This document shows positions 1 to 64,000 of a stretch of DNA of 64,000 bases, in pieces (positions within the stretch are counted from its first letter, which is position 1; each line of letters starts with the position of its first letter). The stretch is from contig VLTN01000006.1 in assembly GCA_008330645.1 (NCBI GenBank), positions 310,001 to 374,000 on the forward strand, written 5' to 3'. Origin of the DNA: Cafeteria roenbergensis. Its lineage: Eukaryota > Sar > Bigyra > Bicosoecida > Cafeteriaceae. A program made the translations under genes and the position numbers. The notes below the pieces were generated by a model, which was not told the origin of the DNA, searched no databases, and was given only the letters and a program-made list of their open reading frames with translations.

Positions 1-128
1 GACACTCGCCTCTGGCGGCTGACCTGCTCGCGCGCTGGGTCGATCTCGAACAGGCGCGCCTCCGCCTCCGCAGTTTGGCTCCTCACGAACTGCGAAAAGA
101 GCGCCGCTTCGTCGTCTGTCGTGGGCAT
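1..128 (-). CDS. 5' end of an unidentified gene, cut by the left edge
   Basis: A minus-strand frame starts with ATG at 128-126 and stays open to base 1, giving 42 codons. The peptide is hydrophilic and acidic (begins MPTTDDEAALFSQF, later ARLFEIDPAREQ) and its codons have the same GC-rich third positions as the real genes here. It starts 270 nt from, and head-to-head with, the lipase maturation factor gene, the arrangement used by most genes in this window. A consensus splice donor (GTGAGG) lies at about 86-81, so the first exon might end there after 14 codons. I do not recognise the family. The call rests on composition, start context and gene layout only. Confidence 0.45.
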   Translation of the reverse strand, partial: MPTTDDEAALFSQFVRSQTAEAEARLFEIDPAREQVSRQRRV

Positions 129-398
129 GGCGCTTGTCAGGCGGGGGCCGTCGGGCGAAGCCGATCGAGCTCGCTTCCCTGCCCGGCCACGGCCCTCCTG
201 GCCACCGCTGCTTGCAGGGGCGCCCCTGCTCGTGGCCATCTGGTGCTGCGAGGTGCGGCCTTGTGCGGTCAGGCTCGGCGGCGGGGGTTGTGTTTTGTTG
301 TCGCCAATCGCAGCACGGCTCTGCCACGCGGCGTTTGGCTGTGCACAGTCGAGCACTCGCCGACGGCAAGGGAAGGCGCAAGCCGCAGTCCGGCTGCG
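129..398. promoter_or_regulatory. Shared 5' region between divergent genes
   Basis: These 270 nt separate the start codon of the left-edge gene (128, minus) from that of the lipase maturation factor (399, plus). The plus-strand frame of the latter stays open upstream to about 75 but encodes only Arg/Ala-rich low complexity without an earlier ATG, so I treat it as leader. A short T-rich stretch (gttgtgttttgttg, about 286-300) is the only compositional break. I see no recognisable promoter element. Confidence 0.4.
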
Positions 399-3287
399 AT
401 GTGGGGCATGTTGTGCGGGTGCGGATGGAGCGCGCGGGCGGCCGACAAGCTGCTGCTGCTCATTGCGCTCGTTGCCTTTGCATCCCTGGCGCAGCAAGTG
501 CGTGGTGTGCTTGGCGCCGACGGCATCGAGGCGGTGGGCGAAACGCTGCTTGGGTTCGCCAACTGGAAGGCGCCCGACTTTGCTCCCGCCCAGGTGTTTC
601 GCGTGCTCCCGACGCTGCTCTGGTGGGCGCCCAAGACCGGGCTTCCGTTCGAAACTGCCCTGGAGGTGCTGCTCCTCGTCGGCACGTGCACTGCCTTGCT
701 TGGCATCGCGCTGGGCGGATCCACCCTGCTCTTTCTGGTGTTGTGGGGTGTGTACCTGTCTGTCTTCGTCAGCGGCGGCACGATGCTGTCGTTCCAGTGG
801 GACATGCTGCTGCTGGAGGCCTTGTTTGCCGCCGCGCTGCACGCCCCGCTGCTGCCCGAGGTCGCCACCGCTTTCTTCCGCCGCTGGCTGTGGCCATCTT
901 TGGGCGCCAAACCCGGGGCGGGCATGTCCCAGGCCGTTGCCGTGGCGGAGTCGGCCCCGCCCTCTACGCACTCCGTGTCGGCGCGCTGGCTGCTGCGAGC
1001 CTTGCTGGTCAAGCTCATGCTCATGGCAGGCGCTGTCAAGATCCAGTCGCAGTGCCCGACCTGGCTCGGACTGACCGCGCTGGCGGTGCACTTCCAAGGC
1101 CAGTGCCTGCCGCACGCGCTGTCGTGGTGGGCGGCGCAGCCCCCTCCTCTGCTGCTCAAGGCCGGCGTGGCCGCCACGCTCTTGATCGAAGGACCAATGG
1201 TGCCGCTGCTCGCAGTGCCCATCTGGCCTGTCCGCGCAGTGGCTGCGTGGCTGCAGGTGCTGCTCCAGCTGGCTATCGTGCTCACGGGGAACTACAACTT
1301 CTTCAACGTCCTCACCATGCTGCTGGCAGTGTACGCGGCCATGGAGGACCCTGTGCTGCCGTCACCGCCTGCCGGGCCGACACACGGACGCGGCCACCAA
1401 GATGCCCCCGCAAGCTTGATGGGGCGAATCGAGGCGTTTTGGACCGCCGCGAGCCGGTCGAGCGTTGCGTGGGCGGCAGGCATCGCCGTGAACGTCGTGG
1501 TGGCAGCTGCGGCAGCCAACAGCATGTTCCTCGTCGTGGATGTGTCCCGCGGCGAGCCCCTTCCGTGGTGGCGTGCCTACGACCTGGAGCTCATCCCCGA
1601 CTTCGAGAAGGTGATGAACGCCTTCCTCGCGTTCCTCTTGCCGCGGGTCTTCGGGACGCTGGCCGTTCTCATTGTCGTGTCCGGCCTGCGCCAAGCTGTT
1701 GCGGTGCTGGTTTGGGCGCCGCGCCCTGATGCTACGGAGGACGTTCCAGGGGAAGCCCCGCTGCCGGCGCGCGACCTGCGGCTCAGCGACGCGGGTGAGG
1801 TCACGCAATCCGCGGCAGCAGCAGAGGCAGGGCCCACTCCGACGAAAGGACCAAAGGCCGACACTCAGGCCACGGACGGCGCAAGCGCGGACGCCTCGCC
1901 GGGCACCGAGCTGCGCCAGCGAAAGAACCGTCGTGGCGGCTATAGGCGCACCCGCGCCCGCTTGCGGCGCGAAGCCGCTCTGGCAGAGGCGCCCCCCGCC
2001 GATGCCAAGCCCCCTTCCACCCCGGCCCCGGTCCGCGCGGGGGCTGGGTCCGAAGCCTGCGCAACTCTGTGCTGGCGCGCAGCTGCGGCGCTGTGGGCGC
2101 TTCTGGTGGCAGCGGCGTGCCTCGTCGTGCTTGGGGCCTCGTCGCACGTCATGGCCGTGAGCCTGCTGCGGGGCGTTGGCACCCCTCGCACTGCTGTACC
2201 CTTCGCCCCCATTTTGGCTGAGCGAGCCGCCAAGGCGCTGCACAACTGGCACGTTGCGTCGCCGTACGGCCTGTTCCGACGGATGACCGGCGTCGGAGGC
2301 CTTGTGGAAGACCCGTTGACCGGAGTGAAGGCCCAGCTGGGCGCTCGGCCCGAGATCGTGCTGGAAGGCACCCGCGACCAGGGCAGGTCGTGGCACGTGC
2401 TCCCGTTTCAGCACAAGCCCACGGATGTGGAGCGCACCCCGACTCTGGCAATCCCTCACCAGCCCCGCCTGGACTGGCAGATGTGGTTTGCTGCGCTGGG
2501 GAGCTACCAGACGTCGCCATGGACCCTCACACTCGCCGACAAGCTCCTCGAGGGCTCCCCGGATGTCACAGCGCTCCTGGACACCGAGCGCTGGCCGTTC
2601 GTCCCCGCGAGCGGGCAGTGCGGCCCCTCCTCATCTGAGACGGCTACCGAAGCAAGTGACTGCGTCCTCGTGCCCGGCGGCAAGGCGGTCCTCAGGCCGC
2701 TGGCGCTGCGGGCGCGCCTGGTCCAGATGGACTTCAGCCGGCTCGACACGCCCTGGCACCGCCTGCAGCTGCTTGAGCCTGCCGTGGGGGAGGCGACGCT
2801 TGTGAACCAGTCGCTCTCCGAGCTGGTCTCGAGCTGGGCTCTCCGCGCCTTCAACCAGGCCATGGGCACGAATTCCGCCGAGGGCGATGGAACGCGCGCG
2901 CCGTGGTGGGTCGCGGCGGGAGCCGGTTCCGCCTCCCCCGCGGGTAACGTCGGACCGGTGCAGGGAGGCACGGACTTTCTCCCTGCAATCACTCGGGGCC
3001 ACGCGGGGATTGCGTCCGCGCTCACTCAAATCCGACGCCCACGCATCTCCCCTGCGCAACGCGCGACGATGTTGGCCGAGCGAGCGAGCTGCGACTTCGC
3101 GTCTCTGGGTGAGCCGTTCCGCCCAGCCGGGCCGGTGGCGACCTGGCTGTGCAAAGCGGTGGAGTGGGGCCACGCCGTTCGGGCGTGGCGCCTGGATGTC
3201 GTGGCGCTGGCTGCCGCGCTTTGCCTCATGGCCAACCGGCTGCTGCTCGGGGCTGCTCTGCCGGACGACGTCGCGGCGGCCAAGTAG
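399..3287 (+). CDS. Lipase maturation factor-like ER membrane protein (962 aa)
   Basis: LMF proteins are polytopic ER membrane proteins that help homodimeric lipases fold. Family signatures are clear: SFQWDMLLLE at residues 131-140, the run VKIQSQCPTWLGLTALAVHF around 213-232, and TGNYNFFN around 296-303. The C-terminal half carries the second family block (YGLFRRMTGVGG, then RPEIVLEGTRDQGRSW, then HQPRLDWQMWFAALG). About ten hydrophobic segments are visible, including one at the very C-terminus. A disordered Lys/Arg/Ala-rich insert of roughly 100 residues (nt 1740-2050) interrupts the middle. I chose ATG 399 because it begins just before the first membrane segment. The gene converges on the helicase gene, with 207 nt between stops. 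LMF1 versus LMF2 cannot be decided here. Confidence 0.9.
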   Translation: MWGMLCGCGWSARAADKLLLLIALVAFASLAQQVRGVLGADGIEAVGETLLGFANWKAPDFAPAQVFRVLPTLLWWAPKTGLPFETALEVLLLVGTCTALLGIALGGSTLLFLVLWGVYLSVFVSGGTMLSFQWDMLLLEALFAAALHAPLLPEVATAFFRRWLWPSLGAKPGAGMSQAVAVAESAPPSTHSVSARWLLRALLVKLMLMAGAVKIQSQCPTWLGLTALAVHFQGQCLPHALSWWAAQPPPLLLKAGVAATLLIEGPMVPLLAVPIWPVRAVAAWLQVLLQLAIVLTGNYNFFNVLTMLLAVYAAMEDPVLPSPPAGPTHGRGHQDAPASLMGRIEAFWTAASRSSVAWAAGIAVNVVVAAAAANSMFLVVDVSRGEPLPWWRAYDLELIPDFEKVMNAFLAFLLPRVFGTLAVLIVVSGLRQAVAVLVWAPRPDATEDVPGEAPLPARDLRLSDAGEVTQSAAAAEAGPTPTKGPKADTQATDGASADASPGTELRQRKNRRGGYRRTRARLRREAALAEAPPADAKPPSTPAPVRAGAGSEACATLCWRAAAALWALLVAAACLVVLGASSHVMAVSLLRGVGTPRTAVPFAPILAERAAKALHNWHVASPYGLFRRMTGVGGLVEDPLTGVKAQLGARPEIVLEGTRDQGRSWHVLPFQHKPTDVERTPTLAIPHQPRLDWQMWFAALGSYQTSPWTLTLADKLLEGSPDVTALLDTERWPFVPASGQCGPSSSETATEASDCVLVPGGKAVLRPLALRARLVQMDFSRLDTPWHRLQLLEPAVGEATLVNQSLSELVSSWALRAFNQAMGTNSAEGDGTRAPWWVAAGAGSASPAGNVGPVQGGTDFLPAITRGHAGIASALTQIRRPRISPAQRATMLAERASCDFASLGEPFRPAGPVATWLCKAVEWGHAVRAWRLDVVALAAALCLMANRLLLGAALPDDVAAAK

Positions 3288-3494
3288 CAGCCTTTTGCTA
3301 GGCTGCGATTCGAGCGCCCATGCGCGATTGAGTGACGCGCGGCGCGCGAGGCGTGTGCGCCAGCAGTCGCAACAACCCCGGAAGCGACCAGCCCAAACTT
3401 CGCACGAGGCAGCGCAGGCACCCAATCAAACACGATAAAAGGATGGGCCAGGCTGCCCGTGGACGCCCTCGGGCTTGTGCGGCTCGCGGCTGAC

Positions 3495-6400
3495 TCAGAC
3501 CTCCTTGGGGTAGTGAGCGATCCAGAAGTCGTCCTTGAGCACGTAGCGCTTGAACCTGTCGAGGAAGCGCTGGGCGAGGTCGGTGTACTCCGCAGCGAGC
3601 AGGCCCAGGCGCTTGATGCGCAGCTTGTGGGCAGCCACCTTTTCTTCGGCAGTGTCCGGGGCCATGACTCGCGCCTTCTCGCTGTCGACGACTCTGCGGA
3701 GCGCAAAGCTGATGCGGCGGAGGTACAGACCAAAGCCTTCGATTGTGTTGAACACAACCTCGTTGCTCAGCATGTTCTCCGTCTCCAGGGCGCTGCGGGT
3801 GCGCGTCTCGAAGAAGTCCACGGCGTAGCGGTTCAACATCACCTCGGGGCCCATGTCAACCATGGGGAGTTCCGCCACGTCAGGGCGAAGGCCAGGGCGC
3901 GAGTTCAAGACGACATCCTCGACCGAGGCGAACTGGTCCCCGAATCCAGTGAGCGCGCTGCAGGCGGAGCGGAGCACCGGGGTGTTGGACGCCGAGCGAA
4001 GCGCCTTGAGCAGGGACTTGGGCACTTCAACAGCAGCGGCGGCAGCCGAGGCGGCAGCGGAGGAAGCGGCCGCAGTGGCGGCAGCATCCGCTGCAGCTGC
4101 AGCGGCTGCTGCCTCATCGTCGGCCTCCTCGTCATCGCCAGCCTCGGCCATCCAGTCGTCACCAAGGTCGTCGTCACCAGCGTCGGCCTTCATCCAGCTC
4201 TCCACGCTGGCGCTGTCTTCGTCAGCAGCACCGTCGGCGGCGCCGTCGGCGAGGGGATCCTCGGCGGCTTCGGCGCCAGCAGCAGCCACAGCAGTGCCGG
4301 CAACTGCCCGCTTGGACTGGCGCGCCACCAGCTGCGATGCAGCACCGCGCTGCACACGGCCGCCGACGCACCCCGTCAAGGGCAGGGTGGAGGACAGTGG
4401 CAGACTGCTCTCCAGGCCGGTGGCGGCCGCACGCAGGTACCGAGCGAACCCGATGCGAGTCACGTCGTTCCAGCGCGAGACGTAGGCGTGAACGAACGGC
4501 GGGAGCACCGCGGACGGGCGCAGGACGACCTTGCTGAGGGTGAAGGCGTCGGGCTGCTCGGAGCGCTTCACGAGCTGGGGGGTCAGCGGCACGCGGCCGA
4601 AGAAGCACGCCGTCAGCTCGAGCAGGGCCACGTTGCGCTCGTCGCGGTCCAGGCCAACGTCGCGGATCATCTCCACGAAGCTGCACAGCGTGCCGTTGGC
4701 CAGCATGCTCGCAAAGACGAGGGCCCCCGGGCCACAGTGGAACAGGTCGGCCACCAGGCCGGCGAGGCCACGCGGCGCGCCCTCGGGGCTGAGAGCCCCG
4801 GCCTCGACCATGAGCTCCTGGATGTAGGCAAAGGCAAGGCGCGACGAAAGGCGAGGCGCGCGTGCCCATGCCGCGTCGGGCGTGAGCTCCTCAAGAGCAA
4901 GCTGCTCGGGGTCGTCCACGGGCTTGGTGGAGCCGCCGACGCCAGCGGACAGGGAGGAGCTTCCCGCTGCGGCAGCCCCCTTCGCGCCCCGGGCACCCTT
5001 GCCAGCCTTGCCGTGTGCGGACTTCGCCTGCACCCCCTTGCCGGAGGCCGGGCCCTCAGCCTCGCCGTCGCGGGTGATGTCGCGGACGATGGGAACCTTG
5101 CCGCCCAGCGTGGTGGAGGCGCCGTTCACGATGACGCTGCGGTAGACTCCAGCGCTGGGTCCGGCACGCGCGCCGGCGCCGGCGGCGGGGGCGGGGGCGG
5201 GGGCGCGGGCCCGGCCCTTGCGAGCCCCCGAAGCTGCGGCCACGTCTTCTGCCTCTTCGTCCGAGTCGGGGTCTTCAGCCGTCACAAACTGGCCAGTCTT
5301 GCGCTGCACGACGACGCCCTTGTCGTCGAAGTCGCTCTGCGAGCGGTGCATGATCATGGAGCACTCGGCAAGGCGCTGCGTGGTCGCCACAGCTGAGTCC
5401 TTGGCGGCAGCGGCGACGCCAGGCGCGAGCGGCGCAACTGACGGGCCGTCCGGGTAGAGTCGCTCGGTCTTCTTTCCGCCGCGCCTGGACCCGGCCTCGG
5501 CGAGGCCGGCTTCCTTGGCGATCTCCCGGGCCATGTTCGCCTCGGTCTCGAGCTCCCCAAAGGCCTGGATATCAAGGCCGGACGCCTTGTGCTGGAGGCT
5601 CATGCGCACCGCAGTGGCGGCGGTGAGGACCTGGGAGCCAAGCAGCCGAGGAACGGAGCAGGTGACGAGCTTGTTCACCTTGGCCTCGTGCAGGCCCATG
5701 AAGATGACGTTGCCTCGGTTGTCGTGGCCTCGGCGGCCGGCGCGACCGGCCATCTGGCGGTAGGCCATGCGGTGGAGGGACGGCGAGTCGCCGACGAACA
5801 CGACGCTACGGCAGGGCATGTTGATCCCGAGGGCGAGGGTGGAGGTGCAGAACACCACGGAGAGGCGGCGCTTCCGGAACATGGCCTCCACGGCGCGACG
5901 GTACTTCTTGGATGCACCGCTGTGGTGGAAGGCGATTCCGCGCTGCAGGGCGCGCGTGCGCCAGTTGCGAAGCGGCTCGCGCGGGTTGTACAGAAGGTCT
6001 TCGGCCTTGATGCGCTTGTTGAGCAGGGCATCGCGGAGGTCTTCAACGGACAGCGAGCCGCCGGAGCGAGTGTCGACGAAGGCGAACCGGGCGTCCACGC
6101 CGTCGGTGGCCGGGAGGGCGTTGAGCTGCTCCTGCAGGTCCTGCTCGTCCTGGGTGGGCGTGTCCGGGTCGTTCTTGGGCCGGCGGTCCTTGGCGGACTT
6201 GAGCTTGGATGCAAGGCGTGCGCGAGCAGACTCGATCTTGGTGCGGAGCTCCTGGAACTCCGGGGTCTGGCGGTACTGGTACTCGAGGTGGTCGAGCTCG
6301 AGGCAGAGCGACTGGGCGAGCTGCTGGCAGCGGCGGCGCTCCAGGCGGAAGCAGAGAGCGGGCAGCATGCGGCGGCGCTTGAGCGTCATCAGGAGGCCGC

Positions 6401-9400
6401 GCAGGTTGGCACGAAGCACGTCGAACTCGTCACAGGTGGCCAAAAGGCCCTCAGTGCGAGCCAGGGCGGGGTTGGACTCCTCGCCGAGCGTGGCAACCAC
6501 GCGCTTGGCCACGGATACGTCCGCGGCGGCAGCGCGAGTCAAGCGACGGAGAAGGCGGCGGGCGTAGGTGTGCGCCTCGCGCAGGGTGATGTGCAGGGGG
6601 TTGGCCCACTCGAACTTGTTCGGGTGGAGGGGGCCAGCGAGCTCCTCGGCGATGCTCTTGAGCACTTCAGCGCCAGCGCAGGCTGCGTCCTCGCCGAGCC
6701 GGCAAGCGATGGCGGAAGCCAGCGCCTCGTGCAGGGTCACGGACTGCTCCGGCAGAAGGTCCGCACCGGACGGGATGCCAGCGGTGGCAATGTCCTCGGC
6801 AGCCAGCGTGGCGATCGGGTGAAGGCGGCACAGCGTGCCCAGCTCGGCCATGCCCGTGTGCCCAACCGCGTCCTCGTCATCGTCGGACTCGCCGTCGTCC
6901 TCGCCGTCGTCCTCGCCCCCCTCCTCGGCGTCTGCGTCGGCGGCAGCCCCGCCCGCGCCCGCGCCCGCCCGAGGCGGCAGCGGCACGCCCGTCCACGGAG
7001 CCTGCTGCGCTGCCAGCGGCCGCGGCTGCGTCGGTGGCGTCGCCCTCCGCCACGAGAAGCTCCGCTGCCGGGTCCTCTGCGGGCGCGTCCTGGAGGGGCA
7101 TGACGTCGTACACGAAGGTCTCGAGGTCGTTCCAGCGCTCGGAGAGAGAGGTCATCTGGAGCTCGCGCCCGCGGCGGCGCTCCAGAGAGGCCATCCACGA
7201 CGCAAACCGCTCGGGCTCGCCAACCGTGGCGGACAGGGCCAGGATGGGGCAGTCCGCTGTGAGCAAGGCCTGCTCCCAGGACGGGTCCTCGAGCAGCATG
7301 TGCACCTCGTCGAAGATGATCCACCGGACGCGGCGGCGCAGCGCGCCCGAGTGGGCGGCCTGCAGCAGGACCTGTGCGCAGATGGGCGTGGTCGCCAGGA
7401 GCTGGCAGTTGTTGATGCGAGCGCGAGTCTCGCGAGTGAAGGCGCCAACGACGTCCCAGCCGGGGCGGCTGCTGTAGTCCTTGGTGTAGCGGGCAATCAC
7501 ATCGGTCATGCACTGGTACACGAGCTGCTCGTTGGGCGCCACGTAGATGACGAGGTCCTGCGGGTCCTTCGTCCGCAGCGCCTGCTGGAGGGCGTAGTAG
7601 CACACGAACGTCTTGCCGGAGGACGTCGGTGCCGTGATGAGGCACGAGCGCTCAGCGTCCACGGCGTTGAGAAGGTCCACCTGCCACCGGTCGGGCTTGA
7701 AGGGCACGCGAGGGTCGGTCTGGCCGCGCGGGCGGGGAAGCTCGGCGCCGGCCTTGAGCAGCTGGAAGCGCTGCGGCGTCATCGTAGCTGCCTCGCCATC
7801 GGCGCCGCTCGAGGCAGCGGCCGCGGCCTCCGCGCCGGCAGCAGCAGCTACCGCCGCCTCTTCCGAGCCGAGCCGGATCACCGTGGACTTGAAGGCCTCG
7901 GCAACCTCGGGCTGCTTGTCAAAGGCGCCCATCTTGGCGCCAGCGCGCGCAGACACGTCAGCCAGGCGGCCGACCACGGCGGTGGCGGCGTCGGCAAAGC
8001 CGAGCGACACCATGATGGCAAGGGCAGACGACACGGCGCCCGGCTCCTCGGCCAGCACGTCGTCCGGGTGGCACGTGATGAGCTCTGCGGCGCGAGTGTA
8101 GGACTCCCCCATTGCCCGAAGGAGCTCGTCGGCAGCAACGTCGCGGCCGGTGAGGGCGTCCGCGGCGGCCTGCTCGTCCAGATGGCGCCGCACGCTGGGG
8201 GGCAGCTTCGTCTTGTCGATTCCCTTGAGCAGAGTGTGCACGGCTACGGCACTGGCGTCGCCGGTCGCCGCGCGCTTGGTAGAGGTCTCGCCGCGGTACG
8301 TCTCCAGCAGGCGCATGTGCATGATGCGCAAACGCTCGCCGCCGAGGCGCACGCCGAGCAGGCGGCGGCGGCGCAGCAGGCCGCGGACGCGCGACAAGTC
8401 CTTCTCGGGGACGTGCTTGGACATCACCACGGCATCGGTGAGAGCCTGCTCGAGGTTGGGGTGGGAGGGCACCTCGATGCCGTCGATGAGCTCGAGAGCG
8501 CGGCTCCAGTGGCCGGTCCGGGCGTACCGGTCCGCCTCGGCCGCGTTGGCCTTGAGGAGGCCGCCGGGGATGGTGGCATCGCCAATCTCGATGCGGTCGA
8601 GCTGGGTTTCGAGCCATTGGACGGCGTTGTCAAAGCGCAGGCGGAAGGAGGCAGAGGGCTTGCCGTCCTTGTTGATGTTTCCCTGCACGTCAGCGGCAGC
8701 GACGCCGGAGCTGCCCTCCACCACGTTCACCTTGGGGATGCCGAGGTAGCCGAGGGAGGCGGCCTGGGTGTTGAGCGCAGTGTACATGCGCTGCACGACG
8801 CGGTTGCGGCGCTGCATCTCCGCCTTCTGGATCTCTTGGGCCGTCAGCTTGCGCGGCGCGGTGCGCGTGGCGTGGCCACGGCCGCGCATGTTGCGCTGCT
8901 GGGCCTTGGTGAGCCCGAGGGCGCGGGCACCGCCTGCGCTGGACGCGATGATCTTGATGCGGTCGCGCCGCTTCTTCTCAGCACGCTGCGCCGGCGTGAG
9001 CAGGTACATGGGCAGGTCCGGCACCGTGATGGGGCCAGTGGTGGGGCGGGCAGCCGCGGCGGCCTCAGCGCTCGCCGCCTTGGCGTCGGCCTCGGCGTAG
9101 TCGAGCGCGCCCACCATGAGGCGGTCGTCCATGGAGAAGTGCTCGGCGGCAAACGGGTCGTCCTCGCGCAGCAAATGGCGAAGCGGGTCTTCCTCCTCGG
9201 GAAGGCCCACGAAGTCGGCGCGAGAGCCGCCGGCCCCAGCGGCGCCGGCTGCAGCTTCGTCAGCGGCTGCGAGCCACTCGGCAGCAGCCATGCCGTCGAC
9301 AAGGAACGGGTTCACGGCGTCCAGGCGGGAGCGGAGCACGCCCTCGCTAAACTCGCCGTGGGGGCGGGGCAGGGACGGGACGGGCGGGAGCTCCGCCTCG

Positions 9401-11353
9401 GCTTCGCTGTGCATCGAGCGCCACGACGAGCCAGCGTCCGCGGTGGACGCCTCCGGCTTCAGGCCGGTCCACGACGCGGCGAAGTCGGGCACGGCAGCCG
9501 ATTTGCCGGCAAGCCAAGTCCACACGGCCGCGGTGGCCTCAACGGCGCGGAACTCGCCCGCGACGCAGGAAGCCACATCGGCCACTGCCGCTGCACGGCC
9601 CTCCTCGGGCACCTCCGTCACTTCCTCCCCGGCCAGAGCCGCGGCAAAGGCTGCGCCGGCGTCAGCGGGGGAAGCGATGCCCAAGAGCCCGGACACAGCC
9701 GCCACAGCGGACGAATGCTTGCCTGGCGTCAGCTGGTCGGCAGCCACGTCCGAGAGGAGCACGGCAACGGCAGCCATGAGGCGGGCGTCCAGAATGTCTG
9801 CCCACGGCATGGCAATGAGCGAGCCGGTCGAGCTCTCCGCTGCCTCCGCGGCCGGGGCCTCGGCCTTCACGACCACCCGGGCAACAGCCGGCCCAAGGAA
9901 CTTGAAGAACTCCGGGATGGACTTGGCGGCGGGCACGGCGCTCGCGGCGGAGTCAAGTGCGGCCTTGGGGAAGGCGCGCGCCTGAAGCGGGATGGAGCGG
10001 GACACGCACGCGGCGAGAAGGCAAATCCGGGCCAGCGTGCTGGCGTGCTCGGGGATGTCAGCGGCGGGTGCGGTGGCAAAGGCGTCGGCGAGGACGGAGC
10101 CGACGAGTGCGATCGCATCAGTGTCCTGGTCGGTGCGCTGACCGGTGGCCTTGCTGGCGATGGCGGCAAGCTCCGCGGAGAGACCCGCTTTGCTGGCAGC
10201 GGCTGCGACAGCGGACTCCAGGCCGGCCTGCACGGGCGCCACGGTGGCCGAGGCGGCGGCCTGGGCTGAGGTCACATCGACCTCGGCCGCGGAAGCTGCG
10301 GCCTCCGGGGCCACAAGCATGGCGCGGATGGCCACCATTGCCTCGCTATCCACGCTGCACGCGCGGATGAAGGGAGTCAGGCGGACAGGGTTGGTGCAGA
10401 AGCACTCGCACTTGCCCACGGAGAGGTTGAGCCGGTCGACGGACCCGGAGGACGTGCTGGTGCCCTTGAAAGTGGCGATGCCCGCGCGGTCCATCGTGAC
10501 GGTGCGAAGGTACAGCGCTGCGATGCTGAGGGCCGCGGTCGCCGAGAACAGCCCTGCCTCGTGGACAGCGAGGGTCTGCTCGAGCCCGAGGGTCATCACG
10601 AATGCTGGCCGCGAGGCACGAACGAGCGCGGCGTACCCATCGGACCACACGGCGTCCACGGCCTCAAAGGCCTCGATGGTGATGGCCTGGGACTGGGCGA
10701 GCTGCTTCTTGAGGAGCGCGCGGAGCATGCGCGCGGTCGGGGCCCACTGGGTCTCGAGAGCGTCGAAGAAGAGGACGCGAACGCTTCCAACGCGCGCAAC
10801 AAGGCGAGCCATCAGCGACTCGGCCGTGTGCAGGAAGGGCAGCGTCTGCGGCGCCTCGAGGGAGCCGCCGGAGGACAGATCCGTCAGGAGGTACGCCAAG
10901 AGGCCCTCGCCGTCCACGAGGTACGTGTCATAGCCGAAGGTGAGGTGGATGTCACCGTAGGTCTGCTCCAGCGAGGTGTCTGCGGACGGAGGAGGGCGGG
11001 GCGGGAGGGCGGGCGGAGGCTGGTGGGACGGGCTCGAAGGGATTGATTGCAGCAGCGAAGAGGTGAAAAATTTAGCAGACGCAGCAGAGAGCCAACCACT
11101 CGGCAGTGTTCGCCCGTGCCCGGGAGCCGGGCGCAGGCCAGCACGGGGGCGCGCCGCCCCGCCGCAAGCGGGGAACACCGCGGGCCACTGGCGTCAGTCA
11201 GGGTCGGCAGCCGGACGCAGGCGTGGCGGCAGCCTCACCGGTGGCGACCTTGGCCACCCAGCCGAGCGCCTCGTCGACCGAGGTCGGCACGGGCTGCGTT
11301 GACGCTACGAGCGCTGTCTCGAGGATCTCATCGCCAGTTGCTTGCTTATCCAT
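3495..11353 (-). CDS. DDX60: DDX60-like Ski2-family DExH helicase, with apparent frameshift
   Basis: Exon 1 is 11353-11239 (38 codons plus one base), the intron is 11238-10980 (gtgagg...ccgcag), and exon 2 runs down to 3495. The join gives VAKVATDTSLEQTYGD. The N-terminus has a PIN-like look (YLVDGEGLLAYLL, then VRVLFFDALE). The helicase core follows: APTSSGKT near nt 7615-7640, FDEVHM near 7300-7315, LSATVGEP near 7220-7240, then in the second frame GIAFHHSGASKKYRR, FCTSTLALGINMP and QMAGRAGRRG near 5735-5765. DEVH plus the long N-terminus point to DDX60 rather than Ski2 or Mtr4. The two halves lie in different frames that overlap at 6877-6986. Total length is about 2,530 aa, longer than animal DDX60 because of Ala-rich inserts. 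Animal DDX60 is an interferon-induced antiviral factor; its role in protists is unknown. Confidence 0.88.
6877..6986 (-). other. Frame change inside the helicase gene
   Basis: The upstream helicase frame (motifs I-III) continues to a stop at 6877. The downstream frame (motifs IV-VI) is already open at 6986 and beyond. The shared stretch encodes an acidic linker in the downstream frame (EEGGEDDGEDDGESDDDEDA) but Arg/Gly low complexity in the upstream frame, so the true switch is probably near 6940-6990, within a GGGCGC-type repeat. No GTGAG donor or suitable GCAG acceptor brackets it, unlike every other intron here. A one-base sequence or assembly error in GC-rich repeat is the simplest reading. 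Confidence 0.8.
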
Positions 11354-11568
11354 GCGAAGACGGGCGCTTGCTCCTTCACTGCTGGGCGCACGCTGGTTTT
11401 CTGGTCGGTGGCCCGAGCGCTTCGCGCGCCTTCGAATTGCGAGCCAGTCGGCAGAGCCTTCGTCGGCCGCCTGGCTCTGCGGCTCGCAGTCCCCCCCGCC
11501 CGCCGCACGCGCCGCGGGTGGCGGCCAGCCGCGCCTCTGCGTGGGCGCACGCGAGTGGTGGTGCCGAA
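11354..11568. promoter_or_regulatory. Shared 5' region of helicase and methyltransferase genes
   Basis: These 215 nt separate two divergent ATGs (11353 minus, 11569 plus) and must carry both promoters and leaders. The least GC-rich words are ctggttttctggtcgg near 11391 and cttcgaattgcg near 11428. No AATATT word or TATA-like box is present. Confidence 0.45.
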
Positions 11569-13140
11569 ATGGCAGCAGTGGTGGCGTCGGGGTGGGCCAT
11601 GCACCGGTCGTCGCGGACTGGGCAGTTCTTTTGGCAGCGCGTCCAGGGCGATGTGGACGGCAGCTCGTCAACGTACGAGCCGCCTCTGACCATGCGAACG
11701 ATCATGCTGAACGGGTTTGCCCGGGGCCCGCGCGACACGGGCCGCTGGCGGCTGGACCAGCTCGACGAGACGGACCGCAACACCATGTGGCGAGCGGCGG
11801 CCATGGAGCTTGGCCTGCGGCCAAAGCGCCTGCCCGACGGCCTGGAGTCAAGCCTCTCCGCAGTGCGGGCAGCCCTCAAGGAGCTGGACCTTCCCACTCT
11901 TGCGCGCTCCTGGGTCCCAGAGGTCGGCAGCTTCGTGTTCAACGTGGAGTCGCCCGCGTTGCTGACGGACCCCAGCCGGGTGTGGACCGGCCACTCCCGG
12001 TTCACAAACTCCACGCAGTGGACAGCTCGCGAGCTGATGCCGAACCCTGTGATCCAGCGAGCGTACGACCAGCGGCAAGTGCCGACCCTTGCCGGCGGCG
12101 CGCGGAAGCTGGGCAGCGCGGCGTCGCCGCTCGAGGGCATGCACCTCTACCACCTGGCGCGCCAGTACCGTGTGAAGCGCTCGCTAGAGGTGGGAATGGC
12201 GTGCGGAATGTCCACTCTGTACATCCTCCAGGGAATCCTGGACGGGCACGAGGACGCCGTGCGAGACGGAACGGCGGTTGGACCGAGGCCGCCCAGGGGC
12301 TTTGCCAGGCCGAAGCACGACGGCACGCACCACCCCGAGGCCAAGCGCGTGGCGACAGCTGGGTCTGGCGCTGCGGCGCCGGCAGCTCCCGGGGCCGTGA
12401 GCGAAGCGGCTGGGGCCGCGACAGCTGCGGCGGCTGCGGCCGACGGCTCGGATGCCCCGGCCGACGCCCCCGCCCCCGCCCCCGCGGCCGCCCCCGCGGC
12501 TGCGGCCGCGGCCGCTGCAAGCGCGGCTGCCCCTGCCCCAGCGCCGGCGCCTGGCGTGTGGCGCCCGGCGGACGAGCACCACATTCCGGAGGAGCGCTTT
12601 GCGAAGCTGGGAGCGTCTCCCTCCCCGGTGATGGAGCGGGCGGCTCGCGCTGCGGCGGCCGGCTGCCTTCACATCTCGGTGGACCCCTTCCAGGAGACGC
12701 AGTGGGAGGGCGCGGCCCGCTCCCAGGTGCACCTCTCGGGGCTCTCGCCGCTGTCGTCGCACATCCAGCGGCCCTCGCACATCGCCATGCCCGCTGTGGA
12801 GGCGGAGCTGGGACCGGAGAGCCTCGACCTCGTGTTCGTAGATGGCATGCACCTGTTCGACTACACGCTCGTTGACCTGTTTTGCGCTGACAGGCTGCTG
12901 CGCGTGGGCGGGCTGGTGGGTCTCGATGACATCCAGCACGCAGGCGTTGAGGCCTGCGTGGAGTACATTGAGGTAAACTTCCCGCACTGGCGCCGGCTGC
13001 GGGGCACAGCGTGTGACCGGACTGCGGCAACATGGCTGAAGGTGGGACCCGACGTCCGCAAGTGGAACGACCACGTGGGCTTCATCGACCCTGCCCGCCA
13101 CAAGGAGCACGGCAGGAAGCGCCCGCGGCCCCACATGTGA
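11569..13140 (+). CDS. Class I SAM-dependent methyltransferase (Methyltransf_24-like, 523 aa)
   Basis: A Rossmann-fold methyltransferase is indicated by the glycine-rich SAM loop SLEVGMACGMST (residues 206-217), an acidic strand-2 motif SVDPFQ (370-375), the strand-4 segment LVFVDGMHLFDYT (421-433), and GLDDIQHAG (451-459). This layout resembles Methyltransf_24 proteins; the substrate cannot be read. The first 190 residues are an unrelated N-terminal region beginning MAAVVASGWAMHRSSRTGQ. Between strands 1 and 2 sits an Ala/Pro-rich insert of about 70 residues (262-330). ATG 11569 is the first in-frame ATG after the divergent promoter; the frame is open further upstream without ATG. The gene converges on a secreted-protein gene. 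Confidence 0.8.
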   Translation: MAAVVASGWAMHRSSRTGQFFWQRVQGDVDGSSSTYEPPLTMRTIMLNGFARGPRDTGRWRLDQLDETDRNTMWRAAAMELGLRPKRLPDGLESSLSAVRAALKELDLPTLARSWVPEVGSFVFNVESPALLTDPSRVWTGHSRFTNSTQWTARELMPNPVIQRAYDQRQVPTLAGGARKLGSAASPLEGMHLYHLARQYRVKRSLEVGMACGMSTLYILQGILDGHEDAVRDGTAVGPRPPRGFARPKHDGTHHPEAKRVATAGSGAAAPAAPGAVSEAAGAATAAAAAADGSDAPADAPAPAPAAAPAAAAAAAASAAAPAPAPAPGVWRPADEHHIPEERFAKLGASPSPVMERAARAAAAGCLHISVDPFQETQWEGAARSQVHLSGLSPLSSHIQRPSHIAMPAVEAELGPESLDLVFVDGMHLFDYTLVDLFCADRLLRVGGLVGLDDIQHAGVEACVEYIEVNFPHWRRLRGTACDRTAATWLKVGPDVRKWNDHVGFIDPARHKEHGRKRPRPHM

Positions 13141-13493
13141 CTTCGCAGCGGGCGCGGGCGCGGGCCCGGGCGCGGGTGCGAGGCCCTAAAGCCCGACAGG
13201 CGGCCGCACGGCACCGGACTGGGCGCCTCTCTGGCTGCGAGTGCCGCGAGCGCCGCCTTGGCCAAACACGGCTCGTCACCCGAGCGCGGCTGCAGCCCCG
13301 GCAGTTGCATGCAGCTTCGCCGAACACACCATAAGCACACACGAAGCACTCCAACTCAGCCCCCCGCATCGAGAGACTGAGAGAGCGGGCGAGCACGAAA
13401 CTCAACAATACGTCGCAATCCGGCCGGCAGCCGAGCGCTGTCCGTCTCCCTCGCTCCACGCAGCGCCGCCGGCGCCGTGCCGCGCGCGACGAC
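13141..13493. other. Convergent 3' intergenic region
   Basis: These 353 nt lie between the stops of the methyltransferase (plus) and the secreted Cys-rich protein (minus). They begin with a (gggcgc)n-like GC repeat at about 13149-13178. I see no gene, only probable 3' UTRs. Confidence 0.5.
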
Positions 13494-14219
13494 TCAGGCC
13501 CTGGCCACGGCGCGGGCGACGGTCGCCGCCGCCAACAACACCGCCATCATCGTCACTGCGCCCGACGCTGCTGCTGAGCACTGAACGGGCTGTCCGTCGT
13601 TCCACACCTTGGCAGTGCACCACTCGGAGAGGGTCATGGCCGCCGAGTCCCCAGCCGTCCGCGCGATCGAAGGCACGTTGCAGGCCATGAGCACGTCGCA
13701 GCAGTCCGCCGCCGTGGGCTCCATCAGGGCTCCACGCTCCCCGCAGTCGTCCCTGTCTGAGTCGTGCGACGGCGATGTGTCGAGCTGCTGGTAGTAGCTG
13801 GCGCCCTTGTTCCCCGCGTGCACCGCGCACACCAGCCTCGTGACCCGGCCCAGGCACGTCGTTGCGGCCATGGCGAAGGGCACATTTTCCCGCTCCCGCT
13901 GCTCGGCGAGCCGCCCGTCGCCCCACATGTCCCTGGACGTGCAGCCGCCGAGAGACGGCTCGGCGCTCGGGTCGGCACGCGCTTGCTCATACGGGGTGGC
14001 CGCGCCCGGAGGCGCCTGGCAAACCTGCCTCGCGTCTGCAAAGGCGACAGCATCCATCCTGCCAAGCGGGAGCTCACGGCTGGCCAAAATGCGGCCGGCG
14101 AGCTCGGGGCCGCAAAACTCCATTTGCCTGGCGTCTCCCACGGCGCAGTCCGCAAGCGCCACGCGGGCCCCGAGCAGGCCCAGGGCCGCGGCGGCGGCGA
14201 GGCACGCAGCACCCCGCAT
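13494..14219 (-). CDS. Secreted Cys-rich protein, possibly GPI-anchored (241 aa)
   Basis: The chosen start (ATG 14219) gives a classical signal peptide, MRGAACLAAAAALGLLGARV, with likely cleavage after ALA near residue 23. The mature part contains about a dozen cysteines, including a CC pair (TAADCCDVLMACN), consistent with a disulphide-bonded extracellular domain. The C-terminus is a hydrophobic stretch after small residues (SAAASGAVTMMAVLLAAATV) followed by two arginines. That fits a GPI-attachment signal or a single membrane anchor. I do not recognise the family. It lies 274 nt downstream of the SAMHD1-like gene on the same strand and has an AT-rich promoter word about 100 nt before its start. 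Confidence 0.7.
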   Translation of the reverse strand: MRGAACLAAAAALGLLGARVALADCAVGDARQMEFCGPELAGRILASRELPLGRMDAVAFADARQVCQAPPGAATPYEQARADPSAEPSLGGCTSRDMWGDGRLAEQRERENVPFAMAATTCLGRVTRLVCAVHAGNKGASYYQQLDTSPSHDSDRDDCGERGALMEPTAADCCDVLMACNVPSIARTAGDSAAMTLSEWCTAKVWNDGQPVQCSAAASGAVTMMAVLLAAATVARAVARA

Positions 14220-14319
14220 CCGTTCCAAGCCAGGCAACGCCGGGGCGGGGAAGTGCCCCTGCCCAGGCGCCAGCCTCGGTTTGGTGCGGTTGCCGCCGTG
14301 CAACGCCGAAGCCGCACGC

Positions 14320-14325
14320 AATATT
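14320..14325 (-). promoter_or_regulatory. AAATATTG promoter-like word
   Basis: Read on the minus strand the sequence is gcgacaaatattgcg, an AT island in GC-rich surroundings. It starts 101 nt upstream of the Cys-rich gene's ATG. A second AT word (gatatttg) lies about 15 nt further upstream. The same AAATATT core precedes several other genes in this window at similar distances. Confidence 0.4.
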
Positions 14326-14493
14326 TGTCGCGAGTGCAAATATCGCTCTCACGCCTCTGATGCAGCCTTGGTGCCAGCGCCGCTCACGCACCGGTAACGC
14401 AGCAGGCTTGGTACAACGCATCGTGGCAGGCTAGCGGCGCAAAGGCCGGCAGGCCGGGCGGCTGGCACGCCTCCAGCCGGCCGCGCGCAATCG

Positions 14494-17400
14494 CTACCTA
14501 CGAGAGGCGCCCGAGGCCAGCGTGAAGGGGTTGACCCGGCGTTGCAAGTTGAGCCGCGAGCCGCCGGCCTGGCCCTGCCTGCCTCGTGTGGCGGCGGGCG
14601 CGGCCCCCGCGCCCTGCTCGCGCCGCGCCGCTGCTCTAGCGGAGCCCGCCGCCTTGGCCCGCTTCGCGCCCCCGGCGCCTCGTTGCTGGGGAGCAGTCCG
14701 CGAGGGCCTGCCCTGCGATCTGGACCGGCCAGCCGGCCGCGACTCGCCCCCGTCGCCCCCATCGGCGGCGCCGTCCTCCTCGTTTCCATCGACGTCGCCT
14801 CCCTGGCTCCGAGACCGCTTCGCCGCGCGTCCCGCCGCACGCCCCGCCGCCGACGTCGCCCCGTCCTGCTCGCGAGGGGAAAGGGTCTCGTCCAGCTCCT
14901 CCAGCCCCGCGCTGTCCGCGCTGCGGCTGCGCGGCACCTGCACTCCGGTGGGCGCGCGGGGTTCTGCCGGCTCTGCTGGGGAGGGAGCCGACGCAGGAGC
15001 CGCGGATACGCCGGGGTCCGGCGCGGCTCCTGCCTTGCTGGCAGCGCTGCCCTCGCTGGAGGGCGGCCTCGCAGACGCGCGCACCGGCATGTCCGGGATG
15101 GCGCTGCTCCCCGGCGCCCCGACCCGCTGCTCGTCGTCCACGTCCTCCTGCGAGGAGCCGACGTCTGGGCTGGCTGGCGCGCTCCGGGGGTACAGGGCCA
15201 CCTGTGGGCGCAGCTCCGCGTCGCTCTGTGAGGAGGCCATTTCGCTGCTGCGCACCAGTGGCTGCAGGGCCGACGGGCGGGCGTCGCGGCTGTCCGCTGT
15301 CCCGCAAATCACGGGGTCGGTGGCGGCAGTGGCCAGCAGAGCCGAGGCCTGCAGCCGCCTCCCGTCAGCGTCGGACCGCTGGGACTGGCTGGCTCCAGTT
15401 GGCACCAGCTGCGACATCACGCGTGGCCGTCCAACCGACGGCTCCAACGGAAAGGCTGCGCACTCCCCGCCCAGATCCTCCTCCTCTTCATCGTCTTCAT
15501 CTCCTTCGTCTTCCTCCTCCTGAGCCGCCGCCGCCGCGTCGTCCCCGCTCCCGTCATCTCCACCCCCGGCACTTCGCCCGCGAAACCGGACCGAAGCATC
15601 GCCCTGCCGCCGCCGCTGGGCCGCCTTGCCAGCTCCCGCAGCCGCTGGCTCTGCTGCTGCTGCTGCGGCTGCTGCCGCCGCCGCCGTGCCGCCGTGCCCT
15701 GCGAGGCCCTCCGCCCTCTCCCTGAGCCGGGCGGATGCGGGCCTCGGCGCGCCGAGAGCGCGCCTGGGGCCCAGAGGACGGACAGGCACGCCGTCCTCCT
15801 CGTCCTCCTCGTCGTCCGACGCGCTCGCGAACCGCGCCGGGGTCCGACCGCGGCTGAGCCCCTGCCCCCGGCGGGGCCGACCTGCCGGCTCGTCGCTGTC
15901 GCTGTCCAGCGCTGCTCGGCTTGCCCCGTGTGCCGCGTCCTGGGACAAGGAGAAGACCTTTGAGCCATGGTCCGGGCGCCGCGAGACCCTGCCGCTGAAC
16001 TGGCGCAGGAAGGCGCGGAAGGCCACCTGGATCGCCGCCACGCTGGCGGGGTCGCCGGAGCGAGAGTAGACGCGGAGCACCCGCTCCTCGAACTCGCGCG
16101 GGATGATGTGCGAGACCTTGTGCGGCGGGATGCGGAAGCTCGTGGTCGAGTCGCGGTCCCGGTAGAAGCGAGTCCGCTCGATCGGGTTCTGCTGGGACCC
16201 GAAGTTCAGCTTCAAGTTGTGGACGATGACGTCATCCGGGTGCAGCCTCACCTCTGCCGACTTGTTGTGCGCCGTGATGTGCTCCGGCTTCACGCCCCCC
16301 TCGGGCATGCACCGGGCCAGCTCCGCGTCCATCACAAGCTCGTCAACGAATCGGTAGAGCTGGCGCTTGCGCAGGCGAAGCGCAACCGCCTGGGCCCGCT
16401 CCATTGCGGGGCACTCGGCGGGAGCTGCCTCGATCTGGCGAAGCACCGCGTCGGTCACGTGCAGGTACTCGGCGGGGTCGTCGCAGGCGCGGCTGAGACG
16501 GCCGCCCCACGCGAGGTCGGCGTCGACGAGGATGTCGGACAGCATGTACTCGGCGGCCTTGGTGGCGCGGTGCGTGTAGATTTGCTTGAAGAGCGAGTAG
16601 CGGGTGTGCAGCAGCTCGTGCAGCGTGAAGACCTCCTTGGCGTGGAAGCACACCTGGTCCGAGATCACCCGCGCGGTGCCCAGAAGCCTCGTGGCGTCGA
16701 AGGAGGAGGACAGCCCCACCTGCCGCGAGTCGCGGGCCAGGTAGTCGAACTTGTCCGTGTCGATTCCGTTGCGCTCGTTGTTCACGATCTCGTACAGGAA
16801 CTTCCTGCCCCGCTGCCCCGGCGGAGGGGTGCCCACGATCATGCCCTTGACGCTCTCCACCCAGTCCCGCTCCACGTCCAGCCCGGCGTCGTCCACCAGA
16901 GCGTCCACCATGCGCAGCCCCATCGCCTCGTGGTTCCACCCGCTCCCCGGCTTGACGCGGGGCAAGAACTCGTTCTCAAACACGTGCGAGAAGCAGCCGT
17001 GCCCCAAGTCGTGGGTCAGCCCCGCCACCCGCACAGCGCTGACCTCTTCCGGGGTGATCTCCAGCTCGGGCTGCTTCTGCCGCAGCAACTCTACCATCCG
17101 ACCGGACACGTGCGACACCCCAACCGAGTGCGAGAAGCGGTCGTGCGTCGCCCCGGGAAAGACGAGAAAGCTGGCCCCGAGCTGGCGCAGGTCGCGAAGG
17201 CGCTGCACTTGGGGCGTGTCCATGAACTGCGCCAGAAGGGCAAGCTCAGGGCCACAGCCACCGGGCTCGGAGCACCGACGGCCCCGAGAGCCCAGGCCCT
17301 CCGCAGCCCAGACGGGTGCCCCACAGCGGACGCGTGCGCGTGCCATGTCGGGGCGCAACGATGCCTCACCTGCAGCACTGCATCGTCGAGCTCGATGTAG

Positions 17401-17594
17401 CCGTGGACCGGGTCGTAGTACACCTTGCGCCTGCCGTACGCCGGCGAGCCTGCGGGGGGCGCGCGCGCGAAAGCGTGGCACTTGGGCACTGTGGCGAGCA
17501 GCGCGGCGCGCGCGGCCCGGGGGGGGCAACAGCCAGGCAAACGCTGCAGTTCAAACCTGTCCAGCCGCCGCCCGCTCGCCCAGGCCCTCACCAT
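14494..17594 (-). CDS. SAMHD1: SAMHD1-like HD-domain dNTP triphosphohydrolase (985 aa)
   Basis: Exon 1 is 17594-17370 (75 codons), the intron is 17369-17227 (gtgagg...gcgcag), and exon 2 runs to 14494. The join reads IELDDAVLQ/FMDTPQVQRLRDLRQLG, matching the SAMHD1 family. Metal and catalytic signatures are present: DRFSHSVGV (His108), the HD pair in GLTHDLGHG (His147-Asp148), GWNHEAMG (His174), and NGIDTDKFDYLARD (about 228-241). Such enzymes hydrolyse dNTPs to nucleoside and triphosphate and control dNTP pools. There is no N-terminal SAM domain. After about residue 500 the protein is disordered, with long acidic runs (EEEDEGDEDDEEEE) and a basic patch, AAKRSRSQGG, that could be a nuclear signal. 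The tail nearly doubles the usual length. Divergent with the E4 ligase gene. Confidence 0.92.
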
Positions 17595-18027
17595 CCGATA
17601 AGGAAGTCTGGCTGAGCGACAGACTCATTCCAGCACTCCTGCCGCCGTGCCAATGTGGCACACGCGCCGCGCAAGGGGGCGGTCTGCAACTCTGGGCAAG
17701 CTCCATGGCGAACATTGCAAGGGGCGCAAACATTGGCTTTGCCGCGCGAGCCGCCGCCGCCAAGCGCATTGGAGCGCGCAAAGCTTGCCTGGCGGCCCGA
17801 GCCCCAACAGGGACGCGCAGAACCGAGCTCTGGTGCCAAGCGCACCCAGCGCCCAGGGCCCGGCATCGGCGTCCGGCTCGCGCATGGTCGCACACAAGTT
17901 CCAGTCGAATGCAGCGCAGTCAAATATTGGTCGTGGCCAGCTCCGAACCCTCGTTCCAACCCACTCGGAGACCCGTGGCCGGAAAGGAGGTGGGACCCGG
18001 CAACCAAGCGACTTGGGGCGTGAAACC
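17595..18027. promoter_or_regulatory. Shared 5' region of SAMHD1-like and E4 ligase genes
   Basis: These 433 nt separate the divergent ATGs at 17594 and 18028. The plus-strand frame of the ligase is open through part of it but lacks a convincing start or coding content. An AT word, gtcaaatattggtcg, with core at 17923-17928, lies 100 nt before the ligase ATG. The ATG itself has a good context (gaaaccatgg). Confidence 0.5.
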
Positions 18028-21000
18028 ATGGCTTGGCTCTGGAGCGCCGTCTTCGGTGACGGAGAACCCCAGAGCGGCGAGGTGCCGGAAGCCGACGCTC
18101 CCGTGCAGCGGGCAAACGCGGCAGACTTGCGGGCGGCGCGTTTGGCCCGGCTTGAGGGTGCGGGCGGCCGCAGCACTGCTGCGGCCGCCGTCCAGGGAGC
18201 GGGCGCCGCCGGGGGTGCCGAGGCTCCCGAGGCGCAGGCCGCCAGCGGCGCCGGAAACACGCGGCCACGGCCCGGCGCGAGCGCGCGCGCTCCGACGCCA
18301 GAGCCCCTACCCGCAGCCAGCACGAGCGCAGCCGCCCCCGAAGACAACCCCCAGACGACAGTGGCACCCGTGGCGAGGCGCGGCACGGACGAGAGCCGGG
18401 CGACCGCGCCGGAGTCGCCCAAGGTTGCTGGGCAGGCCGCCGTCGACGCCGCCGCAGCCCGCACAGCGGCGGCTCCTCGGTTCGACCGCGGCTCTCGCAA
18501 GGCGCGCCCCGCCCCCCGTGCTGGCGCTGCCTCCGCCGACTCGCCGCATCGCGCAGCCGCGTGGCCCGTCCGGCTGACCAGCCGCGCGCTGCAGCAGCGC
18601 CTGTCGCTCCCCGCCCTTGGCGAGTCCCTGTCGCCCATCTTCGCGGCGGCCAGCGGCCCCACTCCGTCGTCGTCTGCGACTGCTGCCGGTGCCGGTGCCG
18701 GTATCGATACTGGTGCGGAGGAAGAGTGCGACAGCGACGCTGCGCTGGGGGTGGACGCGCTGGACGCCCAGACGATGCGTCCTCAGTGGGCCGCGCTGCC
18801 GCGCCGGCACCGCTTCCTCTGGCTCGCCAACCTGTACTCTGAGGCCTTCGCTGCGCAGCGCGAGCTCGATGCCATCAAGGCGGATTCCGCCGCCAGCGCC
18901 GACGCAACAGCCGCCGGGACCGCGCTGGCGCCCGACCGCTCTGCCGCGCACGTCGTCCTCGCAAGCCGCCTGTCCGTCGCACTGGCCGCCCTGCGCGAGG
19001 AGGCCACGTCGTTGATGGCGGCGCTGCTGGCCTCGGCGCCCTGCATCGCGCTGCCCACGGAAAAGGACCCTGTGGGCAGCGCCCCGCCCGCCGACGCCGA
19101 CCCAGAAACTGTCGCGGAGGCCGCAGCCGACCCCTCCCTGGCCCTGGCCACGCCGGCCGAGCGCGCTGCCATGGCGTCAGCGGCGGCCAGCGGAGCGATG
19201 CAGGGGCGGCCCGGCGCAAGCCGGCCCCTCGGCACGCCAGAGGCATCGGCCGTCGCCGCCGCCGCCGCGGCAGCCGGCGCGGCGCTCGAGCCAGCCCCCG
19301 TTCCGTCCGACCCCGCCGCTGCTGCCGCCGCGGCATCTGCTCCTGCCGCCTGGGACGCCGTAATTGCCCGCCTGGCCGACGACGCCGGCCGCCCCCGCGC
19401 CACCGCCGCTGCCAGCGCCGGGGGCGTATCGCGTGAGGCGCTCTCCGCCATCGCCACCGCCTCGCCCGTTGCCGACATCGTCGCGGGCGGGCACGGCCTC
19501 AACGGGGCGGCACTGCTCCTGCGCCCCTGGCCTCTGGCGAGGCCCGACCAGCTGCCGCCGTCGGACGCCATGCTCCCCCCCGCCGAGGTCCAGCTGCTCC
19601 GGCGCCTGGTCCAGCACGTGCCGTCCCTCGCCCGCGTGCTCGCCCGCCGCCTGCCCCTCCCCGCCCCTACCATGGCGGCCATCGTCAAGGGCCAGGCCGA
19701 GGACCCGCCCTCCCTCTACGCCTCGCTGCAGGGCGACCGCGTGACGACCTGGCGCGGCGCCCTGGCCCCCGTGCGCATCGAGGGGGCCTTCCCGCTCGGC
19801 GTTGCTCTGAGCCCCCCAGCCATGCACCCCGCCCTGCTCGAGCAGCAGCTGGGCAACATGGAGCGCCTCACGGTGCGCGCCCTCAACGCCACCATGGCCT
19901 CTGTGCGGGACACCACGCGCGCCGCGGTGGCCGAGGCCTCGCAGCTCATCATGGCAGTGGCGCGCTCGGGTCCCGAGGGCCGCCGGGCGGTCGTGACCTG
20001 GCTCTGCCAGGCCGCAGCGGCCTGCGCGCCGCTGGCCCGCGAGCACCACAGCCCGGTTGGCCTGCCCTCTGCCTCCTTCGCCATGCACCTCTCCCTGGCC
20101 GCGATGGCGGCGGCAGGGCCGGTGCTGTCGCCGGCTGGCGCCCGGCTGGACCGGGTTGACCCCGCGTTCGCCCTCGTTGCGGCCCCGGCGCTGCCAGACC
20201 CCGCCTCGGCCACGCCCTTGCTCCGCGGGCCTGCCGCGGACGAGGGCGCCGATGCGGGGCCGCCCCTCGCCCCCACCGCGGTGGCTGCGCTTGGCCTGGC
20301 CGACCAGGCCGACGCCGCATCCGGCGCTGCGGCTCCCCCCTGCCCCCTCTGTGACTGGTCTGAGGTGCGCGCTGCCGCCCGGCGCGCCGAGACGGCGTCT
20401 CCGCCCGCCCCCCCCGCGTCCTCCGCCCGCTACGGGCCCGACCGCTTCGGCTTCGCGTCTGGCGTGTTCTGGAGCAGCGCTGCGGCGGCCCGCGTTGGCG
20501 CAGCGCCCCTCGCCCGCAAGCTGGGCCAGATCAACCGCACCATTGGCTTCCTCCGCTCCCGCCGCGACCCGGCCAGCCAGCTGCGGGTGGCCCAGCTCGC
20601 GCGGGAGGCCGTTGGTATCGAGGCCGTCTTCGGCGACGCCGCGGCAGACGGATCCGGCGCCCGCCTGGCTTCGTGGGCAGCGTCCACGCTCGTGTGGATC
20701 GTGAGGACAGCCGCCGGGCTGCCAATGGGCGCAGCGGCCGAGAAGGCCGCAGTCGCCGAGCGCTCGGCGTGGCGCGCGGAGCGGCCCGCCGCCGCCGGAG
20801 GGGACGACGCGTCCCTGCCAGCCGACGCGGCTTCGATGCACTCGGTCCTGGGCCTGCGCAGCGCGCAGCTCCGCCCCCCCACCGTTCCAGAAGCGACGCT
20901 GGCGCGCGTCGCGGCTGGCGAGCGCGGCGAGCTCTCCGGACCTGGCCTGCGGGCCGCTGCTTCCACCGTAGCTGCCTTGCTCGTGCCGGAGTGGCTGGCG

Positions 21001-22797
21001 CAGGACGCTGCCGATGTTGCCGTCACCCTCGCGGAGCAGGGGACCGACTCCTTCGACGGCATGCCCGACGCCGAGGCCAGCGCAGTGGCCTTGCTCGAGG
21101 CGCTCACCGTGCTCGTTGGCTCCACGTCGGCGCTAAACTCGCCCCACGTGCCTGCGCGGCTTTCGGAAGTCGTCCTTCGCCTCTTCGTTCCAGCGGCCAG
21201 CCACCCGGACGCTCGCTTCCGCGGCCGCCGCGACGGCCAGCCGCTCCCCGAGTCGCCAGCTTGCCTCTCCGCCATCTCCCACAGCGCCTTCGCCGTGCAG
21301 CACCTGCCGCGCGCTCTCATGTCGCTGTACGGCGCAGTGGAGCGTACCGGCTACGGCGAGAAGCTCCAGCACCGCTTCCGCATCATGGGCGTCCTCCGCT
21401 TCATCTGGACCCTGCCTGCCTACCGCGAGTCGCTCCTCAAGACCGCCCGCGCGGTCGAGGCCGGGGCAAGTGCAGGCGACGCGGCGGCGGCCGAAGCCGA
21501 GGCCACTGCCGTTCCCCCCGGGGCGCCTGCTGGTGAAGCCGACGCCCGCGTGCTGGAGGAGTTTGCCAACGGCATCGTGAACCAGACGACCAGCCTCATG
21601 ACGGAGGCCCTCGATGCAATCGAGGCTGCGAGGGATGCAGACGCGCGCCTGAACAGCGGGCACGGGCTGGCCGCCGCGCCCCCAGGCGCCGTGGTGCCAG
21701 GCGCGGTGGCAGCGACCCAGTCCGGGGAGGACGCCGGTGTCGCTGCCGCCGCAGCTGGCGAAAACCCGGAAGCCGCCGCAGCCGCCGGCGCCGCCGCCGT
21801 CGCAGCAGCAGCAGCAGCAGCAAGCGCAGGGGCAGCTGCGGCCGACGGAGTGGCCGCACGCGCCTCAGTCGCCGCGGATGGCGTCGCCGACGCTGAGCGC
21901 GCGCCCGACGCGACGCCAGAGGGCGAGGAAGATGCCGAGGCATCGGCAATCGCCGCAGCCACCCGCATTGCTGCGGCTCGGCGTGTCGCCTCCGGGCCCC
22001 TTTCCGAAGAGGAGGCCCGCGAGCAGCAGCAGCGCCTGGACCAGAATGCCTCGCAGGCCCGGGACAGCCTCCTGCTGGCGGACCAGTCGCTGGCCATGCT
22101 GCAGCAGCTGGCGGTGGCTGCTCCCGGCGCCCTGCTGCATGGCACCGTGGCCACTCGCCTCGCATCCATGCTCTTCTCTGTGCTGTTCGCCCTTGCTGGC
22201 ACGAGGGCCGCGCGCCTGGCCGTCGGAAGCGAGCTCAAGGCCCGCCTCGAGTTCAACCCGAGGATGCTGCTCGCGCAAGTGGTGCGCACCATGGCGGCGC
22301 TGGCGCCCCACCAGGCGTTCGTGGACGCCGCACTGGACAGCGACATGGGCGACGCGGAGCAGCTGCGCCGCGTCCGCGGCCTGCTGACCCGCAAGCGAAT
22401 CCTTGGCAGCGATGCCGAGGCCCTCGCGGCCTTTGAGGCCTTCTGCTCCGTTCTAGAGGAGCGCACCGGGAAGGCAAAGGACGACGAGGCAGTCTTGGGG
22501 GAGATCCCGGAGTGCCTCGCCGACCCTTGGTTCTACACCATTCTCAAGGACCCGGTCCGCTTGCCGACTTCGGGCCACGTCCTCGAGCGCACCAATGCGC
22601 TGCAGTGCTTGCTCAACAAGCAAGAGGACCCGTTCAACAGGCAGCCTCTCACCGAAGCGGACCTTCAGCCGCTTCCCGGGCTCGGCGAGCTTGCCGCCAA
22701 GTGGGTCCGAGCCAGGCTTGCCGGTGACGACTCGAGCGCCAAGGCTGCGGTCGAAGAGGCCCAAGCTTTCAGGGCGTCGCACGAGTGCGTCGACTGA
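18028..22797 (+). CDS. UBE4: UFD2/UBE4-type U-box ubiquitin chain-elongation (E4) ligase (1,589 aa)
   Basis: The C-terminus is a U-box: IPECLADPWFYTILKDPVRL, then TSGHVLERTNALQCLL, then DPFNRQPLTEADLQ (about residues 1489-1545). It is preceded by the long helical UFD2 core, including RIMGVLRFIWTLPAYRESLL. E4 enzymes bind substrates already carrying ubiquitin and extend the chain, usually with CDC48/p97. The core is interrupted by Ala-rich low-complexity inserts, one around nt 21730-21990 with a short (GCA)n run, which explains the length above yeast Ufd2 (961 aa). The N-terminus (MAWLWSAVFGDGEPQSG) is poorly conserved. ATG 18028 has strong context and lies after the divergent promoter. It appears to be a single exon. 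Confidence 0.93.
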   Translation: MAWLWSAVFGDGEPQSGEVPEADAPVQRANAADLRAARLARLEGAGGRSTAAAAVQGAGAAGGAEAPEAQAASGAGNTRPRPGASARAPTPEPLPAASTSAAAPEDNPQTTVAPVARRGTDESRATAPESPKVAGQAAVDAAAARTAAAPRFDRGSRKARPAPRAGAASADSPHRAAAWPVRLTSRALQQRLSLPALGESLSPIFAAASGPTPSSSATAAGAGAGIDTGAEEECDSDAALGVDALDAQTMRPQWAALPRRHRFLWLANLYSEAFAAQRELDAIKADSAASADATAAGTALAPDRSAAHVVLASRLSVALAALREEATSLMAALLASAPCIALPTEKDPVGSAPPADADPETVAEAAADPSLALATPAERAAMASAAASGAMQGRPGASRPLGTPEASAVAAAAAAAGAALEPAPVPSDPAAAAAAASAPAAWDAVIARLADDAGRPRATAAASAGGVSREALSAIATASPVADIVAGGHGLNGAALLLRPWPLARPDQLPPSDAMLPPAEVQLLRRLVQHVPSLARVLARRLPLPAPTMAAIVKGQAEDPPSLYASLQGDRVTTWRGALAPVRIEGAFPLGVALSPPAMHPALLEQQLGNMERLTVRALNATMASVRDTTRAAVAEASQLIMAVARSGPEGRRAVVTWLCQAAAACAPLAREHHSPVGLPSASFAMHLSLAAMAAAGPVLSPAGARLDRVDPAFALVAAPALPDPASATPLLRGPAADEGADAGPPLAPTAVAALGLADQADAASGAAAPPCPLCDWSEVRAAARRAETASPPAPPASSARYGPDRFGFASGVFWSSAAAARVGAAPLARKLGQINRTIGFLRSRRDPASQLRVAQLAREAVGIEAVFGDAAADGSGARLASWAASTLVWIVRTAAGLPMGAAAEKAAVAERSAWRAERPAAAGGDDASLPADAASMHSVLGLRSAQLRPPTVPEATLARVAAGERGELSGPGLRAAASTVAALLVPEWLAQDAADVAVTLAEQGTDSFDGMPDAEASAVALLEALTVLVGSTSALNSPHVPARLSEVVLRLFVPAASHPDARFRGRRDGQPLPESPACLSAISHSAFAVQHLPRALMSLYGAVERTGYGEKLQHRFRIMGVLRFIWTLPAYRESLLKTARAVEAGASAGDAAAAEAEATAVPPGAPAGEADARVLEEFANGIVNQTTSLMTEALDAIEAARDADARLNSGHGLAAAPPGAVVPGAVAATQSGEDAGVAAAAAGENPEAAAAAGAAAVAAAAAAASAGAAAADGVAARASVAADGVADAERAPDATPEGEEDAEASAIAAATRIAAARRVASGPLSEEEAREQQQRLDQNASQARDSLLLADQSLAMLQQLAVAAPGALLHGTVATRLASMLFSVLFALAGTRAARLAVGSELKARLEFNPRMLLAQVVRTMAALAPHQAFVDAALDSDMGDAEQLRRVRGLLTRKRILGSDAEALAAFEAFCSVLEERTGKAKDDEAVLGEIPECLADPWFYTILKDPVRLPTSGHVLERTNALQCLLNKQEDPFNRQPLTEADLQPLPGLGELAAKWVRARLAGDDSSAKAAVEEAQAFRASHECVD

Positions 22798-23465
22798 ACC
22801 CGCGAGGCCGCGGCGCGGAGTTGCCGCCTCGCGACTCGAGCGTGTGTGCTGCCCGGCTCGGCTCGAGGCCATGAGGCGATTGCGAGCAAACGCGAGACGA
22901 TCATGCACTCTGGCCCACCTGTGAGGCGAGGCGCAAGCACTTCGCCAGCGGGGCGGGGCTGCCGCGGACGCTTGCGACGCCCGGGACTCGAGTGGCGCCG
23001 TGCAACGCGAGCGCGCCCCTCGCGGCTGCGGCACGGCGGACCAGGCTTCACCAAGCGTCGCCGTCAACAGCCCCGGACCTCGTGTGCGCGTTGGAAGCAG
23101 GGCCTTGGCACGTTGTTGCCAGTTTGCTCAGGACGAATCCGCCACACGCAGTCGGCCAAGCACTAGCGCGAAGGCACTCTCACACACGCAATGCTCGATG
23201 GGTTGCGAAGCGCAGACAACGGTTCAGCAAGACGTCCAGGCATGGGGGGGGGTCCGGTCGCAGCGGCCGCCGGCTGCTCAAAGCCGGGCCAAGGAGGCTG
23301 CCCCTCAACGAGAGAGCGGAGGAGAACGAAGCAGAAACAGAGCCAGGCCGGGGCGCGCGACCGAGACCAGGCACACGGTCGCCACCAGGCACACAGACGC
23401 ACCAGCTGATGCGCACGGGTGCAGCCCCCTCGCAATCGCTGTTGCGGCGCCGTCGCGCCCCGGCA
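22798..23465. other. Convergent 3' intergenic region
   Basis: These 668 nt lie between the stops of the E4 ligase (plus) and the WW protein (minus). Open frames exist on both strands but are Arg/Pro/Ala-rich, lack family similarity and show no GTGAG...GCAG exon structure. There is a g8 run at about 23245-23252. I find no gene. Confidence 0.5.
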
Positions 23466-24461
23466 TCACATGACAGCGCAGCCGCCGTCTTCTTCCTCCT
23501 GCTCCGCCTCGGGCTGAAGCGCGCCCGACGGAGTTGGCTGCTGCGAGTAGTGCAGGTTATCGCAATACACGACGTTCTCCAGGTTGTGCCCATTCTGGTC
23601 GGCGAAGGAGATCCTCCTGTCCTCCTCGCGCTTCACGTGCATGGTGCTGCTGCGCTTCAGGATGCTTCGCACGCGCCGCAGCTCCGGCTTCATCTCCCCG
23701 GCAGACATGGTTCGTTTGAGGCCACCCGGGGCCGCAGCCTCCCCGGCTGCAGCGGCGGCGGGCTTGGGGGCGGCCCCAGCTGCCGCTGCGCCGGCACTGG
23801 GCGCCGCACTCGGCCCGGGTGCGCTCGCCGCAGCCGCTGCTCCCGCCCCGGCGTCAGCGGCCGCGTGGCCGTTCGAAGCGCCTCCCGGCGCCCCGGTGGC
23901 AGGCGAGCTCGAGCCCGCCGCAGCTCCCGCCGCGGCTGGGGAGGGGGCCGCGCCATCGGCCGCAGCCGCGGCCGCCACCGGCGAGAGCGGGTTGGCAGTC
24001 ATGGCCTCCGGGTCACCCTTGCCTGCTTTGCGCTTGCGGATTCCGAGGATGTTGGCCACCCCCTTGGCAATGGACTGGAGCTTGCGGATGCCGCGCTTGC
24101 GCGGCTTGGTCGGCCGCTGAGGGGAGGAAACGCCTGATCCCGCGCCCGCGCCCGCGCCCGCAGCTCGGGCCCCGCTGCCGGCCGCTGCCTCCGCAGAGCC
24201 CGCGGCCGGGCCTGTAACAACTGGGCCAGATGTGGTCGAGCCGTCCGCCCCTCCCTGGGCCCCGGCCGCCGCCGCAGACACGGCGCGGTCGGCACGCTCC
24301 TGAACATCCGGCGCCGCGTCTGCCACCACCACGCCCTTGGGGCGCACCCACTGGCTGCTCTCTGTCACCGTGTTGAAGTAGTAGTGGCGCTTATGCGCGG
24401 CGTGGTAAACTCTGATCCACTCGCTGGGAACGGCGGCGGCCGCCGCTTGCGGGTCCGCCAT
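23466..24461 (-). CDS. WW-domain protein with RVxF-like motif and CaaX box (331 aa)
   Basis: A WW domain spans about residues 12-42 (SEWIRVYHAAHKRHYYFNTV, second Trp in SSQWVRPKG); WW domains bind proline-rich ligands. A basic region follows (KRGIRKLQSIAKGVANILG, then RKRKAGKG), then a long Ala/Pro-rich linker. Near the C-terminus, RRISFADQNG followed by LENVVYCDNLHYS contains an RVxF-type sequence (RISF) like those that dock protein phosphatase 1. The protein ends in CAVM, a CaaX box with Met at X, which predicts farnesylation and membrane attachment. ATG 24461 places the WW domain at the N-terminus. I do not recognise the full architecture. It is divergent with an 8-TM protein gene. Confidence 0.8.
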   Translation of the reverse strand: MADPQAAAAAVPSEWIRVYHAAHKRHYYFNTVTESSQWVRPKGVVVADAAPDVQERADRAVSAAAAGAQGGADGSTTSGPVVTGPAAGSAEAAAGSGARAAGAGAGAGSGVSSPQRPTKPRKRGIRKLQSIAKGVANILGIRKRKAGKGDPEAMTANPLSPVAAAAAADGAAPSPAAAGAAAGSSSPATGAPGGASNGHAAADAGAGAAAAASAPGPSAAPSAGAAAAGAAPKPAAAAAGEAAAPGGLKRTMSAGEMKPELRRVRSILKRSSTMHVKREEDRRISFADQNGHNLENVVYCDNLHYSQQPTPSGALQPEAEQEEEDGGCAVM

Positions 24462-25225
24462 GCCCGCGCTGCCCTGTCCAGTCGGGGCGTCCTGATGCCG
24501 CACGGTTGCCGCAGCTGCGCGCGCGCGCTGCTAGAGCCCAGGCGGGCGGTGGCGCTTCTCGAGCCCGGCCTTTGCGGCACGGTGGGCGGCGCCTGCAGCC
24601 GGGGCGGGGTGCGGGTGGCCGGGATCCCAAAAAGCAGCTTCGCAGTCCGCGGCAGCAGCCGAGGTGCCGGCGCGCTCTCACGGGCGGCCGGTCAGGGTGC
24701 GCAGGCGGGGCGAGGCGACCAGCGGACGAAGGCTTCCGTGCGGGAGCCGCGCTCGAGCGGTTGGTGCCGCGCGCCAGGCCTCCCGGCTGTTGCGCCCGGC
24801 CAGAGCCCGCGGCTTTGAGCGATGGCCTGACTGTTGCTGCAAGCGGACTGCCCGGCCCCCGAGCGGGGCCGCGGGCCGCGCCGGGACGCGATCCGCCCCG
24901 CACCGGCAGGGGCAGCAGCGTCACTTCCCCGCCCGCGGCGCCTGCTGCCCGGTTGGGCACGGGGGCGCTTCGCCCGGGACGAGGCAACCGGGCGCATGCT
25001 TCTCCCGAGCGCGCGGGCAGAGCCGCCAAAGCCAGCGACACCGCCGGCAAGTTGCAGACCCGTCGCGGGCGGAGCGCCCGTCGCCACCCCCGCGCCGCGC
25101 CCCGCGCAAGGAGCTGCAACGCGGTCTGCGAGCCTGAGTGGGAGCGCCCCGCTCCTCGGCTAGCCCGCCGCTTTGCTGGAGCGGCAGTGGAACCGCCTGC
25201 GACTCGGATTCTGGACCGCAACTCG
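24462..25225. promoter_or_regulatory. Shared 5' region of WW and 8-TM protein genes
   Basis: These 764 nt form the widest divergent promoter region in the window. The plus-strand frame of the 8-TM gene is open across most of it but encodes Arg/Ala/Pro-rich low complexity with no ATG near a structured segment. A short A-run (gatcccaaaaagcagc) lies near 24624-24639. I see no other gene. Confidence 0.4.
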
Positions 25226-26296
25226 ATGGCGGCGAGCCTCAACCAGGAGAGCAGGTATGCCTGCTGCGACGGGAACCTGTGCCCGTCGTGCGTGACGGTG
25301 CAAGGCGTCGCGCAGGTCAGCCGCGTGGGTTGGGCGTGGCTGGCGGCTATTTGCCTGACTTGCGCCGTCACCGTCTGCACGGCGATTTCCGTGCTCGTCT
25401 CCGCCCCGCCTCACTACGCGGTCGTGTTCGCCGTCACCGGCGCGGGGCTGAGCCTCGGGAACGCCCTCATCGCGGTCGACGCGCTGGTGTCCGAGAATCG
25501 GCTCCAAGTTGCGCTCTGCGCCGTGTGGGGCACGCTGTCGGGCTTGTTCCTGCTCAACTGCGCCCTGGACGGCACCGACCTCGGCGAGCTATGGCAGGAC
25601 ATGAGGTGGTATGCCGTGGGCCTGGGCTCTGGCGCGGCGCTGATCCAGCTGATCCTCTCTGTGCCCACGTTTGCCAGTCAGGGCTACGTGGCGTACAAGG
25701 TCGCCGGAGGCACCGCGCAGCTGCAGCGGCAGTACCACCTCTTCCGCTCCGTCCTGTGCCTGCTGAAGCTGGACCTGCTGGCCACGTTCGTGGTGCTCGC
25801 GCTCGCGATGACGCTGCTCCAGCCGGACGGCTTGAACGGCTGGGAGTTCGCGGCCAGCATCGGCGCGCTCGTCTTCTCGTTCATCCTCGCCTGGGTAGGC
25901 TGGCTTGCCATTGTCCGCGAGTCCGTCTCGCTCACCGTCGTCTTCTGCGTCGCGTCGCTTCTGCAGCCCGGCCTCATGGCCTGGAAGCTGTGGCTGCTGC
26001 GCGCGCACCCGGAGCTGTTCGCCCCGGGGGTCACCATTGCGTCCCTCGGCCCCGCCTGCGCCGTCGCCTTTGTCATCCGTGCCACCCTCATCGTCTTCGT
26101 CCTCGTCGCGTCTCGCGGGTACGGCTTGGGCCTCAAGGAGGTGGCCTTCTCCCGCCGCCGCACTTTCCGCAGTGCTGGCAAGATCCTCGGCCTGGCCACC
26201 AACCGACGCCGCCTCGTCTCAGACACGGACAGCGTGCTAAGCATTGACGGCGCGTATGACACTGGCGCGGGGGTGCGCGTGAGCCCGCTGGACTGA
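25226..26296 (+). CDS. Multi-pass membrane protein, about eight TM segments (356 aa)
   Basis: The N-terminus is a short Cys-containing cytosol-type segment (RYACCDGNLCPSC), then about eight hydrophobic helices follow, beginning WAWLAAICLTCAVTV and ending VAFVIRATLIVFVLVAS. Between helices 4 and 5 the segment LFRSVLCLLKLDLLATF contains an LLKxD motif. I associate that motif with fungal and protist multi-pass proteins of unknown function (DUF7789-like), but this is from memory. The C-terminal tail is basic then Ser/Asp-rich (RRRLVSDTDSVLSIDG). No transport signature is evident. ATG 25226 is chosen because the helices start about 30 residues later; upstream codons are low complexity. Confidence 0.75.
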   Translation: MAASLNQESRYACCDGNLCPSCVTVQGVAQVSRVGWAWLAAICLTCAVTVCTAISVLVSAPPHYAVVFAVTGAGLSLGNALIAVDALVSENRLQVALCAVWGTLSGLFLLNCALDGTDLGELWQDMRWYAVGLGSGAALIQLILSVPTFASQGYVAYKVAGGTAQLQRQYHLFRSVLCLLKLDLLATFVVLALAMTLLQPDGLNGWEFAASIGALVFSFILAWVGWLAIVRESVSLTVVFCVASLLQPGLMAWKLWLLRAHPELFAPGVTIASLGPACAVAFVIRATLIVFVLVASRGYGLGLKEVAFSRRRTFRSAGKILGLATNRRRLVSDTDSVLSIDGAYDTGAGVRVSPLD

Positions 26297-26770
26297 GGGC
26301 GGCACTCGCCCTGGCGCTGGCTGCCTCAGCTGCGACCCGCGACGCCCCCACTCGGCGCTCTGCTTGAAGACGCGCCGGCGGGCCAGTGAGAGCGCACGTG
26401 TGTGTGTGAGAGAGAGAGAGGGAGCGCGCGCGAGCGCGCGTTGGAGCAAACGCGCGCGCTGCTGCAATGGCTGCTGCTCCTCTCATTGCGACGCGGCGGC
26501 TTGCTGCGCGGTCGTCGAGGCCGCGGAACACGTGGCTGCGCGCCGGCCCTTGGCGCCAGCCGACCAAGAGCGCGCGTGGGTGCGTGGACTCGTGTGTGCG
26601 CGTTGCGGCAAGAAGAGCGAGGATGGCGCGCGGGCCGCATTGTGTCGGGCGCGCGCGAATAGCCGCGCAGACGCACACCAGCGCGGGGCAGCAAACGAGC
26701 CAGCGAGGGCCCGGGGGCCCACGAGCGCGCGCGCGCGCTGTCGCATGGCCAGGGACCCGTCAGGTCCTCC
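26297..26770. other. Convergent 3' intergenic region with a GT/GA microsatellite
   Basis: These 474 nt separate the 8-TM gene stop (plus) from the AP-3 delta stop (minus). They hold a (GT)n(GA)n simple repeat at about 26398-26421 and several GCGCGC runs. No gene is visible. Confidence 0.5.
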
Positions 26771-29700
26771 TCACTCGTCGCCCTCGGCCTCGTCCTCAGC
26801 GGCAGGCTCGTCCTCCTCGGCGGCGGGAGCAGCGGGCTCGGCAGCCGCATCGGCGGCCTCCGCGGCAGCATCGCCAAGCTCGGGCTCCGCCTCGGGTTCC
26901 GCGTCCGCCTCGGGCTCCGCGTCCGCCTCGGGTTCCGCGTCCGCCTCGGGCTCCGCTGCTTCCTCGGGCTTGGCCGCGGGAGTCGAAGCTTCCGCGTCCG
27001 CACCGGCATCGGGGCTTGCCTCTGCTGCGGGCTTCTCACCCAGAGCCGGGCTAGCTGCGGACGGGGTCGGCTCCGCGGGCGAGGGCTCGGGCGTGGCCGG
27101 CGGCTCCAGGCCGAAGGCGTCGCAAAGATCCCTGACGAGGCGGTCGGCGTGGCCGGGCACTTGGCTCTTGACCATGGTGGTGATGCCGCCCTCGCCGGCG
27201 CGGAGGAGGATGCTGGTGTGGTCGCCAGCGGCGGTGCGAGCGTACAGGAGCGCCTTGGTTGCTTCGAGCTTCACGGCGAAGCTCCTGAGCACGGAGCCGA
27301 TGCGCATCATGGCCACGGCAGAGTCCTCGCCAGCCTGCAGCGGCACCACAATGGAGGCGTGGGTCATGTCCTTGCCGGCGTCACCGGTCATGATCTCGCG
27401 GAACGCCTTGGGGGAAACGCGGGCGGGCAGGAGCGCCGCCGCAGCGCGCACCACCAGAGTGGAGGGGATGTCGGTGACAGAGGAGCCGGACCGGTAGCGC
27501 AGCTGCACGGGGATCATCACCGTCTCGGTGGCGTCGCCAGAGAGCGCCACACGAAGCGAGGCCTTGGACTTGGAGGGCTTGGAGGAGGAGCCGGCCTTGA
27601 GGCCCGAGCCGAGGCGGTAGCCGCCTTCCACGGCGGCGGCGGGGTCCTCGCAGCGGATGCGCGGGTCGGAGGAGATGACCTCGATGCTGTCCAGCGACTT
27701 CTTGGCGAGCGCCTCGACCTTGATGGCGACCTCGGCGTCCTTGGCGCCGGAGTCGACCGAGACCATGTACAGCGCGCGCAGCTTCGCGTCCTCGCCGAGC
27801 ATGAGCACCTCGGCGGCCGTGAAGGCGTGCTCGGCACCAACCACTGCCATGGGCGGAGGTGCGGGAGAGGAGGCGGCGGCAGGCGAGGGAGACGCCGCGG
27901 TCGCGGGGCTCGCAGGCACGGGGGTGGCCCCTGCGCCGCTTGCAGGCGCGCCCTCGCCCGCGGACTTGTCCTTCTTGCTCTTCTTGTCCTTCTTGCTCTT
28001 CTTGTCCTTCTTGCTCTTCTTGTCCTTCTTGCCGCCGGCTCTGCGGACGCCGCCGGCGCCAGCTGCCGGGCGCCCGCTCTCGCGGTGCTGCCGGGTTGGC
28101 AACGTCTCGGAGGGGTCCAGCGGCGCGCTGATGTCCACGTGCGCCAGCGGGTCGTCTTCGTCGACCGACCCGTCCTCCGAGTCGGCGTCGACCGCGCCCT
28201 CGGGCATCTCCTCGAAGCCGCCGACGATTCCCCGGCCGCGCACCACTGGGCGGTGCGAGAGCGCCGACATGCCAGCCAGGTCGCCGAGGCCGTCGTGGAG
28301 GGGCGGCTCGTCATCCCCCTCGAGGCCGGCAACGATGGCGGCGGCGGCACCGTCCGCGGCCCGATCCGACATCCCGGGGCTGCGGCCTCCGCTCTTTCCG
28401 ATGTAGTACTCTCCCTGCGCCTTGGGGCGCTTGCCCTTGGCGTTACGGCCGGCCGAGGCGGCTGCCGCAGCCGCCCCGCGGCTGGTCAGGTCCTCCCAGA
28501 GCGAGTCGTCCTCGTCGCCGGCAGTGACAAAGCGGCTCGCGGCTGCGCGCCCGCCGGCGCCGGCGAAGCGATCTTCCTCCCCCTCGTCTTTGCCGATGAC
28601 CACGCCCATGCTGTCCTCAAAGGAGGGGAGAGTCAGCGCGAAGCCGCCGGTGCCCGCCGCGGCTCCCGAAGCCGCAGCCGCGCGCTCGGCCTCGGCCTCC
28701 TCGTACGGGGTGCGCTCCGCAGCGTTGATCCAGCGGTCCAGGTCGAGGCCCTCTGGCAAGGGGACGCGCTTCTGGGCCTTGGGGTTGACCGGGCGCAGCA
28801 CCTCGCCGACCATTGCGCCCAGAACCGTGGCGAGCACGGCCGGCGATGCCTCGCACTCTGGCGCGGCGGCGGCCTTGCGGGCGGCCTCCTCTGCGGCCTT
28901 CTTGGCCTTTTCCTGGGCAACCACCTCGTCGTCGTCGGCGAGGCCGAAGAGCTCGTCGTCGTCCGCGCCCTGCTCGGCCTTGGCCTCGGCGGCCTCCTCG
29001 GCGGCGGCTTCGGCAGCAAGCGTGACGTCAATGCCGATGCGGCGGAGCAGAGCCTGGGTGGTGGTGGCGCGCTCCTGGACCTCGACAAGCGGCGAAGACG
29101 CGAAGGGAGTCAGGCGCGAGGCCACCTGCTTGGCGAGCTCGATCACGGGCGCTGTCGGCCCCTCCTCGCCCCCGTCGGCGGCAACGCGAGCCGCAGCGCC
29201 GAGGACCTTGACGGCGGCCTGCACGTATACGGTCTGGGCGTTGCCGGGGAGGAGCAGGGCGCCGGGCTGGAGGAGCGCGTCGAGCGTCGGGCCGAACATG
29301 GCGGGGTCCACGCAGGCGGCGAACTCGCCGCTGATCCAGGCGGCAGCGTAGAGCACGCGGCCCATGTCCTCGTGGGCGCCCTGCGCCACAGACGGGTCCG
29401 CGAGGAGCGGCAGCATGGAGCTGACGGCGAAGGGACGGACCTCCTCCACGCGGACGGCCACGTCGACGAGGCAGTCGGCGATGGCGCTCCCGTGCCCGGA
29501 GTCCTGGATGTGGGCAAGGCGAACCAGGACGGAGACGAACCACGCAAAGTCGGTGAGGTAGGCGTACATGTCGCGGCTGCACATGAAGATGATCTTGTCG
29601 ACCAGCTCCTGGCGGTAGTGGCCCTCGGCGCTGTCCACGAGGGAGAGGAGGCGGCGCACCACCTCGGGGAGGTTGCGGCGTGTGACCATGCCGGTGAGGA

Positions 29701-31389
29701 GCTCCAGGGCACGCAGGCGGATGGTGACGTCCTCGTCCTCGAGGCAGGCGAGCACCAGGTCACGGTGCTCCGCCACGACGCGCGGGTGGGAGAGCATGAG
29801 CTGGGAAAGGCCGACGAGGCCGAGGTACTTGAGGTTGTGGTCCGGGTCGCGCACGAACTCCCGGAGCTTGTCGGCGCAGAGAGCCACCACCTCGGGCACG
29901 TTCTTGGCGTCGGTGCCGTCGGCGCGGCGGGTGAACTGCAGCGCCTGCGTCAGCGTGAAGACGCACTCGTACTGCAGCGACTTGGCGGGCGTGCGCTGCA
30001 CGATGGATGCCAGGGGGGCCAGCAGCTTGCGCGCCAGGCGCGGCTCCTCAGCAACCAGGGAGCCCATGAGCTTGGCGATCTTGATGAGCATCCAGTTGTT
30101 GGCGGTGGTGGTCATGAGCTTGAACAGCTGCGGCGCGAGGGACAGGTAGTTCTTGGGGTTCTTCCGCGCCAGCTCGCACACCACGTTGACGGCGCACGAC
30201 ACCACGGGGGGGTCGCTGTCGGTGAGTCGGCGCTTGAGGGCGTCGAAGGTCAGGCGCAGCCCCTGCGGGTACTGCTGGTACAAGCGGAACAGCACCAGCG
30301 TGGCCTTCTTGCGGAGGTACGGGCGCGGGCTGGACAGCATCGTCGTCACGTCGCCCAGGAGGTCCTTTGCCAGCTCGGGGGTCACGATGGACGCCAGCGT
30401 GTTGATGGCCAGGCCTTGCGCGAACACCATGGAGGAGGTCATTTCCTTCTTCAGAAGCGTGGTCATCAGCATGATCATGTCCGTGTCCTTGCTAAAGGTC
30501 TGTGAGGCCATCAGCGCGGCGGTGCGCTTGAAGCTAAACCGGTCCTGCGAGGGCGCCCGGACGAGAGAGAAGAACAAGCCACGGCAAAGGGTGTCGCGCG
30601 CGGTCGTCCACGCGAGCCGCTGGCAAGCAGCCCTGCCCCCCCACTGTGCTCGCCCACCCCATGTAATCCGCGCTGCGCATGCTAGCTGGCGACGGTGAAG
30701 GGCCCGCCTGCCCGGGCGGGGCCGCCAAAATTTGGGGGCCGCCGAGGGAAGAGAATCTCGGCTCACCTGGGACATCACCTCCACGACGGGAAAGGCCGCC
30801 CAGGAGACGTCGTAGCCGAGCATGTGGAGCTGCGAGGTGACAACGGGCACCAAGGAGGCAGCACCGGGGCAGCTGGAGCGGGGGCGAGAGCGCCACTCGG
30901 CCGCCGGCCCGAGCAGACACCGCAACACGTCTCGCGCGGCCCGAGAGCGCGCGCCTAGCGCCGACCAGCCCGGCGCCGGCCCCCCGCAGCCAGTCCCGGC
31001 CCGCCCTGCAGCGAACCTGGGCACGGCGGCGCCGCATATGCTCCCAGCCGCGGCGAACGCGGCGCCGCAAGGCCGAGTTCAACCAGCACGATCCGGAACC
31101 AGCTCATCGCGGCGGAGCCAGCCCCTCGCGCGCTTGGCCGGGGCCTGGAGCTCGGCCGGCGCCGGCACCCCCGGCGCACCCGGTGAAACGGACGGCCACT
31201 GCTTCTCACGTAGGTGAGCTTGGCCAGCGCCTGGCACTTGAGCCCCACGTCGCGGCCCTTGAGCTCGGCCTTGCATTCGGCGATGCAGGACTGGATGAAC
31301 TCGTGCGGGTCGTCCTTGGCCTGGCGGATGCCCTTGACCATGTCCTGCATGGACTTGGAAAAGAGACTCTTGGCCGCCGCGACGGCCAT
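26771..31389 (-). CDS. AP3D1: AP-3 adaptor complex delta subunit (1,338 aa)
   Basis: There are three exons: 31389-31210 (60 codons), 30829-30767 (21 codons) and 30544-26771. Introns are 31209-30830 (gtgaga...tcgcag) and 30766-30545 (gtgagc...tcgcag), both phase 0. The joins give ALAKLTY/LHMLGYDVSWAAF and VVEVMSQ/DRFSFKRTAALMAS, which match AP-3 delta closely. The adaptin trunk continues with VICELARKNPKNYLS-type sequence (here CELARKNPKNYLSLAPQLFK) and HEAT repeats. Delta forms the large-subunit core of AP-3, which sorts cargo to lysosome-related organelles. The hinge holds a Lys-rich repeat (KKDKKS units), then a C-terminal domain, and finally an acidic tail of EPEADA repeats. Intron 2 is 222 nt without stops, so it can be misread as coding. 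Divergent, 200 nt from the next gene. Confidence 0.95.
26894..26947 (-). repeat. 18-nt tandem repeat encoding the acidic tail of AP-3 delta
   Basis: Three copies of an 18-nt unit (gggttccgcgtccgcctc with a t/c variant at position 4) sit in tandem, with degenerate copies on both sides. On the coding strand they encode EPEADA/EAEPDA-type hexapeptides at the C-terminus. Confidence 0.85.
27965..28031 (-). repeat. 18-nt tandem repeat encoding KKDKKS units in AP-3 delta
   Basis: About 3.7 identical copies of cttgtccttcttgctctt occur in tandem. On the coding strand they give a Lys/Asp/Ser hexapeptide array in the hinge. The identity at the DNA level suggests recent expansion or homogenisation. Confidence 0.9.
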
Positions 31390-31589
31390 GGCTGCGACTT
31401 GCCTGGGCCCGGAGAGTCGCCCTGGTGCCGCAGCAGCGAGCCCGCGCTGGAAAGCCGCGAGAGCAGAGCCTGACCGATCGTCCAACGTTGCTCGCCGAAC
31501 GCGAAAACCCCTAGCGAGCCGGCCTGCGCGCGCCCCAGCCCGCGGGGCAGTCGGCGACCGGCACTCCCCCCTCCCAGGAGCCAGAAACC
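31390..31589. promoter_or_regulatory. Shared 5' region of AP-3 delta and a 2-TM protein gene
   Basis: These 200 nt separate the divergent ATGs at 31389 (minus) and 31590 (plus). The sequence cgaacgcgaaaacccctagc near 31495-31514 is the least GC-rich part. The plus ATG has the context gaaaccatgg, the same as that of the E4 ligase. Confidence 0.45.
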
Positions 31590-32743
31590 ATGGCCCCCGC
31601 CCGGGCGTCGTCGTCCTCCTCCATCGGCAAGTCGACCAGCAAGAAGGACGACAAGGCCGACTCCAAGTCGTGCTGCGCGCTCTTCGGCTCCGCCCTCCAC
31701 GAGATTTTTGTGGTGCCCCTGGCATGGCTCTTCTCCCGGACTGTATGCGGTGAGCAGCCGCGCGCTGCCCCCAGCACGCGGGCGGCCCTGCTCAAGGCGG
31801 TGGGCCTGCCACAACGACTCGCGCCAAAATCTGCGCGCGAGCGCTCGCCATTTCTGCGCCGAGACCGCCCCGGGGCCGCCTCGCACTGCCCCGGACCAGA
31901 CGCGATGCGACCTTTTGCGGGCGCTTGCGTGCGCGATGGGTAGCCCTGGTGGCACGGGCCGGCCCAGCGCCCGCTGCGCCGCTCACGGGCTCGGCAAAGA
32001 GGATCGGACAGGGCGATGGCCGTGTGTTCCGCGGCCTCGCCCGGGGGCGCATGGCGGTCCCTGGACACCCGGCGGCTCCCGCTGGCGCAAGCGCGTGGGG
32101 GAATCCGTGCTGCGGTGCTGCTCCCTGGGTGCGCGGCCGCGGTCCGGGGCGCTGGAGAGCAACCTTGCGCTCGGCTTGTCGTTGCGAATCGTGCCGTGCA
32201 ACTCTTGCGCAACTGCGCCATCCTTCGGCCCCCGCTTGCTCCCTCCCCCCGCCTCGCCCCCTCTGCTCCGCAGGCAAGTCCGTTGTGGGTGACGACTTTG
32301 GCGCCACCTTCAACTTCATCGTGGCCTACATCCTCTTCTTCGCCATCGGCCTGCCCGCGTACATGGACTACGGCTACGACGACAACACCAAGCCGGCCGC
32401 CGACGGCGCCTACAAGAGCGGCCCCCTGGGCACGGGGTCCTTCATCATCACCTCCATCCTCTTCATTGTGGCCAACATCATCTGGCTGGTGAAGATGTAC
32501 TACAACTGCACCAACAACGCTCTCATGTTCCGCGCTGAGCGCGCCGCCGCCATCGCCCAGGCCGAGTCCGATGCCCAGCTCGCGGAGGCCCAGACCGCTG
32601 CCAAGAAGGAGGCCGAGCTGGCACGCGCGGCCTCCCGGTCTGGCCTCGCGTCCCCCGCGGCTGCAGCCGCTGCCCCTGCCGCAGCAGCCGCTGCCCCCGC
32701 CGCAGCAGCGGCCGCCGCCCCCGCCGCGGGCACCACCGCCTAG
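31590..32743 (+). CDS. Small membrane protein with two clear TM helices (209 aa)
   Basis: Exon 1 is 31590-31749 (53 codons plus one base), the intron is 31750-32273 (gtgagc...ccgcag), and exon 2 ends at 32743. The join gives LFSRTVC/GKSVVGDDFG. The N-terminus is Ser/Lys-rich (SIGKSTSKKDDKADSK) with a CC pair, then an amphipathic or hydrophobic segment, ALHEIFVVPLAWLF. Two strong TM helices follow: ATFNFIVAYILFFAIGLPAY and FIITSILFIVANIIWLV, joined by a short acidic loop. After them comes a charged helix that is probably coiled coil (RAERAAAIAQAESDAQLAEA), ending in Ala/Pro repeats. I do not recognise the family. The exon join is supported by reading frame and consensus splice sites only. Confidence 0.75.
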
Positions 32744-33417
32744 ACGCACACGGGTGCTCGCTATTCCGCAGGCGTCCCTTTGTGTTCCGGACAGCGTGAC
32801 CTGCGACGTCTCGCCCATGGTGCATGCCCCGGTGGCTCCTTTCCTGATTGCCGCTCGGCCTCGCCAGGCGCGACCTTTGTGTGAAGGTAACCCCACGCCC
32901 CCTCGCAGCTGACTCCGCGAGGCCGGCACAAACTCGCTCACTCCCCCGTCCCGAGTGCTTGTTGCAGCCGCAACCGCGCCGCTCAGCCGATGCTCTTGGC
33001 TCGCCACACGTGCCGATGGCAACAATGGCCCACCCTCTCAAGCCTGGGGCGTGTGGCGAGGCGCCTCGTGGCGCTCTTCAGCGCAAGCCTCAGCTCAAGG
33101 ATGCGGTGTGCCCGGAGCCAGATGACTTGCCAAGGCGACACGCACGCACACAAGCCAGCGGAGACTCACTCAAACGCCAGCCTCAAAACACGAATCAGCA
33201 CGCGGCATCTTCCGGACACGGCAGCCGAAATGGAGCCGACGAGGAAGCATAGCACGTGATTGCGAATCCGCGCGCAGGGACTTACCGAAGAGGCGATGCG
33301 TGCACCGGCTGCACGCAACGCCGAAAGGAGGGGAAGCCGAACTCACCGGCCAAGCTTCCCCGTGGGGAAGCAGAGGGGGCTATGGAAAGGGCGTGCACAG
33401 CGGCGATGAGGCAGCGC
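32744..33417. other. Convergent 3' intergenic region
   Basis: These 674 nt lie between the stops of the 2-TM protein (plus) and the ARMC1-like gene (minus). The sequence is less GC-rich than the coding regions, as expected for 3' UTRs. A GTGAGT and a TGCAG occur on the minus strand at about 33345 and 33310, but the bracketed sequence shows no recognisable exon. Confidence 0.45.
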
Positions 33418-34450
33418 TCACCAGCCCATGCCCATCCAAGACGCCACTCCCTTCGCGATGCCCCCGAACACGCCTTCGTCTGCCACGGCCGTCTTGCCTG
33501 CTTGCTCGCGGCGCTGGCGTGCAAGCCTCTCTTCGACGGTCTCCTGGCCGCGGCGCTCCGCGACCGCTCCGTCGCCGAAGAAGTCGTCCTCCTCCTCCTC
33601 CTCGAGGTACATGAGTGCGGAGGAGCTCGGCACGGAAGGCGACGAGGGCGCGCCTGAGGAGCCGAAGCTGTCGCGCTGCTGCTGCGCCTGCACCTCCCGC
33701 ACGCCGTTTACGGCAGCCAGGAGCGCCGGGCGCACGTCGTCGGCGCATGCACACCGGACAAACACCACGGCGCGGAAGGTGGTGGGGTCGATGGACACGG
33801 ACGTCACGGCAGGCACGAGGAGCAGTGCGTGGGTGTAGGCGTCCACGACCTGCTTGGTGCCCGGCGAGCCGGGAGGCGGCAGAAGGCCAGTCATGTCCAC
33901 CGTCACTGTGCGCATCTTGGGCTTGGCGGCCTCCGCCGCAGCAGCGAACATGGACCGGCGCTGGGGCTCGGCGGCCTTGCTCTTGCCCTTGGCGGCAGCG
34001 CCTCCAGCCAGGGCCGCGGCCGAGCTTGCCGGCCGCGGGGCCGACTCCGAGAGCGTGTCCAGCACGGCAGCTGCCTTTTCCTGGAGCCGGGGGGACGAGG
34101 CATCCCTGGAGAGGCGCTCCAGGGCGCTGCGGAGACCGGTGCACTCGTCCACCTTGCTCGAGCACTTGGGGTGCTTTGCAAGGAGCCGCAGCGCCTCCAG
34201 GGCGCACTCGCGGTAGCGCGGAAGGGATTTGTCGTTCTTAATCTCGGAGCCGATGCCATTGAGCATGCCTGCGCGGCCAGGGGAGGCGTACAAGGCGCGA
34301 TGCAACCAGTTGGTGGACGGCGACCAGCGAGCGCGATTTCGCGCAGCCCGCCTTGTCCCCGCTCGCTGGCTCACCCTTCTCGAGCACTGCGCCGTGGCAC
34401 GACGGGTCGCGAACCAAAACGAGGAGCCGTTCGACGAAGTGGGCGGCCAT
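33418..34450 (-). CDS. ARMC1: ARMC1-like armadillo/HMA-fold protein (308 aa)
   Basis: Exon 1 is 34450-34375 (25 codons plus one base), the intron is 34374-34269 (gtgagc...gcgcag), and exon 2 ends at 33418. The join reads GAVLEKG/MLNGIGSEIKND. Armadillo-like helices cover the first half (ECALEALRLLAKHPKCSS). The second half has the HMA-like fold of ARMC1 (KMRTVTVDMTGLLPPPG, then AVTSVSIDPTTFRAVVFVRC, then VNGVREVQAQQ), and the protein ends GGIAKGVASWMGMGW, as ARMC1 ends in an aromatic-rich tail. Animal ARMC1 acts at mitochondria with the MIB complex and affects mitochondrial distribution. The stop codon overlaps a GTGAGC donor word, so a further 3' exon cannot be excluded, though the C-terminus fits the family as it stands. 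Confidence 0.82.
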
Positions 34451-34645
34451 GACTCGGACTGCGGGGGCTGAGCGCGCAGGACAGGGCGGCAGACGCTGCC
34501 TGGGTGCGCAACCGGCGAGCCCGCCACCGCGCGGCTCTGCCCGCGAACAGTGCCGAGCAGAGCGCGCCCGCCAGTCCCGAGCAGCTTGCCTCCGACCGCG
34601 TGATCGCCGCGCGCGCCGCACACCCCCGCCAGCGAATCGAGGGTC
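34451..34645. promoter_or_regulatory. Shared 5' region of ARMC1-like and RanBP1-GALK genes
   Basis: These 195 nt separate the divergent ATGs at 34450 (minus) and 34646 (plus). They are almost uniformly GC-rich. I see no AT word, TATA-like box or other element. Confidence 0.45.
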
Positions 34646-37174
34646 ATGGCCGCCGCGTCCACTTTCTTCGAGGATGAGAGCGCCGTTGATGTGACCCAGT
34701 TCCGCCTTCCCGAGGTCGAGCTCCTGGAAAAGGCGCTCCCTTCGAACGAGGAGAACGAGGATGCTGTGTTCGAGCGGTGAGCAGCAGTGGCGGCGTCTCT
34801 GGCCGCTGCCCAGGCGCGGCTCCCGCCTCCTCCCTCCGTGTGGCGCGGTCAGCGCGGCCTGTGTGCCTCGCGCCCGACTGCCTGAGTCGCCACGAGCGGG
34901 CCTCTCCCCCCCTCGCCCCAGCGAGTGCTGCTTTCGCGCGGGGGCACCTTGCCTCTCGTTTGCCAGGTGTTGCATTCATGTGCTCCGGCCGCGGCGCGAC
35001 GGAGCCCCGAGCAAGGCCGGTGGCCCCTGGCGCCATCTCTAGCCCCAAGTTCGCGAGGCTGCCCATGGGGAAGGCGGGCAGCCCGGCCGGGGGCGGGGAG
35101 ACCATTGCGAAGCCAAAACGAGCCCACTTGCCGCCGTTTTTTTCGTCCGGGGTGGCCGGCGGATGTGTCGTTCGCTCGCCCCTCCCCCCCCCCCGCCCCA
35201 TTCCCCTTCCCTCGCACTCATCCGCGCTCCTGCGTCAGCATGGGGTGAAGGGCCTTGCTGCGATCCGTTCTCAATGCGTGACGTTCGCGATGCTCCCTCT
35301 GCCGCAGCATCTGCAAGCTGTTCCGCTTCCGCGAGGGCGAGTGGAAGGAGCGCGCCAAGGGCAACGTGCGCATCATGAAGCACAAGGTTTCCGGGGCCAT
35401 GCGTGTGATCATCCGCGAGGCTGCTTCTCTGTACGTGCGCGCCAACCACTTTGTGGACCCCAGCAGCCCCCTGACGGTGCCCGACGGCGACTCGACTGGC
35501 AAGCGCTTCCGCTTCGGCGCTGCTGACTTCTCCGACGCCGCTCTCACTGGCAGCCACACCATGGAGCAGTTCCTCATCTTCTTCCGCACGGCTGAGGACG
35601 CCGCGGAGTTCAAGGAGGCGCACGACGCCGCCCGGGAGGTGAACAAGACCGCCCTGGGCAAGGCCACTGGCGGGGCCGCCGCTGCCCCCGCCGCTGCCGC
35701 CGCCAGCGCCGCCGCCGTCGATGAGTCCGGCTCCGTCCCCGAGTCTACCGACCTGTCCGAGCTGTGGGGCGACTCCGACGAGGAGGTGAAGCGCCTGGAC
35801 GCCATGACCGCTGCCTTCACGGCCCGCTTCGGCGCCGAGCCCGAGTTCTTTGTGCGCGCCCCCGGCCGCGTGAACGTCATCGGCGAGCACATCGACTACC
35901 ACAACTTCTCCGTCCTGCCCTTCGCCCTGCGCCAGGACATCGTCTTCGCCGTGGCCACCGACGTCTCCACCTCGGGCGTGGAGGTGAGCAACACCAGCGA
36001 CGCCTTCGCCGACGCGACCCTCCCGGCCGACCCCAACGCGGCGGTTGACTCCGCCGACGGCGTCAAGTGGCAGCACTACTTCCAGGCCGGCTACAAGGCC
36101 GCCTTTGGCAAGATGGGCGACGCCACCGCGCCACGCGGCATGCGCGTCCTCGTGGACGGGCGCGTGCCCCCCGGCGGCGGTGTCTCTTCCAGCTCCGCCA
36201 TGAGCGTGGGCTCGTGCCTCGCCACTCTCAAGGCCCACGGCCACACCCTCTCCCGCGCCCAGCTGGCTGAGGCCGCGCAGAAGGCCGAGGCCGAGGCTGT
36301 CGGCACCATGAGCGGTGGCATGGACCAGGCCATCTGCGCCATGGGCGTCGCCGGCCAGGCCATGCGCGTCAACTTCAGCCCCCTCACCGTCGCCGCGGTC
36401 AACATCCCCTCCTCCGTCTCCTTCGTCGTTGCCAACTGCCTCGAGTCCTCCGAGAAGGCCGTTGGCCCCGAGCAGCGCTACAACAAGCGCGTCACCGAGG
36501 GCCTCCTCGCGACCAAGCTCATCGCAAAGAAGGCCGGCCTGGACCAGTGGAAGTCCATCAACGACATGCGCGCCCTCATGCGCGCCCTCGCCCTCGCAGG
36601 GCCTGGCGACCTCGCCGGCTCCGTCGAGGCCAACCTCAAGGAGGGCCCCTACACCGTGGCTGAGCTGGAAGACGCCGCTGAGTTCGGCGAGCCCCTCGCT
36701 GCCGTGCTCGCCGAGTGCGCCCAGCTCAAGCTCGCCAAGGCCGTCGTGGCCGCCGAGGGTGCCACCTTTGAGCTTCGCAAGCGTGCCCGGCACGTTGCGA
36801 CTGAGGCGCAGCGAGTCCTCGACTTTGCGGCCGCGTGCGCCGGCGAGCACACCGCCGACACCGTGGCCGAGCTCGGCGCCCTGATGGACGAGTCCCACTC
36901 CTCCTGCCGCGACGACTACGAGTGCTCCTCCGACGCGCTCGACCGCCTCGTGGGTGTGGCCAAGGCTGCCGGCGCCAAGGGCGCACGCCTCACTGGCGCA
37001 GGGTGGGGCGGCTGCATCGTCGCAATGGTGGACGCCGGCAAGGAGGCTGACGTCATCGCCGCCATGGATGCCGACTTCTACGCCGACAAGTCCGAAGAGG
37101 TTCGCTCGCAGGCCCGCTTCGCCAGCGCCCCGGCGTCCGGCGCCGCTGTCTACGTGGTTGACAACGACCTCTGA
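34646..37174 (+). CDS. Fusion of a RanBP1-type Ran-binding domain and a GALK2-like kinase (665 aa)
   Basis: Exon 1 is 34646-34776 (43 codons plus two bases), the intron is 34777-35307 (gtgagc...ccgcag), and exon 2 ends at 37174. The join reads EDAVFE/RICKLFRFREGEWKE, the start of a Ran-binding domain that continues with GNVRIMKHKVSGAMR and YVRANHFVDPSSPLT (about residues 18-158). An Ala/Pro linker (163-181) leads, in the same frame and exon, to a GHMP kinase: GRVNVIGEHIDYHNF (230-244), PPGGGVSSSSAMSVG (331-345), MSGGMDQ (378-384, with the catalytic Asp) and GARLTGAGWGGC (602-613). MSGGMDQ and SHSSCRDDYECS resemble N-acetylgalactosamine kinase (GALK2) more than GALK1. RanBP1 domains bind Ran-GTP. 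The linker contains no stop or splice site, so one polypeptide is predicted. Confidence 0.92.
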
Positions 37175-37399
37175 TCGTGATCGCGCGCAGGCCCCTCCCA
37201 CGCCGAGGCTGGCCTCTCGGTTCGCTCTGAGTGGTCGCGCCCCTGGCTGACTGGCATGCTCTTGCAACAGGGACACCTGTTCCGCCCCCATAGCGCCAGT
37301 CCACTCAGCCACGCGCTGGCTTGCACACGCATGCTATAGGCACCTCGAACTTCGCCACGCTGCAGCGGCACGAACACCCCTGCGCTCTCACACGAGCGG

Positions 37400-40300
37400 T
37401 CACGACTTCTTCGCCGGGGGCGTTTTGCCGCTTCGCCGAGCCTTGGCAGCTGCCCGCCCGCTTCCTGCCGCCAGCGGCCCGGCGGCGGCACGCGCGAGGA
37501 CCTTGGACTGCGCTGCGCGCTGCTTTGGCCGGCTGGACCGCGCCCCGGCCTCCGCCCCCCTGCTGGCCTTGACAGGCGGCACGAGCTCCTCTGCCATGGA
37601 CAAGGTCATCTGCGATGCCCCCAGCGGCCCGCTGCCCGGTCCGACGCTGCGGGTGAGGGCTTGGACGCGCCGCCGTCGCGCCGCCTCCCGTGCCGCCCTG
37701 ACCTCCTCGTCGCGCAGCCGGTCAGCACGGCTGATTGCCACCGAGGCGGCCTCCAGCGCCGCCCGGGGGTCGCTCGTATCCGGCGCTTCCTTCTCCTCGG
37801 CGGAGCCGCTGCCAGGGGCGAGCGCGCCCTGCTCGCGCAGTGGCGCCCGCAGGGGCGACCCCCCAAGCGCTGTCCCGCTCGCGACAGCGCTCCTGCCCGG
37901 CGGCTTGCCGCCGCCAGTCGGCGACGGGGCGGCTGCTCGCGTACCGGCCTCGCTGCCAGGCATGGTGGCGCTGCCGCTGCCGCTGCCGCTGCCGCTGCCG
38001 CCGCCGCTGGTGCCGAGAGCCGACAGATGCTCCTGCCCACGCGTGGCACTTCCCTCGGCGGGCACCTCCACGCCGGCTGCGCTCGGCGGGCGACCGGCCT
38101 CCACGGGCAATGGCTCCACCGGCAGCCACCGCGCGCTCGGGGCGGCCGACGGGCGAGAGGCTGCCATCAGCGCGGCTCTGCCCTGGCCGGCAATGGCCCC
38201 GGCCTCGCCGTCGCTGGACCCCGCCATGCGAGACGACGCGAGCGGCAGGACCTCCGCTGCCATGCCGCGCGACTTTGCCATGCCCGGCGGGGCGGCTGCC
38301 TCCACGACGTCGTCAGCCGAGGCCTGATCTCGACAGTCCAGCACCAGGCGGAGGCTCGCGTTGCCAGAGAGCGCCACGCCGCGAACGAGCCCCGTGTCCT
38401 CCACGAGCACGTGCTCGACGCCCAGCGCCCGCCCGCCGTGGCCCCTGGCGGCCTCTGCCAGCGCGCGCACGCCGCTCGTTGTGAGGCTGTTCCCGCGCAA
38501 ATCCCAGAGCCGGCAGCCGCTGGCCACGTGCAGCCTCAGGCGCAGGGCCCCCGCCGACAGGTCCCCGCTCTCGGGGTGAAGGAGGGCTGCGATGGCTCTC
38601 GCACCGGCGTCGGTGATGCCGTTGCCGCGCAGGTCAATCGCCCGCGGGCCCCACCCCAGCCCACCACCCGCAGCGGAGGCCAGTCGCCCGCTGCCCGCCG
38701 GCCGGGCCTCCTTCACCGCCGGCCTCCTGTCGTCCTCGCCCGCCCCCTCCTCGCCCACACTGCCGCCGTTGGGATCGGCCAGCTCCTCCTCCTCGGCCAG
38801 CCCCTCCTCGAGCGCCGCAGCAGGAGACTGCGACGGCGTGCGCAGCGGCAGCGGCAGCTCCGAGAGCATCACGCACACGGCAGCTGCCCCGTCATCGCCC
38901 AGCGCAAGCCCGCTCAGGTCCAGCGTGGGCACGCGCCCGCTGGCCAGCGCGCCGCCGCCCCCGGCCACCCCGAACAGGGACAGGCACGGGTCCCACCCTC
39001 CCGCGCCTCCCGGCCCCACGAGCACGTGAGAGGGCGGGCGCTGCGCCGTGGCAACCGGCAGAGCCAGCGCTGGCGCCGCGACCGACGCCACCACGCGCGA
39101 CAGCAGCGCTCGCTGCCCGAACGCCGCCCTCGCCGACTGGGCCGCCACGAGAGCGTCCGCAGCGGCGGCGCTCCCGCTCAGCACCGCCCTGCCCTCGCCC
39201 GGCGCCCCGGCCGTGCCGGTCAGCCGGCGCCCTGCCCTGTGCCGCGCTGGCGCGCCCTCGGCAGCAGCCGCCTTGGCGGCCTGGTTTCCCGGTCGCGCTG
39301 CGCCGTCCTCGGCCGCCGGGCCGACGTCGCTCGCCGCCGGTGCCGCCGCGGACCCGGCCGTCGCAGCGGCAGCTGAGGCAGCGGCAACGGTGTGCCCGAG
39401 CGCCACCACGCCCTCGTCGGCGGCGGCGGCCGCAGCCGCGTCTCGTGCTGCCTTGGACGCCGCCTCTGCTGCCGCGGCGCGTCGGCCGGCCTCTGCCGCC
39501 TCGCGCTCCAGCCTCGTCACGGCATGCGCCAGCGCCGCTCGCGCATCCACCGCTGCCTGCGTCCGGGCCTCGGCGGCCTCGGCACGCGCTGCCAGAGCCG
39601 CGCCCTCCACCCGCAGCCGGTGCGCCTCGTCCTGGCACCGGACGAGCTCTCTCTCAGCGGCCGCGCCGGACTCGGCCAGCTTTGCGGTCAGCGTGCCCTC
39701 CTTGCCCCTGGCCGCCTTGACGCGCCTCACCTCCGCCTCGGCCACCAATGCGCGCTCCCGCGCGGCAGCCACCTCCCGCTCCAGGGCGCTGGCGCGGGCA
39801 GCAAGCTCCGTCTCGCGGCTCGTGGCCGCCCCTGAGGCCTGCAGCTGCCGCTGCTCGGACTGCAGCAGCCGCTGCCGCGCCGCGCGAGCCGCTGCCTCCG
39901 CCGCCTCCGCCCGGTCCGCCGCCACCCGCTCGGCGTCCTGCGACCGCTGAAGTCGCTCCAGCAGCGCGTAGTGGCGCTCCCGCCGCAGACGGAGCTCCTC
40001 CGACGCTGCCTCGTCCCGCGCGCCCGCCGCCGCGCCGCCGGTTGTGGGCCCGCCCCCGTCGCCGCGGGCCGCTGCCTCGGGGCGGCTCACGTGAAGCTTG
40101 GCGGCACGAGCCAGCTCGCGAGCGGCCACCGCCTCAGCCTCTGCGTCGGCCCGCGCGCGTTGCGCGGCCGCAACCTCCCCACGGAGGGCTGCTGCGGCCG
40201 CGTCCGCAGCAGCTGCGCGCGTGATGGCGCGGTCGAGGCGCGACCGTGCGTCGAGGGCGTCGGCGTCAGCCTCGCGGCTGCGAGCCTCAGCGCTGCTGGC

Positions 40301-40645
40301 CCGGGCCTCCGCCGCGCGAAGGAGTCTCAGAAGCTGCATGTTCTGGACCGTCGTCGTGTCCGCGGCCTGCTCTCGTCCGCGGAGCTCCTCGGTTGCCAGC
40401 TCGGACGCCATGGTGCGCCGCGCCGCCCTGGTCGCCTCCCTCCGGGCGCGCTCCGCTTCCTCCTGCGCGGCCAGGTTGGCCGCCTGGAGCTTTTCGAGGC
40501 GTGCTTCCATCGAGTCGACCGCGTCGCGAAGGGCGGCGTTCTCGCGGGCCAGCTCTTGCACGCGCGCGTTCGCGCCTTGCAACGACTCGTGAGCAGCTTT
40601 CGTGGCGACATCGCGCACCTGCATCGACGCAGAGAGCTCCTCCAT
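37400..40645 (-). CDS. Coiled-coil protein with leucine-rich repeats (1,081 aa)
   Basis: Residues 1 to about 480 form a long Ala/Glu/Arg-rich coiled coil (for example NARVQELARENAALRDAVDS). The central part is low complexity. Between roughly residues 650 and 900 there are leucine-rich repeats of the ribonuclease-inhibitor type: PTLDLSGLALGDDGAAAV, AIDLRGNGITDAGARAIAAL and RLWDLRGNSLTTSGVRALAE. The C-terminal 250 residues are disordered, with Gly-Ser dipeptide repeats (GSGSGSGSGS, nt about 37973-37999), and end in a basic tail (KARRSGKTPPAKKS). ATG 40645 begins MEELSASMQVRDVATKA, directly at the coiled coil. A scaffold or cytoskeletal role is plausible but unproven. It converges on the RanBP1-GALK gene with 225 nt between stops. 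Confidence 0.75.
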   Translation of the reverse strand: MEELSASMQVRDVATKAAHESLQGANARVQELARENAALRDAVDSMEARLEKLQAANLAAQEEAERARREATRAARRTMASELATEELRGREQAADTTTVQNMQLLRLLRAAEARASSAEARSREADADALDARSRLDRAITRAAAADAAAAALRGEVAAAQRARADAEAEAVAARELARAAKLHVSRPEAAARGDGGGPTTGGAAAGARDEAASEELRLRRERHYALLERLQRSQDAERVAADRAEAAEAAARAARQRLLQSEQRQLQASGAATSRETELAARASALEREVAAARERALVAEAEVRRVKAARGKEGTLTAKLAESGAAAERELVRCQDEAHRLRVEGAALAARAEAAEARTQAAVDARAALAHAVTRLEREAAEAGRRAAAAEAASKAARDAAAAAAADEGVVALGHTVAAASAAAATAGSAAAPAASDVGPAAEDGAARPGNQAAKAAAAEGAPARHRAGRRLTGTAGAPGEGRAVLSGSAAAADALVAAQSARAAFGQRALLSRVVASVAAPALALPVATAQRPPSHVLVGPGGAGGWDPCLSLFGVAGGGGALASGRVPTLDLSGLALGDDGAAAVCVMLSELPLPLRTPSQSPAAALEEGLAEEEELADPNGGSVGEEGAGEDDRRPAVKEARPAGSGRLASAAGGGLGWGPRAIDLRGNGITDAGARAIAALLHPESGDLSAGALRLRLHVASGCRLWDLRGNSLTTSGVRALAEAARGHGGRALGVEHVLVEDTGLVRGVALSGNASLRLVLDCRDQASADDVVEAAAPPGMAKSRGMAAEVLPLASSRMAGSSDGEAGAIAGQGRAALMAASRPSAAPSARWLPVEPLPVEAGRPPSAAGVEVPAEGSATRGQEHLSALGTSGGGSGSGSGSGSATMPGSEAGTRAAAPSPTGGGKPPGRSAVASGTALGGSPLRAPLREQGALAPGSGSAEEKEAPDTSDPRAALEAASVAISRADRLRDEEVRAAREAARRRRVQALTRSVGPGSGPLGASQMTLSMAEELVPPVKASRGAEAGARSSRPKQRAAQSKVLARAAAGPLAAGSGRAAAKARRSGKTPPAKKS

Positions 40646-41076
40646 GGCGCCGATAGCAGGGACACGCGATACAACCCGCCTAGCTGGGCAAGGCCGCCTC
40701 GCTGCTGCTTCCACTTGGCCGCATGCGCGGGCGCAAGTGCCCCGCGCGCCTCCAGCGACGGCCGCCGCCGCTGCCCGCGACCGTCGCAATTGGCCGGCAG
40801 AGCTGTCGCAGGAAAGCGCAACCGACGGCGCAGCACAGCGCGTCCGCGCCAAGCGTAGCGGGAGCGAAGGGTGCGGGTGCGGGTGCGTCACGAGTGCGGG
40901 ATCTGTGTGAAGCGGTGCGCAGGCGAGGCAGACGAGGGCAGCCGCAGCAGGCTTGTCTCGTCGATTGCATCCGACCAGGCCAAACGCACGCACAGGGGGA
41001 CAGCGGGCTGCAACCGCACGGCACGCCGTCGAGAATAAGCTCCTCCAGGAAGGTCCCCTCGCACAGGCGCGAAGGC
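40646..41076. promoter_or_regulatory. 5' region of the coiled-coil/LRR gene
   Basis: These 431 nt hold the upstream region of the coiled-coil gene and the 3' end of the MFSD1-like gene, both on the minus strand. The coiled-coil frame is open upstream to the 41080 area but is compositionally unlike coding sequence and lacks an ATG. A gggtgcgggtgcgggtgcgt repeat lies at about 40870-40889. No further gene is seen. Confidence 0.4.
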
Positions 41077-43612
41077 TCACGTGAAAGAGGCCTCTCGCTG
41101 GAGCCTGTCCACGCTGCTGCTCCGTCGGGAGGTCGAGGTGCGGTAGTGGCGCTCGGCCAAGCGGGCCCCGTGCTGCGTCACGTCGGCAGCGTAGTGCCAG
41201 ATCGCGGCGCTAATCAGCTCGGGCGTGGTTGCGCGGCCGCCGCGGCGGCCGTCGCCTGCCCCGCCGTCCGTTCCCGTGCCGGCATCGGATCCGCCCGCAG
41301 CAGCGGCCGCCCCAGCGGGGAGCACGTCCGCGTTGCTCGGGTCCATCTCGTCCACGCTCCAGTGCCGGTGCTCGCTGTGCTGCAGGAAGGCCCCAAGCGA
41401 CTCTGGCGCCGCGAGGGCGGCGGTGGAAGAGGAGCGCAGCCCCGGCGGCGGCCTGGCGTCAGCGGCCGAGCCGGAGAGTCCGCCCCCCTGGCGGCCCGAG
41501 CGGGCCACCTTGCCGGACATGGTCGCAGCGCGCTGGCGCCACGGCCTGCTTCCGTCGCCTGCGGGCTCGCTTGCGCCTGCCCCTGCCGCGGTCGCCGCAT
41601 CGCGGCCGTCTCCCTCAATGTTGCTGCCGTCTGAGCCAGTCTCGTCCCAGTCGTCGCCGTCAAAGTCCTTGAGGAGGCCGGTTCCGTCGCCGGCCTTGGC
41701 CGACGCCGCTGCCTGGGAGCGGCGCCGCCACTCCAGCAGGGCCGCGATCAGGGCAAATGTGGCGCCCACGGAGGAGATGGACGTGAAGAGCCACTCCACG
41801 CAGGCGTACTCGCCCTCGCATGCCGGCGGCTGCAGCGTTGCCACGATGGCGGGCACGCTCGCGAGCCCGGAATTCTGCACCGCGCCCGCCACGCCGTATG
41901 CGACTCCGAAGGCATCACGCGGGGTCACAAAGGCGATTTCGGGCCACACCGCAGCGGCGAGGGTGGAGAATCCCACGCCAATGGCCGCGAGCAGGCCCGC
42001 GATGGGCAGCACGTCGTAGGCGATGAGGACGTGGCAGCTGGCCACGAGAAGCGAGCCGCAGGCGACGAAGATTGTCCGGGTGCCGGCGCGGTCCACGACC
42101 CAGCCCATTGCCAGGGCCAGGACGGCGGACACCGCGTACATGATCCCCACCACGGCGTTGACCTGCTGCGGCTGTGCGGGGTGGCCCGGCTTGTCCCAGC
42201 GGTTCGAAATGAGCTGCGTCGAGATGTTGTTGAACGAGCTCACGGGCGGGAAGCAGCACAGCACCATGCCGCAGCACAGCCAGAAGGGCACGCCGAGCTT
42301 GCAAATGTCGCTGAGCCGCGTGCGGGGCCGCTGCTTCCGCACCTTGACGAAGGCCGCCCACTGCCTCTCCGGCACCGCGGCCTTGACGGACTGCTCGTGC
42401 GAGTAGTCGATGTAGGTCACCAGCACCGCCGACAGGACCGACACGCAGCACAGCCCGAAGCCCGTCCAGTACGCCATGACGCACGACGAGAACAGCGCGG
42501 AGATATTGTCATTGATCGTGGAGCCCAGCCGACCAAACGCAAGAACGACGCCCATGGACAGCGCCAGCTCCCGCCCCATGAACCACTCAGCGACGAGGAT
42601 GCGCTGCGCGACGCACAGCGACTCGGTCCCGATCCCAAACAGCGAGCGGGACACCCACATGCCCGGCCAGAGGCGCAGTGACGCGAACACAGTGAACCCC
42701 AGCTGCCCCAGCGTCGCCATGCTCGTTGTGGCCACCACCATCTTGCGGAAGCCAATGAGGTCCACTAGAAAGCCTCCCACGAGGGGCATCACCTGCAAAG
42801 GGGCAGCGCATGAGGGGCGGCAGGGGGCGCGGAAAGGGCAGTGGCGTGCGGGGCTCTTCAACAGGCCCGTCACAAACGCGCCAACCACTGACGCAAAACG
42901 CCCGCCGGCAGGTAACCGCTTTCAAGTCGCGCGGTTTGGGGCCGCCCGGGGAGGGGGAAGGGCTCGCCATGGCCCACGCGACCTGCAGCCCTGGGGGCAG
43001 CTTGCGGACGCCCCCTCACCGTGTTGGGAAGGCTGTACAGCGTGTAGAGCAGATTGAACTTTAGGTTGAACTGCGCCGCGGTCGCGTTCTGGGCGGCCGT
43101 GCTGCTCTCGTTGATGGTCACGGGGACGTTGAAGTGCTCCTTGAGCTGCGGCGCAAAGCGAGGGCGGAGGCTTCGGGGTGGGGACAGCCGGCTGGCGGGG
43201 GGAGGGCGCACGGCGTCAGAGGGGGGGAACACCAAGCCGCGGCGGGTATTTTTCGGCACGGGCCGCGAGCGCCACGCGGGGCCTGGCCCCGCTCCCCCAA
43301 CAAAGGCCAGGAGCCCGAACGAGACGCGCTCACAGTGTGCTGGGTCCCGGCGGGGTTGTCAAACACGTAGTACGGTCCGAAGATGGCAATGGTCGCCAGC
43401 ACGAGGACGAACCACCTCTTCGGGTTGGAGGGCTTGTCGATGGCCTTGGCAACCTGCTCCGCCTCGAGGAGCTCCTCGTCGGTAGCCTTTGCGTCCTCGT
43501 CCGCTGGTCCGGTGGCTTGGTCGGTGAGCTCGAGGAAGCCCTCTTCGCCGCCCCCAAGGCCGTGTCCCTGGTCCTTCAGCGGCTCGAGCTCGAGCTCCCG
43601 CAAGTCGTCCAT
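41077..43612 (-). CDS. MFSD1: MFSD1-like major facilitator transporter (706 aa)
   Basis: There are three exons: 43612-43334 (93 codons), 43145-43020 (42 codons) and 42792-41077. Introns are 43333-43146 (gtgagc...ccgcag) and 43019-42793 (gtgagg...ttgcag), both phase 0. The joins give NPAGTQHT/LKEHFNVPVT and LYSLPNT/VMPLVGGFLVDLIG. The pattern YYVFDNPA, then LLYTLYSLPN, then GGFLVDLIGFRK matches MFSD1, a lysosomal transporter that in animals exports small peptides with GLMP. Twelve helices are plausible, and the motif GWVVDRAGTRT lies between the halves. The first loop carries two N-glycosylation sequons (NESS, NATA). The acidic N-terminus contains EELLEAE, near a dileucine sorting signal. The C-terminal 180 residues after LLEWRRRSQ are a disordered extension absent from the animal protein. 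Divergent with DPH1. Confidence 0.92.
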
Positions 43613-44223
43613 GGCAACCCGAATCTCGGAGCCTCCCTGTCCCAGCCAGGCGTTTGCCGCCGCGCAAGCTCGGCCCTGCTGAGCGCGTCGGGCGCGAGGG
43701 GCTCTGTGGGGCTGGTGGCGCTTTTGCTCTCTCGCCGTGTGGGGAGGGACGGGGAGGCGACGGCGAGACTAGTCTCGTCAGGCCGGTCACTGCTGCAGAG
43801 GCGGCCACTCACCGATCGGCGCGAGCTGCGGCCTTCCGCAGCGACCGCCTGCCTTCGCTTGGGCCGGGGGCGGGGGTCGGCAGCGGGGGACCATCGCCTT
43901 CCGGCGCCGCTTCCGCTCCGCTGGCGTGGCATGCCGCGCAGACAGCCGGGCCGTAGCACCTCGATGCCGCTGGCCCGGTCGCAAAACTGCGGGCCGAACA
44001 GTTGCGGGGCAAACAACGAAGAACCCGCAAAGTTTGGCTGCAGCCAAACATTTCGGCAACCCGCCCTTCCGCCCGGCTCGGGCACAGCGCGTGCAGGGGC
44101 TTCGCGCCCCGCAGCCGGCCGCTCGACTCGCTTGTGCGCCTGACTTGCTCCGCGGCTGCCTGTGTTGCCGGCAGCTGCCTTGGCACCGCCCCGCCGAGCG
44201 TGCTTGTTGGACCACGTCCAGCC
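43613..44223. promoter_or_regulatory. Shared 5' region of MFSD1-like and DPH1 genes
   Basis: These 611 nt separate the divergent ATGs at 43612 and 44224. The DPH1 frame is open for about 220 nt upstream of its ATG without an earlier convincing start. The most notable element is a perfect 16-bp palindrome at 44033-44048, inside an A-richer stretch (about 43980-44060). Confidence 0.45.
44033..44048. repeat. Perfect 16-bp palindrome, tttggctgcagccaaa
   Basis: The sequence equals its own reverse complement over 16 bp. It lies 176 nt before the DPH1 ATG, in the shared promoter. It could be a dimeric transcription-factor site; there is no poly-T tail to suggest a terminator. Confidence 0.6.
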
Positions 44224-45735
44224 ATGGCTTCCGCCTCGCCAGCTGAACCAGCAGCCTTCAAGGGCCGACACGAGGGCGCTCTGGTCAAGGTCGTGGACAG
44301 GAGCGGCGCGGGGGCGGGCGGGCCGGGAGCTGACAAGGCCGTGGCGGCCAAGGCCGACTGGGAAGTTGTGGCAGACGACCCGGCACTGCAGGCCGCGCTC
44401 AAGGCGCTGCCGAGCAACTACGAGTTCGAGGTCCCAAAGATCGTGGCCAGGTGCCGCAAGTCATCCGCCCGTGTGGTCGCGCTGCAGTTCCCAGAGGGCC
44501 TGCTCGCGTACTCGCTGGTCATCGCCGACATTCTCGAGCGGTTCACCAGCGCAGAGGTGACAGTCTTGGCGGACGTGGTGTATGGGGCCTGCTGCGTGGA
44601 CGACCTGTCCGCCGAGGCGCTCGGGGCCGACCTGCTCGTGCACTTTGGCCACAGCTGCCTCGTCCCCGTGTCTGCCACCCGCGTGCCGTGCATGTACGTG
44701 TTCGTCGAGATCACATTCGACCCCTCGCACCTCGTGCGCACGGTGCGCGGCAACCTGGACCCCAGCGAGCGGGTGGCCATCTTGGGCACGATCCAGTTCG
44801 CCCCCGCCGTGGCGGCTGCCCGCGAGGCTCTGCAGGGCCACTTCGCCCACGTGTGGGTGCCCCAGCAGATGCCGCTCTCCCCCGGCGAGGTGCTGGGCTG
44901 CACCTCGCCCCGCCTCCCGGACGACGTCACGGTGCTGGTGTTCGTGGCGGACGGCCGCTTCCACCTCGAGTCTGCAATGATCCAGAACCCCTCCCTCCGA
45001 GCGCTCCGCTACGACCCCTACGGCAAGGTCCTCACGGAGGAGGGGTACGACACTGCGGCCATGACTGCCGCCAGGAAGCGGGCCATCGACCGGGCCAAGC
45101 ACGCCCGCCGCTGGGGCGTCGTCGTGGGCACGCTGGGCCGGCAGGGCAACCCGCGCGTCGTGGACCGCCTGCGCGCTGCGCTCGCTGCCAAGGGCCTCCC
45201 CGTCACGGTGGTGCTGCTCAGCGAGGTGTTCCCGGCCAAGCTGGCCCTGATGAGGGACGTGGAGGCGTGGGTGCAGGTGTGCTGCCCCCGGCTCTCGGTC
45301 GACTGGGGCGCCGCGTTCGACGGCGAGGACTACTTTCCTGACCCCGCCGAGGCGGGCGCGGCGGCGGCGGCCGGGTCGTCGGCTGGCAGCGCTGCTCCCG
45401 CCGCCAAGCGCCCTCCCGCCCCGCTGCTGTCTCCGTACGAGGCCTTTGTCGCGCTGGGCGAGGCCGAGTGGCTGCCCGGAGGCACCTACCCGATGGACTT
45501 CTACAGCAGCAGCGGCGGCAAGTGGACCAACTACTACCAGACCGAGGAGGAGGCTGCCGCGCAGCGCGAGGCGCGGGAGGCGGCGCGCGCAGCTCGCAAG
45601 GCCCGCCTTGCTCAGGCCAGGGCCGCAAGGGCGGCCAGAGCCGCAGAGCAGGCGGCGGCGGCGGGGGCAGCCAAGCCGGACGCTGAGGCGGGCAGCGGCT
45701 GCGGCTGCGGGTCAGCATGCGCAGCTCAGGAGTGA
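44224..45735 (+). CDS. DPH1: Diphthamide biosynthesis protein 1 (503 aa)
   Basis: DPH1, with DPH2, transfers the 3-amino-3-carboxypropyl group of SAM to a histidine of elongation factor 2, the first step of diphthamide synthesis, using a [4Fe-4S] cluster. The three cluster cysteines appear in YGACCVDDLSA (Cys123/124), LGCTSPRLP (Cys226) and VCCPRLSVDWG (Cys353/354). Other signatures are ALQFPEGLLAYS, HFGHSCLVPV, GTLGRQGNP and TYPMDFYS near the end. The C-terminus is a charged Ala/Arg helix ending with a Cys-rich GSGCGCGSACAAQE. ATG 44224 (cagccatggc) precedes MASASPAEPAAFKGRHEGA. It is a single exon, convergent with CFAP57 (260 nt between stops). Confidence 0.95.
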   Translation: MASASPAEPAAFKGRHEGALVKVVDRSGAGAGGPGADKAVAAKADWEVVADDPALQAALKALPSNYEFEVPKIVARCRKSSARVVALQFPEGLLAYSLVIADILERFTSAEVTVLADVVYGACCVDDLSAEALGADLLVHFGHSCLVPVSATRVPCMYVFVEITFDPSHLVRTVRGNLDPSERVAILGTIQFAPAVAAAREALQGHFAHVWVPQQMPLSPGEVLGCTSPRLPDDVTVLVFVADGRFHLESAMIQNPSLRALRYDPYGKVLTEEGYDTAAMTAARKRAIDRAKHARRWGVVVGTLGRQGNPRVVDRLRAALAAKGLPVTVVLLSEVFPAKLALMRDVEAWVQVCCPRLSVDWGAAFDGEDYFPDPAEAGAAAAAGSSAGSAAPAAKRPPAPLLSPYEAFVALGEAEWLPGGTYPMDFYSSSGGKWTNYYQTEEEAAAQREAREAARAARKARLAQARAARAARAAEQAAAAGAAKPDAEAGSGCGCGSACAAQE

Positions 45736-45995
45736 TACCCTCGCGAGGATGGCGGGGCTGCAGCAGGCTCTCTCAGGCGTTGCGTGCCCGCTGAGGCGGA
45801 ATGGCCTTTTCGCGCGTCCCCTTTGTGACACCGGGTCGCCACGTGCTCGCGCCAGCGCCACAGTTCGTGATGGGGCGACAACTCACACGCAGCGCAACGC
45901 AGCACACGCACCAAATCGAGCACCCACGCACTGTCCTGGCCGCCGACCGCCCGCAGCACCCTGCCGGCAGGGGCCCCAACGCGGGAAGCGTTGGC

Positions 45996-48900
45996 TCACT
46001 GCCGAGAGCGGCGCCCCGACCCAAGCGGCGGCAGGGTCACGCTGCCTTCGTCGGCCGACTTGCCCTCCACGGCAGCCCCGCCGTCGGAGCCTGCAAGGGC
46101 GCGCCGAGCCGACGCGAGCGCAGCCTGAAGCTTGGGGTCAGTTTGCAGTCCCAGCGCCAGCTCGACCTGGTCGGCAGGGGCCAGCACGCGCAGGCCCGTG
46201 CTCACTGACGGGTCGGCACGGGCAATCGCTCGCAGGCGCTCCAGCTGCGAGAAGGCGTCGGCGAGCGCGCTGGCCTCGACCGCCGCGTCGGCGCGAGAGC
46301 TCGCGGCGCCAGCGCCTGCGCGGCCCCCGAAGGACCGGCTGAGCGCCGCCCCGGTGTCCAGGCTGGTGGCAGGCGGCCGGCGCGGCACAGTGAGCCCGCC
46401 TGCGCCTGACGCCGTCGAGGCTCGGGCGGACACTCCGCCGGATGCGGACTTGGTGATTCCCCGCCGGGCCAACGTTCGGCCGGTCCCGCGGACGTCCCGC
46501 TTGCTCTTGGGCGCGCCCGCGTCCGAGAGGCGGCCCGCGCGAAGCGCTGCCGCCTGCGACTCCAGCTGCTGGAGCTCTCGCCTGAGCGCGTTGACCTCCT
46601 TGGTGAGCACCGTCGCCTCCCTGTTCAGGCGCTCCAGGTCGGCCTTGTGGCGCTGGGCGTCCTTGGCGAGCTTGAGGCGCACCGAGTCCATGGACTGCTC
46701 GAGGTGCAGCACCCGCCGGCCGTGCTCCGACGTGACCGCCTGCGCGTCTTCCGCCGTCGCCACCTGTCCCATGGAGTCGTCCTCGTGGACGAACTGGCGG
46801 TAGAGCCGAGTGGCGGCCGCCTTGGCGGCCTTGGGGTCGTCTGCCACCGCCGCGGCGGCGTGCACGGCCCGGTGCATCTCGGCAAGCCGCTCGCCCATGC
46901 CCTCGAACTCCCCCTCGATGCGCTCCACGTCGGCCTTGAGGCCCACTCGCTTCAGCTTCAGCTCGCCGATCATCAGGTCGAGGGCCGCGTTGCTCTTGTG
47001 GTACTGCAGCAGCTCCAGCTCCATCTCCTTGGTCTGCTCGCGCATGTCCTTGATCTCGCGCTGCCGCGGCGCGATCTGCCGCTGAAGCTCCTGGATCTTG
47101 TAGTTGAGCACGAACTTGAACTTCTCGAGCTCCTGGTTCTTCTTGCGCAGGTCGTAAATGCGGGCGTCCTTCTCCTCGAGGGTTTCGTCGCGCTCCTGGA
47201 TTTCCTTCTTGTGGCCCTCGAGGTCCTTCCGGAGGCTGGCGATGGTCTCCTGGAGCACCTGCTCCGCCTGCGCCAGAGCCTCGATCTTGGTGCGCTGCTG
47301 GGTCTTGGTCGCCGTGAGGGTGTCCCTGGTGTTGCGGCTCACGCTCATCTGGAACATGAGCTGCGTCGACTCCTTCTGCTGCCTCGCGAGCTTCTCCGCG
47401 AACCGCAGCTTGAGCGCGTCGAGCTCCCGGTCCGCCTTGGCCTCGATGCCGCTCATCTGGGCACGGATCTCCTCCTCGAGCCGTGCCCGCTCGGCCACGA
47501 GCTCCGCCGCTCGCTGCTGCTCAGCCTGAATGTCCGCGGAGGACTTTTCCATCAGGTCCGCCTCCTCGTCAACGTGGCTCTGCTCGAGCCGCTCCTTGTC
47601 GTCCCGCCAGGCCGCGTCTCGCTCCAGCCGCTTGCGGTCCAGATCGTCGAACCGCTCGATCTCGGCTTGGATCTTGGCCTTGTAGCTGGCCTCCAGGTCC
47701 GCCAGCTCCCGCTGTTGCGCCAGCTCCATGGAGCGCGTCTGGGAGTCGAAGCGGTCCTCCATCGCGGCCTTTTCCTCCCGCATGGCCAGCAGCTTCGTCC
47801 TCTCCGCCTCCACCTCCTCCCGGTACGTCTCCTCGATCTCGCGCATGGCCTCCTCGTTCTTCATGTCCTTGTACGTCTCGTTGTACCGGTTCTGGGCCTG
47901 CACCTCGGACACGGACGCCTCCAGCCTGGACCGCTGGTCGCGGGACCCCTGGAGGGCCGACCGCGTGACCAGCAGCTCCTCGGCCCAGGGCACCAGCCCG
48001 ACGGACACGCTCATGTCAGCCCCAGGAAGGACGCCTCGGAACCCGCCAACGGGAACCGTGGCGCCGAGGATGAGCGCCGAAGAGCCGCCGCCCACCCGCG
48101 ACGAGGACGACGTCGGCGGGGCCTCGCCCAGCGGGTCCGCCGCTGCGGCCGCGGCGCCTCCCGCGCCTGCCCCGCGCCTGGCCCCGCGCAAGGCGGAGCC
48201 GGGTGCCGAGGCCCCCCCCGCGCCCGACAGGGCGCCAGACGAAGCCGCCGCGGCGGCGGCCGAAGCTGCACCCGCGCCGCCGTCTGACCCGCTGTTCGAA
48301 GCCGCCGCGCCCACGGCTGCGGCCGACTGCGCCGCCCCGCTGTCCCCGAGGCTCTTGACGGCCTCTGCATCCCACACCAGGACGAGGGAGCCGTCGTCGC
48401 CGCCGGTGACAACGAGGCGCGCGTCGGGCGTCACGCACATGGCGGTGACGGGGCCGCTATGGCACACCACCTCCTGAATCGTCGGGGCCGTGACCTCTCC
48501 CGCCGGGAAGGGCGCGGACAGGCTGCGGAGCGTGCCCTTGTGGCCTGGCAGGGAGGTGGCCGTGACCACGGAGGCGCCTCCCGCGACGGCGGAGACGAGC
48601 TTGTGCTGCGTCCCGCTCATGTTGAGGGAGGTGCGAACGGAGCCGGTGCCCTCTGCGGCGGGGAAGGCGATGCCCAGCACGGGCGACTCCGTCGGCGTGC
48701 GCATGTTTCGGCCCACGGCAAAGACGAGGGCGCCCGTGGCGTCGTGGCCGTTCATCGCCGCCGAGAGCGACGTGACGGCGACGTCCCTGAGCACAACCTT
48801 GTTGTGCTCGCGGCGCGCGTTGGCGCGCACGGCCCAGCGGCGCACGGTGAAGTCTGCCGACGCCGAGATGAGGAACTGGTCGTCCGGAGACCACGCGAGC

Positions 48901-50360
48901 GCGGTTACGTTGTCGGTGTGGCCCTGCAGCTTGGCCACGAGGGCGGTCGTGTAGGTGGAGAACACGGAGATGTTGGCGCCGTTTGCTGCCGCGAAGAGGG
49001 AGCCGCCGTTCGAGAAGCCGAGCGCGGCGCAGCGGCGGATGGGGACGTCCTTCACCGGGCGGATGTCCTCCATGAGCAGGTTCATCAGCTGCAGGCCGCT
49101 CTCGAAGCCGACGAGCAGGTGCAGGCCGGAGGGGTGCAGCGAGGCGCTGTAGATGCCCTCGGAGAAGCGCTTCACGAGCTCCACCTCGGGCCGCCGGTCG
49201 CCGCCCGGGGCGCCAGGCGGGCTCAGCAGGTGCGACCAGACGCGGATGGTGCGGTCGGCGCCCGCGCTGACGAAGATGGGCTTGCGCACGCACGTGGTGA
49301 GGGCGACGACGGAGCGGTCGCCCGAGGGCGCGGCGCCGTGGAAGGGGGCAAGCATCGGGGCGAAGACCACGTCGTCGGGCTTGTGGAGCTCGAAGTTAGC
49401 GAGGCGAAACAGGTAGGCCTGGCCCGATGACATGACGAGGGCGGCCTCGTCCTCGCTGGAGCTCACGCTGAGGCTCAGGAAGCGGGAGGGGTCGCCGGGG
49501 ACGACGAACTCCCCGGCGAGCTTGTAGTACTGGCGCACGTCCTCGGAGCGCTGGTACACCAGGAGGCGCCCGCCGTCGCAGCCGGCGATGAAGCCCTTGG
49601 AAAAGGGGGCGAGCGCGTCGATGGGCCGGCCGTCCGCTGGGGAGGTGTCCAGCACCCGCTTAAAGTCCGTGTGTTCGAAGACCAGCAGCTCGCCCTCGTC
49701 CGTCGCCGCGACGAAGCGGTCGTCCTCCAGCCACGTGTGCGCGAGGAAGACCTTGGGGTCCTGCTTCAGGGACAGCGAGAGGGCCCGGAGGGAGTCGTCC
49801 ATGTACCGGTACATCTTCATCACGCCCATGCCCGACAGCAGCAGCACGGTGGGCTCCAGGGGGTGGGGCGACGCCGTCAGGATGGGCTTGCCCGTTGCTC
49901 CCTGCGTGCGCGTCTTGGCAAGCAGCCTCGCCCCGCTCTTCTCGAGCGAGATGTACGCAAGGGTGTACTCCGGCTCCGCGCCCTGCACCACCAGCATCTT
50001 GCCATCGTCCGAGAAGGCGAGCGACGCCACGCGGTCGCTGCCGAGATCAAGGGCTGGCGGGCCGATCGTGCGCCGCTTCCGCTTGCCGGGCTTGGCATCC
50101 CAGGCCAGCACCGTCACCGACGGGCGGCGTCCGTTGTACGACTCGGCGAAGGCGGTCAGCTTCTTGGACCGGCACGACGCCAGCGCGTCGATTGATGCGG
50201 CGCCTGGAGTGCCAGGCACGATCTCCTGCTGCTTGGTCCCGGTGTCCACGTCAAGCCGGACCAGGGCGTGGCCGCACACGAACACCAGGCTCGACTCGTC
50301 CAGGTACGACGCCGCGCCTCGCACATCGTGCTTGATCCCGAAAACGTACCTGCGCACCAT
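45996..50360 (-). CDS. CFAP57: Cilia- and flagella-associated protein 57, WD40 plus coiled coil (1,454 aa)
   Basis: The N-terminal half is two WD40 propellers starting MVRRYVFGIKHDVRGA, with repeats such as DNVTALAWSPDDQFLISASA and MCVTPDARLVVTGGDDGS. After an Ala/Gly-rich linker (around nt 48100-48330), a long coiled coil follows from about residue 790, including AQNRYNETYKDMKNEEAMRE and KKNQELEKFKFVLNYKIQEL. The latter is highly characteristic of CFAP57 (WDR65), an axonemal protein needed for inner dynein arm assembly. The C-terminal 250 residues are disordered. ATG 50360 is the first ATG in frame; a GTG precedes it by three codons. It is a single exon and shows that the organism builds motile flagella. 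Confidence 0.95.
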   Translation of the reverse strand: MVRRYVFGIKHDVRGAASYLDESSLVFVCGHALVRLDVDTGTKQQEIVPGTPGAASIDALASCRSKKLTAFAESYNGRRPSVTVLAWDAKPGKRKRRTIGPPALDLGSDRVASLAFSDDGKMLVVQGAEPEYTLAYISLEKSGARLLAKTRTQGATGKPILTASPHPLEPTVLLLSGMGVMKMYRYMDDSLRALSLSLKQDPKVFLAHTWLEDDRFVAATDEGELLVFEHTDFKRVLDTSPADGRPIDALAPFSKGFIAGCDGGRLLVYQRSEDVRQYYKLAGEFVVPGDPSRFLSLSVSSSEDEAALVMSSGQAYLFRLANFELHKPDDVVFAPMLAPFHGAAPSGDRSVVALTTCVRKPIFVSAGADRTIRVWSHLLSPPGAPGGDRRPEVELVKRFSEGIYSASLHPSGLHLLVGFESGLQLMNLLMEDIRPVKDVPIRRCAALGFSNGGSLFAAANGANISVFSTYTTALVAKLQGHTDNVTALAWSPDDQFLISASADFTVRRWAVRANARREHNKVVLRDVAVTSLSAAMNGHDATGALVFAVGRNMRTPTESPVLGIAFPAAEGTGSVRTSLNMSGTQHKLVSAVAGGASVVTATSLPGHKGTLRSLSAPFPAGEVTAPTIQEVVCHSGPVTAMCVTPDARLVVTGGDDGSLVLVWDAEAVKSLGDSGAAQSAAAVGAAASNSGSDGGAGAASAAAAAASSGALSGAGGASAPGSALRGARRGAGAGGAAAAAADPLGEAPPTSSSSRVGGGSSALILGATVPVGGFRGVLPGADMSVSVGLVPWAEELLVTRSALQGSRDQRSRLEASVSEVQAQNRYNETYKDMKNEEAMREIEETYREEVEAERTKLLAMREEKAAMEDRFDSQTRSMELAQQRELADLEASYKAKIQAEIERFDDLDRKRLERDAAWRDDKERLEQSHVDEEADLMEKSSADIQAEQQRAAELVAERARLEEEIRAQMSGIEAKADRELDALKLRFAEKLARQQKESTQLMFQMSVSRNTRDTLTATKTQQRTKIEALAQAEQVLQETIASLRKDLEGHKKEIQERDETLEEKDARIYDLRKKNQELEKFKFVLNYKIQELQRQIAPRQREIKDMREQTKEMELELLQYHKSNAALDLMIGELKLKRVGLKADVERIEGEFEGMGERLAEMHRAVHAAAAVADDPKAAKAAATRLYRQFVHEDDSMGQVATAEDAQAVTSEHGRRVLHLEQSMDSVRLKLAKDAQRHKADLERLNREATVLTKEVNALRRELQQLESQAAALRAGRLSDAGAPKSKRDVRGTGRTLARRGITKSASGGVSARASTASGAGGLTVPRRPPATSLDTGAALSRSFGGRAGAGAASSRADAAVEASALADAFSQLERLRAIARADPSVSTGLRVLAPADQVELALGLQTDPKLQAALASARRALAGSDGGAAVEGKSADEGSVTLPPLGSGRRSRQ

Positions 50361-51088
50361 TACAGCCACATCGAGTGAGGTGGGGAGGTGGGGGCCAGGA
50401 GGAGGGGGCAGCCGCGCTCCATTTGCTCCAGCGCAAGCGACTATGCGCCTGCAGAGAACGGCGCGGCACTAAGACCAGACTTCGCCCGCATCTGCACGCA
50501 TCCTAGACGAGGAGTGCGACCGAGCCGGCAAGGCCCCGCAACCAAGCAGCGGGAACGGCCAGGGGCGGTCCGCTTGAAGGCGTTGCGAAGGCAACGGCAG
50601 GGGGCAGTCGGCGCTGGCGGGCTGCCGACGCCTTGCCCCAGGGCCGGCCGCCGGGCCGTGGGCACAACTCGGGCACCAAACCAGGCCTCGGGGACGTGTC
50701 CACGCGGGGCCCGCCGGGGCTGGCCGGGCGGCCGGCTCAGCGCGCAGCGGACAACTGCTCGCGGCGCAAACGCGGTGCAAGGCTGCCAAATGCAACCGTC
50801 AGGAGGCCCGCCGCCGGCTCACCCAGGGCGAAGGTCCATTGCCAAGGCGCGCTACTCGCTTTGCGCCGCCTTGCACGGGCGCCCCGAGCCGCCCTGTGCC
50901 GCCGTCGCAAGGCTGCGATACATTCTCCCATTTGGCCCCAACTACCGGGCAGAGCGCTGCAGAGTCCCAGAGAGGGTGTGGTTTTGGCTGAATCCGGCCG
51001 CACGAGCAGCACGCATTGATCACGCACGCAAACACACACACGCACACACACACATCCAGAGCGCGCTGGTCTCCCTCACGACGCCACC
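50361..51088. promoter_or_regulatory. 5' region of CFAP57 and 3' region of ZNRD2-like gene
   Basis: These 728 nt separate two minus-strand genes. They hold a (CA)n microsatellite at about 51031-51054 near the ZNRD2-like stop. The plus strand has an open frame through most of the interval, but it is Arg/Pro-rich with no family resemblance. I see no gene. Confidence 0.45.
51031..51054. repeat. (CA)n microsatellite
   Basis: An imperfect CA dinucleotide tract (acacacacacgcacacacac), beginning 35 nt downstream of the ZNRD2-like stop, in its probable 3' UTR. Confidence 0.85.
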
Positions 51089-52741
51089 TCATACCTGGCG
51101 CAGGGCGCGCAACGTTTCGGCCGCGCTGCGGACCAGGGAAAGGGCGGCAGTCGTTTCGGCGTCGGATGCGCTGTCCGTCAGACGTGCCGAGGCACGAGCC
51201 AGCGTTGCTGCCACAGCAGCCTGCGCCTGCAGCACCGCCGCGTCCGCGGGGGCCGAATAGGCGGGGGCAGGGCGCTCCTCTGCTGCGGGGCCGGACGCCG
51301 GCGCAGCTGCACGGGGCTTGGGGCCGCGGCTGGAAGGGCCAGAGACGGCCGGCGCCTTGGCCTCGGACGAGGCGGCAGCGGTGGCAACAACAGCAGCAGC
51401 AGCAGCAGTAGAAGCAGCAACAGGCGCCGCGCGGGCTGCTGCCGGGCGGGATGGCAGGGGAGCCGGCTTGCCGCTGGTGGCGGCCGCAGCGCCACCGGAC
51501 TTGACCAAGTCTGCGAGCTCTTCCGGGGTCATGCTGGCCCAGTCGGCCGGCGCCGTGAGAACCTGCACGCGGCTGATGGGGCGGGCGCCAGCGGCGGGGG
51601 GCACTGGCTTGGGGAGCGACGCACCGCGGGCAGCGGAAGCTGCCGCCGCTCGGCCTGCCGCCCGCTCCGCCGCCACGCGCTTGGCGGCGCGCACAGCGTT
51701 CGCGGCCTCGTTCAACTCCTGCTCCTGCCTGGCTCGGCGGCGCCGCGCCGCCTCCAGACCGCCTCCGCGATGCGACTCCTCCTCGTCAGCCGCGTCCTCG
51801 TCCTCGTCCTGCTTCCGCTCGACGGTGGCCGTGGATGCCCCGGTCGCCATAGCGCGGGCCATCAAGGCATCGGTGTCGATGCGAGCGGGCATGCCGTGGC
51901 TGTCCTCTGCGCCAGACGCCGCGCCGGAGGCAGCGGCCCTGGAGGACAGGCTTGCCTCCTCGATGGCGCGACGGGCGCTGGGCCCCGCAGCCTCGTCTGC
52001 ACCAATGCCGCCCACGGCGTCCTGGAACGCAGCGGCCGCCTCCTCCGGCGAGATGCCCGCGTCGACCGTGGCTCCAGCGCCGGACGACGCTGCAGCTGCG
52101 GCTCCGGCGGGCGGGCTTGCGGTGGAGGCGCCACCGTCGCGCGCCCCGTCCCTCCACGTGCACTCGCCTGCATCCGTGAGAACGCAGTGGCGTGTGCCGT
52201 CGCGGGAGCGCATGAAGGGGGTGTCGCACACCGGGCAGCCCTCGCCGAGCATGGCCATTCCCCGCAGCATCGCCTGTCCCATGAGGCGCGAGGCGAGGTC
52301 CAGCCGGCGCTGGCGCTGCTCGAAGCCGGGGGGCAAGGCCGGGGAGTCGGGGGCGGCCTCGGCTTCGCCTGCGTCGGCGTCCGCAGCGGTGGTGACCGGG
52401 TCGGCAGCGACCGCCTTGGCGGGGGCCTGCTCCTCACGCGCCGCAGCTTCCGCCGCGCCCACAGCGGGTGCATCGTCGGTCGCGGGCTCTGGCTCGCCCG
52501 CCGGAACCGCCTCGCGAAGCGGGGAGTCCTCGTCGAGCTCGTTCACCCGGAACTGGCCCTCGCCGAGGCACTCGAAGGTCGCCCCGCAGGGGGGGCAGCG
52601 CATCACGCTGGGCTCCCCCGGCTTGGAGAACAAGGGGTTCTGCGGCGGGGCGGCAAGGTCGCTGGAAGGCGAGCCGTCACACCTTCGGCCGGGCCCGACG
52701 CGCGAGGCGCGGCCAAGGGCAACCCCGCGACGGCGCAGCAT
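51089..52741 (-). CDS. ZNRD2: ZNRD2 (SSSCA1/p27)-like zinc-ribbon protein, expanded (550 aa)
   Basis: The core LDLASRLMGQAMLRGMAMLG followed by EGCPVCDTPFMRSRDG and CVLTDAGEC matches the autoantigen p27 zinc-ribbon family (ZNRD2, Pfam Auto_anti-p27), with two Cys pairs as zinc ligands. A second possible zinc element, MRCPPCGATFECLGEGQF, lies near residue 47. The C-terminus ends with a helix, AAETLRALRQV, as in the animal protein. The rest is Ala-rich low complexity, making the protein far longer than human ZNRD2 (199 aa). The start is uncertain: ATG 52741 is the first in frame, but ATG 52603 (MRCPPCG) is a credible alternative because residues 1-46 look like leader. Divergent with centrin. 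Confidence 0.75.
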   Translation of the reverse strand: MLRRRGVALGRASRVGPGRRCDGSPSSDLAAPPQNPLFSKPGEPSVMRCPPCGATFECLGEGQFRVNELDEDSPLREAVPAGEPEPATDDAPAVGAAEAAAREEQAPAKAVAADPVTTAADADAGEAEAAPDSPALPPGFEQRQRRLDLASRLMGQAMLRGMAMLGEGCPVCDTPFMRSRDGTRHCVLTDAGECTWRDGARDGGASTASPPAGAAAAASSGAGATVDAGISPEEAAAAFQDAVGGIGADEAAGPSARRAIEEASLSSRAAASGAASGAEDSHGMPARIDTDALMARAMATGASTATVERKQDEDEDAADEEESHRGGGLEAARRRRARQEQELNEAANAVRAAKRVAAERAAGRAAAASAARGASLPKPVPPAAGARPISRVQVLTAPADWASMTPEELADLVKSGGAAAATSGKPAPLPSRPAAARAAPVAASTAAAAAVVATAAASSEAKAPAVSGPSSRGPKPRAAAPASGPAAEERPAPAYSAPADAAVLQAQAAVAATLARASARLTDSASDAETTAALSLVRSAAETLRALRQV

Positions 52742-53206
52742 TCAAGCCGACTTCGCCTCACGTTGCATCCCTGCACGGGGCACACAGTGCTGCTCATCGC
52801 CCACCCTGACAGCATCAGGCGGGTGGTCTGCGAACGGCGGCGGAGGGGACCGGTGGTCGCGGGGGTGGGAGTTGGGGGGGGTGGCGTGGGAGCGGAAGCG
52901 CGTCCGGCTGGAAACCAGCTCCACGCACGCCGCAGCGTGCCGGGAGGAGCAAGCGCACCTCTTCGCGAGCCTTGGCCAGCCTGGGTGCGCTGGACACTGC
53001 CATGGAGCCTGGGCCTTGCGGCGGGGGGCGGAGTGCGCGTCCGTCGCGCCGCGGGGCCGCGCCCAGGCTGTTGCGCTTTCCGGCGCCGGCAGAGCAGGCA
53101 AGCCCTTGCAAGCGGGCGCCGCCGATCTCTGCGAGCGAGGCCCAGAACGCCGCGCCGCCCCCTGCACCCGAGCCCTGGGTGCTGACCTCCGGCGAACCCC
53201 CCGAAA
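52742..53206. promoter_or_regulatory. Shared 5' region of ZNRD2-like and centrin genes
   Basis: These 465 nt separate the divergent ATGs at 52741 and 53207. A g-rich stretch (gggggtgggagttggggggggtggcgtggg) lies at about 52860-52888. Open frames occur on both strands but without recognisable content. Confidence 0.4.
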
Positions 53207-54227
53207 ATGGTGAGCTGTCGCCACTCGCTTGGCGGCCTGCCTCAGGGACGGGCGCCCGCGGGCGCTGCCGGGCCGGACGCATCGCGCAACCGAGCCAAAC
53301 GACTGCATCGCATCCCGCGCTTTGCCCCTCCCGAGCGTGCGCAGGCCGCCGCTCGCCGCTCTCCCCGCCGCGGTCGCGCCTACGATCGCCCAGGCCTGTC
53401 CGAGGAGGAGATTGAGGAGATCCGCGAGGCGTTCAACCTCTTCGACACCGACGGCTCCGGTGAGCGCGGCGGTTGCTTCGGCCGCCTGGAGTGCGCTTGC
53501 TCGCAACTGCTCCCCTCCCGCCAGCGGAGGTGCGCCGCTCGCCCGCCCTTCCGGGCATTCAACGTCGCGATTGCTTGCACGTGCGCCGGCGCTAGCCCGC
53601 CACCCAGGCTCGGCTGCGCTCCCATTAGTGCCTTGTCCGCTGGCCGCGCAGGCACCATCGACCCCAAGGAGCTCAAGTCCGCCATGCAGAGTCTGGGATT
53701 CGAGGCGAAGAACGCCACCATCTACCAGATGATCGGCGACATCGACAAGGACGGGTCCGGCGCCATTGACTTCGACGAGTTCCTCGACATGATGACCGCC
53801 AAGATGGTGAGCGGCGAACGCGGCGAGGTTGTCCTCCCACGGCCCGCAGCTGCCGCTTCGCGGCGACTCCGCGCCCCGTCTGCCGCGAACAGGAGTGCCG
53901 TGCCGCGTCGTGTTTGCGCTGGTCGGCGACCGAGGGCGCGCCGGCCTCGCCCTCGATTTGCTGCGGCCCTCGCCCCTCCCATGCCCGGGCTGCGCCTCGC
54001 AGAGCGACAAGGACACCCGCGAGGACATTGTCAAGGTGTTCAACCTGTTTGACGACGACGGGTCGGGCCGCATCAGCCTGCGCAACCTCAAGCGCGTGGC
54101 CAAGGAGCTTGGCGAGACCATGACCGACGCCGAGCTGATGGAGATGATCGAGCGCGCGGACACTGACCAGGACGGCGAGATCGACGCGGAGGAGTTCTAC
54201 GCCATCATGACCAAGAAGACCTTGTGA
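53207..54227 (+). CDS. CETN: Centrin, four-EF-hand calcium-binding protein (165 aa)
   Basis: There are four exons: the coding part of exon 1 is only the ATG (53207-53209), then 53345-53459, 53652-53806 and 54003-54227. Introns are 53210-53344, 53460-53651 and 53807-54002, each gtgagc...gcag. The joins give [35 protein letters not shown] and [17 protein letters not shown]. The sequence then matches centrin: [44 protein letters not shown] and [19 protein letters not shown], four EF-hand loops, with RVAKELGE in the third. Centrin is a basal body and centriole protein, in keeping with CFAP57 nearby. The basic N-terminus and [11 protein letters not shown] distinguish it from calmodulin. Introns 1 and 2 keep the frame open, so the unspliced sequence misleads. 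Confidence 0.95.
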
Positions 54228-55012
54228 GAGCGCGCTCGTCGCCCCGGTGCAAAGCCAAGCCCGTGCCGACGGCGACGCCCTGCTCGCCGCCTCGGGACAA
54301 GCTGAAGCCTCCCCAGCGCCCATGAGGCCAGCTTGTCCCGCGCTCACCGCCCCACGTTCTCGCCTTGTCGCCCGCCACGATGCAGCTCTTGAATCCGGGA
54401 ACGGGGGGACGGGGCTCTCGCCCCCGAGGCGGCCGCCTGTGCGGAGTGCGTGACTGCAACCGTCTGGTTGGCCTCGGCCTTGAGACCGCTGCGGGTCAAT
54501 CTCCACATGCGGGTCGCCGCGGTGCAGCGCCGTTTTGCGTGAACCCTCGCGTTTCCTTTGCCTCGCCAGCCCGGCCCAGTGGTGCGTCGCCCCCTGGCCG
54601 TGCAGGCGTCGCTCTGCCTTGCCAACGAAGCGTTTTGTTGCCTGCCCCACGTCGGGTGATTCGCTCCACTCCGGCGCACTCCTCTCACAGCACGCGCACG
54701 GGCAGGCACGCGCCACAAGGCTTGCACTCTAGCGCGCACCCGTGCACCTACCAGGCCTCTGCGGCTGTGGTCCTGTTTCACGGAAGCGCAGGAACGCCGC
54801 TGCGCGGGCGTGGTGGACAGGGTGAGGTGCGCGTCAGTCCCTCTTTCGGAGCGGCCTGGAGAGCGCGGCTCGGTCGCCAAACAGGCCGCAATGATTTCAT
54901 CACATACGGAGAAGCAAATTTCACAGCACTGGGCGCCGCCCAAACGAACGAATCACGCAGGACAAGCCGACGGGCCTGGAGTTCCCGCCGCACGGCGAGC
55001 GATGTCAGCACG
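54228..55012. other. Convergent 3' intergenic region
   Basis: These 785 nt lie between the stops of centrin (plus) and the G-gamma gene (minus), the longest gene-free stretch here. Open frames on both strands are Arg/Ala-rich and match nothing. An AT-richer patch occurs at about 54893-54925 (gatttcatcacatacggag, then aaatttcacagc) close to the G-gamma stop and may belong to its 3' UTR. No tRNA or other RNA gene is recognised. Confidence 0.5.
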
Positions 55013-55778
55013 CTACATGACCGTGCAGCACCCAACGGGGTCGTCCCTGGACGTCCAGGGGTTGTCCTTCTTGTGGTCCGCATCCAGCGGCTCCTCTTGG
55101 TGCAAAATGGCGACAGCCAACCTGCAAAGCGGGGCGAAGGACGGCCACAGCGCAACAGGCGAGCGGGAGGGTCGGGCGGCGCGCGACCGGCAGCAGCGCG
55201 AGCGCGACGCGCGATGCGCGCACCAACAAGCCCAGACCTAGCCCAAACCCCAGGGCGCGCTCGTCGCGCCTGGCCCCAACCCTCGCAGGCGATGCAACTC
55301 TGGACGCCGGGAGGGCGAGTGGAGCAGCAGCTGCGAGCCACTGGCGCCCCCACGCAGATTGCAACCCACGCGGGTGGTCCTCGGGAACCGAAGTCGCATC
55401 CGATGCCCTCTCTGCCCGCGACGGGCCGGCCCGGGCCGGGCGCCCGCGGCGGCGGGCAAGGATTCGCGGTTGGACGCGCCTTCGGGACCCGAAAGCGCTC
55501 CCTAGGCCAGCTTGCGCCCCGGCCCCACCCGTGGCAACACGCGGGAGCTCGCTGGTGCTGGGCGGCGGCCCCGGGGTCGGGTGCGGGGCTGGGGCGCCGG
55601 GCCAGCGGGAGTCGCACTCGCCGGCGTGCCAGCGGGTGGCACGGCCCCCAGGCACGATGGCTCACTCCTTGCAGGCCACGTCCACGGGCATGGCCTTGGT
55701 GAGGGCCTCCAGCTCCGCCTCGTACTTGGCCTTGTCCTGCTCGAGCTGGCGCAGCTGGTCGGTGGCCTCGGTTGCCAT
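55013..55778 (-). CDS. Heterotrimeric G-protein gamma subunit (73 aa)
   Basis: Exon 1 is 55778-55666 (37 codons plus two bases), the intron is 55665-55122 (gtgagc...ttgcag), and exon 2 ends at 55013. The join reads VDVACK/ELAVAILHQEEPLD. The N-terminal part is a coiled coil (QLRQLEQDKAKYEAELEALT), as needed for pairing with G-beta. The C-terminus has the gamma signature DNPWTSRDDPVG followed by CCTVM: a CaaX box with Met at X (farnesyl type) next to a second, potentially palmitoylated Cys. The length of 73 aa is typical. Without splicing, exon 1 stops at once because the donor GTGAGC contains TGA, so the gene is invisible to long-frame searches. It anchors G-beta to the plasma membrane. Its start is 189 nt from that of bystin, head-to-head. 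Confidence 0.88.
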
Positions 55779-55967
55779 GGCAAGCTGCCTGGCGAAGGTG
55801 CCGGCGGCCGCGGGTCGCGGCACCCGCCGAGCAACGAAAAACGAATATTTCCCTGGGTGCAATATTGGCGGAACTGCAGAGCCGGGCGCTGGACGACTTT
55901 GCGCTGCTCCACGCGCTGCGTCCCGCGCGGCCCACCGCGCGGCCCGGCTCCTATTGAGGACTCCGAC
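55779..55967. promoter_or_regulatory. Shared promoter of G-gamma and bystin with two AATATT words
   Basis: These 189 nt separate the divergent ATGs at 55778 and 55968. Two AT words stand out: cgaatatttccc (core 55844-55849) and gcaatattggcgg (core 55861-55866). The first is 66 nt from the G-gamma ATG and the second 102 nt from the bystin ATG, distances that recur at other genes. Confidence 0.5.
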
Positions 55968-57782
55968 ATGCCCAAGCCGGCGAAGAAGACGCGCCATGGC
56001 GACGACCTGGTGTCGCAGGTGAGGCCCGCCCAGCACAGCTTGCCGTGCGAAGGCGAGCGCGCAGAGCCGCACGAGGCAAGCGCAAACTTGCTGCGGGGGA
56101 GCGCGTGGGGCAGGACGGAAGGGCGTTCCCGCTTGCTGTCGCTCACTCTGGGGTGTGGCTGCCTCGTGTGAGCGGCGCGCTTGCCCTCGTCGCAGATCGC
56201 TGCGGACTCGACGGTCTCAGCACGCCGGAACGAGCGCCGCAAGATGGCGGTGCGCAAGGCCGACCAGGAGATGGCTGCCCGTGCAGCAGAGGCAGGGGAG
56301 GACGTCGTGCCTGCGAGGCTGTCTCGGAAGATCCTGGACGTGGCCCGTGCCCAGCAGGCCGAGGTCGCAGCCGCGCAGGACGCCGTGGCCGAGGCCGGCC
56401 GCATCGCGCACTCTGCTGGCGGCGCTGCCCGTGCCGGCGCAGCCTCCGGGCCCGCAGCCTTTGGGGCCGCCTCTGCTGCGGTGGCCGGGTCGTCTGCCGC
56501 GAGCCGCGCCCTCGCCGGCTCCTCGCTGGCCGCGGGCACTCGCATGGCCGCGCCGGAGGACCTCGACGACGACGAGGAGGACTATGACGAGGAGGACGAG
56601 GACGGCGTCGCCCGCGGTGGCGACGCGGAGGCCGCCTTTGCCATCGGCGGCGACGCGGGCGAGCTGACTCTGGACCCTGCCGGCGAGTACGTGGTCCACA
56701 GCGGCTCTCGCGAGGACGTTGACCTCTTCAATCGCCTCCTCGCAGTGCAGGCGCCTGCCGGCGGGGGCTCTTCGGGCGCCGCGGCCGGGCAGTCCATCTC
56801 CGACCTTGTGGGGGAGAAGATGCGCGAGGCAGAGCGCGCGGCGGCACGGGCGCGCGGCGGCGCTCGCTCCGTCGGCGGCGCCTCGGCGCTGGCAGAGCTC
56901 GGCTTCTCGGAACGCGTCATCAAGGTCTTCTCCGACGTGGCCGCAGTGCTCTCCCGCTATCGCGCCGGCAAGCTCCCCAAGGTGATGAAGATCCTTCCGG
57001 GCATGGCGGGCTGGGAGGACCTCCTGGGCCTGACCGGGCCCGACGCCTGGACCCCGCACGCCTTCTACGCCATCACTCGCGTCTTCGCATCCAACCTGAA
57101 CGACGTCCGCGCCCAGCGCTTCTTCAACCTGTACCTCCTCCCGGCCGTCCGCAACGACATCCAGACCAACCACAAGCTCAACTACCACCTCTACCAGGCC
57201 CTTCGCAAGGCGCTCTACAAGCCGGCCGCTTGGTACAAGGGCATCCTGCTGCCCCTGGCAGCGTCCGGTGACTGCACCCTCCGCGAGGCCACCATCGTGG
57301 CGTCCGTCCTCACCACCCGCCGCGTGCCTCCCCTCCAGTCGGCGGCCGCCGTGTACAAGCTGGCCACCATGCGCTACTCCCCCGCCATCAGCGTCTTCCT
57401 CCGCATGCTCCTCTCCAAGAAGTACGCCCTCCCTTTCCGCGTGGTCGACGCCGTTGCCGACCACTTTGCCGGCTTCGCCTCTCTGCCAGGCCCCCTCCCG
57501 GTGCTCTGGCACCAGGCCTTCCTCGCCTTCGCCACCCACTACAGCGCCTCCACCACCCAGGAGCAGCGCGAGCGCCTCAAGCACACCATCGCGGCGCAGG
57601 TGCACCGTGGCATCACCCTGGAGGTACGCAGGGAGCTCTTCTCGACGCCGGCGCGAGACGGCCAGGGCGGGAAGCTCGACGCCCGCAAGGCCGACGCTGG
57701 CCAAGCCGCCCCCGCCCACATCCCCGGCGCCGCGCGCACGATGGTGGTTTCCGCAGGCGCCGACGAGGACTTGGACATGTGA
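55968..57782 (+). CDS. BYSL: Bystin (Enp1), 40S ribosome biogenesis factor (545 aa)
   Basis: Exon 1 is 55968-56018 (17 codons, MPKPAKKTRHGDDLVSQ), the intron is 56019-56195 (gtgagg...tcgcag), and exon 2 ends at 57782. Phase 0 joins DDLVSQ/IAADSTVSARRNERR. Bystin/Enp1 binds pre-40S particles in nucleolus and cytoplasm. Signatures of the bystin domain are clear: YRAGKLPKVMKILPGMAGWE, AFYAITRVFASNLNDVRAQR, FFNLYLLPAVRNDI, KLNYHLYQALRKALYKPAAW and ASVLTTRRVPPLQSAAA. An acidic stretch (DDDEEDYDEEDED) lies in the N-terminal third. The C-terminal tail after the domain is not conserved, ending EDLDM. A run of 18 C follows the stop within three bases. Confidence 0.95.
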
Positions 57783-58126
57783 GCGCCCCCCCCCCCCCCC
57801 CCCACCACCACCACCTCCACTCCGCCCCTCGCCCCCGTGCTTCCGGCAAGGCTGCCGAGGGCAGTGAATGTTTGTTCTTGGCCGCGGACATGCACCCGTG
57901 CCCTGCGTTCGACTCCTCTGTTTCTTTGCGTGCCCTGGTGCGTGCGCCCAAATGCGTCAGCGCGAACCGGCTCGCTGCAGCCGCTCCCAAGTGCATACGA
58001 TTGCATCGCAAACCTTGGCTTGGGTTTCGTCGGGCAGGGTGGCAACGGGGGCGTCGCGTGCAGAGCTGCCACCGGCCCGAACTCGTGCCTTGCGCACGAC
58101 ACTTGCGCCCAAGCAGGTATCTGCCG
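57783..58126. promoter_or_regulatory. Bystin 3' end and RWD-gene 5' region
   Basis: These 344 nt separate two plus-strand genes. They start with the C18 tract at 57786-57803 and a short (CCA)n run, then a less GC-rich stretch containing gaatgtttgttcttgg near 57866-57881. No AATATT word or other gene is visible. Confidence 0.4.
57786..57803 (+). repeat. Homopolymer run of 18 C, followed by CCA repeats
   Basis: The run begins three bases after the bystin stop and continues into accaccaccacc. The exact length is unreliable in most sequencing chemistries. Confidence 0.9.
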
Positions 58127-59074
58127 ATGGCAGACGGCCAGGAGGGGCTGTATGAGGTGTTGAGTGCCGTGTTTGAAAGCGTGCACATGGAGGGCGACGA
58201 GTTGGTCGTGTTGACCGGCGGCAGCAGCGGACTGCTTGCTCGGTTCAGCCCCGGTCCGCCGCCGGCCTTGCGGCTTGTGCTTGACGGACACACCCCTGAC
58301 CTAAGGGACCGCGTGGCAGCGCCGCTTGCTGCCGCCACGGCGGCCGCGACGAGCAGGCTGGCCGAGGAGGGGACGGACGCTCTTTGTGACGCGCTGCTTT
58401 GCGCCGCCGGCGAGGTCGACGACGCGCTGGCCGAGGCCCGGGCTGCGGCCAGTGCTGCAGCCGATGCACCTGCCGGACATGCCATGGCTGCAGCGGAGGC
58501 AGCCGGAGGCGGGCTGGTGCGCTCGGTGGTGGTTGCCGTGGACCACATGAACGACGCCCGCCGCTACACTCAAGCACTTGCGTCTCTGTGCGCCGGCGAA
58601 GGGGCTAGCGGTGTGGTTCTCGGTGTTCCCATGAGCGAAGCCCGCGCAGGGAGCGCCGCCAGTGGCGCCGACGCGACCCGCGTCGCCGCCTGGCCGGCGC
58701 CAACCGCAGCCACGGTGCCCGCCTCGCTGGGGCACTGCCGCAAAGGATGCCACGAAGCGCTTCTCGTTGCGCTGCGCGGGCCTGCCGAGTGCGTGGGCTC
58801 GGTGCTACGGCGATGGCGTGCTGAGCCCGTTGACTGCAACAGCCGCGGCCGGCCGTGCATGGAGCGCAAGCTGCGAGTCGTGGCTGACGTCACCGAGCCC
58901 AGCGCAGAGGCGGGCGTTCTGGCCATGGCGAGCCCAACTGCGGGCCCTGCGTTACGCGTGCGCACCCCGGCGAGCCCGGCGGACGTGGCTGCAACAGCGG
59001 CATGGCTGGGCATGGACGCAAGCGCCTGTGGCGAGTGGATGGCGGCGGCTGCCCGCGGGGTGAAGCTTCGGTAG
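58127..59074 (+). CDS. RWD-domain protein with a DUF1115-like C-terminal half (315 aa)
   Basis: The N-terminal part (LYEVLSAVFESVHM, then PPALRLVLDGHTPDLRD) fits an RWD domain, a GCN2/RING-associated fold used in protein interaction. The C-terminal half contains VVVAVDHMNDARRYTQALAS, GVVLGVPM, ALLVALRGPAECVGSVLRRW and MERKLRVVAD. This follows the DUF1115 pattern seen in RWDD2-type proteins: a His near a helix, then a glycine-rich strand, then VEG...W. It is divergent and Ala-rich, so the assignment is moderate. ATG 58127 begins MADGQEGLYEV directly at the RWD region; upstream codons look like leader. It lies downstream of bystin on the same strand, 344 nt away. Confidence 0.62.
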   Translation: MADGQEGLYEVLSAVFESVHMEGDELVVLTGGSSGLLARFSPGPPPALRLVLDGHTPDLRDRVAAPLAAATAAATSRLAEEGTDALCDALLCAAGEVDDALAEARAAASAAADAPAGHAMAAAEAAGGGLVRSVVVAVDHMNDARRYTQALASLCAGEGASGVVLGVPMSEARAGSAASGADATRVAAWPAPTAATVPASLGHCRKGCHEALLVALRGPAECVGSVLRRWRAEPVDCNSRGRPCMERKLRVVADVTEPSAEAGVLAMASPTAGPALRVRTPASPADVAATAAWLGMDASACGEWMAAAARGVKLR

Positions 59075-59220
59075 CAAGCGCTCGCTTGTCGGAAGCGCAC
59101 GCAGACATGCGGTCGCGGTGGAGGGGGGCGCACAGGAGCCGGTTCACCGGGCTGGCGTTGCGTGACCCGGCCGGCGGCGCGGAGCTGCTCGCTCACCTCG
59201 GCAGCGGTGCGCAAAGGTGA

Positions 59221-59241
59221 CCCCCCCCGCCCCCCCCCCCC
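59221..59241 (+). repeat. C-rich tract (C8-G-C12)
   Basis: A second long C tract, in the 202-nt convergent gap between the RWD gene and the secreted protein gene. Like the one at 57786 it is in a 3' flanking region. Confidence 0.85.
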
Positions 59242-59276
59242 TCGACACCAGGATCTCCCGTGCCTCCAAAGGCACT

Positions 59277-60449
59277 TCATGCCCAGGCGAAGACGGCGAG
59301 GCCGTCCTTGGTGGTGTCTCGCTCGTCGCCGTAGGAAACAACGGCGTACGCGGGGACGGTCGTCTTGTTCACCACTCCCGGCTCCCACCACTCAGGCGCC
59401 TTGAAGGTGAACTCGTTGATCGGCAGCGGCGCAGCGATACCTCCCGACTCCTCCCAGCTGCAGGCCGTCGCGTTGCAGCTGGCCGTGCGCAGGAGGCTGG
59501 GGTTGGCGGCGTCCACCGCGGCGACGACGACGGAGGCAACATGGCCGGCGCGGCCGCTGGGCACGATAGCGACGCCGGCGCCCGCCGATGCCTCTACGCC
59601 CGTGAGAGCACACCCGAGGTCGGACCACCGGGGGCTGTCTGGGGTGAGGCAGTGCACGGAGACGCAGCCATTGGACACGGCGGCGGTGCAGAGCGTGGCG
59701 CCTCCCTGAGGCGCCCAGGCGATGTCTGCTCCCACGCCGGGAAAGCTGGCGCCGAGGTCCTGCCAAACGGTGGTGTTGTCCAGCGTGGTGCGGCCCACGC
59801 GGGTGGTCCCAGCCTCGTTGTACACGGTGTAGAGCATGCCTTGGCCCCCCCGGGTGAGGACGATTTCGTCGAGGGTCGGCGGGTCCACCGGTGCGGTCAC
59901 AGGGGTGAACGGGGCCCAAGCGTCGCTGGCAGGATACGCGTCCCATCCCTGGCGGCCGTACGCGGACACGGTGACCGAGGCGTTGGAGGGCGATGAGACG
60001 AGCCGGGCGTCCCCGGAGTCCATCATCTCGAAGTCCCAGGTCCAGCCAGAGAAGGCCCAGCACCCCTCGAAGCCGTCGTAGCCAGCGCCGCCGCGAAGAA
60101 TGGAGCTGAGGACGAAGTCCTCGTTGATCCGGAGGCCCAGATAGAGGACGTTTGCACGCTCGCGGAATGCAAAGGCGTCGTACGACTGGGCGAACTGAGG
60201 CTCGTGGGTGGCCAGCACAGCCCACTGCCCGGCTGTCGAATTCCACTTGCGGAAGGTGATCTTCGTTGCACCCGTCGCGTCGTCCGTGAATCCATATGCC
60301 ACAATCGGAGCTGTCGTCACGTCATCCCAATCCAGCCCCGAGGCCACAATGGTCCTGTGCTGCATTGCCGGTCCGACCGGCGACCAGCGAGGGGCAGCGA
60401 GCGCACTTGCAGCGGCAAGGGCCGTGGCCACCGCGAGGGACCGCACCAT
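59277..60449 (-). CDS. Secreted protein, possible beta-propeller (390 aa)
   Basis: A signal peptide is clear at the N-terminus (MVRSLAVATALAAASALAAP, cleavage near residue 19). The mature part is rich in Trp, Gly and beta-strand-like stretches that recur roughly every 45-60 residues, for example KWNSTAGQWAVLATHEP, TVWQDLGASFPGVGADIAWA and PRWSDLGCALTG. These suggest a beta-propeller or similar all-beta fold. Six or more N-glycosylation sequons are present (NSTA, NASV, NTTV, NATA, NKTT). The C-terminus ends KDGLAVFAWA without a membrane anchor. I do not recognise the family. ATG 60449 is fixed by the signal peptide. An AAATATT word lies 67 nt upstream. Confidence 0.75.
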   Translation of the reverse strand: MVRSLAVATALAAASALAAPRWSPVGPAMQHRTIVASGLDWDDVTTAPIVAYGFTDDATGATKITFRKWNSTAGQWAVLATHEPQFAQSYDAFAFRERANVLYLGLRINEDFVLSSILRGGAGYDGFEGCWAFSGWTWDFEMMDSGDARLVSSPSNASVTVSAYGRQGWDAYPASDAWAPFTPVTAPVDPPTLDEIVLTRGGQGMLYTVYNEAGTTRVGRTTLDNTTVWQDLGASFPGVGADIAWAPQGGATLCTAAVSNGCVSVHCLTPDSPRWSDLGCALTGVEASAGAGVAIVPSGRAGHVASVVVAAVDAANPSLLRTASCNATACSWEESGGIAAPLPINEFTFKAPEWWEPGVVNKTTVPAYAVVSYGDERDTTKDGLAVFAWA

Positions 60450-60515
60450 GGCTGCAGGCGAGAAGTGCGGGCCCGAGGCGAGTGAAGCTCAGCGCGTCGC
60501 CACCTCAGCGGCCCG

Positions 60516-60521
60516 AATATT
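60516..60521 (-). promoter_or_regulatory. AAATATT promoter-like word
   Basis: On the minus strand the sequence is gcaaatattcggg, 67 nt before the secreted protein's ATG. It lies in the 177-nt gap between this gene and the LRR gene. Spacing and orientation match the word upstream of G-gamma. Confidence 0.4.
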
Positions 60522-60626
60522 TGCTTTGCGGCAACCAAAAACCGCCCGGCAAGTTCGCGGCTTGGGTTGTCGTTCCTGCCCCCCAAAAATGGCAGTGCGC
60601 GCGTCACGCAGTCGCCCCTTCACGAT

Positions 60627-63600
60627 TCATGCGTCCCACTGCAGCAGCAGCCCGGGGCCCTCGCCCTCGGGCCTCGCCACGGCCACTGGGAGGGCAGGCT
60701 GCTCGCGAGCGCGGACGGGCCGGCGAGGGCGGGATGCAGTGGTTGCTGCGTCCGTCGCCTTTCGCGAGGCAAACAGGCGCTCTTGCCGGCGTTGCAAGTC
60801 CTGCACGCGCATGTGCGCGGGCAGAGTCGCTCGGCAGCGATCCGCCGAGATGGCAGCTCCAGCGAGCCACTGGCCTTCCTCAGCCTCGGCCTCGCCTGCA
60901 GCCGACTGCACCGCGAGGTCAAGCAGCGGCGTGCTCAGGCGGTCCTGGGTCCCTGCCATTCCCACCACCTTGCGGACGAGGCCGGGGCTCTTGGCAAACA
61001 TGAATGCGCCGGCCCCTGGGCGCGAGCCGCGGTAGGGCGTCGCAGCCGCGCCCGGCCCCGCGTGGCGGTGCCGTGCCCACGTGAGCAGCTGCAGCATCGG
61101 CCTGCGGGCTGCCAGCACGGCGTCGGACCTCCGGCGCGCCAGTGCCGCCCGGTGCGCTGGCTTGAGCGCGTCGCTGCGCGGCGCGCCTGGTCCGGTCAGC
61201 ACCTCCAGTCGCAGCACTGCGAGGGATGTGTCGGCGTGAAGCGCACGCCGGCCCCGGATGCTCACCAGCGCGGCCAGCACGCCACTGACGCCTGCCGCGG
61301 ACCCCGCGGACGCCCCGAGGATGCGGCACACTCGCAGCGGGATGCTGGGCACAGGGCTGAGAACGTCGAGCAGGCGGTTGAACGTGGGCCGCGCCTCGCG
61401 CGCGCCCTCCGCCGCGTCGCTCTCCAGCACGCACGTCGGCTCGCGACGGGCCGCGCTGGCAGCAGCCGCGCCAGCTGCACCAGCAGCCCCGCCAGCAGCG
61501 CTTGCAGTGAGGCCCACCGGGGTCCAGCTGGTCGCCATGGAGGCGTCTGCAGCTCCCAGCGCAGCCTGACGGCGCTCCAGCGGGGTGATCACGGCCCCGC
61601 CCTCCCACGGCACCCCACCCACGCCCCGGCCCACCGAGAAGCAGAGGAGGGTGGGAAGGGCTGCCGTTGCCGCCTCCATGAGCCGCAGCGCGCGCGGGCA
61701 CGCGTCCAAGTGGAGACTGACCAGCCCGCTCGCGCGCCACCCCAGCCCCCAGGCCAGACCGTTCACGGCCCCGCCGCGCAACGCAGGCAGCGCAAGCACG
61801 CGCAGGCCCGGGTGCAGCGCGAGCCCGCCCATGTCGTCGTAGGTGCCGCTCGCAGGCCCAAGCGTTGGGGCCCGCGCGGGACCAGTGTACTTGGCGCCGG
61901 CCTCCTTGCCGGCTTGCGCGACTGCGGCTGACGATGGGCGGACGAGGCTGCCGGTCCCGTCGTCTGCCAGGAGCATGGTCAGGCCACGGCAGAGGCTGGC
62001 CAGGCGCGCCACGGAGCCGAGACCGAGCCGGGGGCTGCCGGAGACGTCGAGCAGCGACGGCGCGAGAAACATCCTCCTGCTGTCGGCCACAACCTCCAGG
62101 GCGTCGGCCGAAGCCACAGCAGAGCCAGCGGCCCAGTCCCTCGCCGGAAGCTGTGAAGAGAGGGCGAGGAAGTGGCCAGCGATCCACCCGTCGAGAGTTG
62201 CCGAGTCGAGCCCGCAGCCGCCAATGCAGAGCCGGTTCAGGCTTCGGGAGGCGGACAGGAGGCGGTACCAGCTGCTCGCGTCCGACCTCTCCGGCTCGCC
62301 CGCGGACACAGGTTCGGACCCGTCTTCGAGCGGCCCGAGCGACACCAGGGCAAGGAGGCGCAGCATCCGGCTGTGGCACTGGGTGGCCTTGCTGCCGACG
62401 AGCATTCTGGAGCCAGCTTGCACCAATGAGCCCGCCTCTGCGGCTGCGCCAGTGGCAGTCGAGGTGGACGGGAACGTCGCGGCGGCAGAGGAAGAGGACG
62501 ACGACGACGACGACGGCTCGCTGCCCGTGGTGTGCTGCAGTACTGCCAGATCGTGGCAGCCGGCAATCATGGCAGACGCGCCCACGGCCGGGAAGCCGCC
62601 GAGGGCACGGGCAACGAACTCCTTCGCCCAGCCGCCGGCCGCTGCCTCTGTCACGCACACTGTTGACGAGCCCACGGTGCCCCTCGCGCCCCGCCCGGCA
62701 GCGCCGGTGCGGCCGGCGGCCAGAAGCGCCTGCGCCGGCGTGAGCGGCTCGGCGGCCGCTCCGCCGCCTCCGTCCTGCCCATCGAACGCAGCATCATCAT
62801 CGCTGTCCGCCTCGCCGACCGCGCCTGCGCCCTCCTCCTCCTCCTCCCCTTCGCCTTCCGACCCCTCGTCGTCGTCTTCGACGTCGTGCCCGGCGAAGGG
62901 GATGCCGGGCATGCCGCCGGGCCCCATCACGGGTCCCCCAAGGCCCCCCCCGAACCCCCGGCCGGCTGCGGCCGCCTTGCGCCGGCGATCGAGGGGGTCG
63001 GCGTCGTCGCCCCCGGCGGCGTCGTCCCAGCCACGGCGCTCGGCCAGGGCCGGCGCGGCGGGCAGCCCCACAGGCTCGCCGAGGAGCCCCGACACGTCCA
63101 GCGACACCAGTCCCGAGGTGGCGGCCTCCACCGCAGCGGCGAGCCCGGCAAGGCATGCCGAGCGGCGGTCCGAGCTGGCCCAGACTCGGCGACTGGCCTC
63201 CGGCGAGCCAGCGGCGACGGCGGGCCCGAAGCACGCCGGCGCCGGGGGCAGCACTCCCGTAGGCGAGGCGGGTGCCAGGGCAGGGGAAGGAGCCGCCTCG
63301 GCCGTGATCCGAAGGGGGCCGCGGCGCAGGCTGAGGTGCTGGGGCAAGGCTGCGCGCCGGCCAGAGCTGCAAGAGAGCCACGCGAACGCCGGCCCGAAGT
63401 CCTCGACGCCGTCAGCTGACGCGTCGCTCACGCTGAGGTCGAGGGAGCTAACGACGCTCCGGTCGCCGCTTGCGACGGCGACTGCAGCTGCGAGGTCGGC
63501 GTCGGTCGTGGCGCTGTCCTGCAGGCCCAGAGTGCTCGCGCGGCGGCAGACGGCGGCCACAGCGTCGCCGAGCCGAGACCCAGCGGCCAGTGATGCTGCT

Positions 63601-64000
63601 GCACCGCCAGCAAGGCCCACGAGACAGAGCTTCCGCAGTTTGGAGGCGAAAGGGCTGCCCAGCAGCCCCGCAACGGAGTCGCAGTCAGAGGCGCTTGCCC
63701 CGGCGTTGAGCACGAACAAGGCGATTGGACGCGCCGCTGCGGCCGCCGCGCCCAAAGCACTGAAAAAGGCTCGCGACGCATCGCCACAGCCGCCAAACAT
63801 GCGGCAGTCCACGGACACCTCGGCAAGCTTTGGGGCACGAGCCACTGCCGCGGCGAGCTCGGCTGCTCCCGCCGCTGTGCCAGTCAGAAGCTCCCCTCCG
63901 TGCGCGGTGCACGGGCCCAAGACGAGCCTCTCCAGCCGCTGCGATCTTGAAAGCGCGCAGCTGACGGCGCCCCTGACCTCAGCGGAAGGCCCCTCGCAGG
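60627..64000 (-). CDS. Leucine-rich-repeat protein, 5' end beyond the right edge
   Basis: The frame is open from the right edge to a stop at 60627, giving at least 1,124 codons. There is no ATG near the edge (the codon at 63920 is TTG), so the N-terminus lies outside. Repeats of LRR type are scattered: SQRLERLVLG near the edge, LAEVSVDCRMFGG, SSLDLSVSDAS, SGLVSLDVSGLLG, SLLDVSGSPRLGLGSVARL, LRVLALPALRGG and GLVSLHLDACPRALRLM. A central acidic stretch (VEDDDEGSEGEGEEEEEG) and Ala-rich loops separate them. The C-terminus carries a basic helix (RRQERLFASRKATDAATTAS). Its function is unknown; the irregular repeats fit the AMN1/RNI-like type. It is the second LRR protein of the window. Confidence 0.7.
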   Translation of the reverse strand, partial: CEGPSAEVRGAVSCALSRSQRLERLVLGPCTAHGGELLTGTAAGAAELAAAVARAPKLAEVSVDCRMFGGCGDASRAFFSALGAAAAAARPIALFVLNAGASASDCDSVAGLLGSPFASKLRKLCLVGLAGGAAASLAAGSRLGDAVAAVCRRASTLGLQDSATTDADLAAAVAVASGDRSVVSSLDLSVSDASADGVEDFGPAFAWLSCSSGRRAALPQHLSLRRGPLRITAEAAPSPALAPASPTGVLPPAPACFGPAVAAGSPEASRRVWASSDRRSACLAGLAAAVEAATSGLVSLDVSGLLGEPVGLPAAPALAERRGWDDAAGGDDADPLDRRRKAAAAGRGFGGGLGGPVMGPGGMPGIPFAGHDVEDDDEGSEGEGEEEEEGAGAVGEADSDDDAAFDGQDGGGGAAAEPLTPAQALLAAGRTGAAGRGARGTVGSSTVCVTEAAAGGWAKEFVARALGGFPAVGASAMIAGCHDLAVLQHTTGSEPSSSSSSSSSAAATFPSTSTATGAAAEAGSLVQAGSRMLVGSKATQCHSRMLRLLALVSLGPLEDGSEPVSAGEPERSDASSWYRLLSASRSLNRLCIGGCGLDSATLDGWIAGHFLALSSQLPARDWAAGSAVASADALEVVADSRRMFLAPSLLDVSGSPRLGLGSVARLASLCRGLTMLLADDGTGSLVRPSSAAVAQAGKEAGAKYTGPARAPTLGPASGTYDDMGGLALHPGLRVLALPALRGGAVNGLAWGLGWRASGLVSLHLDACPRALRLMEAATAALPTLLCFSVGRGVGGVPWEGGAVITPLERRQAALGAADASMATSWTPVGLTASAAGGAAGAAGAAAASAARREPTCVLESDAAEGAREARPTFNRLLDVLSPVPSIPLRVCRILGASAGSAAGVSGVLAALVSIRGRRALHADTSLAVLRLEVLTGPGAPRSDALKPAHRAALARRRSDAVLAARRPMLQLLTWARHRHAGPGAAATPYRGSRPGAGAFMFAKSPGLVRKVVGMAGTQDRLSTPLLDLAVQSAAGEAEAEEGQWLAGAAISADRCRATLPAHMRVQDLQRRQERLFASRKATDAATTASRPRRPVRAREQPALPVAVARPEGEGPGLLLQWDA

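Follow-up and report, generated by a model that had tools for sequence, protein, structure and literature searches.

Does the locus examined here encode a single protein in which a RanBP1-type Ran-binding domain (RanBD) is joined to a galactokinase-like sugar kinase, and if so, what would such a protein do? The pairing is an unexpected one: one half belongs to the traffic through the nuclear pore, the other to the phosphorylation of galactose-type sugars. RanBP1 is central to the Ran cycle, and in yeast and animals it is a small free-standing protein, typically consisting of the RanBD only (201 amino acids in both the yeast and the human forms). The organism is Cafeteria roenbergensis, probably strain BVI, which appears to live freely in the sea as a flagellate and which we take to be the same species as Cafeteria burkhardae. 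The latter name is the one used in PMC8547959. The gene lies on the plus strand at positions 34646–37174 of the stretch of DNA that was analysed (64 kb, about 71% GC; hereafter the window), and its two exons encode 665 amino acids after splicing (Table 1), with a predicted mass of 69.9 kDa. Judging from its sequence, we think that this one nuclear gene probably gives rise to one 665-residue protein, which serves as RanBP1 and at the same time as a galactokinase or GalNAc kinase.

The initial annotation had placed a single intron in this gene and had read the RanBD, the linker and the kinase in one frame across these coordinates. Both claims were borne out, the latter by translation and by Pfam analysis of the spliced protein, the former by the GT-AG borders of the intron, the preservation of the frame, the stop that follows directly after exon 1 if positions 34777–35307 are retained, and the completion of the RanBD by exon 1. 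The ends of the gene are exact, with an ATG at 34646 and the last base of the stop codon at 37174; 5′ of the ATG, the first in-frame stop is a TGA at 34601, with no other ATG in between. Unspliced, the frame that contains exon 2 comprises 630 amino acids and is open from 35282. Scanning of donors between 34700 and 34860 and acceptors between 35180 and 35330 yielded four GT-AG pairs that keep the frame. Three of these remove part of the start of the RanBD, and the chosen pair is the only one of the four with a GTGAGC donor and a pyrimidine-rich acceptor. The introns of the Ran gene and of a second RanBD gene, on contig C12, likewise begin with GTGAGC and end with CCGCAG, as does that of the fusion gene. 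Without exon 1, the RanBD scored 52.8 bits over profile positions 17–120, against 62.8 bits over positions 4–120 for the spliced protein (the two values come from different searches); in the predicted transcript, it is splicing that makes the domain complete. At the level of sequence, the observation of a RanBD–kinase fusion is confirmed, and the gene looks real.

Table 1. Features of the predicted fusion gene and its protein product (positions are those of the window).
Feature	Residues	Position	Strand	Content or evidence
Exon 1	1–43 and first two bases of codon 44	34646..34776	+	Start of RanBD
Intron		34777..35307	+	531 nt, GT-AG; donor GTGAGC, acceptor CTCCCTCTGCCGCAG
Exon 2		35308..37174	+	Rest of RanBD, linker, entire kinase, stop codon
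RanBP1-type RanBD	33–153	34742..35635, intron inside	+	Pfam PF00638, 62.8 bits, E 4.7e-17, profile 4–120 of 122
Linker	154–205	35636..35791	+	Ala-rich, then acidic (Ser/Glu/Asp); no Met inside
GALK2-like kinase	206–665	35792..37171	+	PDB match human GALK2 2a2c, E 5.1e-82 over 206–659
Galactose-binding signature	213–260	35813..35956	+	PF10509, 72.3 bits on spliced protein (cut-off 23.1)
GHMP kinase N-terminal domain	310–390	36104..36346	+	PF00288, 59.8 bits (cut-off 22.3); holds D383
GHMP kinase C-terminal domain	564–635	36866..37081	+	PF08544, 51.2 bits (cut-off 21); motif LTGAGWGGC

The score of the RanBD lies above the curated Pfam cut-off of 23.2 bits, which places the domain in the RanBP1 family, and in an alignment with RanBP1 the EWKER and ANH motifs are kept. 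Amongst PDB sequences it matched the RanBP2 chain with an E value of 3.9e-55, a sum over the four RanBDs of that chain, and the single RanBD of 5cll_B with an E value of 7.2e-18; like the Pfam hits, these matches are well outside what chance would give. The architecture is not that of a typical RanBP1, in which the RanBD is the sole domain. Three kinase families follow it in Pfam, and for this reason we do not class the protein as a typical RanBP1 but call it a RanBD fusion, one whose function may be that of RanBP1.

In the kinase half, the three Pfam families together span residues 213–635 of the spliced protein, all of them over their curated cut-offs, and 178 of 434 aligned positions are identical to human GALK2. 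Residues R231, E237, H238, D240, Y241 and D383 align with R43, E49, H50, D52, Y53 and D190 of GALK2, which we take to be residues with sugar-binding and catalytic roles. The PDB scores fall from GALK2 (279.6 bits) through yeast Gal1 (179.2 bits) to GALK1 (about 123 bits), and by this ranking of PDB sequences, as distinct from a tree, the kinase appears to be more closely related to GALK2 than to either of the other two. The GALK2-like assignment that had been made earlier, with its motifs and catalytic Asp, thus agrees with the Pfam matches, the PDB match, the GALK2 alignment and the presence of D383. A structure prediction for residues 45–665, made without an alignment, gave a mean pLDDT of 36.2 and a pTM of 0.22, values too low to be informative.

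The evidence for one gene rather than two lies chiefly in the linker. The reading frame of the RanBD contains no stop until the one that ends the kinase, and across residues 156–205 the fusion frame is the only one open, with a TGA in each of the other two. Furthermore, the first Met after the RanBD is M209, three residues past the point (206) at which homology to the kinase starts, which leaves no room for an ordinary two-gene reading. A simpler argument, from the openness of the linker as such, was dropped because open stretches are common in this GC-rich window: 65.9% of 20,000 random 150-nt stretches were open in a given frame, as were 275 of 381 intron stretches by the same measure. The GC content at the three codon positions is 0.72/0.62/0.90 in the linker, 0.65/0.42/0.87 in the RanBD and 0.70/0.50/0.91 in the kinase, compared with 0.70/0.68/0.75 in the intron and 0.64/0.85/0.82 in the 5′ flank. 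The linker is therefore coding-like at the third position, whilst its second position lies between the coding and the intron values and nearer to the latter; given this, and the high values in the 5′ flank, we take codon-position GC as mild support only.

These observations bear on the possibility that there are two separate transcripts, with the RanBD spliced from within the linker to another 3′ end and the kinase using a start of its own, so that the continuous frame would be a coincidence. GT dinucleotides are indeed present in the linker, and the frequency of open stretches in the window means that an open frame could arise by chance. An independent kinase starting at M209, however, would be without its usual N-terminus, the RanBD would have no stop before the final one, and the high third-position GC throughout the linker argues mildly in the same direction. 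Considering the frame, the TGA codons and the position of the Met together, a two-gene reading needs either an unseen 3′ exon along with a truncated kinase start, or an error in the sequence, and we regard separate transcripts as unlikely.

To place the single fusion gene in its genomic context, the assembly (36,303,456 bases in 167 contigs) was searched exon by exon, which means that an intron-split RanBP1, GALT or galactokinase could be missed. In these searches the galactokinase signature was found at one locus, the fusion gene itself, and PF00288 at four, namely the fusion gene and three other GHMP kinases. One of the latter, at 975688–975924 (−) on contig C1, is presumably fucokinase-like and is the convergent neighbour of a USP-like gene at 973384–974274 (+). 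The further two GHMP kinase loci, one on contig C14 and one at C12:412789–412989, have motifs that we take to resemble those of glucuronokinase and mevalonate kinase. No second copy of the fusion gene was found in the assembly; a DNA search with the whole gene matched in full at a single place, and the 31 other matches were short and weak and all fall at query positions 1002–1098, in the Ala-rich linker DNA. Three RanBD loci were detected at E values up to 10, with unspliced scores of 52.8, 26.5 and 23.7 bits. As spliced or whole proteins, the fusion scored 62.8 bits and the other two 31.7 (C12) and 27.3 bits (C54), so that the fusion gene is the best candidate for RanBP1 in the assembly. Since the sole galactokinase locus found and the strongest of the three RanBD loci are one and the same gene, its product probably fills both roles, that of RanBP1 and that of a galactokinase. 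The union of the strongest RanBP1-type domain with the only detected galactokinase would mean that RanBP1 tolerates, or uses, a large enzyme partner.

The other RanBD genes deserve a brief description. The gene on contig C12 (minus strand; exon 1, 317668–317420; exon 2, 317214–314881) is a second candidate RanBD–enzyme fusion, with a predicted 860 amino acids; Pfam, applied to its first 605 residues, shows a divergent RanBD and, downstream in the same frame, a SAM methyltransferase domain (57.2 bits). It also has repeats of Ala, Glu and Lys and, seen by eye, a hydrophobic stretch towards the C-terminus. Met residues are present between its two domains, which makes the case against two genes weaker there. 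The third gene, at C54:157944–161234 (frame 571–1836 of that stretch), has a C-terminal RanBD and an N-terminal SFASFAGGQGSAF stretch that we take to resemble RanBP3/Yrb2; its protein had no PDB match at an E value of 0.1. Ran itself is encoded at C25:51150–52211 (−) by an intron-split gene whose product ends in the acidic C-terminal tail LPEGDDFD, and a CRM1 gene was found as well. Compared with human Ran, the exon-1 part is 68% identical, in a match that runs past the donor site and therefore counts two stops, and the exon-2 part is 45% identical, the C-terminal half being rather divergent. Of the two reverse-strand frames that flank the fusion gene, 33421–34647 had no Pfam match, and 37403–40645 had a single one, a weak match to LRR_6 (24.2 bits). 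Relatives of the exon-2 protein were sought in viral contigs, with one pattern stretch found, and in prokaryote genome contigs, with 13, none of which was confirmed; as these collections hold viruses and prokaryotes, the result says little about protists.

For the fate of the sugar phosphate, the complement of partner enzymes is informative. The GALT of the Leloir pathway had no match in the exon-by-exon search of the assembly; 6 of 14 control genomes were positive. The UDPGP family is represented by three loci, whose best PDB matches mark them as USP-like (MbUSP, E 2.9e-143), UAP-like (UDP-GlcNAc pyrophosphorylase, E 6.3e-109) and UGP-like (UGP, E 1.4e-126), and GALE by one gene, the only one of 13 galE matches over the cut-off (299.9 bits). 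The presence of these genes where GALT was not found suggests that sugar salvage may be GALT-independent. Leishmania is reported to salvage galactose through USP, with a gene for a putative galactokinase and apparently no GALT (PMC4722067). By analogy, a Leishmania-like salvage of galactose via USP would be the natural reading here, the alternative being that GalNAc-1-phosphate is used via UAP.

We therefore arrive at a scheme, drawn from what is usual in the two families, in which the RanBD would release Ran-GTP from transport receptors as it leaves the nucleus, making it accessible to RanGAP, and the kinase would make Gal-1-phosphate or GalNAc-1-phosphate in the cytosol. With no GALT being detectable, a USP- or UAP-like enzyme would then turn the sugar-1-phosphate into UDP-sugars. 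The two halves probably work alongside each other in a bifunctional protein and do not form a regulated pair. A regulated pair would be a Ran-coupled sugar kinase, in which Ran-GTP binding or tethering at the pore regulates the activity or place of the kinase, or in which Ran turnover responds to the sugar state. The physical fusion itself speaks for such coupling, and so do the yeast relatives Gal3 and Gal1, which act in galactose sensing, Gal3 being amongst the PDB matches of the fusion. In addition, the RanBP1 and RanGAP of trypanosomes have been located on the cytoplasmic face of the pore (PMC11825100), a place that the fused enzyme would share if the trypanosome location applied. However, Pfam, as opposed to a dedicated search for tethers, finds no further, possibly tethering domain, and the active-site residues are intact, as in an ordinary enzyme, so we consider this coupling very unlikely. 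The initial annotation had proposed that the fusion could place the kinase near the nuclear pore or couple Ran-GTP to nucleotide-sugar metabolism. Its fusion model, intron, GALK2-like assignment and motifs stand, but this part of its interpretation found no support, and plain bifunctionality is likelier. Least likely of all is an error of assembly or base-calling in the linker, hiding a stop or joining two loci: the DNA of the linker is full of GCC and repeats itself, with its 31 other weak matches elsewhere in the genome, but the published C. roenbergensis BVI assembly, if that is the one analysed here, was made from PacBio reads and is described as polished in two rounds, first with PacBio and afterwards with Illumina data (PMC6972860), and with the RanBD and the kinase in the same frame a lone indel is no explanation.

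Returning to the bifunctional protein, its size may bear on where the RanBD is located. Proteins of ~70 kDa pass the nuclear pore poorly, and at 69.9 kDa the kinase might hold the RanBD in the cytoplasm. Inside the nucleus, RanBP1 sequesters Ran-GTP and is toxic; its export depends in animals on a C-terminal NES and in fungi on contacts between the RanBD and CRM1, amongst them that of yeast V150, which is V or I among fungi (PMC6524963). The residue of the fusion that aligns with yeast V150 is a G, within PDGDSTGKRF, and the residue of Cafeteria CRM1 that aligns with human Q742 (yeast T753) is, as counted by hand in the alignment, an M, which is neither type and so favours neither export route. 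None of six simple NES patterns was matched within residues 156–212, although this is a weak test, given that the whole protein had 14 matches against a mean of 14.06 for 500 shuffled copies. Because nuclear RanBP1 does harm in other organisms, and the fusion shows no apparent NES of the animal type and no apparent counterpart of the residue by which the fungal form contacts CRM1, we suggest tentatively that the kinase might also serve as ballast, by which the RanBD is kept cytoplasmic through size. The fusion thus makes testable the question of whether size, in place of an export signal, can retain RanBP1 in the cytoplasm. A bolder version, in which the kinase does so for the main RanBP1 of the cell and Ran-GTP loading or proximity to the pore in turn sets the site or rate at which UDP-sugar precursors are made, strikes us as quite doubtful.

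In conclusion, the gene is probably a real, new combination of two known families, and its product would most simply be a bifunctional protein. Among the open-access papers listed in our literature searches, we found no report of a RanBD–galactokinase fusion. The published CrBVI protein set, given as 8,483 proteins (PMC6972860 Table 3), presumably already holds the gene.

The fusion can be set against four known systems. Like RanBP1 (yeast Yrb1 and human RanBP1), it has one RanBD near the N-terminus, with the EWKER and ANH motifs, but here a linker and then a kinase of 460 residues come after the RanBD; it differs further in the G at the position of yeast V150 and, by the weak test applied, in having no animal-type C-terminal NES pattern in residues 156–212. 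The RanBDs of RanBP2/Nup358 are amongst the best PDB matches of its RanBD, although four were matched there, whereas the fusion consists of one RanBD and three kinase families and nothing else (Pfam, E 0.001). With human GALK2 (N-acetylgalactosamine kinase, PDB 2a2c) it shares homology over residues 206–659 and the equivalents of R43, E49, H50, D52 and D190, and it differs in its N-terminal RanBD and in motif 2, which reads PPGGGVSSSSA in place of PPSSGLSSSSA. Finally, Cafeteria resembles Leishmania, with its galactose salvage through USP (PMC4722067), in having a galactokinase and USP-like genes where GALT was not found, with the difference that the galactokinase of Cafeteria is fused to a RanBD.
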